A DNA stretch of 64,000 bases, from contig JAADGJ010000035.1 in the NCBI GenBank assembly GCA_013152435.1, positions 1-64,000 of the forward strand, given 5' to 3'. The notes under the pieces are model-generated. The model searched no databases and had not been told where the DNA came from. It worked only from the letters and a program-made list of their open reading frames with translations. Positions within the stretch are counted from its first letter, which is position 1; every line of letters starts with the position of its first letter. The position numbers and the translations under genes are program-made. Origin of the DNA: Chloroflexota bacterium. Lineage in GTDB: Bacteria; Chloroflexota; Anaerolineae; DUEN01. Positions 1 through 64,000 of this stretch are shown in pieces.

Positions 1-2
1 CT

Positions 3-157
3 CGGAGGGGCGATAGCCCCTCCGAAGAACTCTATTTTCAGCCCCTCACCTGCCCCGTGGGGCCGGAGGCCACCGGCCAAAGCCCCAACCAGGCAGGGAA
101 AATGCGAGAGAAAGAGTTTTCCTGCGGAGGGGCTTTCCCTCCGCACCTCCCCTTTCA
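3..157 (+). repeat. Intergenic hairpin repeat, copy A
   Basis: This non-coding element starts with a CGGAGGGGC/GCCCCTCCG hairpin followed by GAAGAAC. It continues through a GC-rich core (GCCCCGTGGGGCCGGAGG) and ends with a second hairpin, GCGGAGGG/CCCTCCGC, near 124-143. A clearly homologous copy in the same orientation lies at 15638-15786. Partial or diverged relatives are at 19635-19688 and 33098-33165. The left arm may extend beyond the window edge. Frames across it are short and unlike any protein family. Confidence 0.75.
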
Positions 158-229
158 GGCGCGACTGCCCGTGGAGGGGAAAAGCGACAGGCGGGGGCCT
201 CGCTTATGCTGTTCAGTTGATGTGAATAG

Positions 230-247
230 GGCGACCTGCAGGTCGCC
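230..247. repeat. Perfect 18-bp palindrome upstream of the first gene
   Basis: GGCGACCTGCAGGTCGCC is a perfect palindrome centred about 114 bases before the first start codon. Its composition (GCGACC..GGTCGC) looks like a REP-type intergenic palindrome, but an operator cannot be excluded. No second copy was noticed in the window. The rest of 158-352 shows no gene, only a ribosome-binding site (AAGGAGAT, 333-340). Confidence 0.4.
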
Positions 248-352
248 TCTGCCCTTCACTTCGCTTGCCTCCATGGGGCCACAACTTGGGCCTCCACAGG
301 TTGGAGGAGGCGAGCGAATGTGGAAGGTAGATAAGGAGATGGCCCTTAGTTT

Positions 353-2104
353 ATGGAGATGCGTGTGAGACGCGGGGTTGAACGACGAATCCGACGTTTG
401 TTCGATGACCGGCTGTTGTGGCTCACGCTGGGGCTGACAGCCTTCGCGTGGGCTGCCCTGCTGTCGCCGGGCTACTTCTTCAAGGCCCACGACGCCCGAC
501 ACAGCGTCTTCTTCCTGGTGGAGTTCGACGCGGCCATCCGGGATGGCGCGTGGTGGCCGCGCTGGACCATGGACCAGGCGCTGGGATACGGCTATCCACT
601 GTGGCTGTTCTACTCCCCGCTCTCCTACTACGTAGCTGAGGCGTTCCACCTGCTGGGGTTGGGGTTCACGGCCGCCGTCAAGGCCACCTACCTGGTCGGC
701 TTCCTGGCGGCCGCCTGGGCCATGTACGCGCTGGTACGGCGGTGGTGGGGCCGCCCGGCTGCCATGGTGGCCGCGCTGGCCTACACCTACGCGCCCTATC
801 ACCTGGTGGACATCTACGTGCGCAGCGCGCTGGCCGAGTTCATGGCCTTCGTCTGGTTCCCGTTGACCCTGCTGACCTTCGACGCGCTGGTGAGCCGGGG
901 CGGGCGCCGCAACCTGGCATGGGCGGCGCTGACCTTCGCCGGGCTGACGCTCACCCACTCGGTGACGGCGCTGGTGTTCACGCCGTTGCTGGCCGCGGCG
1001 GTGCTGTGGGATCTCCTGCGGCTGCACTGGCGCGATCGGGAGCGGCTGCTGACTCGCGCCGGGAGCGCGCTGGCGGCCGCGCTGCTGGGCATCGGCGCCA
1101 GCGCCATCTTCCTGGTGCCCATGCTCCTGGAGCGCCCCTTCATCGTCCAGGAACAATGGATGCACGGCACCTACCAGTACCAGCAGCACTTCATCTACCT
1201 CTTCCAGTTCCTCTCGCCGCTGTGGGACTTCCTGTACTCGGTGGAGGGACCGGGCGACGGAATGCCCTTCCAGCTGGGCGCCGCGATCACGGTCCTGGCG
1301 CTGGGGGCATCCGTCGTGGCATGGCTGCGCCCGGATCGGGACCGGGGGCGCATCCTGTTCCTGGTCGGTGCCACCCTGTTGCTGCTGTTCATGATGACGG
1401 GCGCCGCCCGGCCGCTGTGGGACGCGATCTCTCCGATCCAGCTCGTCCAGTTCCCCTGGCGACTGCTGGCACCGGTGGCCGTGACGCTGGCCATCCTGGC
1501 GGGGGCCTCCATCATCATCCTGCCCACGACGGACGCGAACGCCACGTCCACCGTGGCCGCCCTGTTGCTGGTCCTGGCCAGCCTGCCGTACACCGTGCCC
1601 CAGTTCACGCCGGTCACGCCGGAGGACGAGAGCGCCCTGGCCATCTTCCGCTTTGAGACCGAATATCCGGACATGGTGGGCATGACGGCCTGGGCCGAGG
1701 CGCCGCCGAAGAACTCGCCGATCCTGGAGCAGCTGAAACAGAATCGGCCGTTCGATCAGATGGATCGGATCCGGATCATGAGCGGCCGGGGCGAGGTGGA
1801 GACGACGCGCATCGGGGGCGCGTCGGTGGAGGGCCGGGTGCGGGCCCAGGAGCCGGTCACGGTGCAGTTCTTCACGTATTGGTTCCCTGGCTGGCAAGCC
1901 CGGGTGGACGGGAAGAAGGTAGACAGCTACCCCTCGGGGAAATACGGGTTGCTAGCCATCGATGTCCCGGCCGGAGAGCACACCGTATCCATTCGCATGG
2001 GCGGCACGCCGGCGCGCAACGCCGGGGCCGTCATCTCGGGGATCAGCCTATTGCTCATAGGAGCCATCGCCTTGCCTTTGCGGAGGCGACGGGAGGGGAC
2101 GTAA
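353..2104 (+). CDS. Multi-span membrane protein, PTPS-related/YfhO-like
   Basis: This 583-residue integral membrane protein has about a dozen hydrophobic segments between residues 18 and 415. A soluble region follows, then a last membrane helix just before an Arg-rich C-terminus (LRRRREGT). The N-terminal part, with FKAHDARH and the GYGYPLWLFYSPLSYY region, matches the 6-pyruvoyl-tetrahydropterin-synthase-related membrane family. The C-terminal FPGWQARVDGK motif is the one seen in YfhO-like GT-C proteins. These families are thought to act in surface glycosylation, but the substrate here is unknown. AAGGAGAT lies 12 bases before ATG 353. The stop overlaps the next start (TAATG), so the two genes are probably translationally coupled. 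Family assignment is good; exact function is inference. Confidence 0.8.
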   Translation: MEMRVRRGVERRIRRLFDDRLLWLTLGLTAFAWAALLSPGYFFKAHDARHSVFFLVEFDAAIRDGAWWPRWTMDQALGYGYPLWLFYSPLSYYVAEAFHLLGLGFTAAVKATYLVGFLAAAWAMYALVRRWWGRPAAMVAALAYTYAPYHLVDIYVRSALAEFMAFVWFPLTLLTFDALVSRGGRRNLAWAALTFAGLTLTHSVTALVFTPLLAAAVLWDLLRLHWRDRERLLTRAGSALAAALLGIGASAIFLVPMLLERPFIVQEQWMHGTYQYQQHFIYLFQFLSPLWDFLYSVEGPGDGMPFQLGAAITVLALGASVVAWLRPDRDRGRILFLVGATLLLLFMMTGAARPLWDAISPIQLVQFPWRLLAPVAVTLAILAGASIIILPTTDANATSTVAALLLVLASLPYTVPQFTPVTPEDESALAIFRFETEYPDMVGMTAWAEAPPKNSPILEQLKQNRPFDQMDRIRIMSGRGEVETTRIGGASVEGRVRAQEPVTVQFFTYWFPGWQARVDGKKVDSYPSGKYGLLAIDVPAGEHTVSIRMGGTPARNAGAVISGISLLLIGAIALPLRRRREGT

Positions 2105-3240
2105 TGTCTCAGCCCATTGAACGGCGCTGTCCCAACTGCGGTATCCGGATCTCCTGGCGAGCCAAGACCTGTTTCATGTGCGGCGTCCGCCTCGACGAGC
2201 CACCGCGCCGGGGCCTGCGCATCGCCTGGTTCGAGGTGGCCCTGGTGGTGGGGATCCTGGCCGCCGTCTGGCTGTGGTGGGCGCGTGGCTACCGTCCACA
2301 GGACGTGCTCCCCTTCGCATCCCCATCCCCGCTGCCCATCGCCCACGTCTCGCCGACGCCGATCTCGACGCCGACGCCGACGCCCACCAGCACGCCCTCA
2401 CCGGAGCCCACGCCGACGCCCGCCCCCATCATCCATATCGTGCAGGCAGGCGAGAGCCTGGAGTACATCGCGGGAAACTACGGGCTGCGCATGGACGATC
2501 TGATCGCCGCCAACGACCTGGAAGACCCCAACCTGCTGGTCGTCGGGCAGAAGCTGATCATCCCCCCACCGACGCCCGACCCACGTCGGCTGACGCCATC
2601 GCCCACGCCGGCCGGCGGGATCGTCAACTACGAGGTGCAACGCGGGGATACGCTGAGCGCCATCTCCGTCCGATTCGGCGTCTCGGTACGCGCCATCCAG
2701 CGGGCCAACAAGCTGGGCGACAGCGAGATCATCTTCCCGGGCGAGGTGCTGCTCATCCCGCTCCCCACCCCCGAGCAGGCGGAGCCCGCCGGGCCCACGC
2801 CCACCCCCACGCCGGAGGGATCCTATCGCTGGCCGGCTCCCTTCCTGCTCGGTCCGCCGGATGAGGCCCTCATCGCGAGCACGGCGTCCCCCGTGCTGCG
2901 GTGGGCTGCGGTGGGCCTGCTGGACGAGGACGAATGGTACATCGTGCGGATCTGGCCACAAGATCCGCGGCTGCCCCGCCCACCGGCGTATTGGACCAAG
3001 GGCACGAGCTGGCGGGTGGGGGCGGAGTGGCGGCCGCCCGACACCTCCGGCGAGCGGCGGTACTTCTGGCAGGTGATCGTGGTGCGTGCGGAGGGGGAGG
3101 GCGCAGATCGTCATGCGACGGAGGCCACCAGCCCCATGAGCGCCACCCGCAGCTTTATCTGGGGACAGCCGATCGGCGGCGCGAACGCCGGACAGGACAC
3201 CGGGGGCAAAGGCGATAACGACGCCCACGAGGCCGGGTAG
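2104..3240 (+). CDS. Zinc-ribbon, membrane-anchored protein with two LysM domains
   Basis: This 378-residue protein begins at the ATG sharing one base with the previous stop. Cys9, Cys12, Cys23 and Cys26 form a short zinc ribbon that would sit in the cytoplasm. A single membrane helix follows at about residues 38-57, then a Pro/Thr-rich linker. Two LysM domains follow at about 110-156 (VQAGESLEYIAGNYGL) and 175-222 (VQRGDTLSAISVRFGV). The C-terminal domain (about 240-356) is beta-rich and resembles an Ig/FnIII-like fold (FLLGPPDEA, VLRWAAVG, YFWQVIVVRA). LysM binds GlcNAc-containing polymers such as peptidoglycan, so the likely role is an envelope-tethered wall-binding protein. Combining a cytosolic zinc ribbon with exported LysM domains is unusual but was read directly from the frame. 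Confidence 0.88.
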   Translation: MSQPIERRCPNCGIRISWRAKTCFMCGVRLDEPPRRGLRIAWFEVALVVGILAAVWLWWARGYRPQDVLPFASPSPLPIAHVSPTPISTPTPTPTSTPSPEPTPTPAPIIHIVQAGESLEYIAGNYGLRMDDLIAANDLEDPNLLVVGQKLIIPPPTPDPRRLTPSPTPAGGIVNYEVQRGDTLSAISVRFGVSVRAIQRANKLGDSEIIFPGEVLLIPLPTPEQAEPAGPTPTPTPEGSYRWPAPFLLGPPDEALIASTASPVLRWAAVGLLDEDEWYIVRIWPQDPRLPRPPAYWTKGTSWRVGAEWRPPDTSGERRYFWQVIVVRAEGEGADRHATEATSPMSATRSFIWGQPIGGANAGQDTGGKGDNDAHEAG

Positions 3241-3250
3241 CTCGATTCGG

Positions 3251-3758
3251 AAGGAGGGCCGGTTTCCATACCGGCCCCTCTGCGCAGCACGAGGCCGAGA
3301 CTGACGATCCCGCCCGAGAACCCAACAGGGCGGCCATCGAAAGCCACCCCCAATAAGGGCCGGTTTCCATACCGGCCCCTCTGCGCAGCACAAGGCCGGG
3401 GCTAACGATCTCGCCCGAGAACCCAACAGGGCAGCCATCGAAAGCCACCCCCAATAAGGGCCGGTTTCCATACCGGCCCCTCTGCGCAGCACAAGGCCGG
3501 GGCCGACGATCCCGCCCGAGAACCCAACAGGGCGGCCATCGAAAGCCACCCCCAACAAGGAGGGCCGGTTTCCATACCGGCCCCTCTGCGCAGCACAAGG
3601 CCGGGGCTAACGGTCCCGCCCGAGAACCCAACAGGGCGGCCATCGAAAGCCACCCCCAATAAGGGCCGGTTTCCATACCGGCCCCCTTCGCACAGCACAA
3701 GGCCGGGGCCGACGATCCCGCCCGAGACACAACAGGGCGGCCATGAAAGGCCGCCCTG
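3251..3758. repeat. Five tandem ~101-bp hairpin repeats between convergent genes
   Basis: Five units each start with the perfect stem GGGCCGGT-TTCCAT-ACCGGCCC, at 3256, 3357, 3458, 3562 and 3663. The spacings are 101, 101, 104 and 101 bases. Each unit continues with CTCTGCGCAGCACAAGGCC, then CGCCCGAGAACCCAACAGGG, then CGGCCATCGAAAGCCACCCC. The last unit ends in a longer perfect hairpin. Units differ by a few substitutions, and there are no variable spacers, so this is a tandem duplication rather than CRISPR. Open frames crossing the array on the minus strand simply repeat the same peptide and are not treated as genes. Confidence 0.92.
3733..3758. terminator. Hairpin terminator at the end of the repeat array
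   Basis: CAGGGCGGCC-ATGAAA-GGCCGCCCTG is a perfect 10-bp stem just past the stop of the minus-strand BNR gene. It is a strengthened version of the imperfect second hairpin in the upstream units. It could end transcription from both sides. No T-run follows on either strand, so factor-dependent termination is possible. Confidence 0.55.
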
Positions 3759-3788
3759 ACGGATGAACTGAAGGGATCGCGCCGCAAC

Positions 3789-5678
3789 TCACTTCAGCCG
3801 ATATCGCCACAACGTGCCGCCGGGGACCATCAACAACAGGCTCCGATCCTCCTCATCCAGGTGCACGTCCAGGATCGCCTGCCCTTCCAGCGGCCCCGGC
3901 ACCGGATACCACGTCCGGCCGGTATCCTGCGAGCGGTACAACCCCAGGCTCGTGCCGGCATACACGGTCCGGGTCAGGCTGTCCACCACCAAGCTCAACA
4001 CGGAAGCCGACTCCTCGCCGATGGGCACGGTGGTCCAGGTGTCCTTGCGCTTCCCCGTGGACACGATGCATACCCGGCCGGCTCCCAGGATGGCCCGGTC
4101 ATACGGGCGGCGGCCGCGCACTGGCGGCACCGCCAGCACCAGCCAGGGGACCTCGGTCTTGGTCTCGTACACCATCTCCCATGAGCGGCCATCATCCAGC
4201 GAGCGCCACAGACGTGCGACCGAGTTCTCCTGCGCCAACGAGCCGACCAGCAACGTGTGATCCTCCTCGAAGTAGGGCGAAGGGGCCATGGCCAGGACCG
4301 TCTCGCCGGTGAACGGTGCCCTGGGAAGCCCCTCCCAACACGCGCCCCCGTTGCGAGAGGAGAACAGGTAGCCATCCCCCGTGGCCGCCCACGCCCGCTG
4401 CCCGCCGCGATCGAAGACCAGCACGGTGGCGGGGATGCCCACCGCACACGATGCCCAGCTCGCGCCGGCGTCCGTCGAGCGAAGGATGTGGCCCTCCTGG
4501 GTGCTGACGAGCAGGACGGGCGGCTTCTCCGCGCCCTGATTCGCCGCGGCGACGGCGTTCAACGGCAGGTAGTCGTCCAATCCGGGCACAGGCTGCCAGC
4601 TCGCCCCGCCATCCTGGCTCTGCACGATGCCGTCCTGTGGCCCAAAGGCCAGCACCAGGCCGGGATGCTTCGCCACCGTCAGCACATGGAGGAAGGGGCG
4701 CGCCGCCAGGCCCTCGTTCGACACCCGCCATCCCTGACCGCCATCCTGCGACCGCAGGATCCCCTGCTCCACCGTCCCCGCACATACGGAGGACTCGGTG
4801 CCCGCCAGGGCAAGCGGCATATCGCTACCCTGGTAGACGGGCTTCCACGTGTCGCCGCCATCGGCGGAGCGCAGGATGCCCGTCAGGGTCCCGGCCAGCA
4901 CCAATCGGTCCTGGGAGAAGTTCGGGGAAACCCAGAGGCAGTTCACGGTCATGCCTTCGGTGCCCGTTCCGCTGGGCGCCCACGTCAGCCCGCCATCGGT
5001 GGAGCGGTAGACGCCATCGGCCTCTGTGCCCGCGAACAGCGTCCGATCCTCCGCGAAATCCGGGCTGATCGCCAGGGCCTGCACGACCTTTCCCTCCAGG
5101 CCCTCCCCCATGCCTCGCCAGGCCCGCCCACCGTTGGTGGAGCGATACACCCCCTCCGCCGTGGCGGCGAAGACCTCCTCATGAGCGTCCCAAACGGGGG
5201 CACAGGCCACCGCCAATACGTTGAGGTCCATCAGGCGGAAATTCGCCGGCGACCAATGATTGCCGCGATCGCTGGATCGCAACACGCCTCCCCCATCGGT
5301 GCCCACCAGCAATGTGGCATCCTCCGCGTATCGAGGGGATGGGGCGATCGTCGTGATCGGCTGATCCAGCCCGGCCGAGCGCGTTGCATACCAGGAACGC
5401 CCTCGATCCGTGGAGATCGCGATGCCACCGGAGAGTCCGCCGGCAAAGGCCGTGCCGTCAGGCGAAAAGGCCAGCGCGCTCACCTGCAACGACGGCAGGC
5501 CCTCGTTGGCCATCGTCCAACTCTGACCTCCATCCTCGGACCGGAAAATCCCCGTCTGCGTGGCTGCCAGGAAGACCTCCCCCTCCTCGCCACGGTGAGC
5601 GGCCAGCGCCATTACGGTTCCGCCGGGATAGATAGGCCCCACCTTTGTCCAACGAGTGTCTGCATTGCGTTCCGTCAT
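3789..5678 (-). CDS. BNR-repeat beta-propeller protein, no signal peptide
   Basis: This 629-residue protein is built almost entirely of BNR/Asp-box repeats. Twelve S-x-D-x-G-x-x-W type motifs are visible, for example RSEDGGQSW, STDRGRSW, RSTDGGLTW, QSQDGGASW, RSLDDGRSW and RSQDTGRTW. They are spaced about 45-60 residues apart and imply one or two beta-propellers. Proteins of this type include sialidase-like and YCF48/VPS10-like scaffolds, but no sialidase catalytic residues (FRIP Arg, Tyr/Glu pair) were recognised, so no enzymatic role is claimed. The N-terminus (MTERNADTRW) lacks a signal peptide, unlike the other propellers in this window. AGGAGATAGAG precedes ATG 5678. The gene starts 20 bases after the chaperonin stop, so the two are probably co-transcribed. 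Confidence 0.85.
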   Translation of the reverse strand: MTERNADTRWTKVGPIYPGGTVMALAAHRGEEGEVFLAATQTGIFRSEDGGQSWTMANEGLPSLQVSALAFSPDGTAFAGGLSGGIAISTDRGRSWYATRSAGLDQPITTIAPSPRYAEDATLLVGTDGGGVLRSSDRGNHWSPANFRLMDLNVLAVACAPVWDAHEEVFAATAEGVYRSTNGGRAWRGMGEGLEGKVVQALAISPDFAEDRTLFAGTEADGVYRSTDGGLTWAPSGTGTEGMTVNCLWVSPNFSQDRLVLAGTLTGILRSADGGDTWKPVYQGSDMPLALAGTESSVCAGTVEQGILRSQDGGQGWRVSNEGLAARPFLHVLTVAKHPGLVLAFGPQDGIVQSQDGGASWQPVPGLDDYLPLNAVAAANQGAEKPPVLLVSTQEGHILRSTDAGASWASCAVGIPATVLVFDRGGQRAWAATGDGYLFSSRNGGACWEGLPRAPFTGETVLAMAPSPYFEEDHTLLVGSLAQENSVARLWRSLDDGRSWEMVYETKTEVPWLVLAVPPVRGRRPYDRAILGAGRVCIVSTGKRKDTWTTVPIGEESASVLSLVVDSLTRTVYAGTSLGLYRSQDTGRTWYPVPGPLEGQAILDVHLDEEDRSLLLMVPGGTLWRYRLK

Positions 5679-5698
5679 CTCTATCTCCTGGCGTCGAC

Positions 5699-7300
5699 TT
5701 ATGGTTCTATGCTCTGAGAAGGATCACGATGCAGGACCAGAGCGCCGGTGGTGAAAGCCATCGTCGCGCCGCTGACGGCCGTCTCCAACGCCGTGCGCAG
5801 CACCTTGACCGCATCCATGATGCCGGCCTCCATCATATCCTTCATCTCGCCGGTAAGGATGTCGTAGCCATGCCCCGTCTCATGCCGCCGGATCTCGTCG
5901 ATGATGACCGGCGGATACAGCCCGGCGTTGCGGAGCAACCGCTCCAGGGGCGCCTGCAGAGCGCGCGCCAGGATCTCTACGCCGAACGCTTCGTCACCCT
6001 CCGCCTCGATGGAACGCACGGCCGGAATCAGGTTCAAGTACGCCACCCCGCCGCCGGGGACGACCCCCTCCTCCATGGCGGCGGCGATGAGCTTGGCCGC
6101 CTCCTGAGCACGTTCCTTCTTGATCTCCCGCTCCTTTGCGGATGAGGCCCCGATCTTGAGGATGCCGATCCCACCGGACAGCCAGCCGATCCGCTCTCGC
6201 AGCTTCTCTCGCTCGTCCAGATCGGAGGTCTGCTGCAGCTCCGCCTTGATCTGCGCCAGACGCTGGCGAATCGCGGTGGGGTCTCCCTGTGGGCCGATGA
6301 TGGTGAACTCCTTCTCGCCCACCTCGATCCGGCGGGCCCGGCCCAGGTCGTCCAACGTGGCATCGGCCACCCGCATGCCCGCCTGCTCCGTGATGAACCG
6401 GGCGCCGGTCATGATCGCCATGTCCTCCAGCGCCCGCAGGCGATGGTCGCCCAGCAGGCCGAACTTCACGGACACCGCCGGGAGCACCTTGCGCTGATGG
6501 TTGGTCACCAGCACGCTCAACGCCACGCCGGATACCCCCCAGGCGATGATGGCCAGCGGGCCGGCCTTGGACCGGATCATCTGCTCCATGATGGGCTGAA
6601 TGTCGGACAGCTCGGAGATGCGTGCATCGGTGATCAGGATGCGAGGGTTCTCCAACACGCATCGCCGGTGAGGCGTATCATTGATGAAATAAGGCGAATC
6701 ATAATTCCCCTTCCAACGAGCACCCTCCAGGTACTCACGCTCCAGATAAGTGCTGGCATACTCCTCGACGACCAGGGCGCCATCCGGCCCCAGGATATCG
6801 AAGATCTCGCCCAACATCCGGCCCATATCGGGGTCCCCCGTCACCGCCGTGGCCAGCGCGGCGATCTTCTCCTCCCCCTCCACAGGAACCGCCATCTCCC
6901 GCAGCCCTTCCACCGCGACCCTGAGCGCCCGCTCCAGGCCACGACGGATCACCATGGGATTTGCCCCGGCCGCGATGCAGCGATGGGCCTCACGGAGGAT
7001 GGCCTGGGTCAACACCGCGGTGGTCACGCTCCCGTCCCCCATCTCCTGGCGCATGTGCCATACCATGTGGCGCAGGAGCATCGCGCCCACATCCGTGCTC
7101 CGCTCGGGCAACTGGATAATACGCCGCACGATCGTCGCCCCATCCGTGAGAAGCTCCGGCTCGGACCGACCGAAGACCTCATTGACGACGACACCCCCTC
7201 GCGGCCCCAGGGTTACACTGACCAAATCGGCCATGATATCGATGCCCCGTTTCAATCCCTTCTGCGCCTGATCCGCGTTGAGCACTCGTGGTCGTGGCAT
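5699..7300 (-). CDS. Divergent GroEL-like (Cpn60) chaperonin
   Basis: This 533-residue chaperonin is recognisable along its whole length. It has VTLGPRGG (29-36), TDGATIV (52-58), GDGSVTTAVL (88-97), YDSPYFIND (200-208), WLSGGIGILKIGA (373-385) and EEGVVPGGGVA (410-420). By eye alignment, Asp53 and Asp89 match GroEL Asp52 and Asp87, but GroEL Asp398 is replaced by Glu400. The C-terminus lacks the GGM tail and ends SQSIEP. No groES is adjacent. A true GroEL normally sits in a groES-groEL pair, so this is likely a second, specialised copy. The start at 7300 has GAGGGAGTGATT before it; a longer upstream frame lacks family similarity. The BNR propeller follows after 20 bases and may be a partner or client (inference). 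No complete CIRCE element was found upstream. Confidence 0.9.
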   Translation of the reverse strand: MPRPRVLNADQAQKGLKRGIDIMADLVSVTLGPRGGVVVNEVFGRSEPELLTDGATIVRRIIQLPERSTDVGAMLLRHMVWHMRQEMGDGSVTTAVLTQAILREAHRCIAAGANPMVIRRGLERALRVAVEGLREMAVPVEGEEKIAALATAVTGDPDMGRMLGEIFDILGPDGALVVEEYASTYLEREYLEGARWKGNYDSPYFINDTPHRRCVLENPRILITDARISELSDIQPIMEQMIRSKAGPLAIIAWGVSGVALSVLVTNHQRKVLPAVSVKFGLLGDHRLRALEDMAIMTGARFITEQAGMRVADATLDDLGRARRIEVGEKEFTIIGPQGDPTAIRQRLAQIKAELQQTSDLDEREKLRERIGWLSGGIGILKIGASSAKEREIKKERAQEAAKLIAAAMEEGVVPGGGVAYLNLIPAVRSIEAEGDEAFGVEILARALQAPLERLLRNAGLYPPVIIDEIRRHETGHGYDILTGEMKDMMEAGIMDAVKVLRTALETAVSGATMAFTTGALVLHRDPSQSIEP

Positions 7301-7528
7301 AATCACTCCCTCTCGCTCTGATATATGAACCGGGAATATCCTCCGCCCGTGCGCCGGTCCGATGATGGCCTTCCCTGTTTGAGCATCAGATACCCCCTCC
7401 GTCGCCCCAATCCGGAGAACGATCACCCTGAGCGGCCGCGCACCCCGTGGCGATGAAGTCCAGCCACGCCGGCGCGCCGCACCCATAGAGGCATCCCCGG
7501 CGATGCAAAAGCCCGGCCCACAGGGAGA

Positions 7529-8452
7529 TCAGGACAACTGAGCCCACGCCTGTCGCCAGGCACGCTTGGTATTCGCCAGGATCAACTCGGAGGACTCCCC
7601 AGCCACGGGCTTTACCTCGAAGCCGACCCAGGGCCTGCCCCCAGACCCGTCCGGGCTGAGGAATCCAACCTCGAACAACGCCTTCAGGAACTCCGCCAGC
7701 TCGGGAACATCATTCTCCCCGCCCGGGAAACCGAAGCGCGGGTGCTGATCGCCGTACGCCTCCCGGCCGGGCACCTTCACGCAGTTGCCCACGTGGATGT
7801 GAACCAGGTACTCCTTCAACGCCGACAAGGCCTCCACCGCCGACTCGCCCAGCAGCGGCATGTGGCTCAGATCGTACATCAGGCCGAAATCGGGGAAGTC
7901 CGCCCGGATACGTGCGGCGAACTGAGCGGCCAGATCCGAGGGGCCGACGAGTGACTTCTTGTCCACATCCCGATCAAAGGTCTCCAACGTCAGGGCGACT
8001 CCTTTATCCTGCCCGTAGCGACACAGCTCGGTCACGGAATCCGCCAACAGGTCTAACGCTCGCTCACGATCCGCATCGCCGGGATCGGGGCCGGCCAGGA
8101 AGGCCACCCTCTGACATCCCAGCTCGGCGGCCTCGTCGATGCACGCCTTCACCTGGTCGATCGCCCGGCGCCGGCCGTCCGGGTCCAGATCGTTCAGGCT
8201 GAGCTGCTGGGTGAGCAGGGTCGGCTGCGCGCCGTACCCCAGCTCCAGGCGACTCTGCTCCGCGATCTCCCGCACGCGCGCCCGCTCCTGGGGGTCCTTG
8301 ATCCACGTGATCTCGGCCGCGCCGAAGAAGTCATCCAGGGCGATCTTCGTCAACGTCTCGGCGATGGGACCCGTCCCTCCCATGCACTCCGGGAAGGCCA
8401 TGAAATGCACCACGCTCAACGTCAACACCGATTCCCAGGGCCGATCCATCAT
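7529..8452 (-). CDS. Sugar phosphate isomerase/epimerase-like TIM barrel (AP-endonuclease-2 family)
   Basis: This 307-residue protein resembles the xylose isomerase-like TIM-barrel family. Strand/motif features include LSVVHFMAFPE near the start, CQRVAFLAGPDPGD, VALTLETFDRDVD (metal-binding Glu), FGLMYDLSHMPLL (Asp/His), HIHVGNCV, and a final WVGFEVKPV with the late Glu. The family includes IolE/IolI/IolH-like inositol catabolism enzymes and many uncharacterised epimerases. AGGAGGAGACGC precedes the start at 8452. The gene lies 77 bases downstream of iolB on the same strand, supporting a carbohydrate-catabolic operon, with an inositol or uronate derivative as the likely substrate class. The exact reaction cannot be read from the sequence. 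Confidence 0.82.
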   Translation of the reverse strand: MMDRPWESVLTLSVVHFMAFPECMGGTGPIAETLTKIALDDFFGAAEITWIKDPQERARVREIAEQSRLELGYGAQPTLLTQQLSLNDLDPDGRRRAIDQVKACIDEAAELGCQRVAFLAGPDPGDADRERALDLLADSVTELCRYGQDKGVALTLETFDRDVDKKSLVGPSDLAAQFAARIRADFPDFGLMYDLSHMPLLGESAVEALSALKEYLVHIHVGNCVKVPGREAYGDQHPRFGFPGGENDVPELAEFLKALFEVGFLSPDGSGGRPWVGFEVKPVAGESSELILANTKRAWRQAWAQLS

Positions 8453-8529
8453 GCGTCTCCTCCTGTGCTCGCCATCCTCACAATCTATTCCCCCCAGGCA
8501 CGCACAACGCGCTCCCGGAGGCGCATCTC

Positions 8530-9378
8530 CTACGGCAACATCGGCTCCACATTCCGCACCCAGGCGTGATCGGGATCATCGGTCCAGGCGCCAAACACCC
8601 GCTCATCACCGGCCATGCACCACAGGTAGTACACCTGATAGCCGGGGGCCGCCGCCACCGGATGGTACCCGCCCGGTAACAAAACCGTATCCCCATGCCG
8701 CAGGCGATACACGACATCCACGGCATCGGGCGCTTCGGGGTTGGTGTAGATGCACTGAAGGGCAAATCCCTGCTCCGGCCTGATCTGGAAGAAATAGATC
8801 TTCTCCATGGGCATCTCGGCCGGCGGGTTCACCGCGTCATGCTTGTGTGGTGGGTAGCTGGACCAGTTCCCCGGCGGGACCAGGACCTCCCCCACCAGCA
8901 GGCGCTCGGCCGGGAACCGTCCGTCGATCCCCAGGATGACGGTGCGGCGCCAGTTCGCCGCGCCCACGGTGCGCCGGACGGCCTGCGCAGGGGTGATTAG
9001 CGCCGGCAGGCCCTCCCGGTGGCAGGGAGCGGAGAGCACGGCCATATCCAGCGGACCGGCCACCGCCTTCACCGAGTAGCGAGCGCCCCGCGGCACATAG
9101 ACGAAGGTGGGGTCGCCATCGAACACGCTGCGGCGCCCCCCGATATCCACGTACTGGGCGGAGGGGAACCCGCCCCCCTCCACCGTGATCGTGGCCTTGC
9201 CGCCCAGGAGGCACAACGCCACCTCCTGGTCCCCGCTCTCGGCCTCATAGTCCGTCTCCCGGTCCAGCCACAGCCGTCCGAAGGTCAGGTAGCGCAGGGC
9301 AGAGGTCTCCTGAGGGCTTACGATCGGATTATAGCCTACCCGCAACGCTCGCGCTCTCACGACCAGGTCATCGTGCAT
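8530..9378 (-). CDS. iolB: 5-deoxy-glucuronate isomerase, IolB family
   Basis: This 282-residue double-cupin protein has the KduI/IolB fold. IolB converts 5-deoxy-D-glucuronate to 5-dehydro-2-deoxy-D-gluconate in myo-inositol catabolism. Metal ligands appear in SSYPPHKHD (His178, His180), MEKIYFF (Glu192) and PGGYHPV (His239). PGYQVYYLWCMAG is the usual IolB C-terminal signature. The start at 9378 is preceded by AAGGGGGCAAGT. The 50 upstream codons in frame are unlike the family and overlap the promoter region. A strong promoter at 9531-9558 and an inverted repeat at 9484-9520 lie in front. Other iol genes (iolC, iolD, iolG) are not in the window, so the pathway is not demonstrated here. Confidence 0.92.
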   Translation of the reverse strand: MHDDLVVRARALRVGYNPIVSPQETSALRYLTFGRLWLDRETDYEAESGDQEVALCLLGGKATITVEGGGFPSAQYVDIGGRRSVFDGDPTFVYVPRGARYSVKAVAGPLDMAVLSAPCHREGLPALITPAQAVRRTVGAANWRRTVILGIDGRFPAERLLVGEVLVPPGNWSSYPPHKHDAVNPPAEMPMEKIYFFQIRPEQGFALQCIYTNPEAPDAVDVVYRLRHGDTVLLPGGYHPVAAAPGYQVYYLWCMAGDERVFGAWTDDPDHAWVRNVEPMLP

Positions 9379-9483
9379 ACTTGCCCCCTTGCCCTGCGAT
9401 CGAGGTTTGGAGATCATCCGGCGAAGAGCCCCACGCCATTGGGCCACCGGATGGGAAAGACGTCCCCGGGAACGATCATCCAT

Positions 9484-9520
9484 ACAAGACGCCCATCCCA
9501 TTCCCCAGGGTACGTCTTGT
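9484..9520. promoter_or_regulatory. Inverted repeat ACAAGACG/CGTCTTGT, candidate operator
   Basis: Perfect 8-base arms at 9484-9491 and 9513-9520 are separated by 21 bases. They lie just downstream of the iolB -10 box, in the first transcribed bases. The position fits a repressor roadblock site or a leader hairpin. The regulator is unknown. Confidence 0.5.
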
Positions 9521-9530
9521 GGCATCATCC

Positions 9531-9558
9531 ATTATAGTGGGCCTGGAGCCGCTGTCAA
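9531..9558 (-). promoter_or_regulatory. Sigma-70-type promoter for iolB operon
   Basis: On the minus strand a consensus TTGACA (9553-9558) and a consensus TATAAT (9531-9536) are separated by 16 bases. Transcription would start near 9524, giving a leader of about 145 bases before iolB. The -35 lies only three bases from the opposite-facing -35 of the peptidase promoter. Confidence 0.8.
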
Positions 9559-9561
9559 CCT

Positions 9562-9590
9562 TTGCACGGCACATAACGCCATGGTATCAT
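9562..9590 (+). promoter_or_regulatory. Extended -10 promoter for the M20 peptidase
   Basis: TTGCAC (9562-9567) and TGG-TATCAT (-10 at 9585-9590) are separated by 17 bases on the + strand. The TG before the -10 makes it an extended -10 element, which compensates for the weak -35. It is arranged back to back with the iolB promoter in the 327-base spacer. Confidence 0.6.
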
Positions 9591-9705
9591 GCCGCACACC
9601 GCGAGGTCATAGGCCGCCGGCCCGAAAGATGCCCGCCTCGAGCAGGAACGCCCCCTGTGGACGTTCCGAGCCCATCTGATCCCAATCCATATAACGGAGC
9701 CCCGT

Positions 9706-11040
9706 ATGCTTATACAAGACCCATCCTCACTTATCGAAGAGACGGTGCGCCATCTGCAGGCGCTCATCCGGTTGGAGACGGTGAACCCGCCAGGGAACGA
9801 GATCCTGGCCGCGGAATACCTGGCCGACGTCTTGAGTGGCGAAGGATACGATCCCGTCGTGCTGGAATCCGCCCCCGGGCGGGGGAACATGGTCGTCCGC
9901 TACGCAGGCAACGGTGAACTCCCCCCTCTCCTGCTGCTGGGACACACGGACGTGGTACCGGCTGAGCCGGAGCACTGGAAACATCCGCCCTTCGGCGGGG
10001 ATATCGCCGAGGGGTGCGTGTGGGGTCGCGGAGCGGTGGACATGAAGGGCGCCGTGGCCATGGAGCTCGCTGTCATGCTGGCGCTGGCACGATCGGAGGC
10101 GCCCCTGCGCCGGGATGTGATCTTCGCCGCCACCGCCGACGAGGAGGCGGGCGGGCACTTCGGCATCGGTTGGCTGGTGGATCACCATCCCGATCTGGTC
10201 CGAGCGGAGTACGCGCTGACGGAGTTCGGCGGGTTCAGCCTCGATCTGGACGGTCATCGGGTGTACCCGTGCCAGACGGCGGAAAAGGGGAACTGCCAGG
10301 TGCGACTGAAGGCGCACGGGCGCCCCGGGCACGGCTCCGTGCCCCATCGGGATAACGCGATCGTGCATCTGGCCGAGGCGGTCTGCAAGCTGAGGACGGG
10401 CCAGTTGGGCATGCACGTCACCCCCACAGCCCGCGCGTTCATCGAGGGGATGGCGGAGGCCATGGGCGGCTCACGAGGGCTTCTCCTCCGCCAGCTCCTG
10501 CGGACCAGCACCCACGACCTGGCCCTGGCCGCGCTGCCGGATGAGGGCATGCGCGCCATGCTCGCGGCCGTGCTGCACAACACGGCCTCGCCGACCATGC
10601 TCTCGGCGGGGAGCAAGATCAACGTGATCCCTTCCCAGGCGGAGGCCTCCCTGGACGGCCGTTTGCTGCCCGGGCAAACGGCACAGGATTTCGTCGCGGA
10701 GCTGCGCCAGCTCGTCGGCCCGGACGTGGAGATCGAGGTCGTCAAGGAGGTGCCAGCCCTGGAGATGCCTCGGGACACCCCCCTGTGGGAGACGCTCCGG
10801 CATGTCCTGCAAGCGCACGACCCCGAGGGGACGATGATCCCCTTCCTGCTGACCGGCGGCACGGACGCCAAACACCTGGCCAGGCTGGGGATCACCACAT
10901 ACGGCTTCACCCCGCTTCGCTTCCCGCCGGACTTCGACCTCTTCAGCCTGGCACACAGCCACGACGAGCGTCTCCCCATCGAGGCGCTGGCCTGGGGTCT
11001 GCCGGTTCTGATCGATGTGGTGCACAGCTTCTGCCGGTGA
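9706..11040 (+). CDS. M20 family metallopeptidase (ArgE/DapE-like)
   Basis: This 444-residue dizinc amidohydrolase carries the M20 metal set: LLLLGHTDVVP (His80), GRGAVDMKG (Asp112), TADEEAGG (Glu146/Glu147) and the C-terminal AHSHDER His. The central lid/dimerisation domain includes AHGRPGHGSVPH. ArgE/DapE enzymes hydrolyse N-acyl amino acids or di-acid amides, and the sequence does not decide between them. The SAGSKINVIPS and DGRLLPG motifs are standard for the family. It reads divergently from iolB and is followed 28 bases later by a cupin epimerase. A GGAG lies 7 bases before ATG 9706. No signal peptide is seen, so it is cytoplasmic. Confidence 0.9.
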   Translation: MLIQDPSSLIEETVRHLQALIRLETVNPPGNEILAAEYLADVLSGEGYDPVVLESAPGRGNMVVRYAGNGELPPLLLLGHTDVVPAEPEHWKHPPFGGDIAEGCVWGRGAVDMKGAVAMELAVMLALARSEAPLRRDVIFAATADEEAGGHFGIGWLVDHHPDLVRAEYALTEFGGFSLDLDGHRVYPCQTAEKGNCQVRLKAHGRPGHGSVPHRDNAIVHLAEAVCKLRTGQLGMHVTPTARAFIEGMAEAMGGSRGLLLRQLLRTSTHDLALAALPDEGMRAMLAAVLHNTASPTMLSAGSKINVIPSQAEASLDGRLLPGQTAQDFVAELRQLVGPDVEIEVVKEVPALEMPRDTPLWETLRHVLQAHDPEGTMIPFLLTGGTDAKHLARLGITTYGFTPLRFPPDFDLFSLAHSHDERLPIEALAWGLPVLIDVVHSFCR

Positions 11041-11068
11041 CGAGAACCTCAAGGACTCGGGAGGAATC

Positions 11069-11539
11069 ATGTCGGTGCAGTTACACGGAGTGGAGATCAA
11101 GGAGCTGGTGACGCACCCGGACGAGCGCGGCTTCTTCCGGGAGCTGATCCGGGTGACGGACGGGTTCTTCGGAGAGGGCTCCTTCGGGCAGCTCAGCCAC
11201 AGCCACATGTACCACGGCGTGGTCAAGGCATGGCACATCCACTGGCGCCAGACGGACTGGTGGTACGTGCCGATCGGCAACCTGAAGGTGGCCCTGTATG
11301 ACATGCGCCCGGACAGCCCCACTTACCGTCAGCTACAGGAGCTGCTCATGGGCGATCACTATCCGCCGATCGTGCTGAAGATCCCCCCGGGTGTGGCGCA
11401 CGGGTGTCGGGTGCTGAGCGCAGAGGCGCACCTGCTCTACGTGACTTCCAGCGTTTACGACCCCAGCGATGAGGGGCGCATCCCCCACGACGATCCGGAG
11501 ATCGGATACGACTGGACGGCCGGGCCGGAGATCCGCTAG
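11069..11539 (+). CDS. dTDP-4-dehydrorhamnose 3,5-epimerase-like cupin
   Basis: This 156-residue protein resembles RmlC: HPDERGFF near the N-terminus, KAWHIHW with the expected catalytic His at 56, LYDMRPDSPTY, IPPGVAHGCRVLS and LLYVTSSVYDPSDEG. The last includes the conserved Tyr and the E-G pair. True RmlC proteins are about 180 residues and usually sit with rmlABD; here the protein is shorter and none of those genes is adjacent. The substrate may therefore be another nucleotide sugar. GGGAGGA precedes ATG 11069. A frame upstream overlaps the peptidase gene and is not used. Confidence 0.85.
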   Translation: MSVQLHGVEIKELVTHPDERGFFRELIRVTDGFFGEGSFGQLSHSHMYHGVVKAWHIHWRQTDWWYVPIGNLKVALYDMRPDSPTYRQLQELLMGDHYPPIVLKIPPGVAHGCRVLSAEAHLLYVTSSVYDPSDEGRIPHDDPEIGYDWTAGPEIR

Positions 11540-11546
11540 ACGCGAG

Positions 11547-11574
11547 CGATCCCCGGCCTGACGACCGGGGATCG
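11547..11574 (+). terminator. Hairpin after the RmlC-like gene
   Basis: CGATCCCCGG-CCTGACGA-CCGGGGATCG is a perfect 10-bp stem starting 8 bases after the stop. Only a short TT follows. The rest of the 291-base convergent spacer (11575-11830) holds an A/G-rich tract near 11690-11730 but no gene. Confidence 0.7.
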
Positions 11575-11830
11575 TTCGCATCAGGAGGAGAAAGGAGGAA
11601 AGCCTCACATCCGCCCCACAGCCACTACGCCCCATGCTCACACTACCGCTCACCCTCTTCGTGGGGAAGAATCGCGTCGCAACATTAATGGGAGATGAGA
11701 GGAAGATAAGAGAATGATGAAAAATGTGCGTCCATCCGAACAGGATGAAACGCCAAAGGACACGCCCGAGGACGGGAGCGATCCGTCACGTCCTTCCCCA
11801 GCAAGTGAAGCTCCCATGCGGCGCGATCGA

Positions 11831-12910
11831 TCAGAAAGGAGAGGGGGTGAGCGTCACGGCCAGCAGCGCCACGCTCAACAAGGCGCCCAACCGGCGCCAG
11901 CCATTCAGCCCAGTGATCTCGTTCAACGGCATGGGGTGCCTCAACCCGGTAAGCGCCACGAAGAAGGCCCAGATGAACCAGCCCGGCCAGTACAGCCACC
12001 CCAGGGCTACCAGCATCAGGAGCACGCTCGCCGTCATCCAGCGCGCTCGAACGCCCAACACCGCATAGGCGATATGTCCGCCATCCAGCTGCCCGGCCGG
12101 CAACAGGTTGAAACCCGTCACCAATAGCCCAAACCACGCGGCCAGCGCCAGGGGGTGCAAGGACACCGCATACCCCGGCGGATGCGGATGTACCCACTGC
12201 ACCAGGGCGTCCACCAGCAGCGACTTCCCCAGCCCCGCGCCGCCCAGCCCGGCCACGAGATCCGACATCATCAGCCCGGCAACGAACAACGGGACGGCTA
12301 CCAACAGCCCCGCCAGCGGCCCCGCGACCCCAACATCGAACAGGGCCCGGCGATCCTCCACGGGCGATTTGAGCTGGATGAACGCGCCGAACGTGCCCAG
12401 CCCCAGCGGGATAGGGATGAAATACGGCAGGGTGACGGCGACGCGATGGTATCGCGCGGCGACGTAATGCCCCAGCTCGTGCACCCCGAGGATCGTGAGC
12501 AGGCCGAACGCGAACCACATGCCCCACCACAGCCCGCGGGGGTGGAACAGGGGGTTCGCGCCCACCAACAGCGCCCCCATGAACGTGGTCGTCACGATCG
12601 TCGCCAGGAACAAGCCCAAATGCACCCACCAGCGCCCCCTCCCGGCAGGGCGCGCCACGCCAGGCATGGCGACGATCACATCCCGGCCGTGCTGCCGGCG
12701 TAAGACCGGCGTGTACCCGTGCGCAGAAAAGCGCCCCTTCAGCAAACGGAAGGCCTCGTCCGCATCCCGTTGCAGGCGCCCCTCAAAGGCGAGAGTCCCA
12801 TCTCCATTCCGGACCACGCGCTGCACCACCAGCACATCCCATAGCTCGCCTTGCAGGATGCGCTCCGGGGTATCCTCCACCGGCCGCCAGATATTCATCT
12901 CCTGGTCCAC
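11831..12910 (-). CDS. Site-2 protease (M50) family membrane metalloprotease
   Basis: This protein of up to 359 residues has an N-terminal cytosolic region (about 1-90) with an RLQRDADEAFRLLKGRFSAHGY segment, followed by about six membrane helices. The zinc motif HELGH is at 144-148. The third ligand lies in LLPAGQLDGGH near residue 277, matching the NPxDG-like motif of S2P enzymes. Such proteases cleave membrane-anchored regulators or signal peptides. The frame opens with GTG at 12910, 10 bases after a GAGG. An in-frame ATG at 12898 is an alternative, but its AGGAG is directly adjacent. It reads in the same direction as the upstream DUF3048 gene but is separated from it by a strong hairpin. 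Confidence 0.87.
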   Translation of the reverse strand: MDQEMNIWRPVEDTPERILQGELWDVLVVQRVVRNGDGTLAFEGRLQRDADEAFRLLKGRFSAHGYTPVLRRQHGRDVIVAMPGVARPAGRGRWWVHLGLFLATIVTTTFMGALLVGANPLFHPRGLWWGMWFAFGLLTILGVHELGHYVAARYHRVAVTLPYFIPIPLGLGTFGAFIQLKSPVEDRRALFDVGVAGPLAGLLVAVPLFVAGLMMSDLVAGLGGAGLGKSLLVDALVQWVHPHPPGYAVSLHPLALAAWFGLLVTGFNLLPAGQLDGGHIAYAVLGVRARWMTASVLLMLVALGWLYWPGWFIWAFFVALTGLRHPMPLNEITGLNGWRRLGALLSVALLAVTLTPSPF

Positions 12911-12974
12911 TAGTCATACGCCTCACAAGGGGAGGTGAGATCTTCCAGGCGCACTCTCAACGAGGACAACATAA

Positions 12975-13022
12975 GGGCCGGGCATGTATCCGTCAGGAAG
13001 CCCAGATACAATCGCCCGGCCC
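12975..13022 (-). terminator. Long two-part hairpin after the DUF3048 gene
   Basis: GGGCCGGGC (12975-12983) pairs with GCCCGGCCC (13014-13022). Inside the loop GTATC pairs with GATAC, extending the stem. On the minus strand it follows the lipoprotein stop by 24 bases and is followed by CTTAT. Confidence 0.7.
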
Positions 13023-13046
13023 CCGTCACTCAGGCGTACCCCAGCG

Positions 13047-14285
13047 CTACGGCGTAATCGTCACCGCCATGTCCAAAGGCGTCACCTGCCACCAGCTGTT
13101 CCCCGGCTTCAGCGGGATATCCCGCCCGGCCGCGTCCACGAAACGGAACGGTGCGTGGCGCTCCGGCCGGGTCCACATACCCTCGTACACCCGGCCATCC
13201 CGGAGGATCTTCAACGGCCCCTGCCCCCAAAGCTGGACCTCAATGGAGCGGTTGATGCCGATATCCTCCGTGCCATGCTCCAGGATCAGCGTCTGCACGT
13301 GATTGGCCCCCAGGATGACCACATCAGCGGCGGTAAGCTGCCGCCCATCCAGCGCCTCCACGTGGGGCTGCCCGGCCACGAACCGCTTCCACAGCCCGGT
13401 CGCCTCATCGTAGACCCAGGTCACCACGCCATCCGGGTAGTCGAGATCCACCCGGCTGGCCGGCGCCCCGCCCTCCGGAGGCTTCTCGGAGAAGACCCAG
13501 GAGGCGGTCGGATCAGGCCGGTGGTTCCATCCACGCTCCGTAATCGCCCGCCAGAGGGCCTCGGTGCTCGCGAACAGGTTGTGCGGCATCGGAATGCTGG
13601 GATCCCGGAAATACGCCGACCCGTTCAGGGCCTGCTCCAGCAGCTGGCCGCCGATATCGGAATTATAGAGCCGCTCACGCACCGGCTGCACCGCGCCCGA
13701 GAAGCACAGCACCGCGTCGAAGATGACCGGCAGTTCCACGTCGATCAGACGGGCGCTGCGGATGGAGCCCACCCGCTCGGCATCCTGGCTCTGATAGATC
13801 ACCGTAAAACGGGTGAGATTGAACTCGATCCGGCTCTCCACCACGACATCCGCCTTGCTCAGCCCCGACTGCGGGCGCACGTTGGCGGTGTTGGCCACCT
13901 TAATCGCCAACGGCCGTCGCTCCAACACCGCCGGATCAGCCGGGCGCAGGCCGGTGAACGGGGACACGCTCGGATCGTCTCTGGGAACGATCAGGACGAC
14001 GTCCGGCGTGGCCGTGGGCGTCGCAGTCGGCGTCGGCGTGGGCACAGGCGTGTCCGTTGGCGGGATGGGCGTCGGCGTGTTGACCTGCGCCGTGGGCCTC
14101 GGCGTCTTGGTGGGCGTCGGCGTGGGCGTCGGCCGCCGTCCCTTGCATCCGACCGCCGTCAACAGCACCAGCGCCAACGCCAGACACAACAGGATCGGTC
14201 GAGATCTCCCTATCGTCCCCGAGCCACCGCCATCACACGCAGATGATCCGGCGCGGCCCTTGCGTTGCGTTCCCAAAGCAGACAT
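13047..14285 (-). CDS. DUF3048 family lipoprotein
   Basis: This 412-residue protein has an N-terminal hydrophobic segment (ILLCLALALVLL) ending in the lipobox LTAVGC, so Cys47 would be lipidated. A Thr-Pro repeat linker of about 45 residues follows, then a DUF3048 domain (YerB-like). Its characteristic segments are SPFTGLRP, RPLAIKVANTANVRPQSGLSKAD, RVGSIRSARLIDVEL and WNHRPD-type motifs. The function of DUF3048 proteins is not established; they are extracytoplasmic. The gene begins 31 bases after the aroD stop and is probably co-transcribed with it. AGGAGG lies about 13 bases before ATG 14285, slightly far. Confidence 0.88.
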   Translation of the reverse strand: MSALGTQRKGRAGSSACDGGGSGTIGRSRPILLCLALALVLLTAVGCKGRRPTPTPTPTKTPRPTAQVNTPTPIPPTDTPVPTPTPTATPTATPDVVLIVPRDDPSVSPFTGLRPADPAVLERRPLAIKVANTANVRPQSGLSKADVVVESRIEFNLTRFTVIYQSQDAERVGSIRSARLIDVELPVIFDAVLCFSGAVQPVRERLYNSDIGGQLLEQALNGSAYFRDPSIPMPHNLFASTEALWRAITERGWNHRPDPTASWVFSEKPPEGGAPASRVDLDYPDGVVTWVYDEATGLWKRFVAGQPHVEALDGRQLTAADVVILGANHVQTLILEHGTEDIGINRSIEVQLWGQGPLKILRDGRVYEGMWTRPERHAPFRFVDAAGRDIPLKPGNSWWQVTPLDMAVTITP

Positions 14286-14316
14286 CGTGCGCTCGAATCC
14301 TCCTCATCCGAGATCT

Positions 14317-15339
14317 TCACGAGCGAATTCGCTCGATCCACCAACGCACCCAGGCATGCACATCCCCATCCAGATGGTGGCCCTCCCAACGGCCATCGGC
14401 CCGACGCGCCAGGATATTCACCCGCCCCGCTTGGCGCGCCGCCTCGGTGAGATGGGATACCTGCAGGGCCATCGCCCCCGCGAGGGAGGCATCCACACTG
14501 CACCCCACCAAGTCCAACGCATCCAATCCGGCAAGTGTTCCCGCGTCCACCCGGAGGGCGATCAGGGGCACCCAGACGGCGTTGAGCCTCGCGTCGCGCA
14601 GGGCGGCATTGCCGGACGCCATCACCGCCCGCGGCGGAAGCTCGGGCACCAGATGTCCGAAAGCGAGCGTCTCGGCGCCGATCTCACGAACCCGGTAGAT
14701 CTCGTGCAGGTCGGCCACCGCGATCTGGCCCGGCGCCACCCGCTGCGCATCCCCCCCCAACGTTGCGTAGGTCAGGTAGCAGGAGGGATAGCGCAGCGCC
14801 AGGACCCGACTGGCCATCCCCGCCGCGTCCATGGCGATGGCGATGGTGGGACAATCGGCCTCCCGCCAGACCCGCATCACGGGCGCCAGATCGGCCACCT
14901 CACGGGCCATACCCACCAGCTTGACCACGTCCGCCCCCAGCCCCGCCAGCGAGCGATAACGATCCACCAGATCGTCCGGCATCCGGTCGAAATCATGCCG
15001 CGAGATGATCAGCCGGGTCCGGGGCCGCTCCGCGTCCGCCAGGAGATGCACCGCGTCCCACTCGATATCCACGTGCTCAGCCCCCAACTCGATCGCCTGG
15101 AGAAGCGGGCGCACACGCAGGAGCTCCTCCCCCTGGAACCGCCCTCCCTCCCGCACAGGGCGATGGGTGATCACCACCGGGCAAGGGCGATGTCGCAGAA
15201 GGGTCGGCAGGTCATACTCATCCATGAGGTCCAGGCGAATCTCCGCCACGTCGGCCACTCGGGCCACCTGATCCATTAGCCGCAACATCTCATCGGTGTG
15301 GGCCGCCCCCAAGGACACGGCGATCAACGGTCGCGACAT
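14317..15339 (-). CDS. aroD: Type I 3-dehydroquinate dehydratase with vestigial shikimate dehydrogenase domain
   Basis: Residues 1-213 form a complete type I DHQ dehydratase of the shikimate pathway. Visible are EIRLDL (Glu33, Arg35), THRPVREGG, DIEW (Glu93), SRHDF (His115), DVVKLVG (Schiff-base Lys140), GMASR (Arg178) and APGQ (202-205). Residues 215-340 resemble only the substrate-binding half of shikimate dehydrogenase: IYRVREIG, LNAVWVPL, and GRVNILARRADGRWEG followed by HLDG instead of NTDG. The NADP domain is absent. Residues 215-340 contain no lysine, so the AroE catalytic Lys is missing. This is therefore probably a degenerated AroD-AroE fusion. The start at 15339 has AAAGGAAAGCGT before it. 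A good promoter lies at 15384-15412. Confidence 0.9.
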   Translation of the reverse strand: MSRPLIAVSLGAAHTDEMLRLMDQVARVADVAEIRLDLMDEYDLPTLLRHRPCPVVITHRPVREGGRFQGEELLRVRPLLQAIELGAEHVDIEWDAVHLLADAERPRTRLIISRHDFDRMPDDLVDRYRSLAGLGADVVKLVGMAREVADLAPVMRVWREADCPTIAIAMDAAGMASRVLALRYPSCYLTYATLGGDAQRVAPGQIAVADLHEIYRVREIGAETLAFGHLVPELPPRAVMASGNAALRDARLNAVWVPLIALRVDAGTLAGLDALDLVGCSVDASLAGAMALQVSHLTEAARQAGRVNILARRADGRWEGHHLDGDVHAWVRWWIERIRS

Positions 15340-15383
15340 ACGCTTTCCTTTCATGTGAGACGATCTCTCCAACGGGCCAAGCG

Positions 15384-15412
15384 ATTCTAACGTATCCGCC
15401 TGCCCCCGTCAA
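15384..15412 (-). promoter_or_regulatory. Sigma-70-type promoter for aroD
   Basis: On the minus strand TTGACG (15407-15412), a 17-base spacer and TAGAAT (15384-15389) match the consensus at 5/6 and 5/6. The predicted leader is about 38 bases. Confidence 0.7.
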
Positions 15413-15556
15413 CCGAAACCGCCCTCCATGCCCGGCCGCACAGCCGGTCAAGCTCACACACTCATCACACATCACACACAGCGGATTGAGCGTGGGAGCT
15501 GGCGCTGCTGTGGCCCGGCGCCAGCAGGCCGCCTCCTCGCACTCAACCACACACAG

Positions 15557-15582
15557 CCGGCTGAGCTCCCATGCTCAGCCGG
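15557..15582. repeat. Palindrome CCGGCTGAGC/GCTCAGCCGG, left copy
   Basis: This perfect 10-base inverted repeat has the loop TCCCAT and is preceded by CACACAG. A second copy with an 8-base stem and the same loop is at 15802-15823. Both flank hairpin repeat copy B. Confidence 0.7.
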
Positions 15583-15631
15583 CCACCGGCGCCAAGTGCA
15601 TCACATGGGAGCACGCTTCTACACCCGCGGG

Positions 15632-15786
15632 GTTCTTCGGAGGGGCGGCCAGCCCCTCCGAAGAACTTTTTAGCCCCTTACCTGCCCCGTGGGGCCGAAA
15701 GCCCCCGGCCCAAGCCCCAGCCAAGCAGGTCAAGAGCTGGAAAGAAGATTTTCTGCGGAGGGGTCCTCCCTCCGCACCTCCCCTCT
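15632..15786 (+). repeat. Intergenic hairpin repeat, copy B
   Basis: It starts with a perfect 15-bp stem, GTTCTTCGGAGGGGC (15632-15646) and GCCCCTCCGAAGAAC (15652-15666), followed by TTTTT. A core homologous to copy A follows (CTGCCCCGTGGGGCCG), then a terminal GCGGAGGG/CCCTCCGC hairpin near 15757-15776. The first hairpin looks like an intrinsic terminator, but no gene ends here: it lies between divergent genes. That favours a dispersed repeat. Confidence 0.8.
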
Positions 15787-15801
15787 CGATCATACACAGC
15801 A

Positions 15802-15823
15802 GGCTGAGCTCCCATGCTCAGCC
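15802..15823. repeat. Palindrome GGCTGAGC/GCTCAGCC, right copy
   Basis: This 8-base stem has the same TCCCAT loop and preceding ACACAGC context as the copy at 15557-15582. It is followed by a GGCGCTGCTG segment that also occurs near the left copy. Confidence 0.65.
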
Positions 15824-15902
15824 CGCCAATCAGTGCCGGCGCTGCTGCGGTCCGGCGCCAATCCGGCGCCGCCACCGGGCACATGATCCCCCACGCGGCC
15901 GG

Positions 15903-15931
15903 TTCGCACTTTTCACCAATCCGGGTATAAT
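15903..15931 (+). promoter_or_regulatory. Promoter for the glucarate dehydratase operon
   Basis: TTCGCA (15903-15908), a 17-base spacer and a consensus TATAAT (15926-15931) lie on the + strand. The leader to the TTG start would be about 112 bases. Confidence 0.65.
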
Positions 15932-16049
15932 GACCGCGCTACCTGCGGATCGTGGTGCGGGCTCGCGCCCTCTCATGCAAAACTGCCCGCCCAGCGCCCG
16001 ATCCCATCGGAAAGCGACGTTCCAACCCACCCAAACTCAGGAGGGCCCC

Positions 16050-17258
16050 TTGCACATCACCGATCTAAAGGCGACACCCGTCGCCTTCCCCGATCCGCCC
16101 CTACGCAACGCGTGGGGTGTGCACGCGCCTCTTGCCTTCCGCACCATCATTGAGATCACCACCGACGAGGGGATCACCGGGGTCGCCGAGGCGTACGGCG
16201 CCAGCGCAAGTTCCATCCTCTCCCCGGAACACGACCCAGGACAGGGCCCGTTCAGAGCCGCCCAACGCGCCCTCATCGGCGCGGATCCATACCACCTGAA
16301 TCGTATCCGCTACCTGGTCCCCTCCCCGCGCATCTATCAGGCGGTGGAGATCGCCTGCCTGGACATCATCGGCCAGGCCGTGGGCAAGCCCATCTCCGAC
16401 CTGCTGGGCGGCGCCGTGCGGGACCGCGTCCCCTTCGCCGCCTACCTGTTCTACAAATACGAGGGGGACGATCCCTGGGGCGAGGTGGGCACCCCGGAGG
16501 CGATGGTGCGAGAGGCGGAGATGTTCGTCCAGCAGCACGGATTCCGCACACTCAAGCTCAAGGGGGGCGTACTGCCCCCACGAGAGGAGGCGGAGACCAT
16601 TCGCCTGCTGAGGGAGCGCTTCGGGCCCGACTATCAGCTTCGCATCGACCCCAACGCCATCTGGTCGGTGGAGACCTCCATCCGCATGGCCCGGCAGCTG
16701 GAGCCCTACGACCTGGAATATCTGGAGGATCCCACGTGGGGCATCAGCGGCATGGCTGAGGTCGCCCGGCGCACCTCGATCCCGCTGGCCACCAACATGT
16801 GCGTGACCCGATTCGAGGACATCCCGCAGGCGGTGCGCGCCGGAGCCGTCAACGTGATCCTAGGCGATCACCACAGCTGGGGCGGCCTCACCGCATTCCA
16901 GCGGCTGGGGCACATCTGCGCCACCTTTGGCCTGGGAATGAGCATGCACTCCAACTCTCATCTGGGCCTGTCCATGGCCGCCATGCTGCACGCAGCGGCC
17001 ATCACGCCGAACTTGATCACCGCCTGCGACACCCATTACAATTGGCTGCAGGAGGACATCATCGCCGGCGACATGTTCCGATTCCAGGATGGGACGCTGC
17101 CCGTGCCCACCGCTCCCGGGCTGGGCGTGCGCCCGGATCCGGACAGGCTGGCCCGCTTCCACGAGCGTTACATCAAGAGCCGGGAGCGGGCAAGGGACGA
17201 CACGGCCGCCATGCGCCGTCGTGATCCGGGCTACCTGCCACTACGCCCACGCTGGTGA
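16050..17258 (+). CDS. gudD: Glucarate dehydratase family enolase-superfamily enzyme
   Basis: This 402-residue enolase-superfamily protein most resembles D-glucarate dehydratase, which makes 5-keto-4-deoxyglucarate. Key residues are all present: KLK (Lys169, Lys171), IDPN (Asp200, Asn202), YLEDP (Glu226), LATNM (Asn249), GDHH (Asp273) and MHSNSHLG (His300). The start is TTG 16050. AGGAGG precedes it by about 6 bases and the family similarity begins immediately (LKATPVAFPDPPLRNAWG). Upstream in-frame codons belong to the repeat region. The enzyme could act on a related acid sugar, because the family is broad. It is followed by an M20 dipeptidase 90 bases later. Confidence 0.88.
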   Translation: MHITDLKATPVAFPDPPLRNAWGVHAPLAFRTIIEITTDEGITGVAEAYGASASSILSPEHDPGQGPFRAAQRALIGADPYHLNRIRYLVPSPRIYQAVEIACLDIIGQAVGKPISDLLGGAVRDRVPFAAYLFYKYEGDDPWGEVGTPEAMVREAEMFVQQHGFRTLKLKGGVLPPREEAETIRLLRERFGPDYQLRIDPNAIWSVETSIRMARQLEPYDLEYLEDPTWGISGMAEVARRTSIPLATNMCVTRFEDIPQAVRAGAVNVILGDHHSWGGLTAFQRLGHICATFGLGMSMHSNSHLGLSMAAMLHAAAITPNLITACDTHYNWLQEDIIAGDMFRFQDGTLPVPTAPGLGVRPDPDRLARFHERYIKSRERARDDTAAMRRRDPGYLPLRPRW

Positions 17259-17348
17259 GCCGTGAGCGCCGGTTCAACGCCCAGTTGGGCATCTCATAGC
17301 CGGCATTGCGTCGCCTGCCAAATCCTATCCTCGTAACCAGGAGGAGCC

Positions 17349-18719
17349 ATGACCGATTTCGCCGCTTTCGATCGTTATGTCGAATCACATGCGGACCTGT
17401 ACCTGGAGCGGCTCAAGGGCATTTTGCGCATCCCCAGCATCGCCGCCCAGGGCAAAGGGCTGCAGGAGGCCGCCGATTGGGTCTGCGACATGGCCCGAGA
17501 GATCGGGCTGGAGCCCCGCCAGATCACCGTGGACGACAGCGCGCCGTTCGTGGTGGCGCAGGGAGGCCAGGGCGATCGCGGGCTCATGATCTACAACCAT
17601 TACGACGTGCAACCTCCCGAGCCGCTGGAGGAGTGGGAGTCGCCGCCGTTTGAGCCCACGGAGCGCGATGGCCGGATCTACGCCCGGGGTGTGGCCGACA
17701 ACAAGGGGAATCTCGTCGCCCGGATGTGCGCCGTCGAGGCGTACCAGCAGGTGATCGGACCGCTGCCCGTGCGCGTGCAATTCGTCGTCGAGGGCGAGGA
17801 GGAGATCGGCAGCAAGCACGTGGAGGCGTTCGCCCATGCCCATCCGGAGCTGTTCCGGGACATGAACGGCTGTCTGTGGGAGGCCGGCTACCGGGATGAG
17901 AGCGGCCGCCCGGTCATCAGCCTGGGGCTGCGCGGCATCCTGGCCGTGGAGCTGCACGCGCGTACGGCCCGGATCGACGCGCACTCCGGCAACGGAAGCC
18001 TCTATCCCAACGCGGCCTGGCGGCTGGTGGAGGCCCTCAGCACCCTGCGCACGCCCGACGGCGAGATCACCATCGACGGCTTCATGGACCACGTGCGGCC
18101 GCCCACCCAGGCCGATCTGGAGCTGTTGGCCCGGATCCCCTACCCGGATGAGCTGATCCGCCAGCGCCTGGGCATGAAGTCCTTCCTGGGCGGGGTCACC
18201 GGACAGGAAGCGCTGCGCCAGCTGCTGTTCCGCCCCTCGTGCAGCATCAACGGCATCTGGGGCGGATATACCGGACAGGGCTCTAAGACCGTGATCCCCA
18301 AGGAGGCGGCAGCCAAGCTGGATATGCGGCTGATCCCCGATCTGACGCCTGATCTGGCCTATGATCTGCTATGCGCCCATCTGCAGCGGCGCGGCTTCGA
18401 CGATGTGGAGGTGGTGCGCATGGAGGTGGGCGAGATGCCCGCGCGCACACCGCCGGACGCGCCGATCGTGGCCGCGGCCAAGGCCGTCGTACAGGAGGTC
18501 GCCCAGGCCGAGCCGATCATCTTCCCCTTCATGGCCGGCAGCGGGCCTATGTATCCACTCTGCCAGGCCTTTGGCATCCCGGCCGTGTCCTTTGGCGTCG
18601 GCCACGCGGCCAGCCAGGTGCACGCGCCCAACGAGAACATCTATATCCAGCACTTCATCGACGGCATCAAGGCCGCCGGGCGGTTCCTCGCGGCCGTGGC
18701 CGAGATGCCCGACGCATAA
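17349..18719 (+). CDS. M20 family dipeptidase (CPG2/carnosinase-like)
   Basis: This 456-residue metal-dependent dipeptidase has IYNHYDVQPP (His84, Asp86), ARGVADNKG (Asp117), EGEEEIGS (148-155) and a lid domain with ARIDAHSGNGSLYPN. The C-terminal GVGHAASQVHAPNE His completes the metal site. It matches the cytosolic dipeptidase/carnosinase branch more than ArgE/DapE. Substrates are short peptides or N-blocked amino acids; specificity is not readable. CCAGGAGGAGCC precedes ATG 17349. It is not closely similar to the M20 protein at 9706, so this is not a recent duplication. Confidence 0.9.
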   Translation: MTDFAAFDRYVESHADLYLERLKGILRIPSIAAQGKGLQEAADWVCDMAREIGLEPRQITVDDSAPFVVAQGGQGDRGLMIYNHYDVQPPEPLEEWESPPFEPTERDGRIYARGVADNKGNLVARMCAVEAYQQVIGPLPVRVQFVVEGEEEIGSKHVEAFAHAHPELFRDMNGCLWEAGYRDESGRPVISLGLRGILAVELHARTARIDAHSGNGSLYPNAAWRLVEALSTLRTPDGEITIDGFMDHVRPPTQADLELLARIPYPDELIRQRLGMKSFLGGVTGQEALRQLLFRPSCSINGIWGGYTGQGSKTVIPKEAAAKLDMRLIPDLTPDLAYDLLCAHLQRRGFDDVEVVRMEVGEMPARTPPDAPIVAAAKAVVQEVAQAEPIIFPFMAGSGPMYPLCQAFGIPAVSFGVGHAASQVHAPNENIYIQHFIDGIKAAGRFLAAVAEMPDA

Positions 18720-18749
18720 CATACCCGCACGAAGAGGGGGGACTTTGCC

Positions 18750-19607
18750 ATGCGTACAACGATCTCTTCCGCAACCCGCACGGTGACGATCAGCCCGGAC
18801 GATCCGTTCGTCATCATCGGTGAGCGCATCAATCCCACCGGCCGCAGGCAGCTGCTGGCCGAAATGCAGGCCGGTGATCTCAGCCGCGTGCGTCGGGACG
18901 CCATCTCGCAGACGGAGTCCGGAGCCCATATTTTGGATGTGAACGCGGGTGTGCCGGGGGCTGACGAGGTCGCCCTGCTCACCCAGGTCGTGAAGGAGGT
19001 GATGGCGGTCACCGACCTGCCCCTCTGCTTCGATTCCGCCAACCCCGCCGCGCTGGAGGCCGCCCTGGAGCTCTACACGGGCAAGCCTTTGATCAACTCC
19101 GTCACCGGTGAGGAGTCGTCCATGGAGCGGGTGCTCCCGCTGGTGAAAAAGTACAACGCGGCGGTGATCGCCATGCCCAACGACGAGGGCGGCATCCACC
19201 TCGACCCGCAGGAGCGCCTGGCCGTCGCCCGCAAGATCCTGGAGCGGGCCCAGGATTATGGCATCCCGCCGGAGGACGTGATCATCGACTGCCAGGCGAT
19301 GGCCGTCAGCGCCGATCACCGTGCCGGCCCGGCCACCCTGGAGACGATCCGCCTGGTCCGTCAGGAGTTGGGCAACAACACCACCATCGGAGCGAGCAAC
19401 ATCTCCTTCGGGCTGCCGGATCGCAAGGCGCTGAACGCTACCTTCCTGGCCATGGCCATCGCCGTGGGGCTCACCTGTGCCATCACCAATCCCAACGTGG
19501 CCGAGATCCGTAAGACGATCCGGGCGGCCGACCTGTTCATGGGCCGCGATGAGTTCGCCATGAACTGGATCACCGCCTTCCGGGCCGAGCAGGCCGAGAA
19601 ATCCTAG
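18750..19607 (+). CDS. Methyltetrahydrofolate:corrinoid methyltransferase-like protein (pterin-binding family)
   Basis: This 285-residue TIM-barrel protein has the pterin-binding signature of dihydropteroate synthase and MeTr/AcsE: VIIGERINPTGRR, HILDVNAGVPG, LCFDSANPAAL, LINSVTGEE, VIAMPNDEGG and GASNISFGLPDRKALN. The last segment is typical of methyltetrahydrofolate:corrinoid/iron-sulfur protein methyltransferases rather than FolP. Such enzymes move the methyl group of CH3-H4folate to a cobalamin protein. No corrinoid protein or CO dehydrogenase genes are nearby, so the acceptor is unknown. ATG 18750 begins 30 bases after the dipeptidase stop, behind a GAGGGGGG tract. Confidence 0.87.
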   Translation: MRTTISSATRTVTISPDDPFVIIGERINPTGRRQLLAEMQAGDLSRVRRDAISQTESGAHILDVNAGVPGADEVALLTQVVKEVMAVTDLPLCFDSANPAALEAALELYTGKPLINSVTGEESSMERVLPLVKKYNAAVIAMPNDEGGIHLDPQERLAVARKILERAQDYGIPPEDVIIDCQAMAVSADHRAGPATLETIRLVRQELGNNTTIGASNISFGLPDRKALNATFLAMAIAVGLTCAITNPNVAEIRKTIRAADLFMGRDEFAMNWITAFRAEQAEKS

Positions 19608-19634
19608 CGCCTCCGGCAGCTCTCCCAGCTTCCA

Positions 19635-19688
19635 TCCGCCCTGCGGGGCCGGAGGCCACCGCCCAAGCCCTCATTAAGCAGGTAGGCG
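19635..19688 (+). repeat. Partial hairpin repeat, copy C
   Basis: The segment CCTGCGGGGCCGGAGGCCAC followed by CGCCCAAGCC and AAGCAGG matches the core of copy A (3-157), without its terminal hairpins. It lies directly before a strong terminator. Confidence 0.55.
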
Positions 19689-19713
19689 ATGGGGCTCGAT
19701 TCGGAAAACGAAA

Positions 19714-19747
19714 AACGGCCGGCTCTCGTGTCAGAGAGCCGGCCGTT
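19714..19747. terminator. Strong bidirectional terminator
   Basis: AACGGCCGGCTCTC-GTGTCA-GAGAGCCGGCCGTT is a perfect 14-bp stem. On the minus strand it is followed by TTTTTCGTTTTCC, a classical intrinsic terminator for the giant gene ending at 19771. It also ends the + strand operon. Confidence 0.9.
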
Positions 19748-19770
19748 GGCGTTCCGATGCGATCAGCCCG

Positions 19771-22700
19771 TTACGGCACGTACTGGATCGTCAGCCGTGG
19801 GCGCATCTCCGGCTGCCACCACTCCGAGGAGTAGAACCGGTACTCCACCGCCCCCGGGCTCTGCCCCTTGAGGAGCACCCCGTAGTTGGCGCCGTCCACC
19901 CACCGCTGGACGATCGCCGTCACGTCCAGCGAAGCCCATCCGGATGCGCGCTCCAGCAGGGTGGAATCCGTCGGCTCCGCATCCCGATCGGTGTTCACAT
20001 CATTGGCGCCGGGCTGTCCCCAACGCTGGCCCGCCTGCGCGTATTCCCAGGTGGCCTGGGCCGCGCTCCAGGGCCGCTTGACCCCATAGGCCTCCAGCGT
20101 CAGCGGGTTGCTGTTGGACCGGGCGTACTGGTACAGGTCCAGCGTCGCCCGAATGACCCGGGCGCCATCCGGCACCACCCCGTCCAGATCGAAGAACAGC
20201 AGCGCACCCATCACGTTCCTCGAGCGCACCTTCAGGCCCGTGCTGGAGCCGTAGTTGCTCCCAGGCGACCAGGCGTTGATGAACGTGTCCTGGGCGTTCA
20301 CGTTTCCGGACACCCCATGCTGCACCACGATCGTCAACGGCGTCGGAGTGGGTGTGGGCGACGGGGTAGGCGTTGGCGTGGCGATGGCGCCCACCAGAGC
20401 CAGGTCCCCGAACTCGTTCTGGCGGCTGATGGTGCTGGTTCCCTCCCAGATGAGGTAGCTATCCCAGTCGCCGCCATCATCGTCATCGTGCAACCCGACG
20501 GTGAACCCGAGCACCTGGCCGGTGTAGAAGTTGCCGCCACCCAACAACTTCTTCGGCACGGCGATCTCGATGATGTACCCGTCAGCCGTGGTCTGGACGT
20601 TGGAGATCAGGTCCGGCACCGGGTTGACGCCGAAGTCGGTCACCCGGCCGTCCACGGCGAAGGTGAACTGGTGATCGTCCGCGCTGCCGCCCGCATCGTC
20701 GTTGCTGCCATCGAAGCCCAGCTCGACGCCGTCATCGCGCCAGATATCGGTGCTGTCCGCCACGATGATGTCATCCACGACCTGGATGGCAAGGTAGAGA
20801 TAGTTCTGGTCCCAGCGGCTGCGCAGCGTCAGGCTGACGTCGCTCGGGGCAGGCGAGGAGCGCGGGTTCACGTAACGGGCCGTGTTCACGTCCAACACCA
20901 GCGTGGGCTCGCCACCCCAATCGCTCAGGTCGCCATCGATGACCGGCGGATTGGCCGTGTAATGGCTTTCGATCTGACGCCGCTGATCCGGCAGCGAGTT
21001 GGTCGGCGTCGCCGTCGGAACCGGCGTGGGTGTAGAGGGCAACGTGGCCGTCGGCGTCGGCGTGTACGTAGGCGTAGGCGTCGGCGGCGGCGCCGTCGTG
21101 TACTTCACCCGCAACCGCGGCCAATACGCCATCGCCGAATTCTCCCGCGACGCAAACGAATACTCCACCTTCCCACTACTCACCCCTCGCAACTGCATCC
21201 CCTCATTCGCTCGCTCCCCATTCACCCACGCCTGCACCAACGCCCTCACATCCAACCGCACATACCCCTGATCCTGATTCAAATCCACCATCGCCACAGG
21301 CTCACTATCCCGATCCGTCCCTCCTACCGCCCCAGCTACTCCCCACCTCTCTCCAACTCGCGCCCAATCCCAATTCGCCTGCTTCTCCTCCCAACCTCGC
21401 CGCATCCCATACACTTCCAACCGCAACGCATTCCCATTCGACCGACTGTTCTGGAATAACCTTAACTCCGCCTCCTGGATCACCACCCCCGACGGAATCT
21501 TGCTCACATCAAACCACACCAACCCATGCATCACATCCTGCGAACGCACACGGAACGTCGTCCGCCCACCATAATTCGTCCCCGCAGACCACGCATTCAA
21601 ATACGTGTCCGCACCCGCTACCAACTCCACCTCCACCGGCGTGCCACCCACCGGCACCGTCGGCGTCGGCGTCACCGTCGCACCCCCAGGCGGAGGCACA
21701 GGCGTCGACGTCCACGTCGCCGTCGGAACCGGCGTGGAAGTAGGCAGAGGCTGGCCACTGCCACCACCGTAATGCCAGATGTGCCCCTGGTCATCGCCGA
21801 CCCACAGGTCATCCTCGCCGAACACGTACAGCGACATCAGGTTCGCCGTCGTCGGCGGGCCGTCCATCCGCTGCCAGGTCTGGCCATCCGTCGTGCGATA
21901 GATGTGCCCCTCCCAGCCGATGGCGTATCCCAGCCGGTCGTTCACCATCTGCACGCGCTCTAGGGCCACGGGGACCTTCGCCTGGAGCTCGAACTTCGGC
22001 GAGCTGCTCGTCGCGTTGCTGATCTTGAGGATGATGCCGGGCGAATCGTTGGGCCCGGGATCCTCCAAAGTGGCCACGATCCACCCAGTGTCCTTGTCCA
22101 CAAAGCTGATCCCGTACGCATACCGGACGTCAGCCTTGGGATCCAGGGCGAGCAACTGCTGGTCCGTGTACCAGGCCTTCATCCCCCAGTGAGCACCGCC
22201 GTCCCAGGAGTAGTACAGCCGTCCCTTGGCAGCGGCAAAGCAGACGCTGGTGGTCGGGCACTCGATGTCCCGCACCACGAAGTTGTTCGTGACGGGGACG
22301 GGGCCGAAGTTGTACCCGTCGGTGGAGCGCAGGATGAAGTTCAGCGTCGTGCCCACCAGGACGGTATTCCCCGTGCCGGTCCAGCGGACGGAGTACAGGA
22401 ACCCGCCGTACGGGTTGCCGTACCGATCCGTCGGCCGCGGCGACTTCTGCCAGCTCGCCCCGCCGTTGGTGGTCCGCATGATGGTCGCAAACCGGCCGAC
22501 CACCCAGCACGTGTTCTCATCCTTGCAGTCCACGGACGACAGGAAGGCCCGATTCGCCGTGGCCGGATGCTCGACCTCCGTCCAGGTACGCCCGCCATCC
22601 GTGGTCTTGTAGATGAAGGCCGTGCCGCTGCTCTCCGTCCACTCCGGCCCACCCACGGCATAGCCGACATTCCGGCTGGGGAAGTCGATCCACCACACCT

Positions 22701-25700
22701 TGAGAGAGGGCGGCGCCTTGGGCACCGTGAACGAGAGCTCCCAGCCGCCACTACCGCCAGGCGATGGTGTGGCCGTAGGCGCCGAGACGGTCGGGGTCGG
22801 CGTAGCCGTAGGCGGCGCCGACGTAGGCGTGGGGCCAGGCCCTCCTTCCACGTAGTAGGTCACGCGCAGCCGCGGCCGGATGGACACATTCTCCGCCTCC
22901 GAGCTGGCGTACGTGTACCGCACGTTCGCGTAGCTGGGCCCCTTCAGCAGGATGCCATGGTTGCTGGACGGGTTGGCCAGCCACTTGGCCACCAGGCTGG
23001 TCACGTCCAGACTCACCCAGCTGTTCAGGCGGCTGACGTTGACGCTGTCCACCGGATCGGCCGCCCGATCGACGTTCACGCCATTCGCGCCCGGCTGCGA
23101 CCACAGCCCGCCGATGACCGCCTGCTGCCACGTGGCCTGCACATCGTTCCAGCTGCGCAAGACCTCGTACGCCTCTAACGTCTGCGTATTGGAGTTCGAG
23201 CGGGCGATGGGGTACACGTCCAGCCACGCCTTCGTGACCACGGCACCCGCGGGCAGACGCCCCTCCAGGTCAAAGCGCAACAGCGCGTGCATCTGGTCCC
23301 GGGAGCGCACCCGAAGCTCCACATCGCGGCCGTAGTTGCTTCCCGGAGACCAGGAGCTCAGCCACGTATCCGACGTGCCGTTGTAGCTGCCCACCCCCTC
23401 CTGCAGGACGATGGAGGACAGCTGGCTGGTGGGCGTCGGGGTAGACGTCGGCTGCCCCGGCGGGACCGGCGTCGAGGTCGGCACGAGCGTGGGTGTCGGG
23501 GTGGGCTCCGTCGAGCCACCCACCGTGTACGTGACCACCAGGCGAGGGCGCAGACTCGGGTCTATGGCGTCGGAGGAGTAGAAGCTGTACTCCACCTTGG
23601 CCTCGCTCTGCCCCTTCAGCAGCAGACCGTAATTGGCAAGCGGGTTGACCGCCCAGTCACGCACCAGCGACGTCACATCCACCGTCACCCATCCGTTGGC
23701 GTCCGGCAGCGGAACGCTGGCCACAGGCGTGGCATCGCGGTCCACCTGCGGCTGCTCCGCGCCGGGCGCGCCCCAGGCCGATCCCGACTGTGCGATCTGC
23801 CAGGTCGCCTGGGACTCTTGCCACGACCGCCTCACCCCGTACACCTCCAGATCCATGGGATTGCCGTTGGTACGATTGAAGCGATAGAGGTGAAGCGTCG
23901 CGCCGGTGACGGGCGCGCGGGCGGGGATGCTGGACAGGTCGAACTGCAGTAGCCCATTCATCACGCCCTGAGAGCGCACCGCGATGCGAGCCTCCTTGCC
24001 GAAGTTGCTCGTGGGCTGCCACGCGCTCAGGAACGTATCGGCCGTGCCCTGGTAGCCGTCCACCCCCTCCTGGAGGCTCACCGTGACGGGCATGCCCGGC
24101 TTCCGGATCACCTGGACGAAGTGGATGATCTCATCGCCATCGTCCCGGCTCCAGATGCGGAAGTCGCTGCCCGCGTACTTCCCGCCGCCGGGCTGACCAT
24201 CGGCGAACTCCGCATCATCCAGCTCGAAGCTCACCTTCTTCCAGGTCCGGGTATTCGTCTTGCGCACGATGCCGGCGCTCTTGAAGTTGTCCGTGCCCAC
24301 CGCGTCGTACTGGAGCTCCCACGTGTCCGTGCCCTGGTCGTAGTAAATGACGTTGATGGTGACCCGATTCGTGCCGCCGTAGATATACCCGTTGTCCACA
24401 TCAAAGTACATGTACGGGTTATCCGTGGCCTCATCGGTACGACGCGTATATCGGCCCTCGGGAGCCGAGCCCACGCGCCAGAGCGGCACCGTCTTCCCGC
24501 CCGGCGCGTCGTCGTTCTGATACAGCCAGAAATCGTAATTGCCGTATTGAGGATACCAGGACCCTTCCGTCTCCCGGAGCGCCACCCACACGCTGGGCGT
24601 ATCCTCCAGGGTGCGCCCCAGATGCTCGTTGGCGAACTCCAGGATCTCGAATCGATCGGGGTCCGTCACCACATCAAGGGAGAAGACGAAGTAATCAGCG
24701 TGCTTGTTCAGGCCGCTGTAGACGCCCCACAGGGTGCCCTCCACGCCGGTCATCAGGTTGTCGTAGCTCTCCCAGGCGATGGGCACCTTCTCCCACCACT
24801 TGAACATGGGATCGTACTGCCCCGCCCCGAACAGCGAGTAATCGGGATTGTCGATGATCATCCCATCGCCGCCGTCGGGCCGGAGGCCGTTGTGCTTGAG
24901 GCCAACGCCCCGGGACGCCGCATAGTCGGTGAACCGACGGCGCTCCGACTGGCGAATGAAGGTCGGGGCATACTGGAGGAAGAGGGTCGTGCGCGGGAAC
25001 GCGTTCACGTACATGTCCACGATGCGGTTGACCGTCTCCACCCACAGATCGCTGGTCAGGCCGGCCGCCTCCAGGCAGGAATCGAACTGATTCTCCGCCG
25101 GCTGGGTCTCCCCATAAAGGCCGGCCGCCACCTGCACCCACTCGATGCGCGGGTCGCCATCGTACCGCGCGCCGACCGCCGACACGAACTTCTCGTACTC
25201 GGCCAGGAAGTCCGGATGCCAGTAACGGGGGATGATGTACCCGTCGCAGTTCACCTTCAAGTGCGGGTACTTGGCGAAGAGCCAGTCCGGCGTCGCGTAG
25301 CTCTCCTTGGAATCGATTCCCCCATAGGTATCAAAGGCGATCCCCACGTATTTGCCATAGGCGATATGATCGTCGACCCAACGATCCACCACATCCCAGC
25401 GATAATTCCCCTCCGTCGGCTCTAAACGCGTCCAGCTGAAGTCCTGATGGCTGCCGACGATGGGGTACTTCTGAGGATCCAGGTTCACGTAATCCCAAAA
25501 GACATAAATTCCCGGGCGACGCACGCCAGGCCGCGCTGCCGGCTCGCTTAAAGCTTCCTGTCGCGCCGGTTCCTGGACCGCGCCTGGAGCCGCCTCAGCC
25601 CGATTTGTACCCACCATAGAGGTCGAGCTCGCAAAGAAGCCGACCGCTATGAGGACCAAGCAGACAAACCAGGTGGACAGGCGGACAAGCGGGTTCATTT

Positions 25701-25707
25701 TCTGCAT
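19771..25707 (-). CDS. Giant secreted multi-domain glycan-interacting protein
   Basis: This 1978-residue protein has a signal peptide (1 to about 40). A TIM-barrel domain like glycoside hydrolases (about 64-402) follows, with GLYGETQP as probable acid/base Glu and IAWESYD as probable nucleophile Glu. Next is an unnamed beta domain (416-536, YMYFDVDNGYIYGG), then DNRLRE/CBM96-type modules at 541-729 and 766-952. A YCF48/BNR propeller (987-1314) with conserved Cys pairs follows, then a third DNRLRE (1354-1532), a CBM9-like domain (1574-1772, VIDGDLSDW) and a fourth DNRLRE (1789-1978). Thr-Pro linkers join the modules. The start at 25707 follows GAGGGAGCAACT. The third DNRLRE has distinct codon use. 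A related barrel occurs in the gene ending at 28891. Catalytic assignment is inference; the domain layout is clear. Confidence 0.88.
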   Translation of the reverse strand: MQKMNPLVRLSTWFVCLVLIAVGFFASSTSMVGTNRAEAAPGAVQEPARQEALSEPAARPGVRRPGIYVFWDYVNLDPQKYPIVGSHQDFSWTRLEPTEGNYRWDVVDRWVDDHIAYGKYVGIAFDTYGGIDSKESYATPDWLFAKYPHLKVNCDGYIIPRYWHPDFLAEYEKFVSAVGARYDGDPRIEWVQVAAGLYGETQPAENQFDSCLEAAGLTSDLWVETVNRIVDMYVNAFPRTTLFLQYAPTFIRQSERRRFTDYAASRGVGLKHNGLRPDGGDGMIIDNPDYSLFGAGQYDPMFKWWEKVPIAWESYDNLMTGVEGTLWGVYSGLNKHADYFVFSLDVVTDPDRFEILEFANEHLGRTLEDTPSVWVALRETEGSWYPQYGNYDFWLYQNDDAPGGKTVPLWRVGSAPEGRYTRRTDEATDNPYMYFDVDNGYIYGGTNRVTINVIYYDQGTDTWELQYDAVGTDNFKSAGIVRKTNTRTWKKVSFELDDAEFADGQPGGGKYAGSDFRIWSRDDGDEIIHFVQVIRKPGMPVTVSLQEGVDGYQGTADTFLSAWQPTSNFGKEARIAVRSQGVMNGLLQFDLSSIPARAPVTGATLHLYRFNRTNGNPMDLEVYGVRRSWQESQATWQIAQSGSAWGAPGAEQPQVDRDATPVASVPLPDANGWVTVDVTSLVRDWAVNPLANYGLLLKGQSEAKVEYSFYSSDAIDPSLRPRLVVTYTVGGSTEPTPTPTLVPTSTPVPPGQPTSTPTPTSQLSSIVLQEGVGSYNGTSDTWLSSWSPGSNYGRDVELRVRSRDQMHALLRFDLEGRLPAGAVVTKAWLDVYPIARSNSNTQTLEAYEVLRSWNDVQATWQQAVIGGLWSQPGANGVNVDRAADPVDSVNVSRLNSWVSLDVTSLVAKWLANPSSNHGILLKGPSYANVRYTYASSEAENVSIRPRLRVTYYVEGGPGPTPTSAPPTATPTPTVSAPTATPSPGGSGGWELSFTVPKAPPSLKVWWIDFPSRNVGYAVGGPEWTESSGTAFIYKTTDGGRTWTEVEHPATANRAFLSSVDCKDENTCWVVGRFATIMRTTNGGASWQKSPRPTDRYGNPYGGFLYSVRWTGTGNTVLVGTTLNFILRSTDGYNFGPVPVTNNFVVRDIECPTTSVCFAAAKGRLYYSWDGGAHWGMKAWYTDQQLLALDPKADVRYAYGISFVDKDTGWIVATLEDPGPNDSPGIILKISNATSSSPKFELQAKVPVALERVQMVNDRLGYAIGWEGHIYRTTDGQTWQRMDGPPTTANLMSLYVFGEDDLWVGDDQGHIWHYGGGSGQPLPTSTPVPTATWTSTPVPPPGGATVTPTPTVPVGGTPVEVELVAGADTYLNAWSAGTNYGGRTTFRVRSQDVMHGLVWFDVSKIPSGVVIQEAELRLFQNSRSNGNALRLEVYGMRRGWEEKQANWDWARVGERWGVAGAVGGTDRDSEPVAMVDLNQDQGYVRLDVRALVQAWVNGERANEGMQLRGVSSGKVEYSFASRENSAMAYWPRLRVKYTTAPPPTPTPTYTPTPTATLPSTPTPVPTATPTNSLPDQRRQIESHYTANPPVIDGDLSDWGGEPTLVLDVNTARYVNPRSSPAPSDVSLTLRSRWDQNYLYLAIQVVDDIIVADSTDIWRDDGVELGFDGSNDDAGGSADDHQFTFAVDGRVTDFGVNPVPDLISNVQTTADGYIIEIAVPKKLLGGGNFYTGQVLGFTVGLHDDDDGGDWDSYLIWEGTSTISRQNEFGDLALVGAIATPTPTPSPTPTPTPLTIVVQHGVSGNVNAQDTFINAWSPGSNYGSSTGLKVRSRNVMGALLFFDLDGVVPDGARVIRATLDLYQYARSNSNPLTLEAYGVKRPWSAAQATWEYAQAGQRWGQPGANDVNTDRDAEPTDSTLLERASGWASLDVTAIVQRWVDGANYGVLLKGQSPGAVEYRFYSSEWWQPEMRPRLTIQYVP
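21110..21720 (-). other. DNRLRE module with atypical codon usage inside the giant gene
   Basis: The coding strand here uses almost only codons ending in G or T (for example GTG GCG ATG GTG GAT TTG AAT CAG). The rest of the gene prefers C-ending codons. In 21181-21300 the + strand has 13 G and 58 C by direct count. The boundaries fall at or near the Thr-Pro linkers on both sides. This suggests the module was acquired from a different genome. Confidence 0.75.
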
Positions 25708-25768
25708 AGTTGCTCCCTCGCTCACGTTTTGGATTTCACGTGGGCAATCTCTCGTGAATCGTGCCAAT

Positions 25769-25798
25769 GCGCCCGGCTGTCCAGACACAACCGGGCGC
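25769..25798 (-). other. GC-rich leader hairpin before the giant gene
   Basis: GCGCCCGG (25769-25776) pairs with CCGGGCGC (25791-25798). It lies between the proposed promoter and the start codon, about 60 bases upstream of the ATG. It may stabilise the mRNA or terminate read-through. Confidence 0.45.
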
Positions 25799-25821
25799 TC
25801 TACCAATTTATTCTCACTTCC

Positions 25822-25851
25822 ATTCTAAGAGAAAAGGGACTCCGGAATCAA
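25822..25851 (-). promoter_or_regulatory. Candidate promoter for the giant gene
   Basis: On the minus strand TTGATT (25846-25851), an 18-base spacer and TAGAAT (25822-25827) give 4/6 and 5/6 matches. The predicted leader is about 108 bases and contains the hairpin at 25769-25798. Confidence 0.5.
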
Positions 25852-26156
25852 TAGGCCCAATAGTCCATTAAACTACGAAACCCGGCGGATTTCAGGCGCT
25901 CCTCATACACAACGTAGCGAGAGCTGGAAAGGATACGCCCCAAGAAGCACCTCAGGATGATACCAGATGGGACATTGGAGATCTTCAAGCGGTGAATGCG
26001 TCCGGTCCGGGGCAAATCCCACGACCAGCAGGCCAGATCCCCACCCATCGCCCGCGCCCGGTCCCATCGGCGATGTGGGGGATGCCGTCTGCTGGCGTGA
26101 GCCAGATCAACCACATAGAGGATGATGGAAGCCTTCCAACGCCGCAGGAAAAGCAC
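25848..26156 (-). pseudogene. Possible gene remnant in the 555-base spacer
   Basis: A 102-codon open frame ends RYVVYEERLKSAGFRSLMDY and stops at 25848. The tail pattern (Y-x-E-R-L-x-x-AGF) is reminiscent of C-termini of methyltransferase-like enzymes of polysaccharide loci. The upstream part has no recognisable motif, no good ribosome-binding site was found, and neighbouring frames are broken. It is either decayed coding sequence or chance. The rest of 25857-26230 shows nothing else. Confidence 0.2.
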
Positions 26157-26232
26157 GTCCCGTCCGAAGCGCCCTGCCGGGTGCCCATGACCCCACCCAT
26201 CAGAGGCCCACGGCCGAGGCGTCTGTCAAAAA

Positions 26233-26252
26233 GGCCGGGACTCTCCCCGGCC
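26233..26252 (-). terminator. Intrinsic terminator after the sugar transferase
   Basis: GGCCGGG-ACTCTC-CCCGGCC, followed on the minus strand by TTTTTGACAG, lies about 11 bases past the stop codon. Confidence 0.85.
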
Positions 26253-26262
26253 CTCCAGTGCG

Positions 26263-26985
26263 CTAACCAGCGTCCTTACCCGAGAGCACCACGGGAATGG
26301 TCTTGAGCAAGATCCACAGGTCCAGCGCCAGCGAGCGGTTTTCAATATACTGGATGTCCAGGGCCACGATCTCGTTGAACGTCAGACGGCTGCGCCCATT
26401 GATCTGGGCCAGCCCGGTGATCCCGGGCAACACCTCCAGCCGCCGACGATGCCAGTCGTTATACTGCTCCAGCTCATAGTCCGGGAGCGCTCGCGGCCCC
26501 ACCAGGCTCATATCCCCCTTCAACACGTTCACAAGCTGGGGCAGTTCGTCCAGGCTGGTGCGTCGCAAGATCTTCCCCACGCGGGTGATGCAACGCCCAT
26601 TGCTGGCCGGCTTGTAGAGGTGGTGATGATCGCCCGTTCCATTGCCGTTGATGTAGGTGCGCACGAACTCACGATGCGCCACGGTGTGATCCGTATCGGC
26701 GGTCATGGAGCGGAATTTATAGAAGCGGAAGACCCGGCCATTCTTCCCCAGGCGCCGCTGCACGTAGATCACGGGGCCAGGAGAGTCCAACTTGATCGCG
26801 ATGGCGATGATGAGCATGAGCGGCGAGAGGATCACGAGGAGCGCGGTGGCCAAGACGATATCCAGCAATCGCTTGGTCAGCTCATAGCCACGCCCGGAAG
26901 CCCATAGGCCGCCCCGTGGGCGATCCGTGGAAGACGCAGGTGTCGTCTGCCGCCATGGAGTCGCCTGTCTCTGCCCTTGCAACAT
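26263..26985 (-). CDS. Undecaprenyl-phosphate sugar-1-phosphate transferase (bacterial sugar transferase)
   Basis: This 240-residue WcaJ/WbaP/ExoY-type initiating glycosyltransferase starts glycan assembly by moving a sugar-1-phosphate from a nucleotide sugar to undecaprenyl phosphate at the inner membrane. Visible are a single hydrophobic segment after [10 protein letters not shown], the [19 protein letters not shown] catalytic stretch, [28 protein letters not shown] and [13 protein letters not shown]. The longer N-terminal tunnel of WbaP-like proteins is absent, so it is the minimal form. The chosen ATG 26985 has GGAGGAGG before it; a start 12 codons upstream is possible. It lies 54 bases after the stop of the secreted DNRLRE gene and is probably the first enzyme for the glycan made by the operon at 33-57 kb. 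Confidence 0.93.
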
Positions 26986-27039
26986 GCATCCTCCTCCAGC
27001 CGTAGTACGATGTGTGAGCATCTGGCCCCGGGAATCACC

Positions 27040-28659
27040 TCACGGCGCCACCCAATAATCGATAATCAACTGCGGCCGACGGTTGATGTTCCCCGTCTCC
27101 GAACTGGCGAAATCATACTGGACGTTGGCCTCGTCCAGGCCCGCAAGCCCTTTCAGGATCACACCCTGGTTCGTGCCAGGGTCAGCGACCCAATCCTGAG
27201 CCGCCAACGTGATGTTCCAACGATACCATCCCCCTAAAGCATTGACGGTAACGGTGTCCAAAGGCAACGCGGAACAGTCCGTCATCGAGTCATTACAGCC
27301 CGGCTGGGCCCATGGATTGTCCTTGCTGGCATAGTACCAGTTGGCCTGTCCCTCTTTCCAGGCACGCAGGACCTGATAGGCCGCTATCCGGATCTCGTTG
27401 TCATTGCTGCGATCCTGGGCGTACAACTTCAGCCAGGCGCCCGCAATGTGAGCCTTCGCGGGCAACACCCCTAGGTCGAACCGGATCAGAGAGGACATGA
27501 TGTCCGTCGGACCCGGAGGACGATCATACCGGACCGAAAGCCAGGGCTCGTTCCCGTAGTTGGTGTTCGGGTCCCAGGCGTTCAAAAAGGTATCAGTCGT
27601 CCCATTATAACCGGATTGCCCGCTCTGCAAAATAACACGGGTGGTGATGGGCGTCGGCGTCGGTGTAGGCGTCGGCGGGGGATACGCCCGCAGCCAGGCC
27701 GGCAGATAAGCCAGGTGGCGGATCGGCGTAGGTGTCGGTGTGGCCGTCGGTGTGGGCGTGGGCGTCGGGGTGATCGTCGGCGTTGACGTCGAGGTTGGGG
27801 TCGGTGTCGCAGTGGCAAAGGGACCACCCTGGCAGGCCACGGAGAGTTCATAGGAGCCCGCCGACCCTCCATAACCATCCACGACGATGTACAGATCCTC
27901 GGGGCCCCACGAGATCTGCGTCCCCCAATCTCCATATGCCTCACAACGACCCGGATCCGGCGCCGAGAGCAGGAACACATCCAGGTCGGCCGATCCCGGA
28001 TCGTAGTTCAGCGTGACGGTCACCCACTGGCTGGCCGCCGAATGCAGGACGTAGACCCGCTCCGGGCCGGTCTCCGGCCAGTAGGGGACGCAGCTGTACG
28101 TGTCAGCCCGCTGAGCCCCTCCCTCCGTGCTCCCCAAGTATACGCCCTGACAGTAGGCAGGCTCAATAATCCCTACATCCCAGTACGGGGTCGGCGTGAC
28201 GGTCGGGGTCACGGTGGGGGTCGGCGTGGACGTGGGCGTGGGAGCGGGCGTGCCCACCTGCCGCAGCCGCACGTTCACCGTGAACGTCTGCCCGTCCTGC
28301 ACCTGCACGAACCGGGGCCATGAGCCGGGATCGAACAGCTCATAGCCGCCGGGGGGGATCGCATCCAGCAGATATCCGCCATCGAGCCCCGTGAACCGAT
28401 ACGCGCCCTCCTGATCCGTATACTGCTCCTGGCGAAAGTCGTTCGCCCCCGTCAAGATCATCTGGACCCACGCCACCCGCGGCTCATCCGGGTCCAGATC
28501 CCCCGCCCCGTCCACATCCACCCAGGCCACACCGGTAAGCTGGCCGGTTCCGGAAAGCCCCACCAGGGAAGCCATCGCCGGCTGCCTGGGCGGGACGAAC
28601 CAGGCCACCGCCAGCGCACAGGACAGGCCCACGACCAGGATGAGGACGGTTCGTCTCAT
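27040..28659 (-). CDS. Secreted SdrD_B/PPC/DNRLRE modular protein with internalised YLP tail
   Basis: This 539-residue protein has a signal peptide (1 to about 30). An SdrD_B-like domain follows (about 40-135, GVAWVDVDGAGDLDPDEP), then a Thr-Pro linker and a PPC/pre-peptidase-like domain with four Cys (about 160-275, YDPGSADLDVFLLSAPDP). A second linker leads to the segment HLAYLPAWLRAY near residues 318-328. A third Thr-Pro linker and a C-terminal DNRLRE/CBM96-type module (about 340-539) follow. The YLP segment resembles the extreme C-termini of three other genes here, so the DNRLRE module may have been added behind a former terminus. The start ATG 28659 has only a weak GGAAG upstream. Likely a cell-surface adhesin or binding protein; no catalytic motif is seen. 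Confidence 0.82.
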   Translation of the reverse strand: MRRTVLILVVGLSCALAVAWFVPPRQPAMASLVGLSGTGQLTGVAWVDVDGAGDLDPDEPRVAWVQMILTGANDFRQEQYTDQEGAYRFTGLDGGYLLDAIPPGGYELFDPGSWPRFVQVQDGQTFTVNVRLRQVGTPAPTPTSTPTPTVTPTVTPTPYWDVGIIEPAYCQGVYLGSTEGGAQRADTYSCVPYWPETGPERVYVLHSAASQWVTVTLNYDPGSADLDVFLLSAPDPGRCEAYGDWGTQISWGPEDLYIVVDGYGGSAGSYELSVACQGGPFATATPTPTSTSTPTITPTPTPTPTATPTPTPIRHLAYLPAWLRAYPPPTPTPTPTPITTRVILQSGQSGYNGTTDTFLNAWDPNTNYGNEPWLSVRYDRPPGPTDIMSSLIRFDLGVLPAKAHIAGAWLKLYAQDRSNDNEIRIAAYQVLRAWKEGQANWYYASKDNPWAQPGCNDSMTDCSALPLDTVTVNALGGWYRWNITLAAQDWVADPGTNQGVILKGLAGLDEANVQYDFASSETGNINRRPQLIIDYWVAP

Positions 28660-28718
28660 AACGCCAGGCTTCCAGCGACGGACACGGCAAGGGACACTCC
28701 GCACGGAGCCAGAGAAAC

Positions 28719-28763
28719 GGGGTTTTGCGACGGCACAGTGAGGCGACGCCGTCGCAAAACCCC
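28719..28763 (-). terminator. 16-bp hairpin between two secreted-protein genes
   Basis: GGGGTTTTGCGACGGC (28719-28734) pairs perfectly with GCCGTCGCAAAACCCC (28748-28763). On the minus strand it lies between the upstream gene's stop (28891) and the next start (28659). It is followed by GTTTCTC. It is the only strong element in this 231-base spacer. Confidence 0.7.
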
Positions 28764-28890
28764 CATGCAACCGCAGGCCAAGCGGGAGAGCTCAGCCTGC
28801 GGCTGCGTCGTCCAGGTCTCGAACGGTTTCCCCATTGCCCGAGCCATATCCGTCGCGAGACGTACGATCACGAAAGGTCCTCAACCGGCA

Positions 28891-31512
28891 TCACCACCGG
28901 AGCAGCATCGGCAGATACAGATGGCTCGCCTCAGGCGTCGGCGTCGGGGTGATCGTGGGCGTGGGCGTCGGCGTCGCCTCCTGGTGCGGGAAGCTGTAGG
29001 TCATCACCTGGCCGGCGAAGACCTGCACCGGCATGATCGGCGCCACCCAGGTCCATCCCTCCGGAGGCTGGTCCTCCTGCAGCGTGTACTGGCCGGGATC
29101 CAGGGTCGTATACCGCACCCAGCCGTCCGCCCCACTGGTCTGCGTCTCCGAGTAGGAGCCCGAGTCCTTCAGCGTCAGCACGGCGCCGCTGAGCAGCGGC
29201 TCGCCCTCGTCGTAGTTCCAGTTCCCATTCAGATCGCCATAGGCCCGGACGTGGATGTCGCCAGTGGACGGCGTCGGCGTGGGCGTCGGCGTGGGCTGCG
29301 TGCCCAGGTTGGTCACGTCCACAAAGTGGATCCACTCGTCGCCATCGCCCCGGCTGTTGATGCGGAAGTCCATCCCTTCCCCGCTCCAGCCGCTGGGCTT
29401 CAACTGATTGTCAAAGCGCGCATCCGACAGGTCGAAGACCACCGTCTTGAGCTGCCCGGTGTTGGTCTTGGTCACGATCTCGGTCTCCTTAGGGCCGGTG
29501 ACCGAGTCGTAGGTGATGTTGAAGGTGTCCGTACCCAGGTCCACGTACTTCACCGTGATCTGCACATGGCTTTGGCCGCCGCGCAGATACCCGTCATCCA
29601 CGTCAAACCACATGTACGGGTTGTTGGTCCCCTGATCGGTGCGCCGGATCACGTAGGCCTCGGGCAGCGTGTCCGGGGTCCCCAGGTTTGGGTTGTACGG
29701 ATTGGAGTAGCAGGGGTAGTTGGAGCCATAGATGTCCGTCGCGTAGGAGCCGCCACACGCGCCCAGCCCCGTCACGGAGGAGTCGTTGGTCTCCGGAACC
29801 GTCCGGCCGCCCGGGATATCGTCCCGCTGGTACAGCCAGAAGCTGTAGTTGCCCAACTGCGGGTAGGGGCCGCTTTCCGGGCTGGTCCAGCACGGCTTCC
29901 ACGGCGAGCGGTGCTCCCGCAGGGCGACCCACACGCTGGGCGTGTTCTCCCGGGTCTTCCCCATGTACTGCCGCGCCCACTGCAGGATGTCCGCGAACTC
30001 CGGATCGGTCACCACCGACTGCTCCAGGCGGTAGAAGTCCGCGTGCTTGTCCAGGCCGTTGTACACGGCCCACAGCGCCCGCGCCTGATCGCACAGCATG
30101 TAGTCGTAGCTCTCCCAGGCCACGGGCACAGTCTGGTTCCACTTCATGATGGGCTCATACTTGCCCGCCCCCGGGTACGAGGCGAGCTGCCCTCGCACCG
30201 TGCCGTTGGCATCGTCGGTCAGACCGTTGAAGGAGAGGCCCGCGCCCACCGAGGCGGCATAATCGGTCGTGATCTGCTTCTCCTGAATGGTCTTGTAGCT
30301 GGGAGCGTACTGCAAAAGCACGGGCTTCAGCGGCTGATACGGCGGGTTGGGCGAGATGGAGAAGGCCTTCGCGTACTCCGTGGTGATCTCCTTGACGAAA
30401 TTGATCCACACGTCGCCGGTCAGGCCAGCGGCCTGAATGACGCTATCGTACTGGTTCTCCACCGGCTGGTTCTCGCCCCAGACGCCGGTCCCGATCGCCA
30501 CCATCGCCACCCGGGGATCGTTCTTGTAGCGGGCGCCCATCGCTCGGATGAAGCGCTTGTAGGCGTTCTTGTACCCATCGCTGTGATACTTGGGGATCAG
30601 GTGGCTGACCTCCAGGCCGACATCATCGATGTAGAACGTGGTGGGATTGGCCGCGTCGTTGACCAGCTTGAAGTGCACCTGGATGGTGTTGCCGCGATAC
30701 GCGGCGAGGTCCACGGTCACCGGCGAGGACCAGGTATTGGTGATGACGGTGTTGTCCAGCGTGTACACGGTGCCCAGCAGGCTCCCGGCCCCGTTGCGGA
30801 TCTCCACGGAGAGCTGATCATGCACGCCGGAGGTCTCCGTCGTCGTCATGTACCAGCGGAACGACAGCCGGGCGATAGGCACCTCCACGGGCAGGCGAAT
30901 GTTCCAGTGATACACCCTGTCCGTGGTGTTCGGGGTGCCGCCCAGGCGAGCGGAGTAGCCGGAGCCACCGTAAGGGTTCTCATCATTGATGACGGCGTTC
31001 CCCTCCGTCGTCCACCCTCTATCGCCCCGGTCAAAGTTGCCGTTCTGGCCGCCCGCGTAGTAGTTCAGCGTATCACCGGCCTCAATGACGGTATCGCCGA
31101 GCCGGATCGCGTAATCGGGCATGGCCCGGATGTCGCCGCAGCACTTACCATCGTAGGTGCTGATGAAGATCCCCGCGCCCAGGCCGGCGTTATGCATCTT
31201 GTCCAGGAACCTGTCCAACAGGCCCCAGTTGTACACGCCATCGCCGATCTCCAGCTCGGACCACTGGAAGAATCGCACGCTGCCATCCACCGGGTACTGC
31301 GCCGGGTCTAACACCGTGCTGCCGTAGTTGAGGTAGTAGATGCCGGGCTTGATGTCCGCCGGGATCTTCTGCACTCCCTCCGGCCCCACCTGAGGCGTGG
31401 GCTCCGCAGCCGTCGACGGCACGCGTGTATCCAATGCCAGGCTCGCCGTCGACGCCAGCAAGGATATCACCATCACGAAGGTGAACGCCCATCCCAATCG
31501 CATTTTGCGCAT
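28891..31512 (-). CDS. Secreted glycoside-hydrolase-like protein with inserted beta-sandwich and YLP tail
   Basis: This 873-residue protein has a signal peptide (1 to about 27). A TIM-barrel paralogous to that of the giant gene starts near residue 50. It is interrupted at about 156-306 by a jelly-roll-like domain (NGNFDRGDRGWTTEG, FYIDDVGLEV). It resumes with PKYHSDGYKNAYKRF, GTGVWGENQP (probable acid/base Glu), VAWESYDY (probable nucleophile) and PSVWVALREH. The unnamed domain FDVDDGYLRGG (623-740) follows, then a Thr-Pro linker, an SdrD_B-like domain (751-845, DLNGNWNYDEGEPLL), a second linker and the tail HLYLPMLLRW. AAAGGAG precedes ATG 31512. It probably degrades or remodels an extracellular glycan; the substrate is unknown. 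Confidence 0.86.
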   Translation of the reverse strand: MRKMRLGWAFTFVMVISLLASTASLALDTRVPSTAAEPTPQVGPEGVQKIPADIKPGIYYLNYGSTVLDPAQYPVDGSVRFFQWSELEIGDGVYNWGLLDRFLDKMHNAGLGAGIFISTYDGKCCGDIRAMPDYAIRLGDTVIEAGDTLNYYAGGQNGNFDRGDRGWTTEGNAVINDENPYGGSGYSARLGGTPNTTDRVYHWNIRLPVEVPIARLSFRWYMTTTETSGVHDQLSVEIRNGAGSLLGTVYTLDNTVITNTWSSPVTVDLAAYRGNTIQVHFKLVNDAANPTTFYIDDVGLEVSHLIPKYHSDGYKNAYKRFIRAMGARYKNDPRVAMVAIGTGVWGENQPVENQYDSVIQAAGLTGDVWINFVKEITTEYAKAFSISPNPPYQPLKPVLLQYAPSYKTIQEKQITTDYAASVGAGLSFNGLTDDANGTVRGQLASYPGAGKYEPIMKWNQTVPVAWESYDYMLCDQARALWAVYNGLDKHADFYRLEQSVVTDPEFADILQWARQYMGKTRENTPSVWVALREHRSPWKPCWTSPESGPYPQLGNYSFWLYQRDDIPGGRTVPETNDSSVTGLGACGGSYATDIYGSNYPCYSNPYNPNLGTPDTLPEAYVIRRTDQGTNNPYMWFDVDDGYLRGGQSHVQITVKYVDLGTDTFNITYDSVTGPKETEIVTKTNTGQLKTVVFDLSDARFDNQLKPSGWSGEGMDFRINSRGDGDEWIHFVDVTNLGTQPTPTPTPTPSTGDIHVRAYGDLNGNWNYDEGEPLLSGAVLTLKDSGSYSETQTSGADGWVRYTTLDPGQYTLQEDQPPEGWTWVAPIMPVQVFAGQVMTYSFPHQEATPTPTPTITPTPTPEASHLYLPMLLRW

Positions 31513-31598
31513 CCGCTATACTCCTTTCCCATCTTCCAGACAAAGTTCATGTGCCGTATACACGGCATCGCCCAGGCGTCAAGGCCACGGGCGCGTCA

Positions 31599-32777
31599 TT
31601 ACGAGGAAACGGATACCGGACTTTCGGCATCGAGACGCTGACCCGGGCCGGGCCCGGTCTCCGGCCCCGTCCGCCCGGTCAGCAGAAACTTCACGTAGCG
31701 CTTGGCATCCTTCTTCAGCGCCACCTCCACCCCACAGGCGCTGTTACACTTCGGGCACGCACGCTGCTTCATGCGGTCCCGATACGCCAGGTTCTCCGGC
31801 GCATAATAGATCTCACTGACCGAACGGCCCTCATCCACCACGTTGCCGATCTTGCGAGAGGAAAGGCAGTAGTACACATCACCGAAGGAATCCAGGACCA
31901 GGCCGTCCATGGAGAACGGACAGGGGGTCTGGCGCGGCCGGCCGTCCCGATACATGTGCACCATGTCATCCCAGTAGAACGCCGTGACGTTCCGCAACGA
32001 CCGCTGCGCCGCCAGCTCCCGCATGAAGGCGATCAGCTCCTGCCGATCCTCCTCCCGGAAGTCGACCTCGTTCTGGCGATCCAGATTGGACACGTACGAA
32101 TCATGGAAGCCAACGATCTGGAAGCCGTACGGGATACCCCTCTCCTCACACCAGGCCCGAAACTGGCGAACGTGGCGCAGATTCTGGTGCATCACCGTGT
32201 ACCCCACGCCCAGCCAGAACTCGTACCGCTCTTGCAACGCGCGCAGCCCCTCCAGGGTCCGCTCAACCCTGGAGAACCCGCCGGGCACGCCCCGGATCTG
32301 ATCATGCAAGTCGCCGAGCCCTTCCAGGGAGACGGAGATGCTGAATCGGATCTTGCGAGCCTGGCACATCTCCAATATTCGCTCGGTGTCCTCCACGATG
32401 CGCTCGGGGAGAAAACCGTTGGTCACGGTGGAAAGCGCCTTCAGCCGGGGCATCCGGTCCAGGAACATGCCCACCAGCGGGACCAGATCCTTGCGCAGGC
32501 TGGTCTCCCCTCCCGCCACCGTCAGGCGCTCGATCCCGCGAAAGATGTCATCCTCCATGACGCGCGAGAATTCCTCCAGGCTCAACTCACGCTCCGGCTT
32601 CATCTGCCAGATGTTGCACATCGCACAGCGGGCATTACACCGGTAGTTGACGATCACCTGAAGGATCTTGGGAGGCAACGGCCTGACATGGGACCGCACG
32701 TTATAATCATAGACACCGCTCAACCAGGTCCCCCAATCCACCCTCGCCAATTTCGCCACAGCGCCCATCCACGACAT
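31599..32777 (-). CDS. Radical SAM protein with C-terminal SPASM-like cysteines
   Basis: This 392-residue radical SAM enzyme has Cys47-x3-Cys51-x2-Cys54 for the 4Fe-4S cluster, followed by LTVAGGETSLRKDL (the GGE motif) and FSISVSLEG. A C-terminal Cys cluster (CPFSMDG, YYCLSS, CPKCNSACG) would bind an auxiliary cluster. Similar proteins modify peptides or sugars, or act in cofactor and polysaccharide pathways; the target here is unknown. GGGGGAGAAG lies directly before ATG 32777, and six upstream codons are excluded. The next gene downstream on the same strand, 86 bases away, is the secreted glycoside-hydrolase-like protein. No small precursor peptide gene was recognised nearby. Confidence 0.87.
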   Translation of the reverse strand: MSWMGAVAKLARVDWGTWLSGVYDYNVRSHVRPLPPKILQVIVNYRCNARCAMCNIWQMKPERELSLEEFSRVMEDDIFRGIERLTVAGGETSLRKDLVPLVGMFLDRMPRLKALSTVTNGFLPERIVEDTERILEMCQARKIRFSISVSLEGLGDLHDQIRGVPGGFSRVERTLEGLRALQERYEFWLGVGYTVMHQNLRHVRQFRAWCEERGIPYGFQIVGFHDSYVSNLDRQNEVDFREEDRQELIAFMRELAAQRSLRNVTAFYWDDMVHMYRDGRPRQTPCPFSMDGLVLDSFGDVYYCLSSRKIGNVVDEGRSVSEIYYAPENLAYRDRMKQRACPKCNSACGVEVALKKDAKRYVKFLLTGRTGPETGPGPGQRLDAESPVSVSS

Positions 32778-33194
32778 CTTCTCCCCCTCACGCACACTAG
32801 CACACGTATATGAACTTCAAATGAACGAGCTCGCTTGCGAAGATGACACTTTTTTCACACAAGGCGGGGGATCACTGCGGTGCACCCAATGAGGCAGGAA
32901 TCCATGAGACGACCCAAAGGATACCCACCGGAATCGATGAAATCTCGCCGAGATCTCCGGGCGGCAGATCTACGGGGAGATCACAGCGATGGAGGCCGGA
33001 CCCACCACCAACCGGCCGGCGCCCATTGTAGCACAGAGCCGGTCGGCTTCCAAACACGGGGGGCCGTCGATAGTGAATCCAAATGCGGACAAGGCCAGAC
33101 GAGGCAGGTCAGGAACGGAAGCCAGGAAGCTTCTTGCGAGGGGCTGTGCCCCTCAAAGCCCCCCGCCGTATTCCCACACGAAAAGGGCACAAGA
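32778..33194. other. 417-base spacer with diverged repeat and hairpin
   Basis: No gene is supported. Around 33098-33165 the sequence resembles the right half of hairpin repeat copies A/B (AGGCAGGTCA, then GGAAGCTTCTTGCGAGGGG). A hairpin lies at 33138-33154. The part next to the radical SAM start is comparatively AT-rich and may hold its promoter, but no clear -35/-10 pair was found. Confidence 0.55.
33138..33154 (-). terminator. Hairpin after the last gene of the long glycan operon
   Basis: GAGGGGC-TGT-GCCCCTC is a perfect 7-bp stem with a 3-base loop, 41 bases past the epimerase stop at 33195. No long T-run follows. It is part of a diverged repeat element. Confidence 0.5.
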
Positions 33195-34115
33195 TCATCC
33201 CCCTCGCGCCCTCGTGATGGCACGCGCCAATGCGGCCAGCCCATCCTCCAGCGTGACCTCGGGCTCCCAACGCAGCCACCGACGCGCCCGGCCGATGTCC
33301 GCCTCCAGCCGAATGGGCTCCTCCGTTGGGGGTTCCACCTGGGGCTCTACCGACTTCCCCCACGCCCGACCGGCCATCCGGGCCAGCTGAACCATGGAGG
33401 TCCCGCGCCCCGTCCCGATGTTGATCGGCTCGCCGTCGGCCTGGGGGACCGCCAACGCCCGCTCCAGCGCCCGCACCACATCGGTCACATGCACGAAATC
33501 CCGCACGTGCTCCGGGTGCCCCCGCACGACGGGCGGCCGCCCCTCCCACACCGATCGCAGGAAGAGCGCCTCAACGGTCGGCCGGGGAGAGCCATCTACC
33601 GCGGGGCCGTACACGTTGAACAGGCGCAGCACGACCGCCTCGATCCCCTCCGCCTGGACCGCGGCACGGCACCAGATCTCCCCGCTCAGCTTGCCGGCGC
33701 CATACGGCGTGACGGGGCGGCAGGGGACATCCTCCGCCACGGGCAGCGACTCCGGCCGGCCGTAGACCTGAGCCGAGGATGTGTACACCACACGTCGTAC
33801 ACCGGCCCGACGAGCGGCGGTCAACACATGAACCGTCCCCAGCGCGTTGACCCGGAATCCCTCCACCGGGTCCTCCCAGCAGCCCGCCACGGGCATGCAG
33901 GCCAGATGCACCACGGCCTCACATCCGGCGAAGGCCCGCGTCAACGCGTCCAGGTCCAGGATATCCGCCACCCGCACCGCGGCCGCGTCCGGCAGAGGGA
34001 CATCCCGGCGCACCACCGCCACGGCGGGCGATCCCTCACGCGCCCGCCAGCGCAGGAAATGCCGCCCGATGTAGCCGGACGCGCCCGTCACGGCTACCCG
34101 TTCGATGGCGCTCAT
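33195..34115 (-). CDS. NAD-dependent nucleotide-sugar epimerase/dehydratase
   Basis: This 306-residue extended short-chain dehydrogenase starts with VTGASGYIG (Rossmann GxxGxxG). It has VVYTSSAQVYG and the catalytic Tyr-x3-Lys in PYGAGK. VVLRLFNVYGP and RDFVHVTDVV are typical of UDP-glucose 4-epimerase-like enzymes. The product cannot be fixed from sequence. ATG 34115 overlaps the preceding stop as ATGA, so it is translated in a coupled way. It is the last gene of the operon. It is only moderately similar to the epimerase directly upstream, so the pair likely performs different steps. Confidence 0.88.
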   Translation of the reverse strand: MSAIERVAVTGASGYIGRHFLRWRAREGSPAVAVVRRDVPLPDAAAVRVADILDLDALTRAFAGCEAVVHLACMPVAGCWEDPVEGFRVNALGTVHVLTAARRAGVRRVVYTSSAQVYGRPESLPVAEDVPCRPVTPYGAGKLSGEIWCRAAVQAEGIEAVVLRLFNVYGPAVDGSPRPTVEALFLRSVWEGRPPVVRGHPEHVRDFVHVTDVVRALERALAVPQADGEPINIGTGRGTSMVQLARMAGRAWGKSVEPQVEPPTEEPIRLEADIGRARRWLRWEPEVTLEDGLAALARAITRARGG

Positions 34116-35104
34116 CCCGCCGATCCCAGCCGGCTCACGTACCAATGCACCGTGCGGGCGATCCCCTCCTCCAGCGACACGCGGGGCCGCCAGCCCAGCA
34201 ACGAATGAGCCAGGCTCGCATCCGCCAGATGACGGCGCACGTCGGCCGGGCGCGGGGGAGCATGATGGATCTCCCCCTCGTACCCCAGCGCCTGGCAGAT
34301 CAGGCGGACCAGTCGGTTGACGCTGACCTCCTGTCCGCTCGCCAGGTTGATCACACGGCCACGAGCCGCCTCGCTCCGGGACGCGGCCACCATGCCCTCG
34401 GCGATGTCGGTGACGAAGGTGTAATCCCGGGTCTGCTCGCCGTCTCCGTAGATGACGGGCGCCTGCCCCGCCAGGATGCGCCGGATCACGATGGGGATGA
34501 CGCCCGCGTACTGACGCTCGTTCTGCCGCGGCCCATAGGTGTTGAAGGGGCGCACGATGACCGTATCCAGCCCAAAGGTGCGGGCATAGGAGCGCACCAG
34601 GAGGTCGGCCGCCGCCTTCGCCGCCGCGTACGGCGTCTCCACCGCCAGCGGATGCGCCTCGTCCATGGGCACGTACTGCGCGCTGCCGTACGCCTCCGAG
34701 CTAGAGCAGTGGATCAACGTCCGGTACATCCCCTGACGCCCTAGCTCGCACACGTTCAGGGCCATCTCCAGGATGCTACGGCTGGCCCACTTGGGACGCC
34801 GCAGCGAGGCCGGCAGAGGGATGGTCGCCAGATCGAAGACGATCTCGACCTCCTCCTCCTCCAAAATGCGCCGCATGGTCTGCGGCCGGCTCACATCCTC
34901 CGGATAGAAGCGCAGGGACGGATAGGCCCGTCGCGCCTCCTCCAGGTTCTCCCGTTTGCCCAGGAAGAGGTTATCGACCACGATCAGGCGGCCCGGCCGC
35001 TCGGCGATGAGCCGGTCCACCAGATGACTGCCGATGAATCCGGCCCCGCCCGTCACCAGCACCGACTTCCCCGTAAGCGTCAACACGTCCGTCTCCGCGC
35101 TCAC
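34112..35104 (-). CDS. NAD-dependent epimerase/dehydratase (GDP-mannose dehydratase/UDP-GlcA decarboxylase-like)
   Basis: This 330-residue extended SDR protein has VLVTGGAGFIGSHLVDRL, IHCSSSEAYGSA and the active-site Tyr-x3-Lys in TPYAAAK. Substrate and cofactor region motifs are VRPFNTYGPRQ and RDYTFVTDIAEG. The NERQYAGVIP segment recalls GDP-4-keto-sugar and UDP-glucuronate decarboxylase relatives. The start is GTG 35104, overlapping the upstream stop as GTGA. It lies between the Gfo/Idh oxidoreductase and a second epimerase, in a nucleotide-sugar block of the glycan operon. Exact product unknown. Confidence 0.88.
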   Translation of the reverse strand: MSAETDVLTLTGKSVLVTGGAGFIGSHLVDRLIAERPGRLIVVDNLFLGKRENLEEARRAYPSLRFYPEDVSRPQTMRRILEEEEVEIVFDLATIPLPASLRRPKWASRSILEMALNVCELGRQGMYRTLIHCSSSEAYGSAQYVPMDEAHPLAVETPYAAAKAAADLLVRSYARTFGLDTVIVRPFNTYGPRQNERQYAGVIPIVIRRILAGQAPVIYGDGEQTRDYTFVTDIAEGMVAASRSEAARGRVINLASGQEVSVNRLVRLICQALGYEGEIHHAPPRPADVRRHLADASLAHSLLGWRPRVSLEEGIARTVHWYVSRLGSAG

Positions 35105-36096
35105 AAGTCCAGGCGGATGAGCCGCCGTTCCCGCCCCGACTCCACCAGCTTCTCCGCCAGGTACACGGCACGCAGCCCCTCCTCGCCGCCTACCAGAGGC
35201 GGCTCGCCCCGCCTCACGGAGCGAACGAAGGCCTCCAGCTCCTCCTTCAACGGCTCCCGCCGCAGGATCTCGTAGCGGGTCACCTTCCCCTCGCTCACCC
35301 CCATCAGGGCCACCAATCCCTCCCAGCCGTTGGCCGAGCTGTTCTCGTAAAAGAACAGTTCCTGGGTCAGATAGTTGACCAGGAACATGCCCCGTTCGCC
35401 CAGGACGGTGAGCTGTCGGATCTTGGTGGGCGTCAACCAGTTGACATCCAGCAGGCCGATGGTGCCGTTGCGAAACTTGAGGAGGCCGGAGAGCAGGTCC
35501 TCGTGCTGGGCGTGGATCTCCCGCTCCGTCTCCGCATACAGGAACTGGATGGGAGCCCCGTTCAGGTACTCCATGATGTTGAGCTCGTGGGTGGCCAGAT
35601 CGAAGACGACGCCCACATCCTCCACGCGGGATGGGAACGGCCCCACGCGGCGGGCGATCATCTGGAAGACGCGGCCGACCTGTCCCGCCTCCAGCCGGCG
35701 CTTCAGCTCGATGATGACCGGGTTGAAGCGCTCGATATGCCCCACCGCCAGCGTGATCCCTCGCGCCCGGGCGGCGTCGATCAGCTCCCGCCCCTCACGC
35801 ACCGAAGCCGCCAGCGGCTTCTCCACGAACACGTGCAGGCCATGGGCGATCACGTCGCTGGCTACCTTGCAATGGGCCCGGGTGGGCACCGCAATAGTCA
35901 CGATGTCCAGCCGTTCCCGATCCAGCATCTCCCGATAATCCGTGTAGGCGTTGGCCTTGTACGTGCGCGCCACGCGCTCCACGATCTCGGGCTCCACATC
36001 TGCCACGGCCACCAGGTCGACATCTTCCATCTGCGCCAGGATGCGCGCGTGGTTGCGCCCCATCGCGCCAACGCCGATCACTGCCGCTTGTATCAT
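35101..36096 (-). CDS. Gfo/Idh/MocA oxidoreductase (WbpB/UDP-GlcNAc 3-dehydrogenase-like)
   Basis: This 331-residue NAD(P)-dependent oxidoreductase has AVIGVGAMGRNH (Rossmann), VAVADVEPE, HVFVEKPLA with the conserved Lys, VGHIERFNPV and the FDLATHELNI His. The GHIERFNP pattern is found in nucleotide-sugar dehydrogenases of the WlbA/WbpB and archaeal UDP-GlcNAc 3-dehydrogenase type. These oxidise C3 before transamination. ATG 36096 is preferred because TTGGAGATGGCG gives normal spacing; ATG 36102 has no spacing. The WbpD-like acetyltransferase two genes upstream supports 3-amino-sugar synthesis, although no aminotransferase is present in the window. Confidence 0.87.
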   Translation of the reverse strand: MIQAAVIGVGAMGRNHARILAQMEDVDLVAVADVEPEIVERVARTYKANAYTDYREMLDRERLDIVTIAVPTRAHCKVASDVIAHGLHVFVEKPLAASVREGRELIDAARARGITLAVGHIERFNPVIIELKRRLEAGQVGRVFQMIARRVGPFPSRVEDVGVVFDLATHELNIMEYLNGAPIQFLYAETEREIHAQHEDLLSGLLKFRNGTIGLLDVNWLTPTKIRQLTVLGERGMFLVNYLTQELFFYENSSANGWEGLVALMGVSEGKVTRYEILRREPLKEELEAFVRSVRRGEPPLVGGEEGLRAVYLAEKLVESGRERRLIRLDL

Positions 36097-36130
36097 CGCC
36101 ATCTCCAAGCCACCACCACACGATCCTTCC

Positions 36131-37345
36131 TCATCGCGTGATGGCTTGCTGTTTGATCCCCACGCCGATGCGCCACAGGGCACCCGCGGCCAGAACCAGT
36201 AAAACCGGCTCCACCGGGGCACGCATACGAAAACCGCCCCAGAATACCAGCGCATTGGCGGTAAAGCAAATCACGACCACATATAGGGGGCTCAGGAGCT
36301 TCCATCGCGACCGGTATAGCCCCGCTCCCACCACGGCCAGCGCCGCCATCGCCACATAGGCGTAGAACCCCAGATTCTCCGGGAAGCCCCGCGTGAAGCG
36401 GTACAGGTGCCAGAAGTTGACGAATCGCCAAAACGCCATCTCCGGCAGATCTTTCACGTGCGAGCGGATGAAGGCCAACCCCATGGCGCGCCACAATCGA
36501 TCGCGCGCCACCTCGCTCATCGCCTCGCCGCACCGGGCGCCCGGCACCCGGCACGGGGAGACCCAATCCCCCCGATACGCCGGATCCTCCAGCACGATCT
36601 CATTGTACGAGCCCAGCAGCACGGCCCCTCCCATCGTGCTCGCCGGGATGAAGGCGTCCATGGCGATCCAGTTGCGCACGACCCACGGCGTCAACAGCAG
36701 GAGCACGATCAGGGTGACGGCGCCCACGACGGGCCAGCCCCGCCGTCGCCAATACCACAGCGCCCAGATGACGACGCCCGCCCACAGGATGAGCCCGTTC
36801 GGCCGGGTGAGCGCCACCAGTCCCAACGCGATCCCCAGGACGACCACCTCTCGCGTGCGAAGACGGCGCGCCAGCCGCAGCATCGCCCACAGGGCCAGCG
36901 TCACCCACACCAGGAAGATCGTCTCCGACAAGAGCTGGCCATCATTGTAGATGAGCAGCGGATAGCCGGCCGCCATCCCCCCGGCCAGCCGGCCGGGCCA
37001 CTCCCCAAACGCCTCAGCCCCTACCCGATACACGATCACACACGTCAACGCGCCCAAAAGCCCCTGCACCACCAGCGCCGCGCCGTAGTGGACGCCGAAG
37101 ATCGCGTAGACCCCCGCCAACAGCAGCGGGAACAGCGGGGGTCGAATCGCGGTCAACTCCCCAGACGGCAGGCGATACCCATGGCCGGCAGCCAGGTTCG
37201 CCGCGATCGCGCTGTACTCGGCCGCATCGCGCTGGGGCACGTAATCCCATCCCACGAACAGGGTCACATACGCCAGGCGCAGGGCAAGCGCCAGCAGGAA
37301 GATGGCGATCCCCCACAGCGCCTGCGACCGCAGCAGCCTTCTCAT
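36131..37345 (-). CDS. GT39/ArnT-like membrane glycosyltransferase (GT-C)
   Basis: This 404-residue multi-span protein has about ten hydrophobic helices. The first loop contains WDYVPQRDAAEY, with the Asp expected at the GT-C active site, and TAIRPPLFPLLLAGVYAIFG. LTRPNGLILW and FRMRAPVEPVLLVLAAG are typical of dolichyl-phosphate-mannose mannosyltransferase-like proteins (PF13231). These use polyprenyl-phosphate sugars on the outer face of the membrane to modify lipids, glycans or proteins. It starts at ATG 37345, overlapping the upstream stop as ATGA. Its acceptor is unknown; see the linked idea about Thr-Pro linkers. Confidence 0.85.
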   Translation of the reverse strand: MRRLLRSQALWGIAIFLLALALRLAYVTLFVGWDYVPQRDAAEYSAIAANLAAGHGYRLPSGELTAIRPPLFPLLLAGVYAIFGVHYGAALVVQGLLGALTCVIVYRVGAEAFGEWPGRLAGGMAAGYPLLIYNDGQLLSETIFLVWVTLALWAMLRLARRLRTREVVVLGIALGLVALTRPNGLILWAGVVIWALWYWRRRGWPVVGAVTLIVLLLLTPWVVRNWIAMDAFIPASTMGGAVLLGSYNEIVLEDPAYRGDWVSPCRVPGARCGEAMSEVARDRLWRAMGLAFIRSHVKDLPEMAFWRFVNFWHLYRFTRGFPENLGFYAYVAMAALAVVGAGLYRSRWKLLSPLYVVVICFTANALVFWGGFRMRAPVEPVLLVLAAGALWRIGVGIKQQAITR

Positions 37346-37929
37346 GCGCCCTCGTCATCCCCCAGCCGATAGGAGGCGCCACACTTGGGGCAGACCTGCT
37401 CGTCGCCCTGATCGTGCAAGGGATGGCCGCAACGGCAGACATAGCCCGCCAGCCGCGCCGGGTTCCCCAACACCAGCCCCTGCGCCGGGACGTCCCGGGT
37501 CACCACCGCGCCGGCCCCCACCAGGGCGAACGGCCCCACGGTGACCCCCGCCAGCAGGATAGCGCCAGCGCCGATGGACGCGCCGCGACATACCCGGATG
37601 GGCAGCACCTCCCAATCCTCGTCCGCCTTCAGCCGCCCGTCGGGCGTGATGGCACGTGGGTATCGATCGTTCGTCAAACAGGCGTGCGGTCCCACGAACA
37701 CGCCGTCCTCCAACGTAACGCCGTGATACACGGACGCGTTGTTCTGAATCTTCACATGATCGCCGACGACGACGCCACGACCGACATATACGCTCTTCCC
37801 CAAAACGCACTCCCGGCCGATCACAGCGCCCTCCCGCACCTGGGCGTGATGCCAGATGCGCGTCCCTGGCCCAATCTGGGCCTCGGGCGAGACCTCCGCG
37901 GTCGGGTGAATCCATGGCTTCTCGCTCAT
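37342..37929 (-). CDS. WbpD/WlbB-like nucleotide-sugar N-acetyltransferase with zinc-ribbon tail
   Basis: This 195-residue left-handed beta-helix acetyltransferase has many hexapeptide repeats (IGPGTRIWHHAQV, VIGRECVLGKSVYVG, VGDHVKIQNNASVY). GVFVGPHACLTNDRYPRAI and the [23 protein letters not shown] end are diagnostic of UDP-2-acetamido-3-amino-glucuronate N-acetyltransferases. The C-terminus carries CRCGHPL and CPKCGA, a four-Cys ribbon that is common but not universal in this family. GAGGGAGCG precedes ATG 37929. It fits with the Gfo/Idh oxidoreductase of the same operon in making a 2,3-diacetamido sugar. Confidence 0.9.
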   Translation of the reverse strand: MSEKPWIHPTAEVSPEAQIGPGTRIWHHAQVREGAVIGRECVLGKSVYVGRGVVVGDHVKIQNNASVYHGVTLEDGVFVGPHACLTNDRYPRAITPDGRLKADEDWEVLPIRVCRGASIGAGAILLAGVTVGPFALVGAGAVVTRDVPAQGLVLGNPARLAGYVCRCGHPLHDQGDEQVCPKCGASYRLGDDEGA

Positions 37930-37936
37930 CGCTCCC

Positions 37937-38386
37937 TCAGATGCTCCGTAGATATGCGTGAATGACCTCGTGAATGCGACAGGGCGGCGGCTCATACGGT
38001 ACCGGAACGAACGAGCGCGCCTGCTCCAGCGACTCCTTTAGATCCTCCACCCGACGGCACCAGATCAGATGCCCGTCGCGGGAGAAGATCTCCGCCAGGC
38101 TCGCCTGGTGGCCGTGGTAGGTGGCGGGATTGGGCACGCAGACCACCCTCTTCCCCAACCCCAGCGCCTCCACGATCACCCCCAGCCCCGCGTGGCAGAC
38201 GACCACATCGGCCCGCTCCATGTACGGCTCCAAAGCGGGCGCGTAGCGGAAGTAGCGCGCATGCTCCGGCTCGTAAGCGCCCCGCCCGATCTGCATGAGC
38301 ACCTCGTCGTCCAGCTCGGGCGCCAGCCGATCCATCTCCCGCACCAGCGCATCGAAGTCCGTATGGCCCACCGTGACGAAGATCAC
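37937..38386 (-). CDS. Alg13/PssE-like glycosyltransferase subunit
   Basis: This 149-residue C-terminal half of a GT28-type glycosyltransferase has IFVTVGHTDFDALV at its start, YEPEHARYFRYAP, and the donor-binding VVCHAGLGVIVEALGLGKRVVCVPN (HAGxGxxxE). In eukaryotes and some bacteria the UDP-GlcNAc or UDP-GlcA transferase is split into Alg14/PssD (membrane anchor, acceptor) and Alg13/PssE (catalytic, donor). The start is GTG 38386 and overlaps the partner's stop as GTGA; a GTG one codon upstream is an alternative. It acts on a lipid-linked sugar on the cytosolic face. Confidence 0.88.
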   Translation of the reverse strand: MIFVTVGHTDFDALVREMDRLAPELDDEVLMQIGRGAYEPEHARYFRYAPALEPYMERADVVVCHAGLGVIVEALGLGKRVVCVPNPATYHGHQASLAEIFSRDGHLIWCRRVEDLKESLEQARSFVPVPYEPPPCRIHEVIHAYLRSI

Positions 38387-38859
38387 CACAGCCTCCCCGC
38401 GTAGATGGCGCCGGGCACCTGCGATTGCAGCTCCGGCCACTGGACGAAGAACAGATCAGCCAGATGCCGCATGATCTTGCCCGTGGTCGTCAGGTAATGA
38501 ACGGGCGAGGCGGTCTCCACGTAGATCACCCGGGCTCCCATCCACTTGCCCAACAACGAGACCGGCACGGCCAGCCCAGGCCCAGCGCTCAACACCACGT
38601 CCGGGCGAACCTGGCGCAGTGCCCGCCTCGCCTGAACCCCAGAGATCACCAGCTTCCACAGGACCCGCCAGGGCGGATCGTCCTGAAAGCGCGGGCGCAA
38701 CGCCCGGAACACGGGGCCGGGCTGCTGAATCTTGGACTCCGAGATCGGATCATCCTCGGCGATCAGATAGCTGTACTCGTACTCCGGCCCCAGCAGCTCG
38801 ACCAGACGCACCATCTCCTTGGTATGACCGCCAGACCCCAGGACGACCAAAACCTTCAA
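38383..38859 (-). CDS. Alg14/PssD-like glycosyltransferase subunit, TTG start
   Basis: This 158-residue N-terminal half of the split transferase has VLGSGGHTKEMVRLVELL, DPISESKIQQPG, and VLSAGPGLAVPVSLLGKWMG containing the membrane-associated helix. VIYVETASPVHYLTTTGK and ADLFFVQWPEL are diagnostic of PssD/Alg14. Its family similarity begins exactly at TTG 38859, which overlaps the previous stop as TTGA and has GGAGGAGGCGGC before it. Upstream in-frame codons lie inside the neighbouring gene and lack similarity. It forms a two-gene complex with the Alg13-like protein downstream. Confidence 0.88.
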   Translation of the reverse strand: MKVLVVLGSGGHTKEMVRLVELLGPEYEYSYLIAEDDPISESKIQQPGPVFRALRPRFQDDPPWRVLWKLVISGVQARRALRQVRPDVVLSAGPGLAVPVSLLGKWMGARVIYVETASPVHYLTTTGKIMRHLADLFFVQWPELQSQVPGAIYAGRLW

Positions 38860-39791
38860 GCCGCCTCCTCCATCACCATCCGATACACCTCCAAAACCTG
38901 ACGGGCGACTCGATCCAGGTCGAACCGCTCTACCGCCGCCCGGCCATTCGTCCGACCATGCGCCAGCGCCCTCTGCAATCCCATCGCCAGCTTCTCGGGG
39001 TCGGCCTCCGCCACGACGCACCCTTCCGTCCCGCCGATCACCTCGGCCACGTCGCCGACGTCCACCGAGACCACGGGCAGATTACAGGCCATCGCCTCCT
39101 TCACCACCATCGGCGAGCCCTCGTGCGTCGACGTCAGGATGAGGACATCGCAGGCCTGCATGTACAACGGCACCCGGTCGTGCGGCTGCCCGGTGAGCGT
39201 GACCAGCGCCGCATCGGTGCCCATCGCCCGCAGGTGAGCGACCGCCGCCTGCGCCAACGGATACCGCTTCTCAGGGCGGAGATCGCCCGCGAATAACACC
39301 AGCGGGCGATCCGGCTCCAACCCCAGCGCAGCTCGAGCGGCCGCACGATCCCCCGGCCGGAATAGCGTCAGGTCCACGCCGCAGGGGATCACATGAGAGG
39401 GAATGGGCGCCAACGCCCGCTGCATCGCCTGCGAGACCACGATCACCTGATCGGCCCAGCGAGAGGCCCACCGACAGAGCGGCGCCGTCCAGCCCGTCAG
39501 CACCTCGATCCCGTGATGGGTAAGCACCAGCGGCCGTCCCCACTGCAACCGGGCGATCCAACCCGAAAACACGTAATGGGCGTGAATCAGATCATACCGG
39601 GCGCGACGCAGCTGGGCCCACAGGCGCGGCACACCCCACGCGTAGTTCAGGGAGCTCCGCCGCCCATCCACGTAGAGCACGTCAAAGGTCACGCCCAGCC
39701 TCTCCAGGGACGCCACCTGTTCGGCTACGAAGATCCCCGCCGCCGGACGATCCGGCGTGGGATACATGTTGGTCACCAGCAGGACGTGCAC
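38856..39791 (-). CDS. GT4 glycosyltransferase
   Basis: This 311-residue GT-B fold glycosyltransferase has N-terminal VTNMYPTPDRPAAGIFV, IHAHYVFSGW and LVLTHHGIEV. The donor half carries IPCGVDLTLFRPGDR, VLFAGDLRPEKRYPL and LTSTHEGSPMVVKEAMACNLPVV, with the EGSPMVVKEA form of the GT4 E-x7-E motif. It would add one sugar to the growing lipid-linked repeat unit; donor unknown. The GTG start at 39791 lies 10 bases after the upstream stop with GAGGC before it. It is shorter than typical GT4 enzymes (about 370) but both halves are intact. Confidence 0.9.
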   Translation of the reverse strand: MHVLLVTNMYPTPDRPAAGIFVAEQVASLERLGVTFDVLYVDGRRSSLNYAWGVPRLWAQLRRARYDLIHAHYVFSGWIARLQWGRPLVLTHHGIEVLTGWTAPLCRWASRWADQVIVVSQAMQRALAPIPSHVIPCGVDLTLFRPGDRAAARAALGLEPDRPLVLFAGDLRPEKRYPLAQAAVAHLRAMGTDAALVTLTGQPHDRVPLYMQACDVLILTSTHEGSPMVVKEAMACNLPVVSVDVGDVAEVIGGTEGCVVAEADPEKLAMGLQRALAHGRTNGRAAVERFDLDRVARQVLEVYRMVMEEAA

Positions 39792-39801
39792 AGCCGCCTC
39801 G

Positions 39802-41616
39802 TCACGCCTCGCCTCGCGCCGATGCCTCGCGCAGCGCGGCGGGCAGTGGTCTGGGGTTGGAGAGCAGGATCACGTTCCAACGCGTCCAAAAGGCGTCGAA
39901 ATAATCGGTGAGCGCCCGGTACACGATCTCGTCGCTCACGTCCTCCCACGGCCGATCGGCGTCCACCCGGCACACGCCCGGCTCGCCTGCAAGGCGGCGA
40001 TACGCCTCCGACTGCGCCCGCAGCAGCGGCAGCCACTCGTCTCCCCCCTTGCGGGCCAGTGCGGTCTCCGGATCCAGATCCAACAGGAACGTCTCCCGCG
40101 GCCGCGGGGCCAGCCAGCGCGCCAGCCGAACGGCCGGATGGGCCCACACGCCCGGATCATCCAGGCGCGCCGCCAGATCCGCCAGCGCGTCCAGCACGTA
40201 CCGATCCGCCACGACCACCCGGCCGAGCCACAGCCGGGGCCATATCCGGACGAGCACGGCCAGGCTCAGATCCGCCCCCACGATCCAGGGCCAGAGCGCA
40301 CGCGCCCAAGGCTGACGGAAACGCCGGGCCCGCTCCGCCTCCCGCCGCGCCCGGTCCTCCACCGCCTCAGGATGGCGTCGCATCCGCCGCGCCACCCGGA
40401 GCGCGCCGGCCACCAGGGGTGAGCTACCGGGGCGGCTCCACACGCACTCCGTCCGCACGCCGCACTGCTCGAACGCGTCGTGGAGCGCCCTCGCCTGCGT
40501 CGTCTTCCCGGACCCGTCCACCCCGCTGATCGCGTACAGGGCCCCCGGCTGGCTCCGGATGCCCACGCGCCGTCGCGTGCCGTACACGGCGTGCACGACG
40601 ATGTCCCGCAGTCGCTGGCGGGGCTCCCGATCGGCCGCCCGCCACATCTTGGCGAAGAACAGCCGCTTGGAGACCCCAAAGGGGATGGCGAACGGGAACT
40701 CCAGCCGCTGGCGCAGCCGCCGATCGAGCGCGCTCAGGAACGCGCCCGGCGCTGCTTCACGGGCGGCCTCCAGCACCTCGGCGGGCAACACAGACCGTCC
40801 GCTCAACGCCCGGGCCAGCGCGTCCCACAGCCACAACATCCCCGCCAGCCCGTCCAGCCATCCCTTTCCCTCGGCCGTGGCGAAGACGCGGCCCCAGTCG
40901 AAGCCGGGCCGGCGCACCGCGTACCCGGCGCGGGCCAGGTCCACCAGCCGCACGTCCTTGTTCTCGTACAACGCGTGGGCCAGCACGATCGCCAATCCGT
41001 CGGACGGATGCGGCGCCCACACCAGCGGATCATCCCCCGCCTGCCGGGCATCTCGCCCCACACGCCGGGCGTCCAGGAAGGGCACGTGCCACTCGATCTG
41101 TCCGTGCACGTGCACGGCGCTCACCTCACGACCGGCGTGGAAGCGTTTGAACAGATACTTGCTCGGCTCCTCCAGATGCCGAAGCTCCACATAGCCCAAC
41201 CGCCGCAGGGCCGCGCGGGCGTCCAATATCCGATCGGGCGGCACCAGGGCGTCCACGTTGTCGCTGGTGTACGGGAACGCAGGCGACGGCCCCAGGGATT
41301 TGATGAGCACCGGCCGGATGCCCTCGGCCGCCCACGCCTCGGCCACCTCGGCGAAGGCCTCTCGCTGCGCCCGCCACCGCGCCTCCTCGGCCGCCATCGC
41401 CGCCCGCCAGCCGTCCCCGGCATACAGTGGCGCCCCCTCCGGGCGGCTATCCTCTCGTAACCAGAGCAACGGTACCTTGTTACGCTGCAAGAGGCGCAAC
41501 ACATCCGGACCGGAGAGGGGATACGACGGCAACGGGACCGAGATGCCCGAGATGGGCGCCAGCAGCCAGGTGGCCCAGGCCACATCGGGCGGGACGCCGA
41601 TCATCGCCTCAGACAC
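39802..41616 (-). CDS. Nucleotidyltransferase-like (NTP_transf_5) protein fused to thymidylate-kinase-like domain
   Basis: This 604-residue two-domain protein has an N-terminal half (about 70-330) resembling the uncharacterised nucleotidyltransferase family found in capsule loci. Evidence is VLIKSLGPSPAFPYTSDNVDALVPPDRILDA and its HVHGQIEWHVPF segment. The C-terminal half starts with the P-loop AISGVDGSGKTT (361-372) and has VVADRYVLDA near 468 and FLLDLDPETALARK. These are features of dTMP-kinase-like P-loop proteins. The canonical D-x-D of nucleotidyltransferases appears altered (DNVDALV). The GTG start 41616 has GGGAGGCGGCC before it and overlaps the previous gene by 8 bases. The role in glycan synthesis is unknown. 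Confidence 0.75.
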   Translation of the reverse strand: MSEAMIGVPPDVAWATWLLAPISGISVPLPSYPLSGPDVLRLLQRNKVPLLWLREDSRPEGAPLYAGDGWRAAMAAEEARWRAQREAFAEVAEAWAAEGIRPVLIKSLGPSPAFPYTSDNVDALVPPDRILDARAALRRLGYVELRHLEEPSKYLFKRFHAGREVSAVHVHGQIEWHVPFLDARRVGRDARQAGDDPLVWAPHPSDGLAIVLAHALYENKDVRLVDLARAGYAVRRPGFDWGRVFATAEGKGWLDGLAGMLWLWDALARALSGRSVLPAEVLEAAREAAPGAFLSALDRRLRQRLEFPFAIPFGVSKRLFFAKMWRAADREPRQRLRDIVVHAVYGTRRRVGIRSQPGALYAISGVDGSGKTTQARALHDAFEQCGVRTECVWSRPGSSPLVAGALRVARRMRRHPEAVEDRARREAERARRFRQPWARALWPWIVGADLSLAVLVRIWPRLWLGRVVVADRYVLDALADLAARLDDPGVWAHPAVRLARWLAPRPRETFLLDLDPETALARKGGDEWLPLLRAQSEAYRRLAGEPGVCRVDADRPWEDVSDEIVYRALTDYFDAFWTRWNVILLSNPRPLPAALREASARGEA

Positions 41617-42679
41617 GGCCGCCTCCCGAGCCCGCCGTCGCCAACAGCGCCCGCGCCGCTCGCGACCACGTATGATCGGATACCTTCCGCCGCGTGTTCA
41701 CGGGGACGCCCGCTCGCACCGTCCGCACGGCCTCCAGGATCTCCGCCTCCGTCGCGGCGTAGAACAGCCCGTCCCCCTCGTCGAACAGGCGCGGCAATCC
41801 TCCGAAGGGGGTCGTCACCACCGGCCGGTCACACGCCATCGCCTCCAGCACGGACAGCGGCACATCGATCGATGAGACCTCCCCCTCCGCATAAGGGGTC
41901 GGGAAGAGGTAACAATCGGCCACCTGGTAGATCTCCTCCACACATGGCAGATATTCGGTGATGACGCGCACGCCCGCGGCCTCCAACGTAGCCCTTAACG
42001 CCTCCTCCTGAGGCGTGCTCGTGCTGCCCACCAACACCGCCTGGATCCCCTCCCGCGCCAGGTCGGTCAGGAGACGGACGTTACGCCCGCTTCTGAGATG
42101 GCCCACGTGTGCCACCACGAAATCCCCATCGGCGAAGCCGTAGCGCGCCCGCAGGGCTCTGCGATCCGCCTCGTCCAGCGGCCGAAAGCGATGGACATCG
42201 ACCCCGGGCGCCCACCAGATGGGTCGCAGCCCGAGCGTCTGGGTCTGCCGCGCCGTGCGTTCGCTCATGACGGCTATCCGGATCGCCGCCATCCCCGGCA
42301 CCCGGGCCACGACACGAGAGAGCGATGTCACGGGGCGCGGCTGCAACGCCAGCATCAACAGAGAAGCCCCGCCGGCATAGCGTCGCAGGAGCCAGGCCCG
42401 CAGCAAAGCCGCCGCCGTCAGCGACGCCGTCGGCACGTAGATCACGACGTCCGCCCGGCAGTGGGCGACCCGCCGGGCCACCTCCCGCCCGAGCAGCATC
42501 CGGTTGGCCGCCACGTTCACGCAGCCCCACTCGGGCACATCCGCCCCGTGAGCGGTCAACAGGCTCACATCCGCGTGGTCACGCAGCGCCCGGGCCAGGC
42601 GGACCGTCACCTTCTTGATGCCCTCGTCGGCCGGGGGACGCAACCGCTCGCCGAACACCAGCACCCGTCGGCTGCTCAT
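41609..42679 (-). CDS. GT4 glycosyltransferase
   Basis: This 356-residue GT-B glycosyltransferase starts with VLVFGERLRPPADEGIKKVTVRL. It has IWWAPGVDVHRFRPLDEADR, DFVVAHVGHLRSGRNV and a donor-binding region SSIDVPLSVLEAMACDRPVVTTPFGG. The N-terminal GIKK motif is typical of the acceptor-side glycine-rich loop. It begins with ATG 42679 overlapping the upstream stop as ATGA. The donor sugar is not readable. It lies amid four other GT4 genes in tandem. Confidence 0.88.
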   Translation of the reverse strand: MSSRRVLVFGERLRPPADEGIKKVTVRLARALRDHADVSLLTAHGADVPEWGCVNVAANRMLLGREVARRVAHCRADVVIYVPTASLTAAALLRAWLLRRYAGGASLLMLALQPRPVTSLSRVVARVPGMAAIRIAVMSERTARQTQTLGLRPIWWAPGVDVHRFRPLDEADRRALRARYGFADGDFVVAHVGHLRSGRNVRLLTDLAREGIQAVLVGSTSTPQEEALRATLEAAGVRVITEYLPCVEEIYQVADCYLFPTPYAEGEVSSIDVPLSVLEAMACDRPVVTTPFGGLPRLFDEGDGLFYAATEAEILEAVRTVRAGVPVNTRRKVSDHTWSRAARALLATAGSGGGRV

Positions 42680-43827
42680 ACCGCCTTCCCGTACGCGGCG
42701 GCCAACTCGTACACCCGCTTGTAGGCCGCCGCCACCCTGGACGCCCGAAACCGCTCCGCCGCCTTTCGCGCCCGCTCACCCATGGCCCGCCGCGACGCCT
42801 CGTCGCCCAGGATCCGGGCCAGCCGCTCGGCCAGTGCCGCGGGATCGCCCGGCGGCACCAGGAAGCCTGTCACGCCGTCCGCCACCAAGTCGGGCACGCC
42901 GCCCACTCGCGTCGCCACCACCGGCCGACCGGCCGCCATCGCCTCCGCCAGGCTCATGGGGGCCGCCTCCTGGCGGGAGGCCAGGGCCACCACCCGGGCC
43001 TCCTTTAGCTCGGCCAGCAGGCGTCGATGGTCCAGCAGGCCGAGAAAGCGCACGTGCTCCCCCAGCTTATGGGCCGTGACGTACTCCTTCACCCGGGCGA
43101 AATATACCTCATCCGTGCTCCGTCCCGCCACGTGTAACACAACCGATTGCCCCTCGTCGCGCAGGCGCTCGATCGCCGCCACCAGCGTGAGCACGTCCTT
43201 CAGCGGCATGATGGTCCCGGTCATCAGCACACGCCCCGGCCGGCCGTCACCCCGCACGGCGAAGAACCGCTCGGGCACCGGGTTGAAGATCACATGCCAC
43301 CTCGCCCGGCGCCCCCCCAGCCGCTGATACTCGCGCTGCACGTAGGGGCTGACGGCGATGATGTCTCGCACACGGGCCAGGACATAGCGATCGTACAGGC
43401 CGGTCAGCCACAGGCTCAGGCGCAGGGATCGCGACCGGGCTACCTCCCGCTCGCGATGGGCGATCCCGTGCAACGTCCACACCGGCGTAAACCCGGCCAG
43501 CAACGCGGCGACGGCGTAATGGGAGCCGTGGGCGTTCACCACATCCGGCCGGATCTCCCGCAGCCGTCGGGCGACGGGAACCAGCCCGGTGATCATGTTG
43601 GGGATCACGCGGCGGCGCGGCCGGCTCAGATAATGCACGGTCAGCCCATCCTCACGTCGCACCTCGTCCCGCGGGATATCGGAGTGGCAACAGACGACGT
43701 GCAGCTCCAGGTCGGGATCGGCCCGCAGCGCGGCGGCCAGGTTGACGGCCACCGCCCGCACGCCACCGGGCACGCGGGCGGGATCGAACGGGTAGAGGCT
43801 GACCAGGGCGACCCGGAGCCGAGCCAT
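42676..43827 (-). CDS. GT4 glycosyltransferase
   Basis: This 383-residue GT-B protein has VSLYPFDPARVPGGVRAVAVNL, VNAHGSHYAVAALL, IIAVSPYVQREYQRLGG and VIFNPVPERFFAV. The donor domain has VLMTGTIMPLKDVLTL and ASRQEAAPMSLAEAMAAGRPVVATRVGGVPDLV. It is similar to the next gene upstream (SPYVQREYQR against SPYIQREYRR, and AxRQEAAP against ASHQETAP), so the two are probably tandem duplicates that now use different donors or acceptors. Start ATG 43827 shares one base with the upstream stop (TGATG). Confidence 0.92.
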   Translation of the reverse strand: MARLRVALVSLYPFDPARVPGGVRAVAVNLAAALRADPDLELHVVCCHSDIPRDEVRREDGLTVHYLSRPRRRVIPNMITGLVPVARRLREIRPDVVNAHGSHYAVAALLAGFTPVWTLHGIAHREREVARSRSLRLSLWLTGLYDRYVLARVRDIIAVSPYVQREYQRLGGRRARWHVIFNPVPERFFAVRGDGRPGRVLMTGTIMPLKDVLTLVAAIERLRDEGQSVVLHVAGRSTDEVYFARVKEYVTAHKLGEHVRFLGLLDHRRLLAELKEARVVALASRQEAAPMSLAEAMAAGRPVVATRVGGVPDLVADGVTGFLVPPGDPAALAERLARILGDEASRRAMGERARKAAERFRASRVAAAYKRVYELAAAYGKAV

Positions 43828-44963
43828 CAGCCCGCCTCCAGCACCTGACGATACACCGCCAGCGTGCGCTCCGCCACCGCCGCCGCCCGAAAGCGCGTCT
43901 CCGCCTCCGCACGGCCGGCCGCGCCCATGACCCGCGCCCCATCGGGGTCGGCCAGCAACGCCCGCAGCGCATCCGCCAGCGCCGCGACGTCCCCACGCGG
44001 GACCACGCGCCCCGTGCGCCCATCGGCTACCATGTGTGCCACGCCGCCCACATCGGTGGCCACCACCGGCCGCCCGGCCGCCATCGCCTCGGCGATGACC
44101 ACCGGGGCGGTCTCCTGGTGAGACGCCAGGGCGACCACGGCCGCACGGCCGTACGCCATCGCCATCTCATCGGCCGCCAGCGCGCCCAGGAAACGGACCT
44201 GATCGCCCAGGGCGTGATCAGCCACGTATGCACGGCACACGGCCGCGTAGTCCGGATCGACGTCCAGTTGCCCGACGATCTCCAGTCGGGCCCCTGGCAG
44301 GCGCTCGGCCACCACCCGAAACGCCCTCAACAGCTCCAGGATGCCCTTGCGCGGGATCACCCGGGCGGGACACAGAACCAGACCCGGCTCCGGCTCGCCG
44401 ACCGAGGCGAAGAAGCGATCGTCGATCGGGTTCTCGACGGAATACACGCGGCCGCGCAGCCACCGGCGGTACTCACGCTGGATATACGGGCTGATGGCGA
44501 TGACGTGCTTCGCCCGCCGCACGCAGTAACGCTCGTAGAGCGCGTCCATCTGCCACCGCAGCCGGTTGCGCCACCCCCTCACCAGCGCCGCCTCTCGGAA
44601 GATCACGCCGTGCAGCGTGATCACGGCCGGGCGGCCGCATCCCATCGCCGCATCGACGTAGACCATGCCCGCCCCATGGGCATGCACGAGATCGGGCTGC
44701 ACGCGATCGATGGCCCGACGAAGCGCGGCGACGTCCCGCCGGTACAGCGTCAGCCGTCCCAGTGGGCGCCGGGGCACCACGTGCACCATCGCCTCAGGAC
44801 GCTCGACCACACGCGCTTCCTCCCCGGCACGGGCGGTGATCACGTGGACCTCCAGCCGCCCCACACGGGCCAAGGCGGGCACCAGCGTCGCCATCACCGC
44901 GTCCACGCCCCCCGCCAGCGCATCGGGCTCCAGCGGATACGGCCCCAGCATCGCCAGGCGCAT
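43827..44963 (-). CDS. GT4 glycosyltransferase
   Basis: This 378-residue GT-B protein starts with MLGPYPLEPDALAGGVDAVM. It has VHAHGAGMVYVDAA, VIAISPYIQREYRRWLRG, NPIDDRFFASVGEPEPG, CPARVIPRKGILELL and the donor motif ASHQETAPVVIAEAMAAGRPVVATDVGG. It is clearly paralogous to the downstream gene. Start ATG 44963 follows GGAGGCGTG and shares one base with the upstream stop (TGATG). The GTG one codon upstream is possible. Confidence 0.92.
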   Translation of the reverse strand: MRLAMLGPYPLEPDALAGGVDAVMATLVPALARVGRLEVHVITARAGEEARVVERPEAMVHVVPRRPLGRLTLYRRDVAALRRAIDRVQPDLVHAHGAGMVYVDAAMGCGRPAVITLHGVIFREAALVRGWRNRLRWQMDALYERYCVRRAKHVIAISPYIQREYRRWLRGRVYSVENPIDDRFFASVGEPEPGLVLCPARVIPRKGILELLRAFRVVAERLPGARLEIVGQLDVDPDYAAVCRAYVADHALGDQVRFLGALAADEMAMAYGRAAVVALASHQETAPVVIAEAMAAGRPVVATDVGGVAHMVADGRTGRVVPRGDVAALADALRALLADPDGARVMGAAGRAEAETRFRAAAVAERTLAVYRQVLEAG

Positions 44964-46405
44964 CACGCCTCCGTCTCCGCCACGGCCGCCTCCTGCGATC
45001 CGACGGCGATGCCCGTCACCAGGAAGAAGAGCATATTGGCGAACTGGGCGTTAGCGGCGTCGAAGGTGGAGATGGCGATCCCATAGGCAGCCACTGCCCC
45101 CCACAACGCGACCAGCAACGCCGGCTGCCCGCGTTTCAATCGGCGCGTCCGGAGGAACAGCCTCAAACTCACCCACAGAATGGCCGCGAAGAGCCCCAGA
45201 TAGGGCACCAACGCCAACAGGCCGCCGGATGCGAGGATGAACAGAAAGGTGTTGTGCGGGGATGGGTCCACGTAAATGTTGCGATCCGGGTCCCATCCGT
45301 ACATCCGGGCGGCCACCTTGCCGAAATTGCCGTATCCGATGCCGAGCAATGGATTGCGGGCGACCATGCGCCGGGTCAAGTCGAAGGCGGCCAGGCGATA
45401 CTCGATCGGGCGGTAGGAGGAGACCCGCTCACGCACGATCCAGCTCTGACTGATAGGCCCCCAGAAGACGGCGATCAGGATCCCCGCCGTGAGGAGGGTC
45501 GGGATCACCACCCGCCGCAACCGTCTCTCATACGCGGACAGGACCAGCAAGGAGACCAGGGCGGCCAACCAGGCGGCGCGCACATACGTCATGGCAACAC
45601 CCACCAACAACAGGAGGGCGACCACCCGCCCCAGCCAGCGGCGCGCTCGGGAGGACGCGTACAGGCCGGTATAGGCGGCGAAGGGCAGCAACACCGCTTG
45701 GGCGGTGCCCATGGAAGCCGGGTTCCCCAACAGGCCAATTACCTTGCGGATGTGCGGGCTGTAGCGGGTCCCCCAATCGCCGCCCCGGAACAGCACCTCG
45801 CCGGTGAGCTGCTCCCGGGTTGTGAGCACGGCCAGATAGCTCCCGATGATCAACAACGCCCCCAACGCCCGATCCAGGTCCGCAGGCTTCCGGATCAGAT
45901 GCCGCGCCAGGTAGTAGACCAGCATCGGGATACCGAAGAAGTCCACCACCGTCTGCACGGCGGAGATGGGCCCCACGGAGGCGGAGAACGCCGAGAGTAT
46001 GATGCCGACGCCGAAGGCCAGCGCCATCGCATCGATGCCGTTGACCCGCAGCGGCTTCCGCTGGCGACGAGCCATCTGCGCCAGCAGGATCAGGGTCAGG
46101 AACCCCGCGCACAGCCGGGTAAGCCCCAGATCGGGAATGCCACGCCCCAGCTTGATATCCAAATAGATGAAGCGGGCGTAGGGAGCCAGGATCATCCAGG
46201 CCAGGAAGCCGTCCCGCTGGTCTATCACGAGGAGCAACAGGATGGCGGACAGCCCCACGGCCGTGACGGCCAGCGGCCAGTCCGGGGAGGCCAAAAGCAA
46301 CCCCAACCCAGCCCCCAGGGCAACCGCCAGGACCCCAATGGCCAGTCGTCCGGCGACCCGCACGGCCGGATGATCGATCAGGCTCCATACCCTCAACACG
46401 TCCAC
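44963..46405 (-). CDS. O-antigen polymerase/ligase-like membrane protein (Wzy/WaaL family)
   Basis: This 480-residue protein has about 12 membrane helices. The Wzy_C-type periplasmic loop contains RVSSYRPIEYRLAAFDLTRRM, NPLLGIGYGNFGKVAA and DPSPHNTFLFILASGG. The NPLLGxGxGNF and PHNxxLxxxxxxG pairs are typical of O-antigen polymerases and ligases. It polymerises or ligates repeat units flipped by the Wzx-like protein of the same operon. The start is GTG 46405 with GAGGAGT just before it. A 54-base gap upstream is the largest inside the central part of the operon. Confidence 0.88.
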   Translation of the reverse strand: MDVLRVWSLIDHPAVRVAGRLAIGVLAVALGAGLGLLLASPDWPLAVTAVGLSAILLLLVIDQRDGFLAWMILAPYARFIYLDIKLGRGIPDLGLTRLCAGFLTLILLAQMARRQRKPLRVNGIDAMALAFGVGIILSAFSASVGPISAVQTVVDFFGIPMLVYYLARHLIRKPADLDRALGALLIIGSYLAVLTTREQLTGEVLFRGGDWGTRYSPHIRKVIGLLGNPASMGTAQAVLLPFAAYTGLYASSRARRWLGRVVALLLLVGVAMTYVRAAWLAALVSLLVLSAYERRLRRVVIPTLLTAGILIAVFWGPISQSWIVRERVSSYRPIEYRLAAFDLTRRMVARNPLLGIGYGNFGKVAARMYGWDPDRNIYVDPSPHNTFLFILASGGLLALVPYLGLFAAILWVSLRLFLRTRRLKRGQPALLVALWGAVAAYGIAISTFDAANAQFANMLFFLVTGIAVGSQEAAVAETEA

Positions 46406-46459
46406 ACTCCTCGCTCCGATCCCCCCTCACCGCGGGTTCGCGATCCTCTCCCGGCCCTA

Positions 46460-47719
46460 TCATCTCACCATCAGGCGATCATACACGCCCATCACCCCGC
46501 GCACGTAGCGCTCCACGGTGAACGCACGCAGCACCCGGTCACGCCCGGCCGCGCCCATCCGCCTCCGCATCTCCCCATCGGCCAGCAGCGCGGCCAGCGC
46601 GTCCGCCAGCCGGGGAACATCCCCCGGCGGCACCAGCAGCCCCTCTCGGCCGTCCGTGACCAGCTCCGGGAGGGCGCCGATGTCCGCCGCCACCACCGGG
46701 CGACGCGCCGCCATCGCCTCGATCACCACCCGACCGAACGGCTCCGGCTCCACCGGCGTGTGCGCGATCACATCGGCCGCCGCCAGAACCCGCGGCACGT
46801 CCGGCCGATGCCCCAGGAAGCGCACATACCCTTCGATCCCCAGCTCGCGCGCCAGTGCCCGCAGCTGGGCGGGATACTCCGGCGCGTAGATCTCCTCCCC
46901 GCCCACGATCAGCCCCACCAGGCTGGGCCAGCGATCGATCAGGCGCGCCAACGCCCGCAGGAGCAGATCCTGGCCCTTCCACGGGACCAGACGACCCAAC
47001 GTGGCCACGACGAGTGCATCCTGCGGGATCCCCAACGCGCGGCGAGCCTCATCCCGGCCCACCTCCACCTCAAATCGACGCGGCTCGACGGCATTGTACA
47101 CGACCTCACCACGGCCGGTCGGGATCCCCTGCTCCTCGTAGGCCCGCTGCAACGCGCGGCTGATGTAAATGAACCGATGCACCCGTCCGGCCAGCCACCG
47201 ATCCCCCCACCCCAGCCGGTCGAAGCTGCGCACGTGACACACGCACGGCCGGGCGCACCAGACCGCCGCCAGCAGGCCCGGCCGGCTCATGGTCAACGAA
47301 TCGTTGAGATGAACCAGATCGGCCCCGCTCTCGCGCATCACCCGGGCCAGCGATCGGGCCTCGGGCAACAGCCGGGTGGCCAGCCGCCGTCCCCAACGGG
47401 CCAGGCCCCACGCCCGGGCGAACCAGGGCTGGCGCCACAAACGCCCGGCCACGGGGCTCGCGGCCGCTCGCTGCCCCAACGTGGGAGCTCGACGAGCCCC
47501 CACGCCCGTGCGCACCCGCCACACCGGGACATCGAGCGCCTCAAAGCGGGCGCCGGCCGGGCTGCGCGCCGACAACACCACCATCGGCTCCCAACGGGTA
47601 CGATCCAGATGCGTCAGGAGCAGCAGCAAGCTATAGATCGACCCACCAAAGCCGGGGGCCAGGTCCACGTACAGGACCCGGCGGGGCCAGGCGCCCGTCG
47701 GATGTCGATCGGGGAGCAC
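46460..47719 (-). CDS. GT4 glycosyltransferase
   Basis: This 419-residue GT-B enzyme has VLYVDLAPGFGGSIYSLLLLL at the acceptor side and LVHLNDSLTMSRPGLLAA. VVYNAVEPRRFEVEVGR, VATLGRLVPWKGQDLLLRAL and TPVEPEPFGRVVIEAMAARRPVVA (E-x7-E) form the donor domain. It is the longest GT4 in the operon. The GTG start at 47719 lies 4 bases after the upstream TAG, with AGGATC as ribosome-binding site. The pairing with the adjacent chain-length protein has no functional meaning that can be read. Confidence 0.92.
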   Translation of the reverse strand: MLPDRHPTGAWPRRVLYVDLAPGFGGSIYSLLLLLTHLDRTRWEPMVVLSARSPAGARFEALDVPVWRVRTGVGARRAPTLGQRAAASPVAGRLWRQPWFARAWGLARWGRRLATRLLPEARSLARVMRESGADLVHLNDSLTMSRPGLLAAVWCARPCVCHVRSFDRLGWGDRWLAGRVHRFIYISRALQRAYEEQGIPTGRGEVVYNAVEPRRFEVEVGRDEARRALGIPQDALVVATLGRLVPWKGQDLLLRALARLIDRWPSLVGLIVGGEEIYAPEYPAQLRALARELGIEGYVRFLGHRPDVPRVLAAADVIAHTPVEPEPFGRVVIEAMAARRPVVAADIGALPELVTDGREGLLVPPGDVPRLADALAALLADGEMRRRMGAAGRDRVLRAFTVERYVRGVMGVYDRLMVR

Positions 47720-47723
47720 GATC

Positions 47724-48953
47724 CTACCCCGCCTGCGAGGCCCGGCGTCCGGCCTGGGGCCGCAAGCTCTCCAGGAACTCCAGAAGGAACGCCAGCACGC
47801 CGCCGGCCAGCAGGCTGAGCACGGCCCCGACCAACGCGATACGCCCGAAGCGGGAGGGGGCCGGTCGTTGCGGCGGCCGGGCCGGCTCGATGACCTGGAG
47901 ATACCCCAGGCTGAGCGCCTGATCCTGCTTAAGCGTGGCCTCGTTCGCCTTGGCCCGCAGGAACTCGTAATTCGAGCGCGCCTGATCGACCGCCATCTGC
48001 AGCGAGTCCCACTCGGCCGTCAGCCCCAGCAGCGCCGCCAGATCCGCATCACGCCGGGCCGCCAGCTGCTCATACTCCGAGGCCGCCGTCCGCTGCGACG
48101 CCGCCTCCACCGCCTGGGCCGCGGCCATCGACTCGTAGTCTCGCGCCTTCTGGCGATAGTACGCCTCCTCCTCCTTTGCCCGCTGCAATGCGTCCTCGTC
48201 CTCCGCCGCCCGGGCGGCGGTCACCTTACGGGCAGCGGCGTTCGCCCACTCCTTCATGTTGCGAGCCAGCGTCTCATATTCGGCCTTGAGCGCCTCCGCC
48301 TGCCGGGCCGCGATCAGGGCATTGTCCCGTTTGGAGCGCAACGAGCGGATCGTGTCCTGATACGCCAGGATCTCCCGGTCCAGCGACCCCACGTTGTTCT
48401 GGAGCTTGAATTTCAGCAGCGCATCCTCGGCCGCCGCCAGCTCCTGTTTGGCGCGATCCAACTGCTGCTGGATGAACTGCCCGCTGGCCACGGCCGGGCG
48501 GGCGCGCACCTCCCGATAGTACTTCAGCGCGTTCTCCACCAGGGCGGTGGCGATCTCCTCGGCCCGCTGTGGGCTGTCCCCCTCCACCGAGACGATGATG
48601 AACTCCCCATCCCGCGTGGCCGTGATCCGATCCAGCAGATCCGACGCGCTGATGTTCAGATCGAGCTGGGCGATGGTGCGCAGGGCCACCAGGTCCGAGG
48701 TCACGGCGGAGATGAAATCCTCCTGGGTGGCGATGATCTGATCGCTCAGGGTGACGTTGCGAACCTGCGTGAACAGCGTCACCTCCTCCGGCTCCACGGG
48801 CAACACCTGCAACCGCACGGACGCCCGATAGACCGGCTTCGCCGTGAGCGCGCTGTAGCCAATCACGCTCATGGTGGTGATGAAGAGGAGCGCTACGATC
48901 CACAACCGCTTGCGCAACACGGCCCAATATCCCAAAGGTTGTCCTTCCATCAT
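47724..48953 (-). CDS. Wzz/chain-length determinant-like protein with coiled coil
   Basis: This 409-residue membrane protein has a first helix at about 18-38 (LWIVALLFITTMSVIGYSA) and a second near 375-395 (FGRIALVGAVLSLLAGGVLAF), with a long extracytoplasmic part. The latter starts with PVYRASVRLQV, continues with IATQEDFISAV and contains a long Ala/Gln/Glu coiled coil at about 165-350. PARPPQRPAPS before the second helix is the Wzz Pro-rich motif. No cytoplasmic tyrosine kinase domain is fused, and none is adjacent. It likely sets polymer length or couples export. GAGGGAAG precedes the ATG; ATG 48953 overlaps the upstream stop as ATGA. Confidence 0.9.
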   Translation of the reverse strand: MMEGQPLGYWAVLRKRLWIVALLFITTMSVIGYSALTAKPVYRASVRLQVLPVEPEEVTLFTQVRNVTLSDQIIATQEDFISAVTSDLVALRTIAQLDLNISASDLLDRITATRDGEFIIVSVEGDSPQRAEEIATALVENALKYYREVRARPAVASGQFIQQQLDRAKQELAAAEDALLKFKLQNNVGSLDREILAYQDTIRSLRSKRDNALIAARQAEALKAEYETLARNMKEWANAAARKVTAARAAEDEDALQRAKEEEAYYRQKARDYESMAAAQAVEAASQRTAASEYEQLAARRDADLAALLGLTAEWDSLQMAVDQARSNYEFLRAKANEATLKQDQALSLGYLQVIEPARPPQRPAPSRFGRIALVGAVLSLLAGGVLAFLLEFLESLRPQAGRRASQAG

Positions 48954-50011
48954 CTTCCCTCACCCCGGCGGCGGGTAATTTCCCTCGTGGACGCCGCCGA
49001 GCGGCCCACGAATCGCCCCTGCCCCTCCCGCTTGCGAAAACAGAGCGTCAGCTCCGGCAGCAGGGCGGTGCCGGGAACGCGCAGCGGCCGCAGGACCGCT
49101 CTCTCGACGGCCCGGGCCGCACCCCACACTAGCACCTTCGCCGCCCGGCGCGCCGGCGACTGCCCCGGCCGCGCCAGAGAGGCCCGGGCGTAGGCCGCGA
49201 TGTCATCCCCTCGCTCGACGTTCAGACATACGGCATCCCCACCCAACGCCCGTCGGATCTCCCAATAGGTCACGCCCCGGATCCCATCCGCCACCAGATC
49301 CTCAGCCGTCTGTTCAGGCCGGATGCGGTCGCTGCGCCAGCGGGCGTACCGCCACGCCAGCCCCAGCGGCATATAGGGGACCCACCACAACCCGGTGGTG
49401 TGATGATCCTTGGGCCACAGCCGGTTGGGCGTCTCGGCGACGATGAGATGTCCACCGGGCCTCAGTGTGCGCCAGATCTCCCGGAGATGCGCGGCGCGCT
49501 GATGGGGCGGGATATGCTCCAGCACGGCATTGCACACGGCCAGATCTACGGCACCATCGGGCAGCGGCAGGTGCGTGGTATCCGGCACATGGTGGATACG
49601 CACGCGCCCGTCCAATCCGGATTCCTCCACACGCCGACGGGCGATCTCGGCAAACGTCGCATCCGGCTCCACGCCGTAGACCCGCGCCGCCCCCAGCCGG
49701 GCCAGCGCGATGGAGGAGGCCCCGCAGCCGCAGCCGAAGTCCAGAACCACCCGGTCGGCGATCGGCACGAACCGCTCGATCACCCGCCCCAACGGGCGCT
49801 GAATATAATCCGGATCCTCCGCCCGGGCGATCTCATCCCGCAACCAGGCCGCTCCCTTGGCGGCCAGGATCATCTCCAACAGCTCTCGGGTGTAAGCGGT
49901 CGTGAACTCGCTGTGGTGGACGACGCCACCGAAGCCGAATTGCCTCCCCTCGATCACCACGTGGCGCAGGCCATTCCGCTCCTCGATGCGCACCGTCACC
50001 GGCTCGGTCAC
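48950..50011 (-). CDS. SAM-dependent methyltransferase
   Basis: This 353-residue class I methyltransferase has VVLDFGCGCGASSIALARLG (motif I), VYGVEPD, DLAVCNAVLEHIPPHQR (motif post-II) and TLRPGGHLIVAETPN. The FCGCG-like double Cys in motif I is unusual but acceptable. It has an N-terminal extension (1-75, IEERNGLRHVVIEG) and a C-terminal basic extension, as seen in polysaccharide methyltransferases. It probably methylates a sugar or lipid-linked repeat. The GTG start at 50011 overlaps the upstream stop as GTGA and has GGAGGGG before it. Upstream in-frame codons overlap the previous gene. Confidence 0.88.
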   Translation of the reverse strand: MTEPVTVRIEERNGLRHVVIEGRQFGFGGVVHHSEFTTAYTRELLEMILAAKGAAWLRDEIARAEDPDYIQRPLGRVIERFVPIADRVVLDFGCGCGASSIALARLGAARVYGVEPDATFAEIARRRVEESGLDGRVRIHHVPDTTHLPLPDGAVDLAVCNAVLEHIPPHQRAAHLREIWRTLRPGGHLIVAETPNRLWPKDHHTTGLWWVPYMPLGLAWRYARWRSDRIRPEQTAEDLVADGIRGVTYWEIRRALGGDAVCLNVERGDDIAAYARASLARPGQSPARRAAKVLVWGAARAVERAVLRPLRVPGTALLPELTLCFRKREGQGRFVGRSAASTREITRRRGEGR

Positions 50012-51195
50012 GCACGCCCCTCCGTCCGCCGCAGCGCCTCGGCCACCAGCTCCGAGATCTGCTCCACGCGGGCATCCCAGTTGTGCTCCGCCACAGCGGC
50101 CTGCCGACGCCGCACGTGCTCCGGCGAGTCCTCCTCCAACGCCGCCTCGATCGCGGCCACCGCCTCCTCGACGGATCGGACCACATGCACCAGCCCGGGG
50201 AACCCGCGTGCGGCCGGGATATCCGTCGCCACCACAGGCCGGCCGCACGCCAGGTACTCGTACAATTTCAGCGAGTCGATGTTGCGCGTCCATTCGTTGC
50301 GCTCATACGGCAGCAGACAGACGTCACACACCTTGATGTGATGCGGGACCTGAGACACCTCTACGCGCCCCAACATATGCACGTTGGGCAGATCGATCAA
50401 TCCATCCGCCTTGTGCGGCTGGGTGTACAGGCTCAAGGGCCCCACCAGCGCGATGCTCCAGTCGGGTCGGGCCAGGGCGATCCGCCGCACGAATTCGTAA
50501 TCCAGCTTCTCGTTCAACACGCCCACATAGCCGATGATCGGGCGCGGCAGGGCCGCCATGCGCAGGGGCACGGACGGATCGGCCGCGGCCGCGGCGAAGC
50601 CCTGCACATCCGCCGCGTTGGGCACCAAATAGGTATGCGGATTCAGCGGCCGCTTGGACTCCACCAGCGCCTGAGAGGTGACCAGCACCAGATCCGCCCG
50701 TCGGATCAGCTCCGCCTCAGCCCGCCGCACAGCCTCCGGATCGCGCACCGCCGCATAGGCGGAGTATTCATCCGAAACGTGGTAGATCACCAAACGCTCG
50801 TCACACGTGCCCACCACATCCGCCTGATAGTAGCGGGTCAACCACAGCAGGGGACGCCCGAACCCCAGTTGCCGCATGGTGCGGCGCATGGCCCGCGTCC
50901 GCAGCATGCGCGTCAGGTCGCCCAGTCGCAGACGCCGTCCGGCGATGGGGGCATAAACCGGATCCCGATACACCCACAGGTTCTCCCGCACGGGCACGGC
51001 CAGGGGGCGACGCAGATCGCGCCAGCCGATCTCCCCCCTGCGCAACTGGCGCAGCACGGGACGCAGGTAGGCGCGCGGCTCCACCCACAGGACCTTGTTC
51101 CGTCGCGCCAGGCGGGTCATGATCTGATGGCGATTGCGCCAGATGTCATCCCAGGGGCCGGGAGCGAAGCAGACGATGCCATATCCCTCGATCAT
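50008..51195 (-). CDS. GT1/GT4-type glycosyltransferase
   Basis: This 395-residue GT-B protein opens with GYGIVCFAPGPWDDIWRNRH and has WVEPRAYLRPVLRQL, VIYHVSDEYSAY and TYLVPNAADVQGF. IIGYVGVLNEKLDYEFV and NIDSLKLYEYLACGRPVVATDIP mark the donor domain. The DEYSAY and SLKLYEYLACG patterns place it with the TuaH/teichuronic acid-type glycosyltransferases, where K-x-YEYLA replaces the usual E-x7-E. ATG 51195 overlaps the upstream stop as ATGA, behind GGAGGCGAAGGCC. A longer upstream frame lies inside the preceding gene. Confidence 0.88.
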   Translation of the reverse strand: MIEGYGIVCFAPGPWDDIWRNRHQIMTRLARRNKVLWVEPRAYLRPVLRQLRRGEIGWRDLRRPLAVPVRENLWVYRDPVYAPIAGRRLRLGDLTRMLRTRAMRRTMRQLGFGRPLLWLTRYYQADVVGTCDERLVIYHVSDEYSAYAAVRDPEAVRRAEAELIRRADLVLVTSQALVESKRPLNPHTYLVPNAADVQGFAAAAADPSVPLRMAALPRPIIGYVGVLNEKLDYEFVRRIALARPDWSIALVGPLSLYTQPHKADGLIDLPNVHMLGRVEVSQVPHHIKVCDVCLLPYERNEWTRNIDSLKLYEYLACGRPVVATDIPAARGFPGLVHVVRSVEEAVAAIEAALEEDSPEHVRRRQAAVAEHNWDARVEQISELVAEALRRTEGRA

Positions 51196-52310
51196 GGCCT
51201 TCGCCTCCGAACCCGCTGCCTGGCGCGGGCCACGGCCTCCTGATAAGCGGCCAGATGCTGACTCGCCAGCTCGCCCCAATCCTGATCGCGAGCGTACGCC
51301 AGCGCCGATGCGCCCGCCGCCTCCAGGTCCAGATCCCGAGCGCGCACCAGGGCGGCGGCCAGCGCCGCCTCATCGCCCGGGTCATACAACACGCCTCGCG
51401 CCCCCTCCCCCACCAGCCTCGGGAACGGCCCCAGGCGCGGCGCCACGATGGGACAGCCGAAGGAGAACGCCAGCAGGGCGCTGCCCGACGTCACCGCCCG
51501 CCGATAGGGCAATACGCAGACGTCGGCCGCGTTCATGTAATCCTGCACCGCGTCGTCCGGGACGTATCCCACCTCTATCCGAATGCGCGGGTCCACGGCG
51601 GCCCGCCGCAGGATGTGCTCCACATACTCGCCATCGCGAGGCCGGGCGTTCCCCGCCACCAACAGCCGATCCTGCTCCCGGGCCACGTAGCGGAACGCGT
51701 CCAACAAACGGTCCAGCCCCTTATACGGCCGGATCTGCCCAAAGAAGAGGTAGACGAACGCATCGTCCGGCAGATCCAGGCGGCGGCGCGCCTCCTCCCG
51801 GGAGCGCACGTTGGGGTAGATGTCCATGTAATGGCCGTGGGGGATCACCCAGACGCCCCGACGCCGACGTCCCCAGCGGAGCCGCCGGACCTCCTGCGCC
51901 GTCTCCGGATCGTGCACGTGCACCACATCCGCGCGACGCAGCAGCCAGATCGTCACCAGCCGATCCAGCCACGGCCAGCGCGTCTCGTGCGGCAGCAGGT
52001 TATGCACCGTGTAGACCAACGCCACGCCTCGCGCCTGCAAATCCGCCAGCACGCCCAACAGCAGGCCCGACACCCGCACGCGGCCCCACGCCGTCTCCGC
52101 CTGGCAGAAGAGGTCCGGCCAGTGCAGGTGCAGCACGTCGATGCGGTCGCCATACGCGGCGGCCCACGCGGGCGAGAGCTCGGCCGTCGCCCACCAATCC
52201 AGGCGAGGGGCGCGCTCCTGCAACGAGCGCCCCAGGAGCATCACATAGGGGTTCTGCCGCACCCTCGTCGCGTGCACCACCCGCAACGGGCCGACCTCCG
52301 GCGTCGCCAT
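51192..52310 (-). CDS. GT4 glycosyltransferase
   Basis: This 372-residue GT-B glycosyltransferase has VVHATRVRQNPYVMLLGRSL, VLHLHWPDLFCQAE, VYTVHNLLPHETRWP, VIPHGHYMDIYPNV and FFGQIRPYKGLDRLLDAFR. The donor motif is TSGSALLAFSFGCPIVAPRLG, where the first Glu of E-x7-E is not clear. HLHWP plus HGHYxxxYPN is typical of the Epstein GT4 subgroup found with beta-1,4-mannosyltransferase-like enzymes. ATG 52310 shares one base with the flippase stop (TGATG). Confidence 0.88.
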   Translation of the reverse strand: MATPEVGPLRVVHATRVRQNPYVMLLGRSLQERAPRLDWWATAELSPAWAAAYGDRIDVLHLHWPDLFCQAETAWGRVRVSGLLLGVLADLQARGVALVYTVHNLLPHETRWPWLDRLVTIWLLRRADVVHVHDPETAQEVRRLRWGRRRRGVWVIPHGHYMDIYPNVRSREEARRRLDLPDDAFVYLFFGQIRPYKGLDRLLDAFRYVAREQDRLLVAGNARPRDGEYVEHILRRAAVDPRIRIEVGYVPDDAVQDYMNAADVCVLPYRRAVTSGSALLAFSFGCPIVAPRLGPFPRLVGEGARGVLYDPGDEAALAAALVRARDLDLEAAGASALAYARDQDWGELASQHLAAYQEAVARARQRVRRRRP

Positions 52311-53779
52311 CACTTCATCTCCTCGACCGCGCGGCCGGGCCACCACGGCACCGCCCGGATCAACCTGCCCGTCTGGCGACGCGCCTCGCCATCCACCAGC
52401 CAGATCAGCGGCAGGTACGCCATCCCCATCACCAGGCCCGCGATGAGCAGCCCGATCAACGGCCGCGTGTGGGAGAACGTCTGCACAACCCGCCCCGCGC
52501 CCGCGGCCAGCATCGCACATGCCAGCGTGGGCCCGATGATGCGCATATACTCGAAGACGGGCGCATCCAGGATGCGGTTCACCAGCCAGGCGCTGATGAA
52601 GAAATCGACCACGGCGACCCCCGCGGAGAGCGCGCTCACCCCCACAATGCCGAACCGTCGGGTGATCGGATACAACAGCGCGGCCATCGTCAGCAGGCGC
52701 CAGGCAGCGATGTACGCCAGCCACTGCGGCCGCCCTCCCGCCCGGAAGATGTTGCCCATGTTGGCGGCGATGGAGCGGATGAACCCGTAGATGGCCAGCA
52801 ACTGCATCGGCAGGATGGCGGGAGCCCAGGTATCGCCGTAGAGGGATCGGACGAAGTCCGGGGCGAAGACCACGGTAGCCACCGCGATGGGGGCCGAAAG
52901 CCAGGCGACGGTGCGCACGGCGGTGAAATAGGTGCGCCGCACCTCGGCCAGCTGGCCACGCATCCGGGAGAAGGCCGGGAACATCACCTGATTGATGAGC
53001 CGGGTGATCTGCGTGGCGGGAAGGTTGGAGATCTTATAGGCCAGGCCGTAGAAGCCCAGGGCGGCATCCCCGTTCAGCTTCCCCACGAACGCGTCGTCGA
53101 TGTTGGTGATGAAGAAGATGAGCACCCGGGCGCTGATGATGTGCTTGCCATAGCCGAAGAGATCCCGGGCCAGGTCCCAGCGGAACCGGAAACGCGGCCG
53201 CCAGGGGCAAACCCACCAGACCGACGCCGCCCGGAGGCCACTCTCCAGGAGCTGACCGTACACCAGGCTCCACACGCCGAACCCGCTCAGGGCCAACGCG
53301 ATCGAGAGCACGCTGCCGCCGAACCCGGCGATCAGATCCGGCGCCGCGCGGCGCCGGAAGTCCAGCTCCTTGGCCAACAGGACGTAGGGCACCTGGCCGA
53401 AGGAGCCGATCACCATGATCAGGGCCAGGACGCGCAGCACCGCCGTCAGGCGAGGCGTCGCGAAGAAGTGCGCCACGGCAGGCGCTCCCACCGCCGCCAC
53501 CCCATATAGGATCAGGCTCATGGCGATGATGGAGAAGAAGGCGGTGTGCGTCGCCTCCTCTACGTCCTCCTGGCGGTAGATGAGCGCCGCGCCGAAGCCC
53601 AGCTCCTGGAAGAACTGCAGCGAATTGATGGCCAGCAGGGCCAGGGCCACCAGGCCGAAGTCGGCCGGCACCAACAGTTTGGCCAGGATCAGGGTGGTCA
53701 GGAAGGAAACCAGACGCGAGGCGACGGTCGACAGCGCGACCCAGAAGAGGCCAGAAGCAACCTGCCGCTTAAGTGCCAT
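52310..53779 (-). CDS. Wzx-like flippase (MOP superfamily, lipid-linked repeat translocase)
   Basis: This 489-residue protein has about 14 membrane helices. The N-terminus KRQVASGLFWVALSTVASR is typical of Wzx/RfbX flippases, followed by LAKLLVPADFGLVALA, FQELGFGAALIYRQE and NIDDAFVGKLNGDAALGFYGLAYK. It translocates undecaprenyl-linked repeat units for the Wzy-like polymerase encoded downstream. ATG 53779 is chosen from family alignment; ATG 53800 is in frame but both lack a good ribosome-binding site. A 42-base gap separates it from the upstream methyltransferase. Confidence 0.9.
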   Translation of the reverse strand: MALKRQVASGLFWVALSTVASRLVSFLTTLILAKLLVPADFGLVALALLAINSLQFFQELGFGAALIYRQEDVEEATHTAFFSIIAMSLILYGVAAVGAPAVAHFFATPRLTAVLRVLALIMVIGSFGQVPYVLLAKELDFRRRAAPDLIAGFGGSVLSIALALSGFGVWSLVYGQLLESGLRAASVWWVCPWRPRFRFRWDLARDLFGYGKHIISARVLIFFITNIDDAFVGKLNGDAALGFYGLAYKISNLPATQITRLINQVMFPAFSRMRGQLAEVRRTYFTAVRTVAWLSAPIAVATVVFAPDFVRSLYGDTWAPAILPMQLLAIYGFIRSIAANMGNIFRAGGRPQWLAYIAAWRLLTMAALLYPITRRFGIVGVSALSAGVAVVDFFISAWLVNRILDAPVFEYMRIIGPTLACAMLAAGAGRVVQTFSHTRPLIGLLIAGLVMGMAYLPLIWLVDGEARRQTGRLIRAVPWWPGRAVEEMK

Positions 53780-53821
53780 ATACACGAACCCCGACCGCAT
53801 GGGCGGGGCACACCGACCACC

Positions 53822-54517
53822 TCATGCGGCCTCCTTGTATCCGATGATCAGGAAATCGCGGGCCAGGAGCGAGGGCAGGCGTCGAGCGGCCCACACGTAG
53901 ACATCGTATATGCCCGGCCAGCGGAGCCACCCGGGGTAAAGCCCCGGCACCCACAGGCTGGCGTTGCCGTCCACCTTACGCACGACCACCCCCCGCTCGG
54001 CCAGCAGCGACCGCACCTCGGCCAGGGTGAAGAAGCGAAGGTGCAGCCAGTCGGTCGGGCTATTCTCCAAATAGGGGAATCTCCCCCGCAACAGCCACAA
54101 TCGGAAGCGCCAGTGGGCGATGTTGGGCAGGGAGATGACGAGCCGCCCCCCCGGCCGCAACACTCGCGTCAGCTCGTCGAAGACGTGCTCGAATCGTACC
54201 CGATGCTCCACCTGCGAGTCGGACACCACCACATCGAAGGCGCCATCCGGAAAGGGCAACGGTCCATCGTCCAGATCCACCCGACACACGGGGACGCCTC
54301 GCTCATGGGCCCGCCCGGTCGCCACCCGGGACAGATCGGTCCCCCAGACCCGCGCCCCCTGGGCGATCAGCATCTCCGCCAGCACGCCCGGACCGCAATC
54401 CACCTGGAGCACGCGCTCGCCGGAGCGCACGTAGCGGGCCAACAGCGCCAGCCGCCGCCGATCGAAGGTGTCCCCCTTCTCCCGCCAGTACGCGTCATAA
54501 TAGGCGGCGAAGTCCAT
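53822..54517 (-). CDS. SAM-dependent methyltransferase
   Basis: This 231-residue class I methyltransferase has DAYWREKGDTFDRRR, VLQVDCGPGVLAEMLIAQGA (motif I, with DCGPG), GTDLSR, FDVVVSDSQVEH and LRPGGRLVISLPNIAHWRFR. HWRFRLWLLRGRFPY and DWLHLRFFT are hallmarks of the MetW/polysaccharide-locus methyltransferase group. A probable role is methylation of a sugar or capping of a chain. The start ATG 54517 lies 10 bases after the stop of the secreted esterase-like gene and has a GAGGGCGG-like site. Membership in the operon is thus supported on the upstream side. Confidence 0.88.
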   Translation of the reverse strand: MDFAAYYDAYWREKGDTFDRRRLALLARYVRSGERVLQVDCGPGVLAEMLIAQGARVWGTDLSRVATGRAHERGVPVCRVDLDDGPLPFPDGAFDVVVSDSQVEHRVRFEHVFDELTRVLRPGGRLVISLPNIAHWRFRLWLLRGRFPYLENSPTDWLHLRFFTLAEVRSLLAERGVVVRKVDGNASLWVPGLYPGWLRWPGIYDVYVWAARRLPSLLARDFLIIGYKEAA

Positions 54518-54527
54518 ACCACCGCCC

Positions 54528-57278
54528 TCACCAGCGCCACAGCGCGGGCAAGTATATGCGCCGCTGGCGATAGTACGCGAAGTCCCACTGCAACACCTGG
54601 CCGCTCACCAGGCTGATGCCAATGCTCGTATCCCCCGCCGGCCGGAAGCCCTCCGGCGTGCCCGCCACCAGCGTATACGTCCCCGGCGTCACGCCGGTGA
54701 AGGCGAACAGCCCATCCTGACCGGTGACCTGGCTATCCACGACCGCCTGCCCCTGCTTCAACGTGATCTCCACCCCGGCGATCCCCGGCTCCTCCCCCTG
54801 GCGGACCCCATCCTGGTTGAGGTCCTCGAAGGCATACCCTCGCACCTCGCTCGCGGGGGGCGTCGGAGTGGGCGTTGGGGTCGGGGTCGGCGTGGGCGAT
54901 GGCGTCGGCGTGGGCGTCGCCAGCGCGTACACGATCGTCAGCTTGGGACGATTGACCCAGTAGCCATCCGCAGATACGAAGGCGAACTCCTCCTTCTCGT
55001 CGTATTCATCCTTGGGAGGGGAGGACCGCACCACCACGCCGTAATTCGCCTCCGGCGTGGTCAGCCACGTCTTCACCAGGTCCGTCACATCCCAGCCATA
55101 CCACCGGTCGATCGCGCCGCTGGCGGTGGACTGGACGAATCGCGTGTCGGCGGGCTGGGACGCGATGTCCCCCGGCATCCCGTTGGCGCCCGGGCTCGTC
55201 CAGGTCTCCCCCACCTGGGGCCGATTCCAGGTCGCCTCCCCCACATCCCAGGAGCGGGACATCGCATGCACATCGACGGGCACCTGGGCGTTCGTCTTCG
55301 GCCCGGTATCGGCGTACAGGCTGAGCACAGCGCCGCGCAGCCAGGCATCCTGGGGGACCCGGCCGGCCAGATCAAAACGCAGCAGCGCATTGCGGATGGT
55401 CTCCGGGCCCTCATGCCGCACGCGCAGGCGCTGGTTGGCCGCGTAGTTCGCGTCCGGGAACCAGCTATCCAGGAAGGTGTCCACCGTCCCCGTGTAATCG
55501 GCGCCCTGCTGCAACGTCACCGTGGCGTAGGGCATGGGCGACTCGCCGGGGTAGATGCGGTATCGGTGCGCGCCCGAGTCGATCGTCACCGTGACCAGAC
55601 GCCCCGAGGAGATGGCGGGGGCGACGGAGAAGGCGCCGGTGTTCTTGTCCAGGTCCTCCAGGATGTAGCCAGCGGGCGTCTCCCCGCCCGGCGCGACCGC
55701 CTCCAGATCGAACCCCACGGACGCGCCCACGTCGTCCTCGACGGTGGCCAGCACGGTGCCATCCGCCGGATCGTAGAGCGCCGACCAGATCGAGGTCCAG
55801 TGATGCTGACCCTGGGAGACGTTCACCCAATACGTGCGCCCGGGCTCATCCCGCCGGAACGAGACCTGGCGGGGCATATCCCCCCGGGTCCACTGCGATA
55901 GCCAGTCCAGATACGCGTTGGCGAAATTCGGGTATCGATCGCCGTGCCCGCCCGGATGCCACCACAGCTCCACGTGGTCCGGGTTGTACCGCTGGATCTG
56001 ATTGTACCAATTCTGGGCGTGATGCGGGGCGACCTTGGTGTCCGTCTCCCCATGGACGATGAGCAGCGGCATGTGCCGGAAGTTGGGCGCGTACTGGACC
56101 AGCGAGCGGCGCACGTAGCAATACGGGTTCTCCTGTGGGGTCTGCTTATCGATGACGTAGTGGTTGGTCGCCTCGTACAGGCCGCACTCACGACGCAGGT
56201 AGTTGAGATCCACCGGGTTGGGCGTGGTCCCCCCCTCCTCCACCGGCCGCATCTCGTACTCCCATTTGATCAGGTCCGTCGGCCCGCTATCGGCGACGAC
56301 GGCGGCGATCTCCTGGGGCCATTTGGCGGCCACCAACCCGGCCGTGATCGCCCCCAGCGAATGCCCCACCAGGTAGATCCGCGACTCGTCCACGTTGTAG
56401 TGATCCTTGATCCACCGGATGGCGTCCATGACGTCCCACTGCGAGGCCCGGGCACCGAACACGTGGTGCCCCACCGTCTGCCCCTGATCGCCGGGGTTGG
56501 TCTCCCCGTGCATCTCCGGCGAGGCCAGCAGCCACCCCCGCGCCTCGGCCGCGGCCGAGAAGTCCAGGATAGGATCGACGCGCGTCCCTCCCAGCCCGTG
56601 CAGGGCCACCAGCAGCGGCACCGGCTGGCTGCCGTCATAGCTCGGCGGGAGCTGGATCTGCGTCCACGTGCCCTCGTTCTTGTAGGTGCTCCAGTTGTTG
56701 TAATAGGTGCTGGGGGCGACGAACTCCTCAAAACGCACCCCGTTCACATCCGGCCCCGAGACCTGGATCTTGGCCCGCACCAATCCCCACCCGGCCCGGT
56801 CCACCGAGTTGTTCACCAGCCGAATGCGGTTCACGCCGTTCACCAGGATGGAGGGATCGATCTTCCACTCCACCCGCTGCTCTTCCGGGTAGTTGATCTC
56901 GCAATAAGGGCCGTTGGTGTACGGGTCATTCCGTTTGGGCTGACCGATGAAGTGATCGTTGACGTAGATATAGTTGTAGGCGATGGCGCCCACGTTGAAC
57001 TCATACGCGATGAGCTTGGCCTCCGTGGGCGTGCCGGTAAACCGCAGCACGACCTCCTGCTCCACCTCGTTCACGCCCGGCGTATACGCGTCGGGGCCCA
57101 CCGGCATGCAGGTGGTGATGGTGGAATCGGCCACGCCCGTGACGTTTGGCGCGGCCACGCTGGGCAGAGGGGCCGCGATCCCCACCGGCAGGACGAGCGC
57201 GAGGATGAGGACAAAGAACGCCCACCCCGGCACGCGCCGGGGCCTTCCATGAATGAGCGATGATCGTAGGATCCGCAT
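54528..57278 (-). CDS. Secreted alpha/beta-hydrolase (esterase/peptidase-like) with DNRLRE, SdrD_B and YLP tail
   Basis: This 916-residue protein has a signal peptide (1 to about 43) and a beta-rich N-terminal domain (45-190, IYVNDHFIGQP). An alpha/beta-hydrolase follows with LLVALHGLGG, GHSLGAITAG (Ser307), HGETDTKV (Asp413) and HPGGHGDRY (His445), a plausible triad. After a linker domain come a DNRLRE/CBM96-type module (587-785), a Thr-Pro linker, an SdrD_B-like domain (810-905, DLNQDGVRQGEEPG) and the tail RRIYLPALWRW. The hydrolase resembles esterase/prolyl-oligopeptidase-like enzymes that de-esterify polysaccharides; the substrate is inferred. GAGGGAAGCT precedes ATG 57278. It is 10 bases upstream of the methyltransferase that leads into the glycan operon. 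Confidence 0.86.
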   Translation of the reverse strand: MRILRSSLIHGRPRRVPGWAFFVLILALVLPVGIAAPLPSVAAPNVTGVADSTITTCMPVGPDAYTPGVNEVEQEVVLRFTGTPTEAKLIAYEFNVGAIAYNYIYVNDHFIGQPKRNDPYTNGPYCEINYPEEQRVEWKIDPSILVNGVNRIRLVNNSVDRAGWGLVRAKIQVSGPDVNGVRFEEFVAPSTYYNNWSTYKNEGTWTQIQLPPSYDGSQPVPLLVALHGLGGTRVDPILDFSAAAEARGWLLASPEMHGETNPGDQGQTVGHHVFGARASQWDVMDAIRWIKDHYNVDESRIYLVGHSLGAITAGLVAAKWPQEIAAVVADSGPTDLIKWEYEMRPVEEGGTTPNPVDLNYLRRECGLYEATNHYVIDKQTPQENPYCYVRRSLVQYAPNFRHMPLLIVHGETDTKVAPHHAQNWYNQIQRYNPDHVELWWHPGGHGDRYPNFANAYLDWLSQWTRGDMPRQVSFRRDEPGRTYWVNVSQGQHHWTSIWSALYDPADGTVLATVEDDVGASVGFDLEAVAPGGETPAGYILEDLDKNTGAFSVAPAISSGRLVTVTIDSGAHRYRIYPGESPMPYATVTLQQGADYTGTVDTFLDSWFPDANYAANQRLRVRHEGPETIRNALLRFDLAGRVPQDAWLRGAVLSLYADTGPKTNAQVPVDVHAMSRSWDVGEATWNRPQVGETWTSPGANGMPGDIASQPADTRFVQSTASGAIDRWYGWDVTDLVKTWLTTPEANYGVVVRSSPPKDEYDEKEEFAFVSADGYWVNRPKLTIVYALATPTPTPSPTPTPTPTPTPTPPASEVRGYAFEDLNQDGVRQGEEPGIAGVEITLKQGQAVVDSQVTGQDGLFAFTGVTPGTYTLVAGTPEGFRPAGDTSIGISLVSGQVLQWDFAYYRQRRIYLPALWRW

Positions 57279-57304
57279 AGCTTCCCTCAAACGACGCTGG
57301 CGCA

Positions 57305-57333
57305 AGTATAGCACAAGGGGATGCAACCGCAAA
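57305..57333 (-). promoter_or_regulatory. Extended -10 promoter for the esterase and glycan operon
   Basis: On the minus strand TGC-TATACT (-10 at 57305-57310) is an extended -10. A weak TTTGCG (57328-57333) lies 17 bases upstream. It is 27 bases before the start codon and could drive the genes down to 33195. Confidence 0.5.
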
Positions 57334-57431
57334 CTACTTTACGTCTATCCATCACGACGGCTTCCCATTCCTCATCGCGCGAGGCCATGAGACCGAGATG
57401 AACATCTCTCCGGAGGAACGTGACAGTTTTT

Positions 57432-59270
57432 TCACGGTCCGCCCCCCGACAGCCGATAGACCCGGATCTCCGGCCCCAACGCTCGCGGCCCCGGAACGAA
57501 CTGCGCGATCGGCTTCCCCTCCCACAGGCCCCGATAGAACGCCTCGCGTTCCGGCGCCGTTCCCCGCCCCACGTATCGATTCCAGATATAGCTGCTGATG
57601 AACAGGTACTCCACCCCGCGATCCCGATACCAGGCCAGAGGTTCCTCCGCCAGGGAGAAGCGACGCTCCTCCACGAACCGTCCGGGGGGCACCTGGATCG
57701 TGTACGCCTCATAGGCCACGTGCGTCCCCGGAGGCAACTGGGACAGCGCCCACTCCGTCGCCTGCTGTCGGGTGTCCGGCTGCGTGCGCAGCCAGTCGTA
57801 ATAAAGGCTCTGATAGGCGGGCCACACGGCGGCTCCCCCCACCAGCAAGGCCAGCCCAATCGAGGCCGCCTGCGCCCCCCAGCGATCCGACAGTCGCCCG
57901 GCGACCAAGAGGATCCCCCGGCCGGCCAGCAACGCCTCGAACGGCATTAAGGGCACCGCCCAGCGCTCCCATTGCAGCCCGGCCGTCAGGATGACGAGGC
58001 TGTACAGCCCGGCGAACCCCAGGGCCAGCCCGTCGTCCCGACGGGGCCGCGCCAGGATCAACGCCAGCCCCAGCCCGGCCAACAGCTGGATCGGCAGCCC
58101 AACACCCCAGTTCAGAGGCAGCCGCAGGTAGAACCAGAGGTTATCCAGCACGCCCGCGCTGGACGCCCCGGGGTGCTGGCTGCGAGCCTCACGGATGATG
58201 TGCCACGCGGCGGTGCGATAATCCAGTGCCACGTACGGCGCGCTGAGGAAGAAGGTCAGCACGGCGACGCCGATGAGTCCCCAGAACGCACGCTCCCGGG
58301 CCAGCGCCTCCAGCCGAGCGATCAGCTCCCCGGCCCGAGACCGGGCGGGCGACCACAGAACCGCCAGCATGCCCCCTGCGGCCAAAGCCAGAATCCCCAA
58401 CCGCGCCAGGTTGTAGAAGTACAGCGCGGCCTGTCCGGCGATGCTGTCCACCCGCCCGTCGCTGGCAAAACGCCCCAGCCAGCCGGCCACCCGGCCGGGT
58501 CCCGCCCACAAAGCCACCCCGAACAGAAGCCCTAACACCACCGCCCCGGGCACACGCCACCGATACAGGCGGTCGCTCCACCGCCCAGCCACGTCCGGGC
58601 GGGGAGGTGTGTGAATCGCCAGCGCCACGATCAACGGCAAGGCGACCAGTGCCACCGGGTACTTGGTGGCGACGCCGAAGCCGAGGCAGGCCCCCGCCCA
58701 CAGCCAGTTGCGGCCGACCCCGTCCTGGGCCATGCGCAGGGCCAGCCATGTCCCCCACACAGCGAAGAAGGTGGCCGGCACATCCGACGTGGCATGCTGG
58801 CTGGTGATGTTGTGGAGCTGACTGACGGCGAGGAACAGAGCGGTGATCAGGCCCAACCGCACGCCCCCCACGCGGCGCCCGACCCCATACGCCAGGGGGA
58901 TGGTTCCCACGCCAAAGACCAGCGTCACCAACCGGGCGATCAGGTACCACAGCGTGGGGTCGGCCTGAAACGCAGCCAGATAGTCCGCCCGCCCTGCCCA
59001 GGCGCCGGCCGCCCGGCCGACCAGGTAGACCACGGCATACAGGAGGCCATCCAGGTACATCAGCGTAGAGGATGGATGGGTGAACTTACGAGGGTTCAGA
59101 TCGCCGGTGACCACGAACCCCACCGCCTTCTCCACCACCTCTCGCTCGTCCACGTGATAGATGAGCGGCAACCCGAAGTTGATGCCGAACAGCCGCAGGA
59201 GCAACGCGGCGAACAAGATGCCATACAACGGCCTGGGCCAGCCATGGCGCTTCCCCGGCAGGGCGAACAT
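57432..59270 (-). CDS. GT39/PMT-like membrane glycosyltransferase (GT-C)
   Basis: This 612-residue protein has about 11-12 membrane helices. The first loop carries YHVDEREVVEKAVGF, with the catalytic Asp-Glu pair, and FTHPSSTLMYLDGLLY. SQLHNITSQHATSDVPATFFAVWGTWLAL and GATKYP-like GVATKYPVALVALP are typical of PMT/GT39 proteins. The C-terminal soluble domain ends RVYRLSGGGP. Enzymes of this class use polyprenyl-phosphate sugars, often to mannosylate proteins or glycans outside the cell. ATG 59270 is preferred (GGAGTGAGG before it) over GTG 59276. A consensus promoter lies at 59348-59376, so it probably heads its own transcript. Confidence 0.88.
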   Translation of the reverse strand: MFALPGKRHGWPRPLYGILFAALLLRLFGINFGLPLIYHVDEREVVEKAVGFVVTGDLNPRKFTHPSSTLMYLDGLLYAVVYLVGRAAGAWAGRADYLAAFQADPTLWYLIARLVTLVFGVGTIPLAYGVGRRVGGVRLGLITALFLAVSQLHNITSQHATSDVPATFFAVWGTWLALRMAQDGVGRNWLWAGACLGFGVATKYPVALVALPLIVALAIHTPPRPDVAGRWSDRLYRWRVPGAVVLGLLFGVALWAGPGRVAGWLGRFASDGRVDSIAGQAALYFYNLARLGILALAAGGMLAVLWSPARSRAGELIARLEALARERAFWGLIGVAVLTFFLSAPYVALDYRTAAWHIIREARSQHPGASSAGVLDNLWFYLRLPLNWGVGLPIQLLAGLGLALILARPRRDDGLALGFAGLYSLVILTAGLQWERWAVPLMPFEALLAGRGILLVAGRLSDRWGAQAASIGLALLVGGAAVWPAYQSLYYDWLRTQPDTRQQATEWALSQLPPGTHVAYEAYTIQVPPGRFVEERRFSLAEEPLAWYRDRGVEYLFISSYIWNRYVGRGTAPEREAFYRGLWEGKPIAQFVPGPRALGPEIRVYRLSGGGP

Positions 59271-59302
59271 CCTCACTCCACAGCGTCAAGGTGTAAATAG
59301 AG

Positions 59303-59332
59303 CGATGCGGCAGCCGGACAGCCGCCGCATCG
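59303..59332 (-). other. Leader hairpin between promoter and GT39 gene
   Basis: CGATGCGGC (59303-59311) pairs with GCCGCATCG (59324-59332), a perfect 9-bp stem. It lies about 10 bases after the predicted start of transcription, so it may protect the 5' end, attenuate, or end read-through from the gene stopping at 59403. Confidence 0.55.
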
Positions 59333-59347
59333 GATCACTCGCTTCCA

Positions 59348-59376
59348 TTATACGTTCCCACCAGGGTCGGGTCAAA
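59348..59376 (-). promoter_or_regulatory. Sigma-70-type promoter for the GT39 gene
   Basis: On the minus strand TTGACC (59371-59376), a 17-base spacer and a consensus TATAAT (59348-59353). It is the best match to consensus in the right half of the window. It separates the GT39 gene from the upstream secreted-protein gene. Confidence 0.8.
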
Positions 59377-59402
59377 CCCCACACGACGCGTGACCGATCA
59401 GA

Positions 59403-62400
59403 TCACTCCACGATCACCATGGGCAGGTAGACATCCAGCCCGTCCCGCCGGCCGAAGTTCACCTCGAGCGAGCTGCCCGGCGCCGCGTTCACCAGCGGGT
59501 TGAAGTCCGTGGTGCTGTAGTAGCCGGCGGGCCCCGCCGCCCGCAGCCGATAGGTCCCAGGCGGGACCTGGGCAAAGGTGTAGCGCCCCTGCGCGTCCGC
59601 GTCCTGCGTCTGCACCACCGATCCCTGAGCGTTCAGCAGCAGGAGACGACTGCCCGGAAGCCCGGGCTCCCCCGCGCCACGGACGCCATCCCCGTCCTGA
59701 TCATCCCACACCACGCCGTGGATCTCCGCGGGCTGCGGCGTGGCGGTCGGCGTGGGAGTGCGGGTCGGCGTGGGGGTCAGGGTCACCGTCGCGTACACAC
59801 CGAAGTCCCATCCGGTCTCGCCGCCCGCCGGGACGTACAGGAGCGCCTGGGAGGCCGTGGAGAACGCGTATCCATCGGGCGCCACAGCGACCAGCAGATA
59901 CGTCCGATTCGGCGTCACGTCCGCAAACAGATAGCTCCCATCCGGCCCCGACGTCTCCGTGGCGACCCGCGTGCCCGCGAAGTAGAGCTCGAGGCGCACG
60001 TCCGGCTGGCCGGGCTCCCCCGCATCCCGAACCCCGTCGCGATCCACGTCGTGCCATACGACGCCGGTCACCCGTCCCATGGGCGGCGTGGGCGTAGGCG
60101 TAGGCGTGGGCGTGCTCGTCGGCGTGCTGGTGGGCGTAGGTGTGGGCGTCGGCGTGCGAGTCGGCGTCGGCGTATCGGTGGGAATCGGCGTCAGCGGCGT
60201 CGGCGTGGGCGTGTGAGTGGGCTGCCACTGAACCGCCTGCGCGTCCAGGACCAACTGCCCCCAATCGGGAGAGCTGCGCGACGTCTGGGTGCCCTCCCAC
60301 ACCATGTGGTTCTGCCACTCGCCCTGGGAGCGCCCGCCGTCATCATCCCGCAGCGCCCACGTGAACCCGAGAACCCGCCCGATGGCGAACGGGTCCAGAT
60401 TCATCAACGTGCGCGGGATGGCGATCTCCATGTTGTATCCATCGGTGGTCCGGCGGGTGGAGAACGTAATCCCCGTGATCGACGAGCCGAACCGCCCCAC
60501 GCGACCGTCGATCACGAAGGTGAACTGATGGTCATCCGCCCCGCCGGGCAGGTGATCATGCAGGCCATCGATCCCCATCTCGATGGAGTCATCCCACCAC
60601 ATGTTCACGCTGTCCGTCACCAGCACATCGTCCAGCACGTGGATGGCGAAGTAGAGGTGCTCCGCATCCCAGGCCGATCGCAGCGTCGCGGTGAAGTCGC
60701 CCGGCTTCGGGGTCGAGCGCGGCGCCACGAAGGCAGCCGTGGTGGGATCGAGGAGCACGGATCCCGTATCCGGCCAGTCGCTGATATCCCCGTTGACCAC
60801 CGGCGCCGTGAGCGCCTGATAGCTGATGATGGAGCGCGTGCTGAACGTCGGCGTGGCCGTCGGCGTCGGCGTGATGGTCGGCGTCGGCGTCGGGCCGGTC
60901 GGCGTGGGTGTGGGCGTCATGGTGGGCGTCGGCGGCTCACCCGGCGCTCCGGTGTAATGCCAGATGTGCCCCTGGTCATCGCCCACCCAGAAGTCGTTCT
61001 CGCCGAAGACGAACAGGGAGACCAGATTGGCCGTCGTCGGCGGTCCCTCGATCGGATGCCACGTCTGGCCATCGGTCGTTCGATAGACGCTCCCCTGCCA
61101 TCCCACCGCATACCCGAGGGTGGGACTCACCATCTCGATCCGCTCCAACGTCACAGGGACGGCGGCCTGCTGCTCGAACACCGGGACGCTCAGCATGGCG
61201 TTGGAGATCTTCAGGATCGTGCTGGGCGGCTCGCCGGGAGCCGGGTCCTCCAGGGTGGTCACGATCCACCCGTTGTTGTTGTCCACGAAGCTGATGTCAT
61301 AGGCGTACCGGCTCACATTGAACTGGGAGGGCCAGATCTTGCGGCCCCAGGTGACGCCGTTGTTGAAGGAGTAGTACAGCCGGCCCTTGGCCGTCGCGTA
61401 GCAGACGTTGGGCGTCGGGCACTCGATGTCCCGCACCACGAAGTTGTTGCTGACGGGCACGGGATTAAAGGTGATGCCATCGGTACTGCGCAGGATAAAG
61501 TTCAGCGTAGCACCCGACAGGACGACGTTCCCCGTCCCGGTCCAGTGCACGGAGTACAGGAACCCACCATAGGGGTTACCATCCCGATCGCTGGGCCGCG
61601 GCGATTTCAGCCAGGTATCCCCGCCGTTGACGGTGCGCAGGATCGTCGCCCACCGTCCCACTGCCCAACACGTATCCACGTCCTTGCAATGCACGTCGGA
61701 TAGGAATCCCCGCTCGGCCGTGACCGGATGGTTCGTCAGCTCCGTCCAGGTCTCGCCCCCATCGGTGGTCTTATAGATGAACGCCTGGCCGGAGGTGGCC
61801 GTCCATTCCGGCCCGCCGACGACATAGCCCACCGTCGGGCTGGGGAAGTAGATGCTCCACACCTTCGGCGACGGAGGGCCCTTGGGCACTGTGAACTTCA
61901 GCTCCCAGGCCGGCGTCGGGGTAGGTGTTGGGGTCGGGGTCGACGTAGCCGTGGGCGTCGGCGTCTCGGTGGGAGTGGCGGTCGGCGTTGGCGTGAACGT
62001 GGGCGTCGGCGTGGAGGTAGGCGTCGCCGTCGGCGTCTCCGTCGGGGTGGGCGTGGACGTCGATGTGGGAGTGGACGTCGGGGTAGGCGTCGCCGTGCCG
62101 TTGGGGAAATCCACGGTCGTCGTCACCAGGGAGCTCACGGTCACAGGCACCACGGGCACCCGGGCGAAGTAGCCCGGCGGCGCGGTCAACTCCTGCACCA
62201 CATAGGGGCCAGGCTGCAAGCCGGAGAAAGCGTACGTGCCATCGCTCCCGGTCACCCTGGAGTCGATGGGCACGCCCCCCTGGGACAGGACGATAACCGC
62301 CCCGGCCAGCAGCGGCTCGCCCGCCTGATAGAAGTAATCCCCGTTGACGTCGTCGAACACCACGCCCGCGATGGCCCCCGGCTCCGGGGTCGCCGTCGGT

Positions 62401-62696
62401 GTGGGGGTAGGCGTAGGCGTAGCCGTCGGAGTCGGCGTGGGTGTCGGGGTCGGTGTGCCCGTCGGAGTCGGCGTAGGTGTTGAGGTCGGAGTCGGCGTAT
62501 CGGTAGGGGTCGCGGTCGGCGTCACCGTGGGTGTATCCGTCGGAGTCGCCGTAGGGGTTGGGGTCGGCGTGTCCGTCGAGGTCGCCTGCCAGGTTGGGGC
62601 AGCGCCGATCGGGGCCGTCCACCCGGCCCACAAGAGCATCACCCCCAGGAACACCGATACCGCCAGGACCGCCGTATGTCGTCTGTTCACAGCCAT
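59403..62696 (-). CDS. Secreted multi-domain protein: SdrD_B x3, YCF48 propeller, CBM9, YLP tail
   Basis: This 1097-residue protein has a signal peptide (1 to about 33) and a long Thr-Pro linker. SdrD_B-like domain 1 (108-198, [15 protein letters not shown]) follows, then a linker and a YCF48/BNR propeller (265-585). The propeller has Cys pairs in [12 protein letters not shown] and [12 protein letters not shown]. Next are a CBM9-like domain (620-820, [11 protein letters not shown]), SdrD_B 2 (873-970, [14 protein letters not shown]), SdrD_B 3 (992-1080, [14 protein letters not shown]) and the tail [10 protein letters not shown]. The propeller and CBM9 are close paralogs of those in the giant gene ending at 19771. 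No catalytic domain was found, so it may be an adhesin or scaffold. GGGAGG touches ATG 62696; GTG 62690 would have better spacing. Confidence 0.86.
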
Positions 62697-63015
62697 CCTC
62701 CCAGCCGGGGGCTATCCTTCTCGTCAGCGTTCACGCACCCCGGTCATGACATCGCTCTCGATACCGGCGGGCTTCCCCCCAGATGCTGCCGTGCCCCCGG
62801 AGGCATACGAAAATTCGGCAGGGGTAAGTCCCACACCCGCCTTTCCGGCCGATGTGGGATCCCCCACCGTTTATCCGGGAGGCAACACCCTCGAGGAAGA
62901 CTCCACGAGAGCCGATGCAGGCAAAGCTCCCCACCCTCCCGATCCAAGCATCGCGCCTGAAAATGAAGATTCTATGAACGCACCGGATGCACAGGATGAC
63001 AAAATCGTCATATAA
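62697..63015 (-). other. Long structured leader, no gene
   Basis: This 319-base stretch lies between a promoter candidate and the secreted-protein start. It contains several short GC-rich stems, such as CTGCCG/CGGCAG near 62780-62830. No matching riboswitch class was recognised. Short frames here look like chance. Its function as a leader is inference. Confidence 0.4.
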
Positions 63016-63043
63016 AGCATACTGCAGATACGGGAGATGTCAA
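63016..63043 (-). promoter_or_regulatory. Promoter candidate for the 1097-residue secreted protein
   Basis: On the minus strand consensus TTGACA (63038-63043), a 16-base spacer and TATGCT (63016-63021). A small inverted repeat (ATGAC/GTCAT) near 62996-63011 overlaps the start region. The leader would be about 310 bases. Confidence 0.55.
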
Positions 63044-63219
63044 CTCCGCCGAGAATCCCGAGTACGTGAGCGGATGGCAACAACGGTGACGGCTTCCGGC
63101 CGCCGCAGGTGGAGGGTGGAGCGCTATCCGATCGGGGAATTGCCGCCCAGGCAAACGAAAGCCGAGGCACCCAAGTGCCCCGGCCCGCCAAGCCGTCAGA
63201 TCGTCCAGCGCATCCCCGA

Positions 63220-63900
63220 TCATCTCAGGTCCGGTGGCCGCCACGTCTCCCGATCGCCGATGACGCGAGCGGGCACGCCGGCGACGATGGCCCCCGGCGG
63301 CACATCCCGGGTCACCACGGCGCCCGCACCTACCACAGCCCCCGCTCCGATGGTCACCCCATCCAGGACGATCACCCCCACCCCCAACCAGGCGCCATCC
63401 TCAATGATGATATCGCCGCGGGAGTACAGTGGCTGCTGCTGGATCGGCCGATCGGCCGCCAAGCCATGTTCGTATGGATAGAAGGCGCATCGGGGCGCCA
63501 CCTGCACGCCCGCCCCCAGCCGGATCGCGCCCACGAACGCGGTGAAGTGGCACCCGGGCTGCACGTGTGTGCCATCCCCGAAGGCCACGGACCCTCCCTC
63601 ACCGGTCTCGATGATGGTGTCCCGATAGAGATGCACCCGATCGCCCAGCCGCACCCCGCCCCCGCCAGGATGCTGATAGATCACGACCCGGTCATCGATG
63701 AAGCAGTGAGACCCCAGCGCCAGGTCCGTACAAACGATCTCAGCACGGGGGGAGACGTACCCGCGAGCATTCATGCGGGCCAGGACGCGCCGCTCCTTGT
63801 ACGGCGACAGCGGCCAGGCCGCCAGCCGCGCCGCCAGGCGGCCGCGCCAGTCCAGCCCCGCCCGCGCCAGCCAGAACTCGACCCAGCGCTCACGAACCAC
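63220..63900 (-). CDS. Hexapeptide-repeat O-acetyltransferase-like protein
   Basis: This 226-residue left-handed beta-helix acyltransferase has an N-terminal helical part ([33 protein letters not shown]) and hexapeptide repeats including [27 protein letters not shown] and [17 protein letters not shown]. The CAFYPYEHG active-site region and the [27 protein letters not shown] ending follow. It resembles serine O-acetyltransferase/maltose O-acetyltransferase-like enzymes in capsule loci, which O-acetylate sugars. The GTG start 63900 follows GAGAGGAAAC and overlaps the upstream epimerase gene by 11 bases. The in-frame upstream region lies inside that gene. Confidence 0.85.
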
Positions 63901-64000
63901 GTTTCCTCTCCACATACCCATGGGAGCGGAACCAGGCGATCGCCTGGGAAAACGCACGCTCCAGATCGGATTGCGGCATCCCCAACTCACGGATGGCCAG
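63890..64000 (-). CDS. NAD-dependent epimerase/dehydratase, C-terminal fragment (cut by window edge)
   Basis: The last 36 codons read [20 protein letters not shown] followed by [16 protein letters not shown] and a stop at 63890. The RELGxPQ-x-E-x-A-x-x-A-x-x-WF-x-x-x-GY pattern is the usual C-terminus of dihydroflavonol-4-reductase-like SDR epimerases, including hopanoid-associated types. Only the end is in the window. It overlaps the acetyltransferase start by 11 bases, so the two are likely co-transcribed. Confidence 0.7.

Follow-up and report, generated by a model that had tools for sequence, protein, structure and literature searches.

Half of a shikimate dehydrogenase, apparently without catalytic function, is retained on a type I dehydroquinate dehydratase of Chloroflexota

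The aroD gene analyzed here encodes a type I dehydroquinate dehydratase (DHQase), an essential enzyme of aromatic biosynthesis, that is followed by a degenerate half of shikimate dehydrogenase (AroE), which acts next in the pathway. It lies in the window, a stretch of 64,000 nucleotides from contig JAADGJ010000035.1 of a Chloroflexota bacterium (assembly GCA_013152435.1). We consider it rather likely that a fused AroE was redundant beside a standalone aroE, that its NADP-binding domain was excised and that the dead half has been retained as a structural partner of AroD. No description of a half-AroE fusion was found in the open-access literature that we searched. The relatives form a series that runs from a full two-enzyme fusion through a half-fusion to a shrunken remnant. 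A second case is independent of this series, which ties the loss of the domain to a standalone copy being present. A general question thus becomes open to testing, namely why part of a dead enzyme persists once the fusion has become redundant.

Results

The gene is an uninterrupted open reading frame at positions 14317-15339 on the minus strand and codes for 340 amino acids from an ATG at 15339. The protein begins with MSRPL and relatives use the same methionine; possible alternative in-frame starts lie upstream at 15354 and 15372. Residues 1-214 (14698-15339, minus strand) make up the dehydratase domain, which the sequence-only reading had judged intact. This is borne out by the match to PF01487 (E 1.7e-41, 143 bits, cut-off 22.2) and by the conservation of E33, R35, R60, E93, H115, the Schiff-base lysine K140, R178 and Q205. 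The active-site residues K140, H115, E93, R178 and Q205 are invariant in our alignments A1 and A2. Residue 201 (14737-14739), before the APGQ motif, is a valine where many type I DHQases have a serine; valine also stands here in the full fusions of family f25, and threonine in others. A search of the organism's own genome, whose assembly is about 96% complete, found this single AroD and no type II dehydratase (AroQ), which makes it very probable that the cell has no other DHQase. Within the protein Pfam finds DHquinase_I only, so that domain annotation overlooks the additional half-AroE domain.

The next gene downstream, at 13047-14285 on the minus strand, encodes a DUF3048 protein, starts 31 bp after the aroD stop and stands outside the mechanism discussed here. 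The order aroD then DUF3048 recurs in two relatives (L050 and L006), which suggests a conserved gene pair. L050 is the gene of genome G001 and comes from 'Caldilineae bacterium isolate J4' (Chloroflexota), the named relative nearest to the window organism and a member of its genus. No regulator genes were seen among the immediate neighbors of the window aroD.

The fusion joint YRVREIGAETLAFG at residues 215-228 (14656-14697, minus strand) has the pattern YRxxxIxxxTxxYG that is common to full AroD-AroE fusions. The degenerate AroE substrate-binding domain takes up residues 225-326 (14362-14667, minus strand), as delimited by HMM and PDB alignments, AlphaFold2, Foldseek and motif comparison. Residues 215-340 had been assigned to the substrate-binding half of AroE from the letters alone, and several profiles agree with this assignment. 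NF001314, the NCBIfam model of shikimate dehydrogenase, matches the segment at 3.8e-5. PRK09310, a model of bifunctional AroD-AroE, can be aligned with P0001 up to residue 337, and the Arabidopsis DHQ-SDH structure (PDB 2gpt) as far as the NTD position. We also built an AroE HMM of our own from 54 AroEs, fused and standalone; it gives the tail an E-value of 5.4e-7, and among 1000 shuffled versions of the tail none does better than 0.054. In the Pfam profile search PF08501 stays below threshold in the window protein and is above it in the homologue from genome G028 (29.4 bits, cut-off 27). The tail gave no match to plasmids, and comparison with a viral fold library yielded nothing of note.

AlphaFold2, run with an input alignment of 14 natural sequences that included full fusions, predicts the window protein with a pLDDT of 94.9 and a pTM of 0.92. 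The top four PDB matches of this model in Foldseek are DHQ-SDH entries (TM 0.84-0.86, rmsd 2.4-2.6, 335-340 columns), and AROM ranks well below them. The whole-chain match to 2gpt places an AroE substrate-binding fold in the window protein; structure prediction, which had been suggested as a check, thus speaks for an AroE-like fold and rules out an unrelated one. The packing of the two domains in the model is consistent with this picture and not independent evidence for it, since AlphaFold2 saw full fusions in its input and probably 2gpt in training. For a shrunken protein of family f21, too, the prediction is a compact beta/alpha tail placed as in DHQ-SDH (pLDDT 90.7, TM 0.83).

The catalytic pair of AroE is Lys65 and Asp102, and its HSxSP motif forms a loop. 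In the window protein HSxSP is lost and the position of K65 is taken by A287 (14479-14481, minus strand). The NTD motif reads HLD, in which D324 (14368-14370, minus strand) is the sole surviving residue; the other three family members are without even D324. The NADP-binding Rossmann domain (PF01488, GAGG) is absent from the protein, and downstream there is no room for it, since the gap to the following gene is 31 bp. The NADP-binding half of AroE is missing, then, and the protein is not a complete bifunctional DHQ-SDH. The degraded loop, the HLD and the absent NADP half had all been noticed in the sequence-only reading and hold up well, and these losses strongly support the prediction that the half-AroE is catalytically dead. 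The absence of lysine from the tail, noticed at the same time, is true as well but weak evidence. We rejected it as a sign of death because it is a matter of composition: the AroD domain has a single lysine, and the tails of some relatives do contain lysines.

It is hardly credible that an artefact of assembly or sequencing masks an in-frame, intact AroE. The AroD plus half-AroE architecture is shared by four genomes of the family at 64-72% identity, which is not what a sequencing error would produce, and the same architecture is found across Chloroflexota. The short distance to the next gene and the presence of a separate aroE also refute this explanation. An in-frame NADP domain hidden by a sequencing error, which had been named as a possible refutation, finds no counterpart in relatives, where full fusions are distant separate lineages and not frameshift variants.

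PF01487 was detected in 35 of the 396 genomes of the class. In Chloroflexota the AroD-AroE fusion is full in family f25 (L009, L021 and L024), where VTIPHK, NTD and GAGG are all present, and outside this phylum the loci of Planctomycetota and Woesearchaeota are full fusions, apart from the paralogues treated below. Full-fusion relatives, which it had been proposed to look for, thus exist. The half form is present in f1, the window family with its 4 genomes, and in f26, and also in other Chloroflexota (f85, f96, f108, f118, f123 and L052); the tails of f15, f17 and f21 are shorter and more diverged. As judged from these sequences the half form is widespread in Chloroflexota, which refines the original observation.

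In AroD-domain trees the half and shrunken forms fall into one group (SH-aLRT 94; bootstrap/SH-aLRT 89/84 in a second tree) that is nested within full-fusion lineages (99/93), and single-domain AroDs lie outside this Chloroflexota clade. The AroE tree has one clade of fused AroEs (SH-aLRT 98), with the standalone aroEs of half carriers outside it and grouped by host family. Most half tails are better matched by HMMs of fused AroEs than by those of standalone AroEs, whereas the tails of the window protein (L003) and of L005 slightly favor the Anaerolineae standalone HMM over the fused one. The AroD trees, the joint motif and the preference of most tails for the fused-AroE HMM strongly support the view that the window gene descends from a full AroD-AroE fusion, and the description of the tail as a fusion relic is further supported by the fold, the separate aroE and the full-fusion relatives. 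The half-fusion L149 (G551, f114) is not firmly placed; it sits near the planctomycete full fusion L058 on a long branch and may represent a further independent loss of the NADP domain. Another set, L150-L154 (from G579, G502, G625, G682 and G595), comprises second, divergent PF01487 proteins with frames of about 290-490 amino acids, for which the DHQase profile matches in its later part only.

A separate aroE had been proposed as a further check, and the organism's own genome indeed holds one intact copy, on another contig. Separate aroE genes were found in 41 of the 43 genomes with half or shrunken forms that were checked and in 0 of 9 full-fusion genomes, which have the fused AroE only; phylogenetically, the genomes behind these counts are not independent of one another. 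Both half or shrunken carriers in which no separate copy turned up, G159 and G636, have fragmented assemblies. That redundancy with a standalone aroE permitted the loss of the NADP domain is well supported. One might also imagine that the half-domain serves for docking, recruiting the separate AroE or another partner and so preserving substrate hand-over after the fusion was split. Half carriers do retain a separate AroE, which must take the product of AroD, but with the separate aroE located on another contig we regard docking as very unlikely.

The substrate-binding domain of AroE is not continuous in sequence but consists of an N-terminal part and a C-terminal helix with the Rossmann domain between them. 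L137 matches the AroE HMM in two blocks, 4-98 and 249-268, that are adjacent in the protein. Here the AroE C-terminal helix, QFALWTGREAP, comes straight after the substrate-binding part, and the last 37 residues match Pfam SDH_C with an E-value of 1.1e-4. An HMM of the C-terminal helix gives 21 bits for L137 against 6.7 for the best shuffle. In L052, L005 and L122 it stays weakly above every one of the 50 shuffles, the match in L005 being off-register, and a QFxLWTG helix is seen in L137 and L052. The score of the window tail is within chance, 11 of 50 shuffles being as good. The excision signature is clear in L137 alone and weak in L052 and L122. The final helix of the window protein, VHAWVRWWIERIR at residues 327-339 (14323-14361, minus strand; AlphaFold2 secondary structure), would correspond in position to the C-terminal helix of AroE. 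By eye, the window end GHHLDGDVHAWVRWW can be aligned ungapped with GAWVETPAEQFALWT of L137, and the final helix was aligned without gaps to L142 as well. A simple truncation after NTD was rejected, because the AroE segment that follows NTD matches no tail and the C-terminal helix matches L137. Most likely the NADP domain was excised internally and the AroE C-terminal helix was left behind, an event that is shown in relatives only; for the window's own lineage we infer it from position.

We then have to ask whether the tail is kept for a reason. It might be a passive relic without a role that decays neutrally and is kept only because a stop codon would bare a misfolded end. The catalytic motifs are all lost, in most pairs the tail changes more quickly than AroD, and it is shortened in f15, f17, f21, f82 and f97; given this pace and this shrinkage in many lineages, constraint on the tail is partial. 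Against neutral decay stand the substitution rates. In the window family dN/dS (Nei-Gojobori) is 0.12-0.18 for AroD and 0.20-0.29 for the tail, and outside this family the tail values lie between 0.19 and 0.53, the highest being in f21, with every pair below 1; the values are approximate, since dS exceeds 1 for several pairs and is near saturation for some. In addition, all 50 Chloroflexota sequences examined have tails of at least 65 residues, the core beta-strand proline (P258 in the second strand of the tail, 14566-14568, minus strand) is kept in 49 of these 50, and the tail is predicted to be well folded, the shrunken form included. Purifying selection on the half-domain is strongly supported by these comparisons, and we consider a passive relic unlikely.

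A half-fusion arose a second time in Planctomycetota, as far as sequence comparison can tell. PF01487 is present in 247 of 294 genomes of the Planctomycetota sample, and most of the listed frames have at least 485 amino acids. Four half-form paralogues (L242-L245), with AroE matches of 5e-10 to 7e-6 in their tails, form a separate clade beside a planctomycete full fusion (100/98), and their genomes also hold a second, full-length frame. The short frame of another planctomycete locus, L246, was rejected as a half form, being a contig-edge fragment of a full fusion. In L242 (1-2800, G1016) and L243 (1-2901, G997) the AroD motifs are partly lost (APGQ region; MGExG region), and L242 is also without the SR arginine. 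These two proteins may be pseudoenzymes throughout and are candidate pseudoenzyme regulators.

Such proteins bring up the idea of a ligand-sensing or allosteric domain, in which the fold would still bind a shikimate-like metabolite and regulate AroD, comparable to the fungal repressors of the QutR/GaaX type. The substrate-binding fold is retained, AROM-related repressors provide a precedent (PMC10512348), and L242 and L243 coexist with a full-length AroD frame while having lost some AroD motifs. However, HSxSP, K65 and mostly D102 are lost with no obvious new conserved polar site in their place, and neither a transcription-factor partner nor a DNA-binding domain was seen. Sensing seems quite unlikely to us.

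Discussion

We propose that an ancestral AroD-AroE fusion of the DHQ-SDH type arose in or entered Chloroflexota beside a standalone aroE. Once AroE was present twice, one of the copies would have been dispensable. In f25 the fused AroE is the one found today; in most others, the window lineage included, the standalone copy would have stayed. From the fused copy the NADP-binding Rossmann domain would then have been cut out, leaving the substrate-binding half on AroD, probably together with the C-terminal helix. After the excision the catalytic residues would have decayed, and the beta/alpha core may have been retained because AroD had adapted to the half-domain. This order of events we infer. 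The dead half would pack on the AroD barrel as in DHQ-SDH and most likely aid folding, stability or quaternary structure of this dehydratase; taken by itself such a structural role has about even odds, which makes it likelier than a neutral relic, ligand sensing or docking. More tentatively, and somewhat short of an even balance, the tail could be a widespread pseudo-domain that healed into a continuous fold after the Rossmann domain was excised and on which AroD of Chloroflexota came to depend obligately, for structure or for allostery, with a separate loss in the Planctomycetota paralogue, where AroD is partly degraded in two members and might act as a sensor or regulator.

Full AroD-AroE fusions are known from Planctomycetes, Acidobacteria and some archaea (PMC11237513). 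Plant DHQ-SDH (PDB 2gpt, 6bmb and 2o7q) shares with the window protein the domain order, the joint motif, the AroD barrel and the AroE substrate-binding fold, as well as the predicted relative placement of the two domains. In contrast to DHQ-SDH the window protein is without the NADP-binding domain, the catalytic lysine and HSxSP, and the separate AroE presumably carries out the reaction. The f25 full fusions are closer, with a related AroD lineage and a fused AroE in the same phylum and class, but their AroE is intact (GAGG, VTIPHK, NTD) and a separate aroE was not found in f25. The single-domain type I DHQase of S. typhi (AroD, 1qfe) has the same catalytic barrel and residues and, unlike the window protein, no C-terminal domain. 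In the AROM-related repressors of fungi, shikimate-pathway domains are retained in another role (PMC10512348). Fungal AROM and the repressors QutR, GaaX and TanX resemble the present case in that such domains outlive their catalytic role after fusion. The similarity does not extend to the repressors' domain set of shikimate kinase (SK), DHQase and SDH, since no shikimate kinase domain is found in the window protein. There, in distinction to the repressors, the AroD active site is intact and only half of AroE is left.
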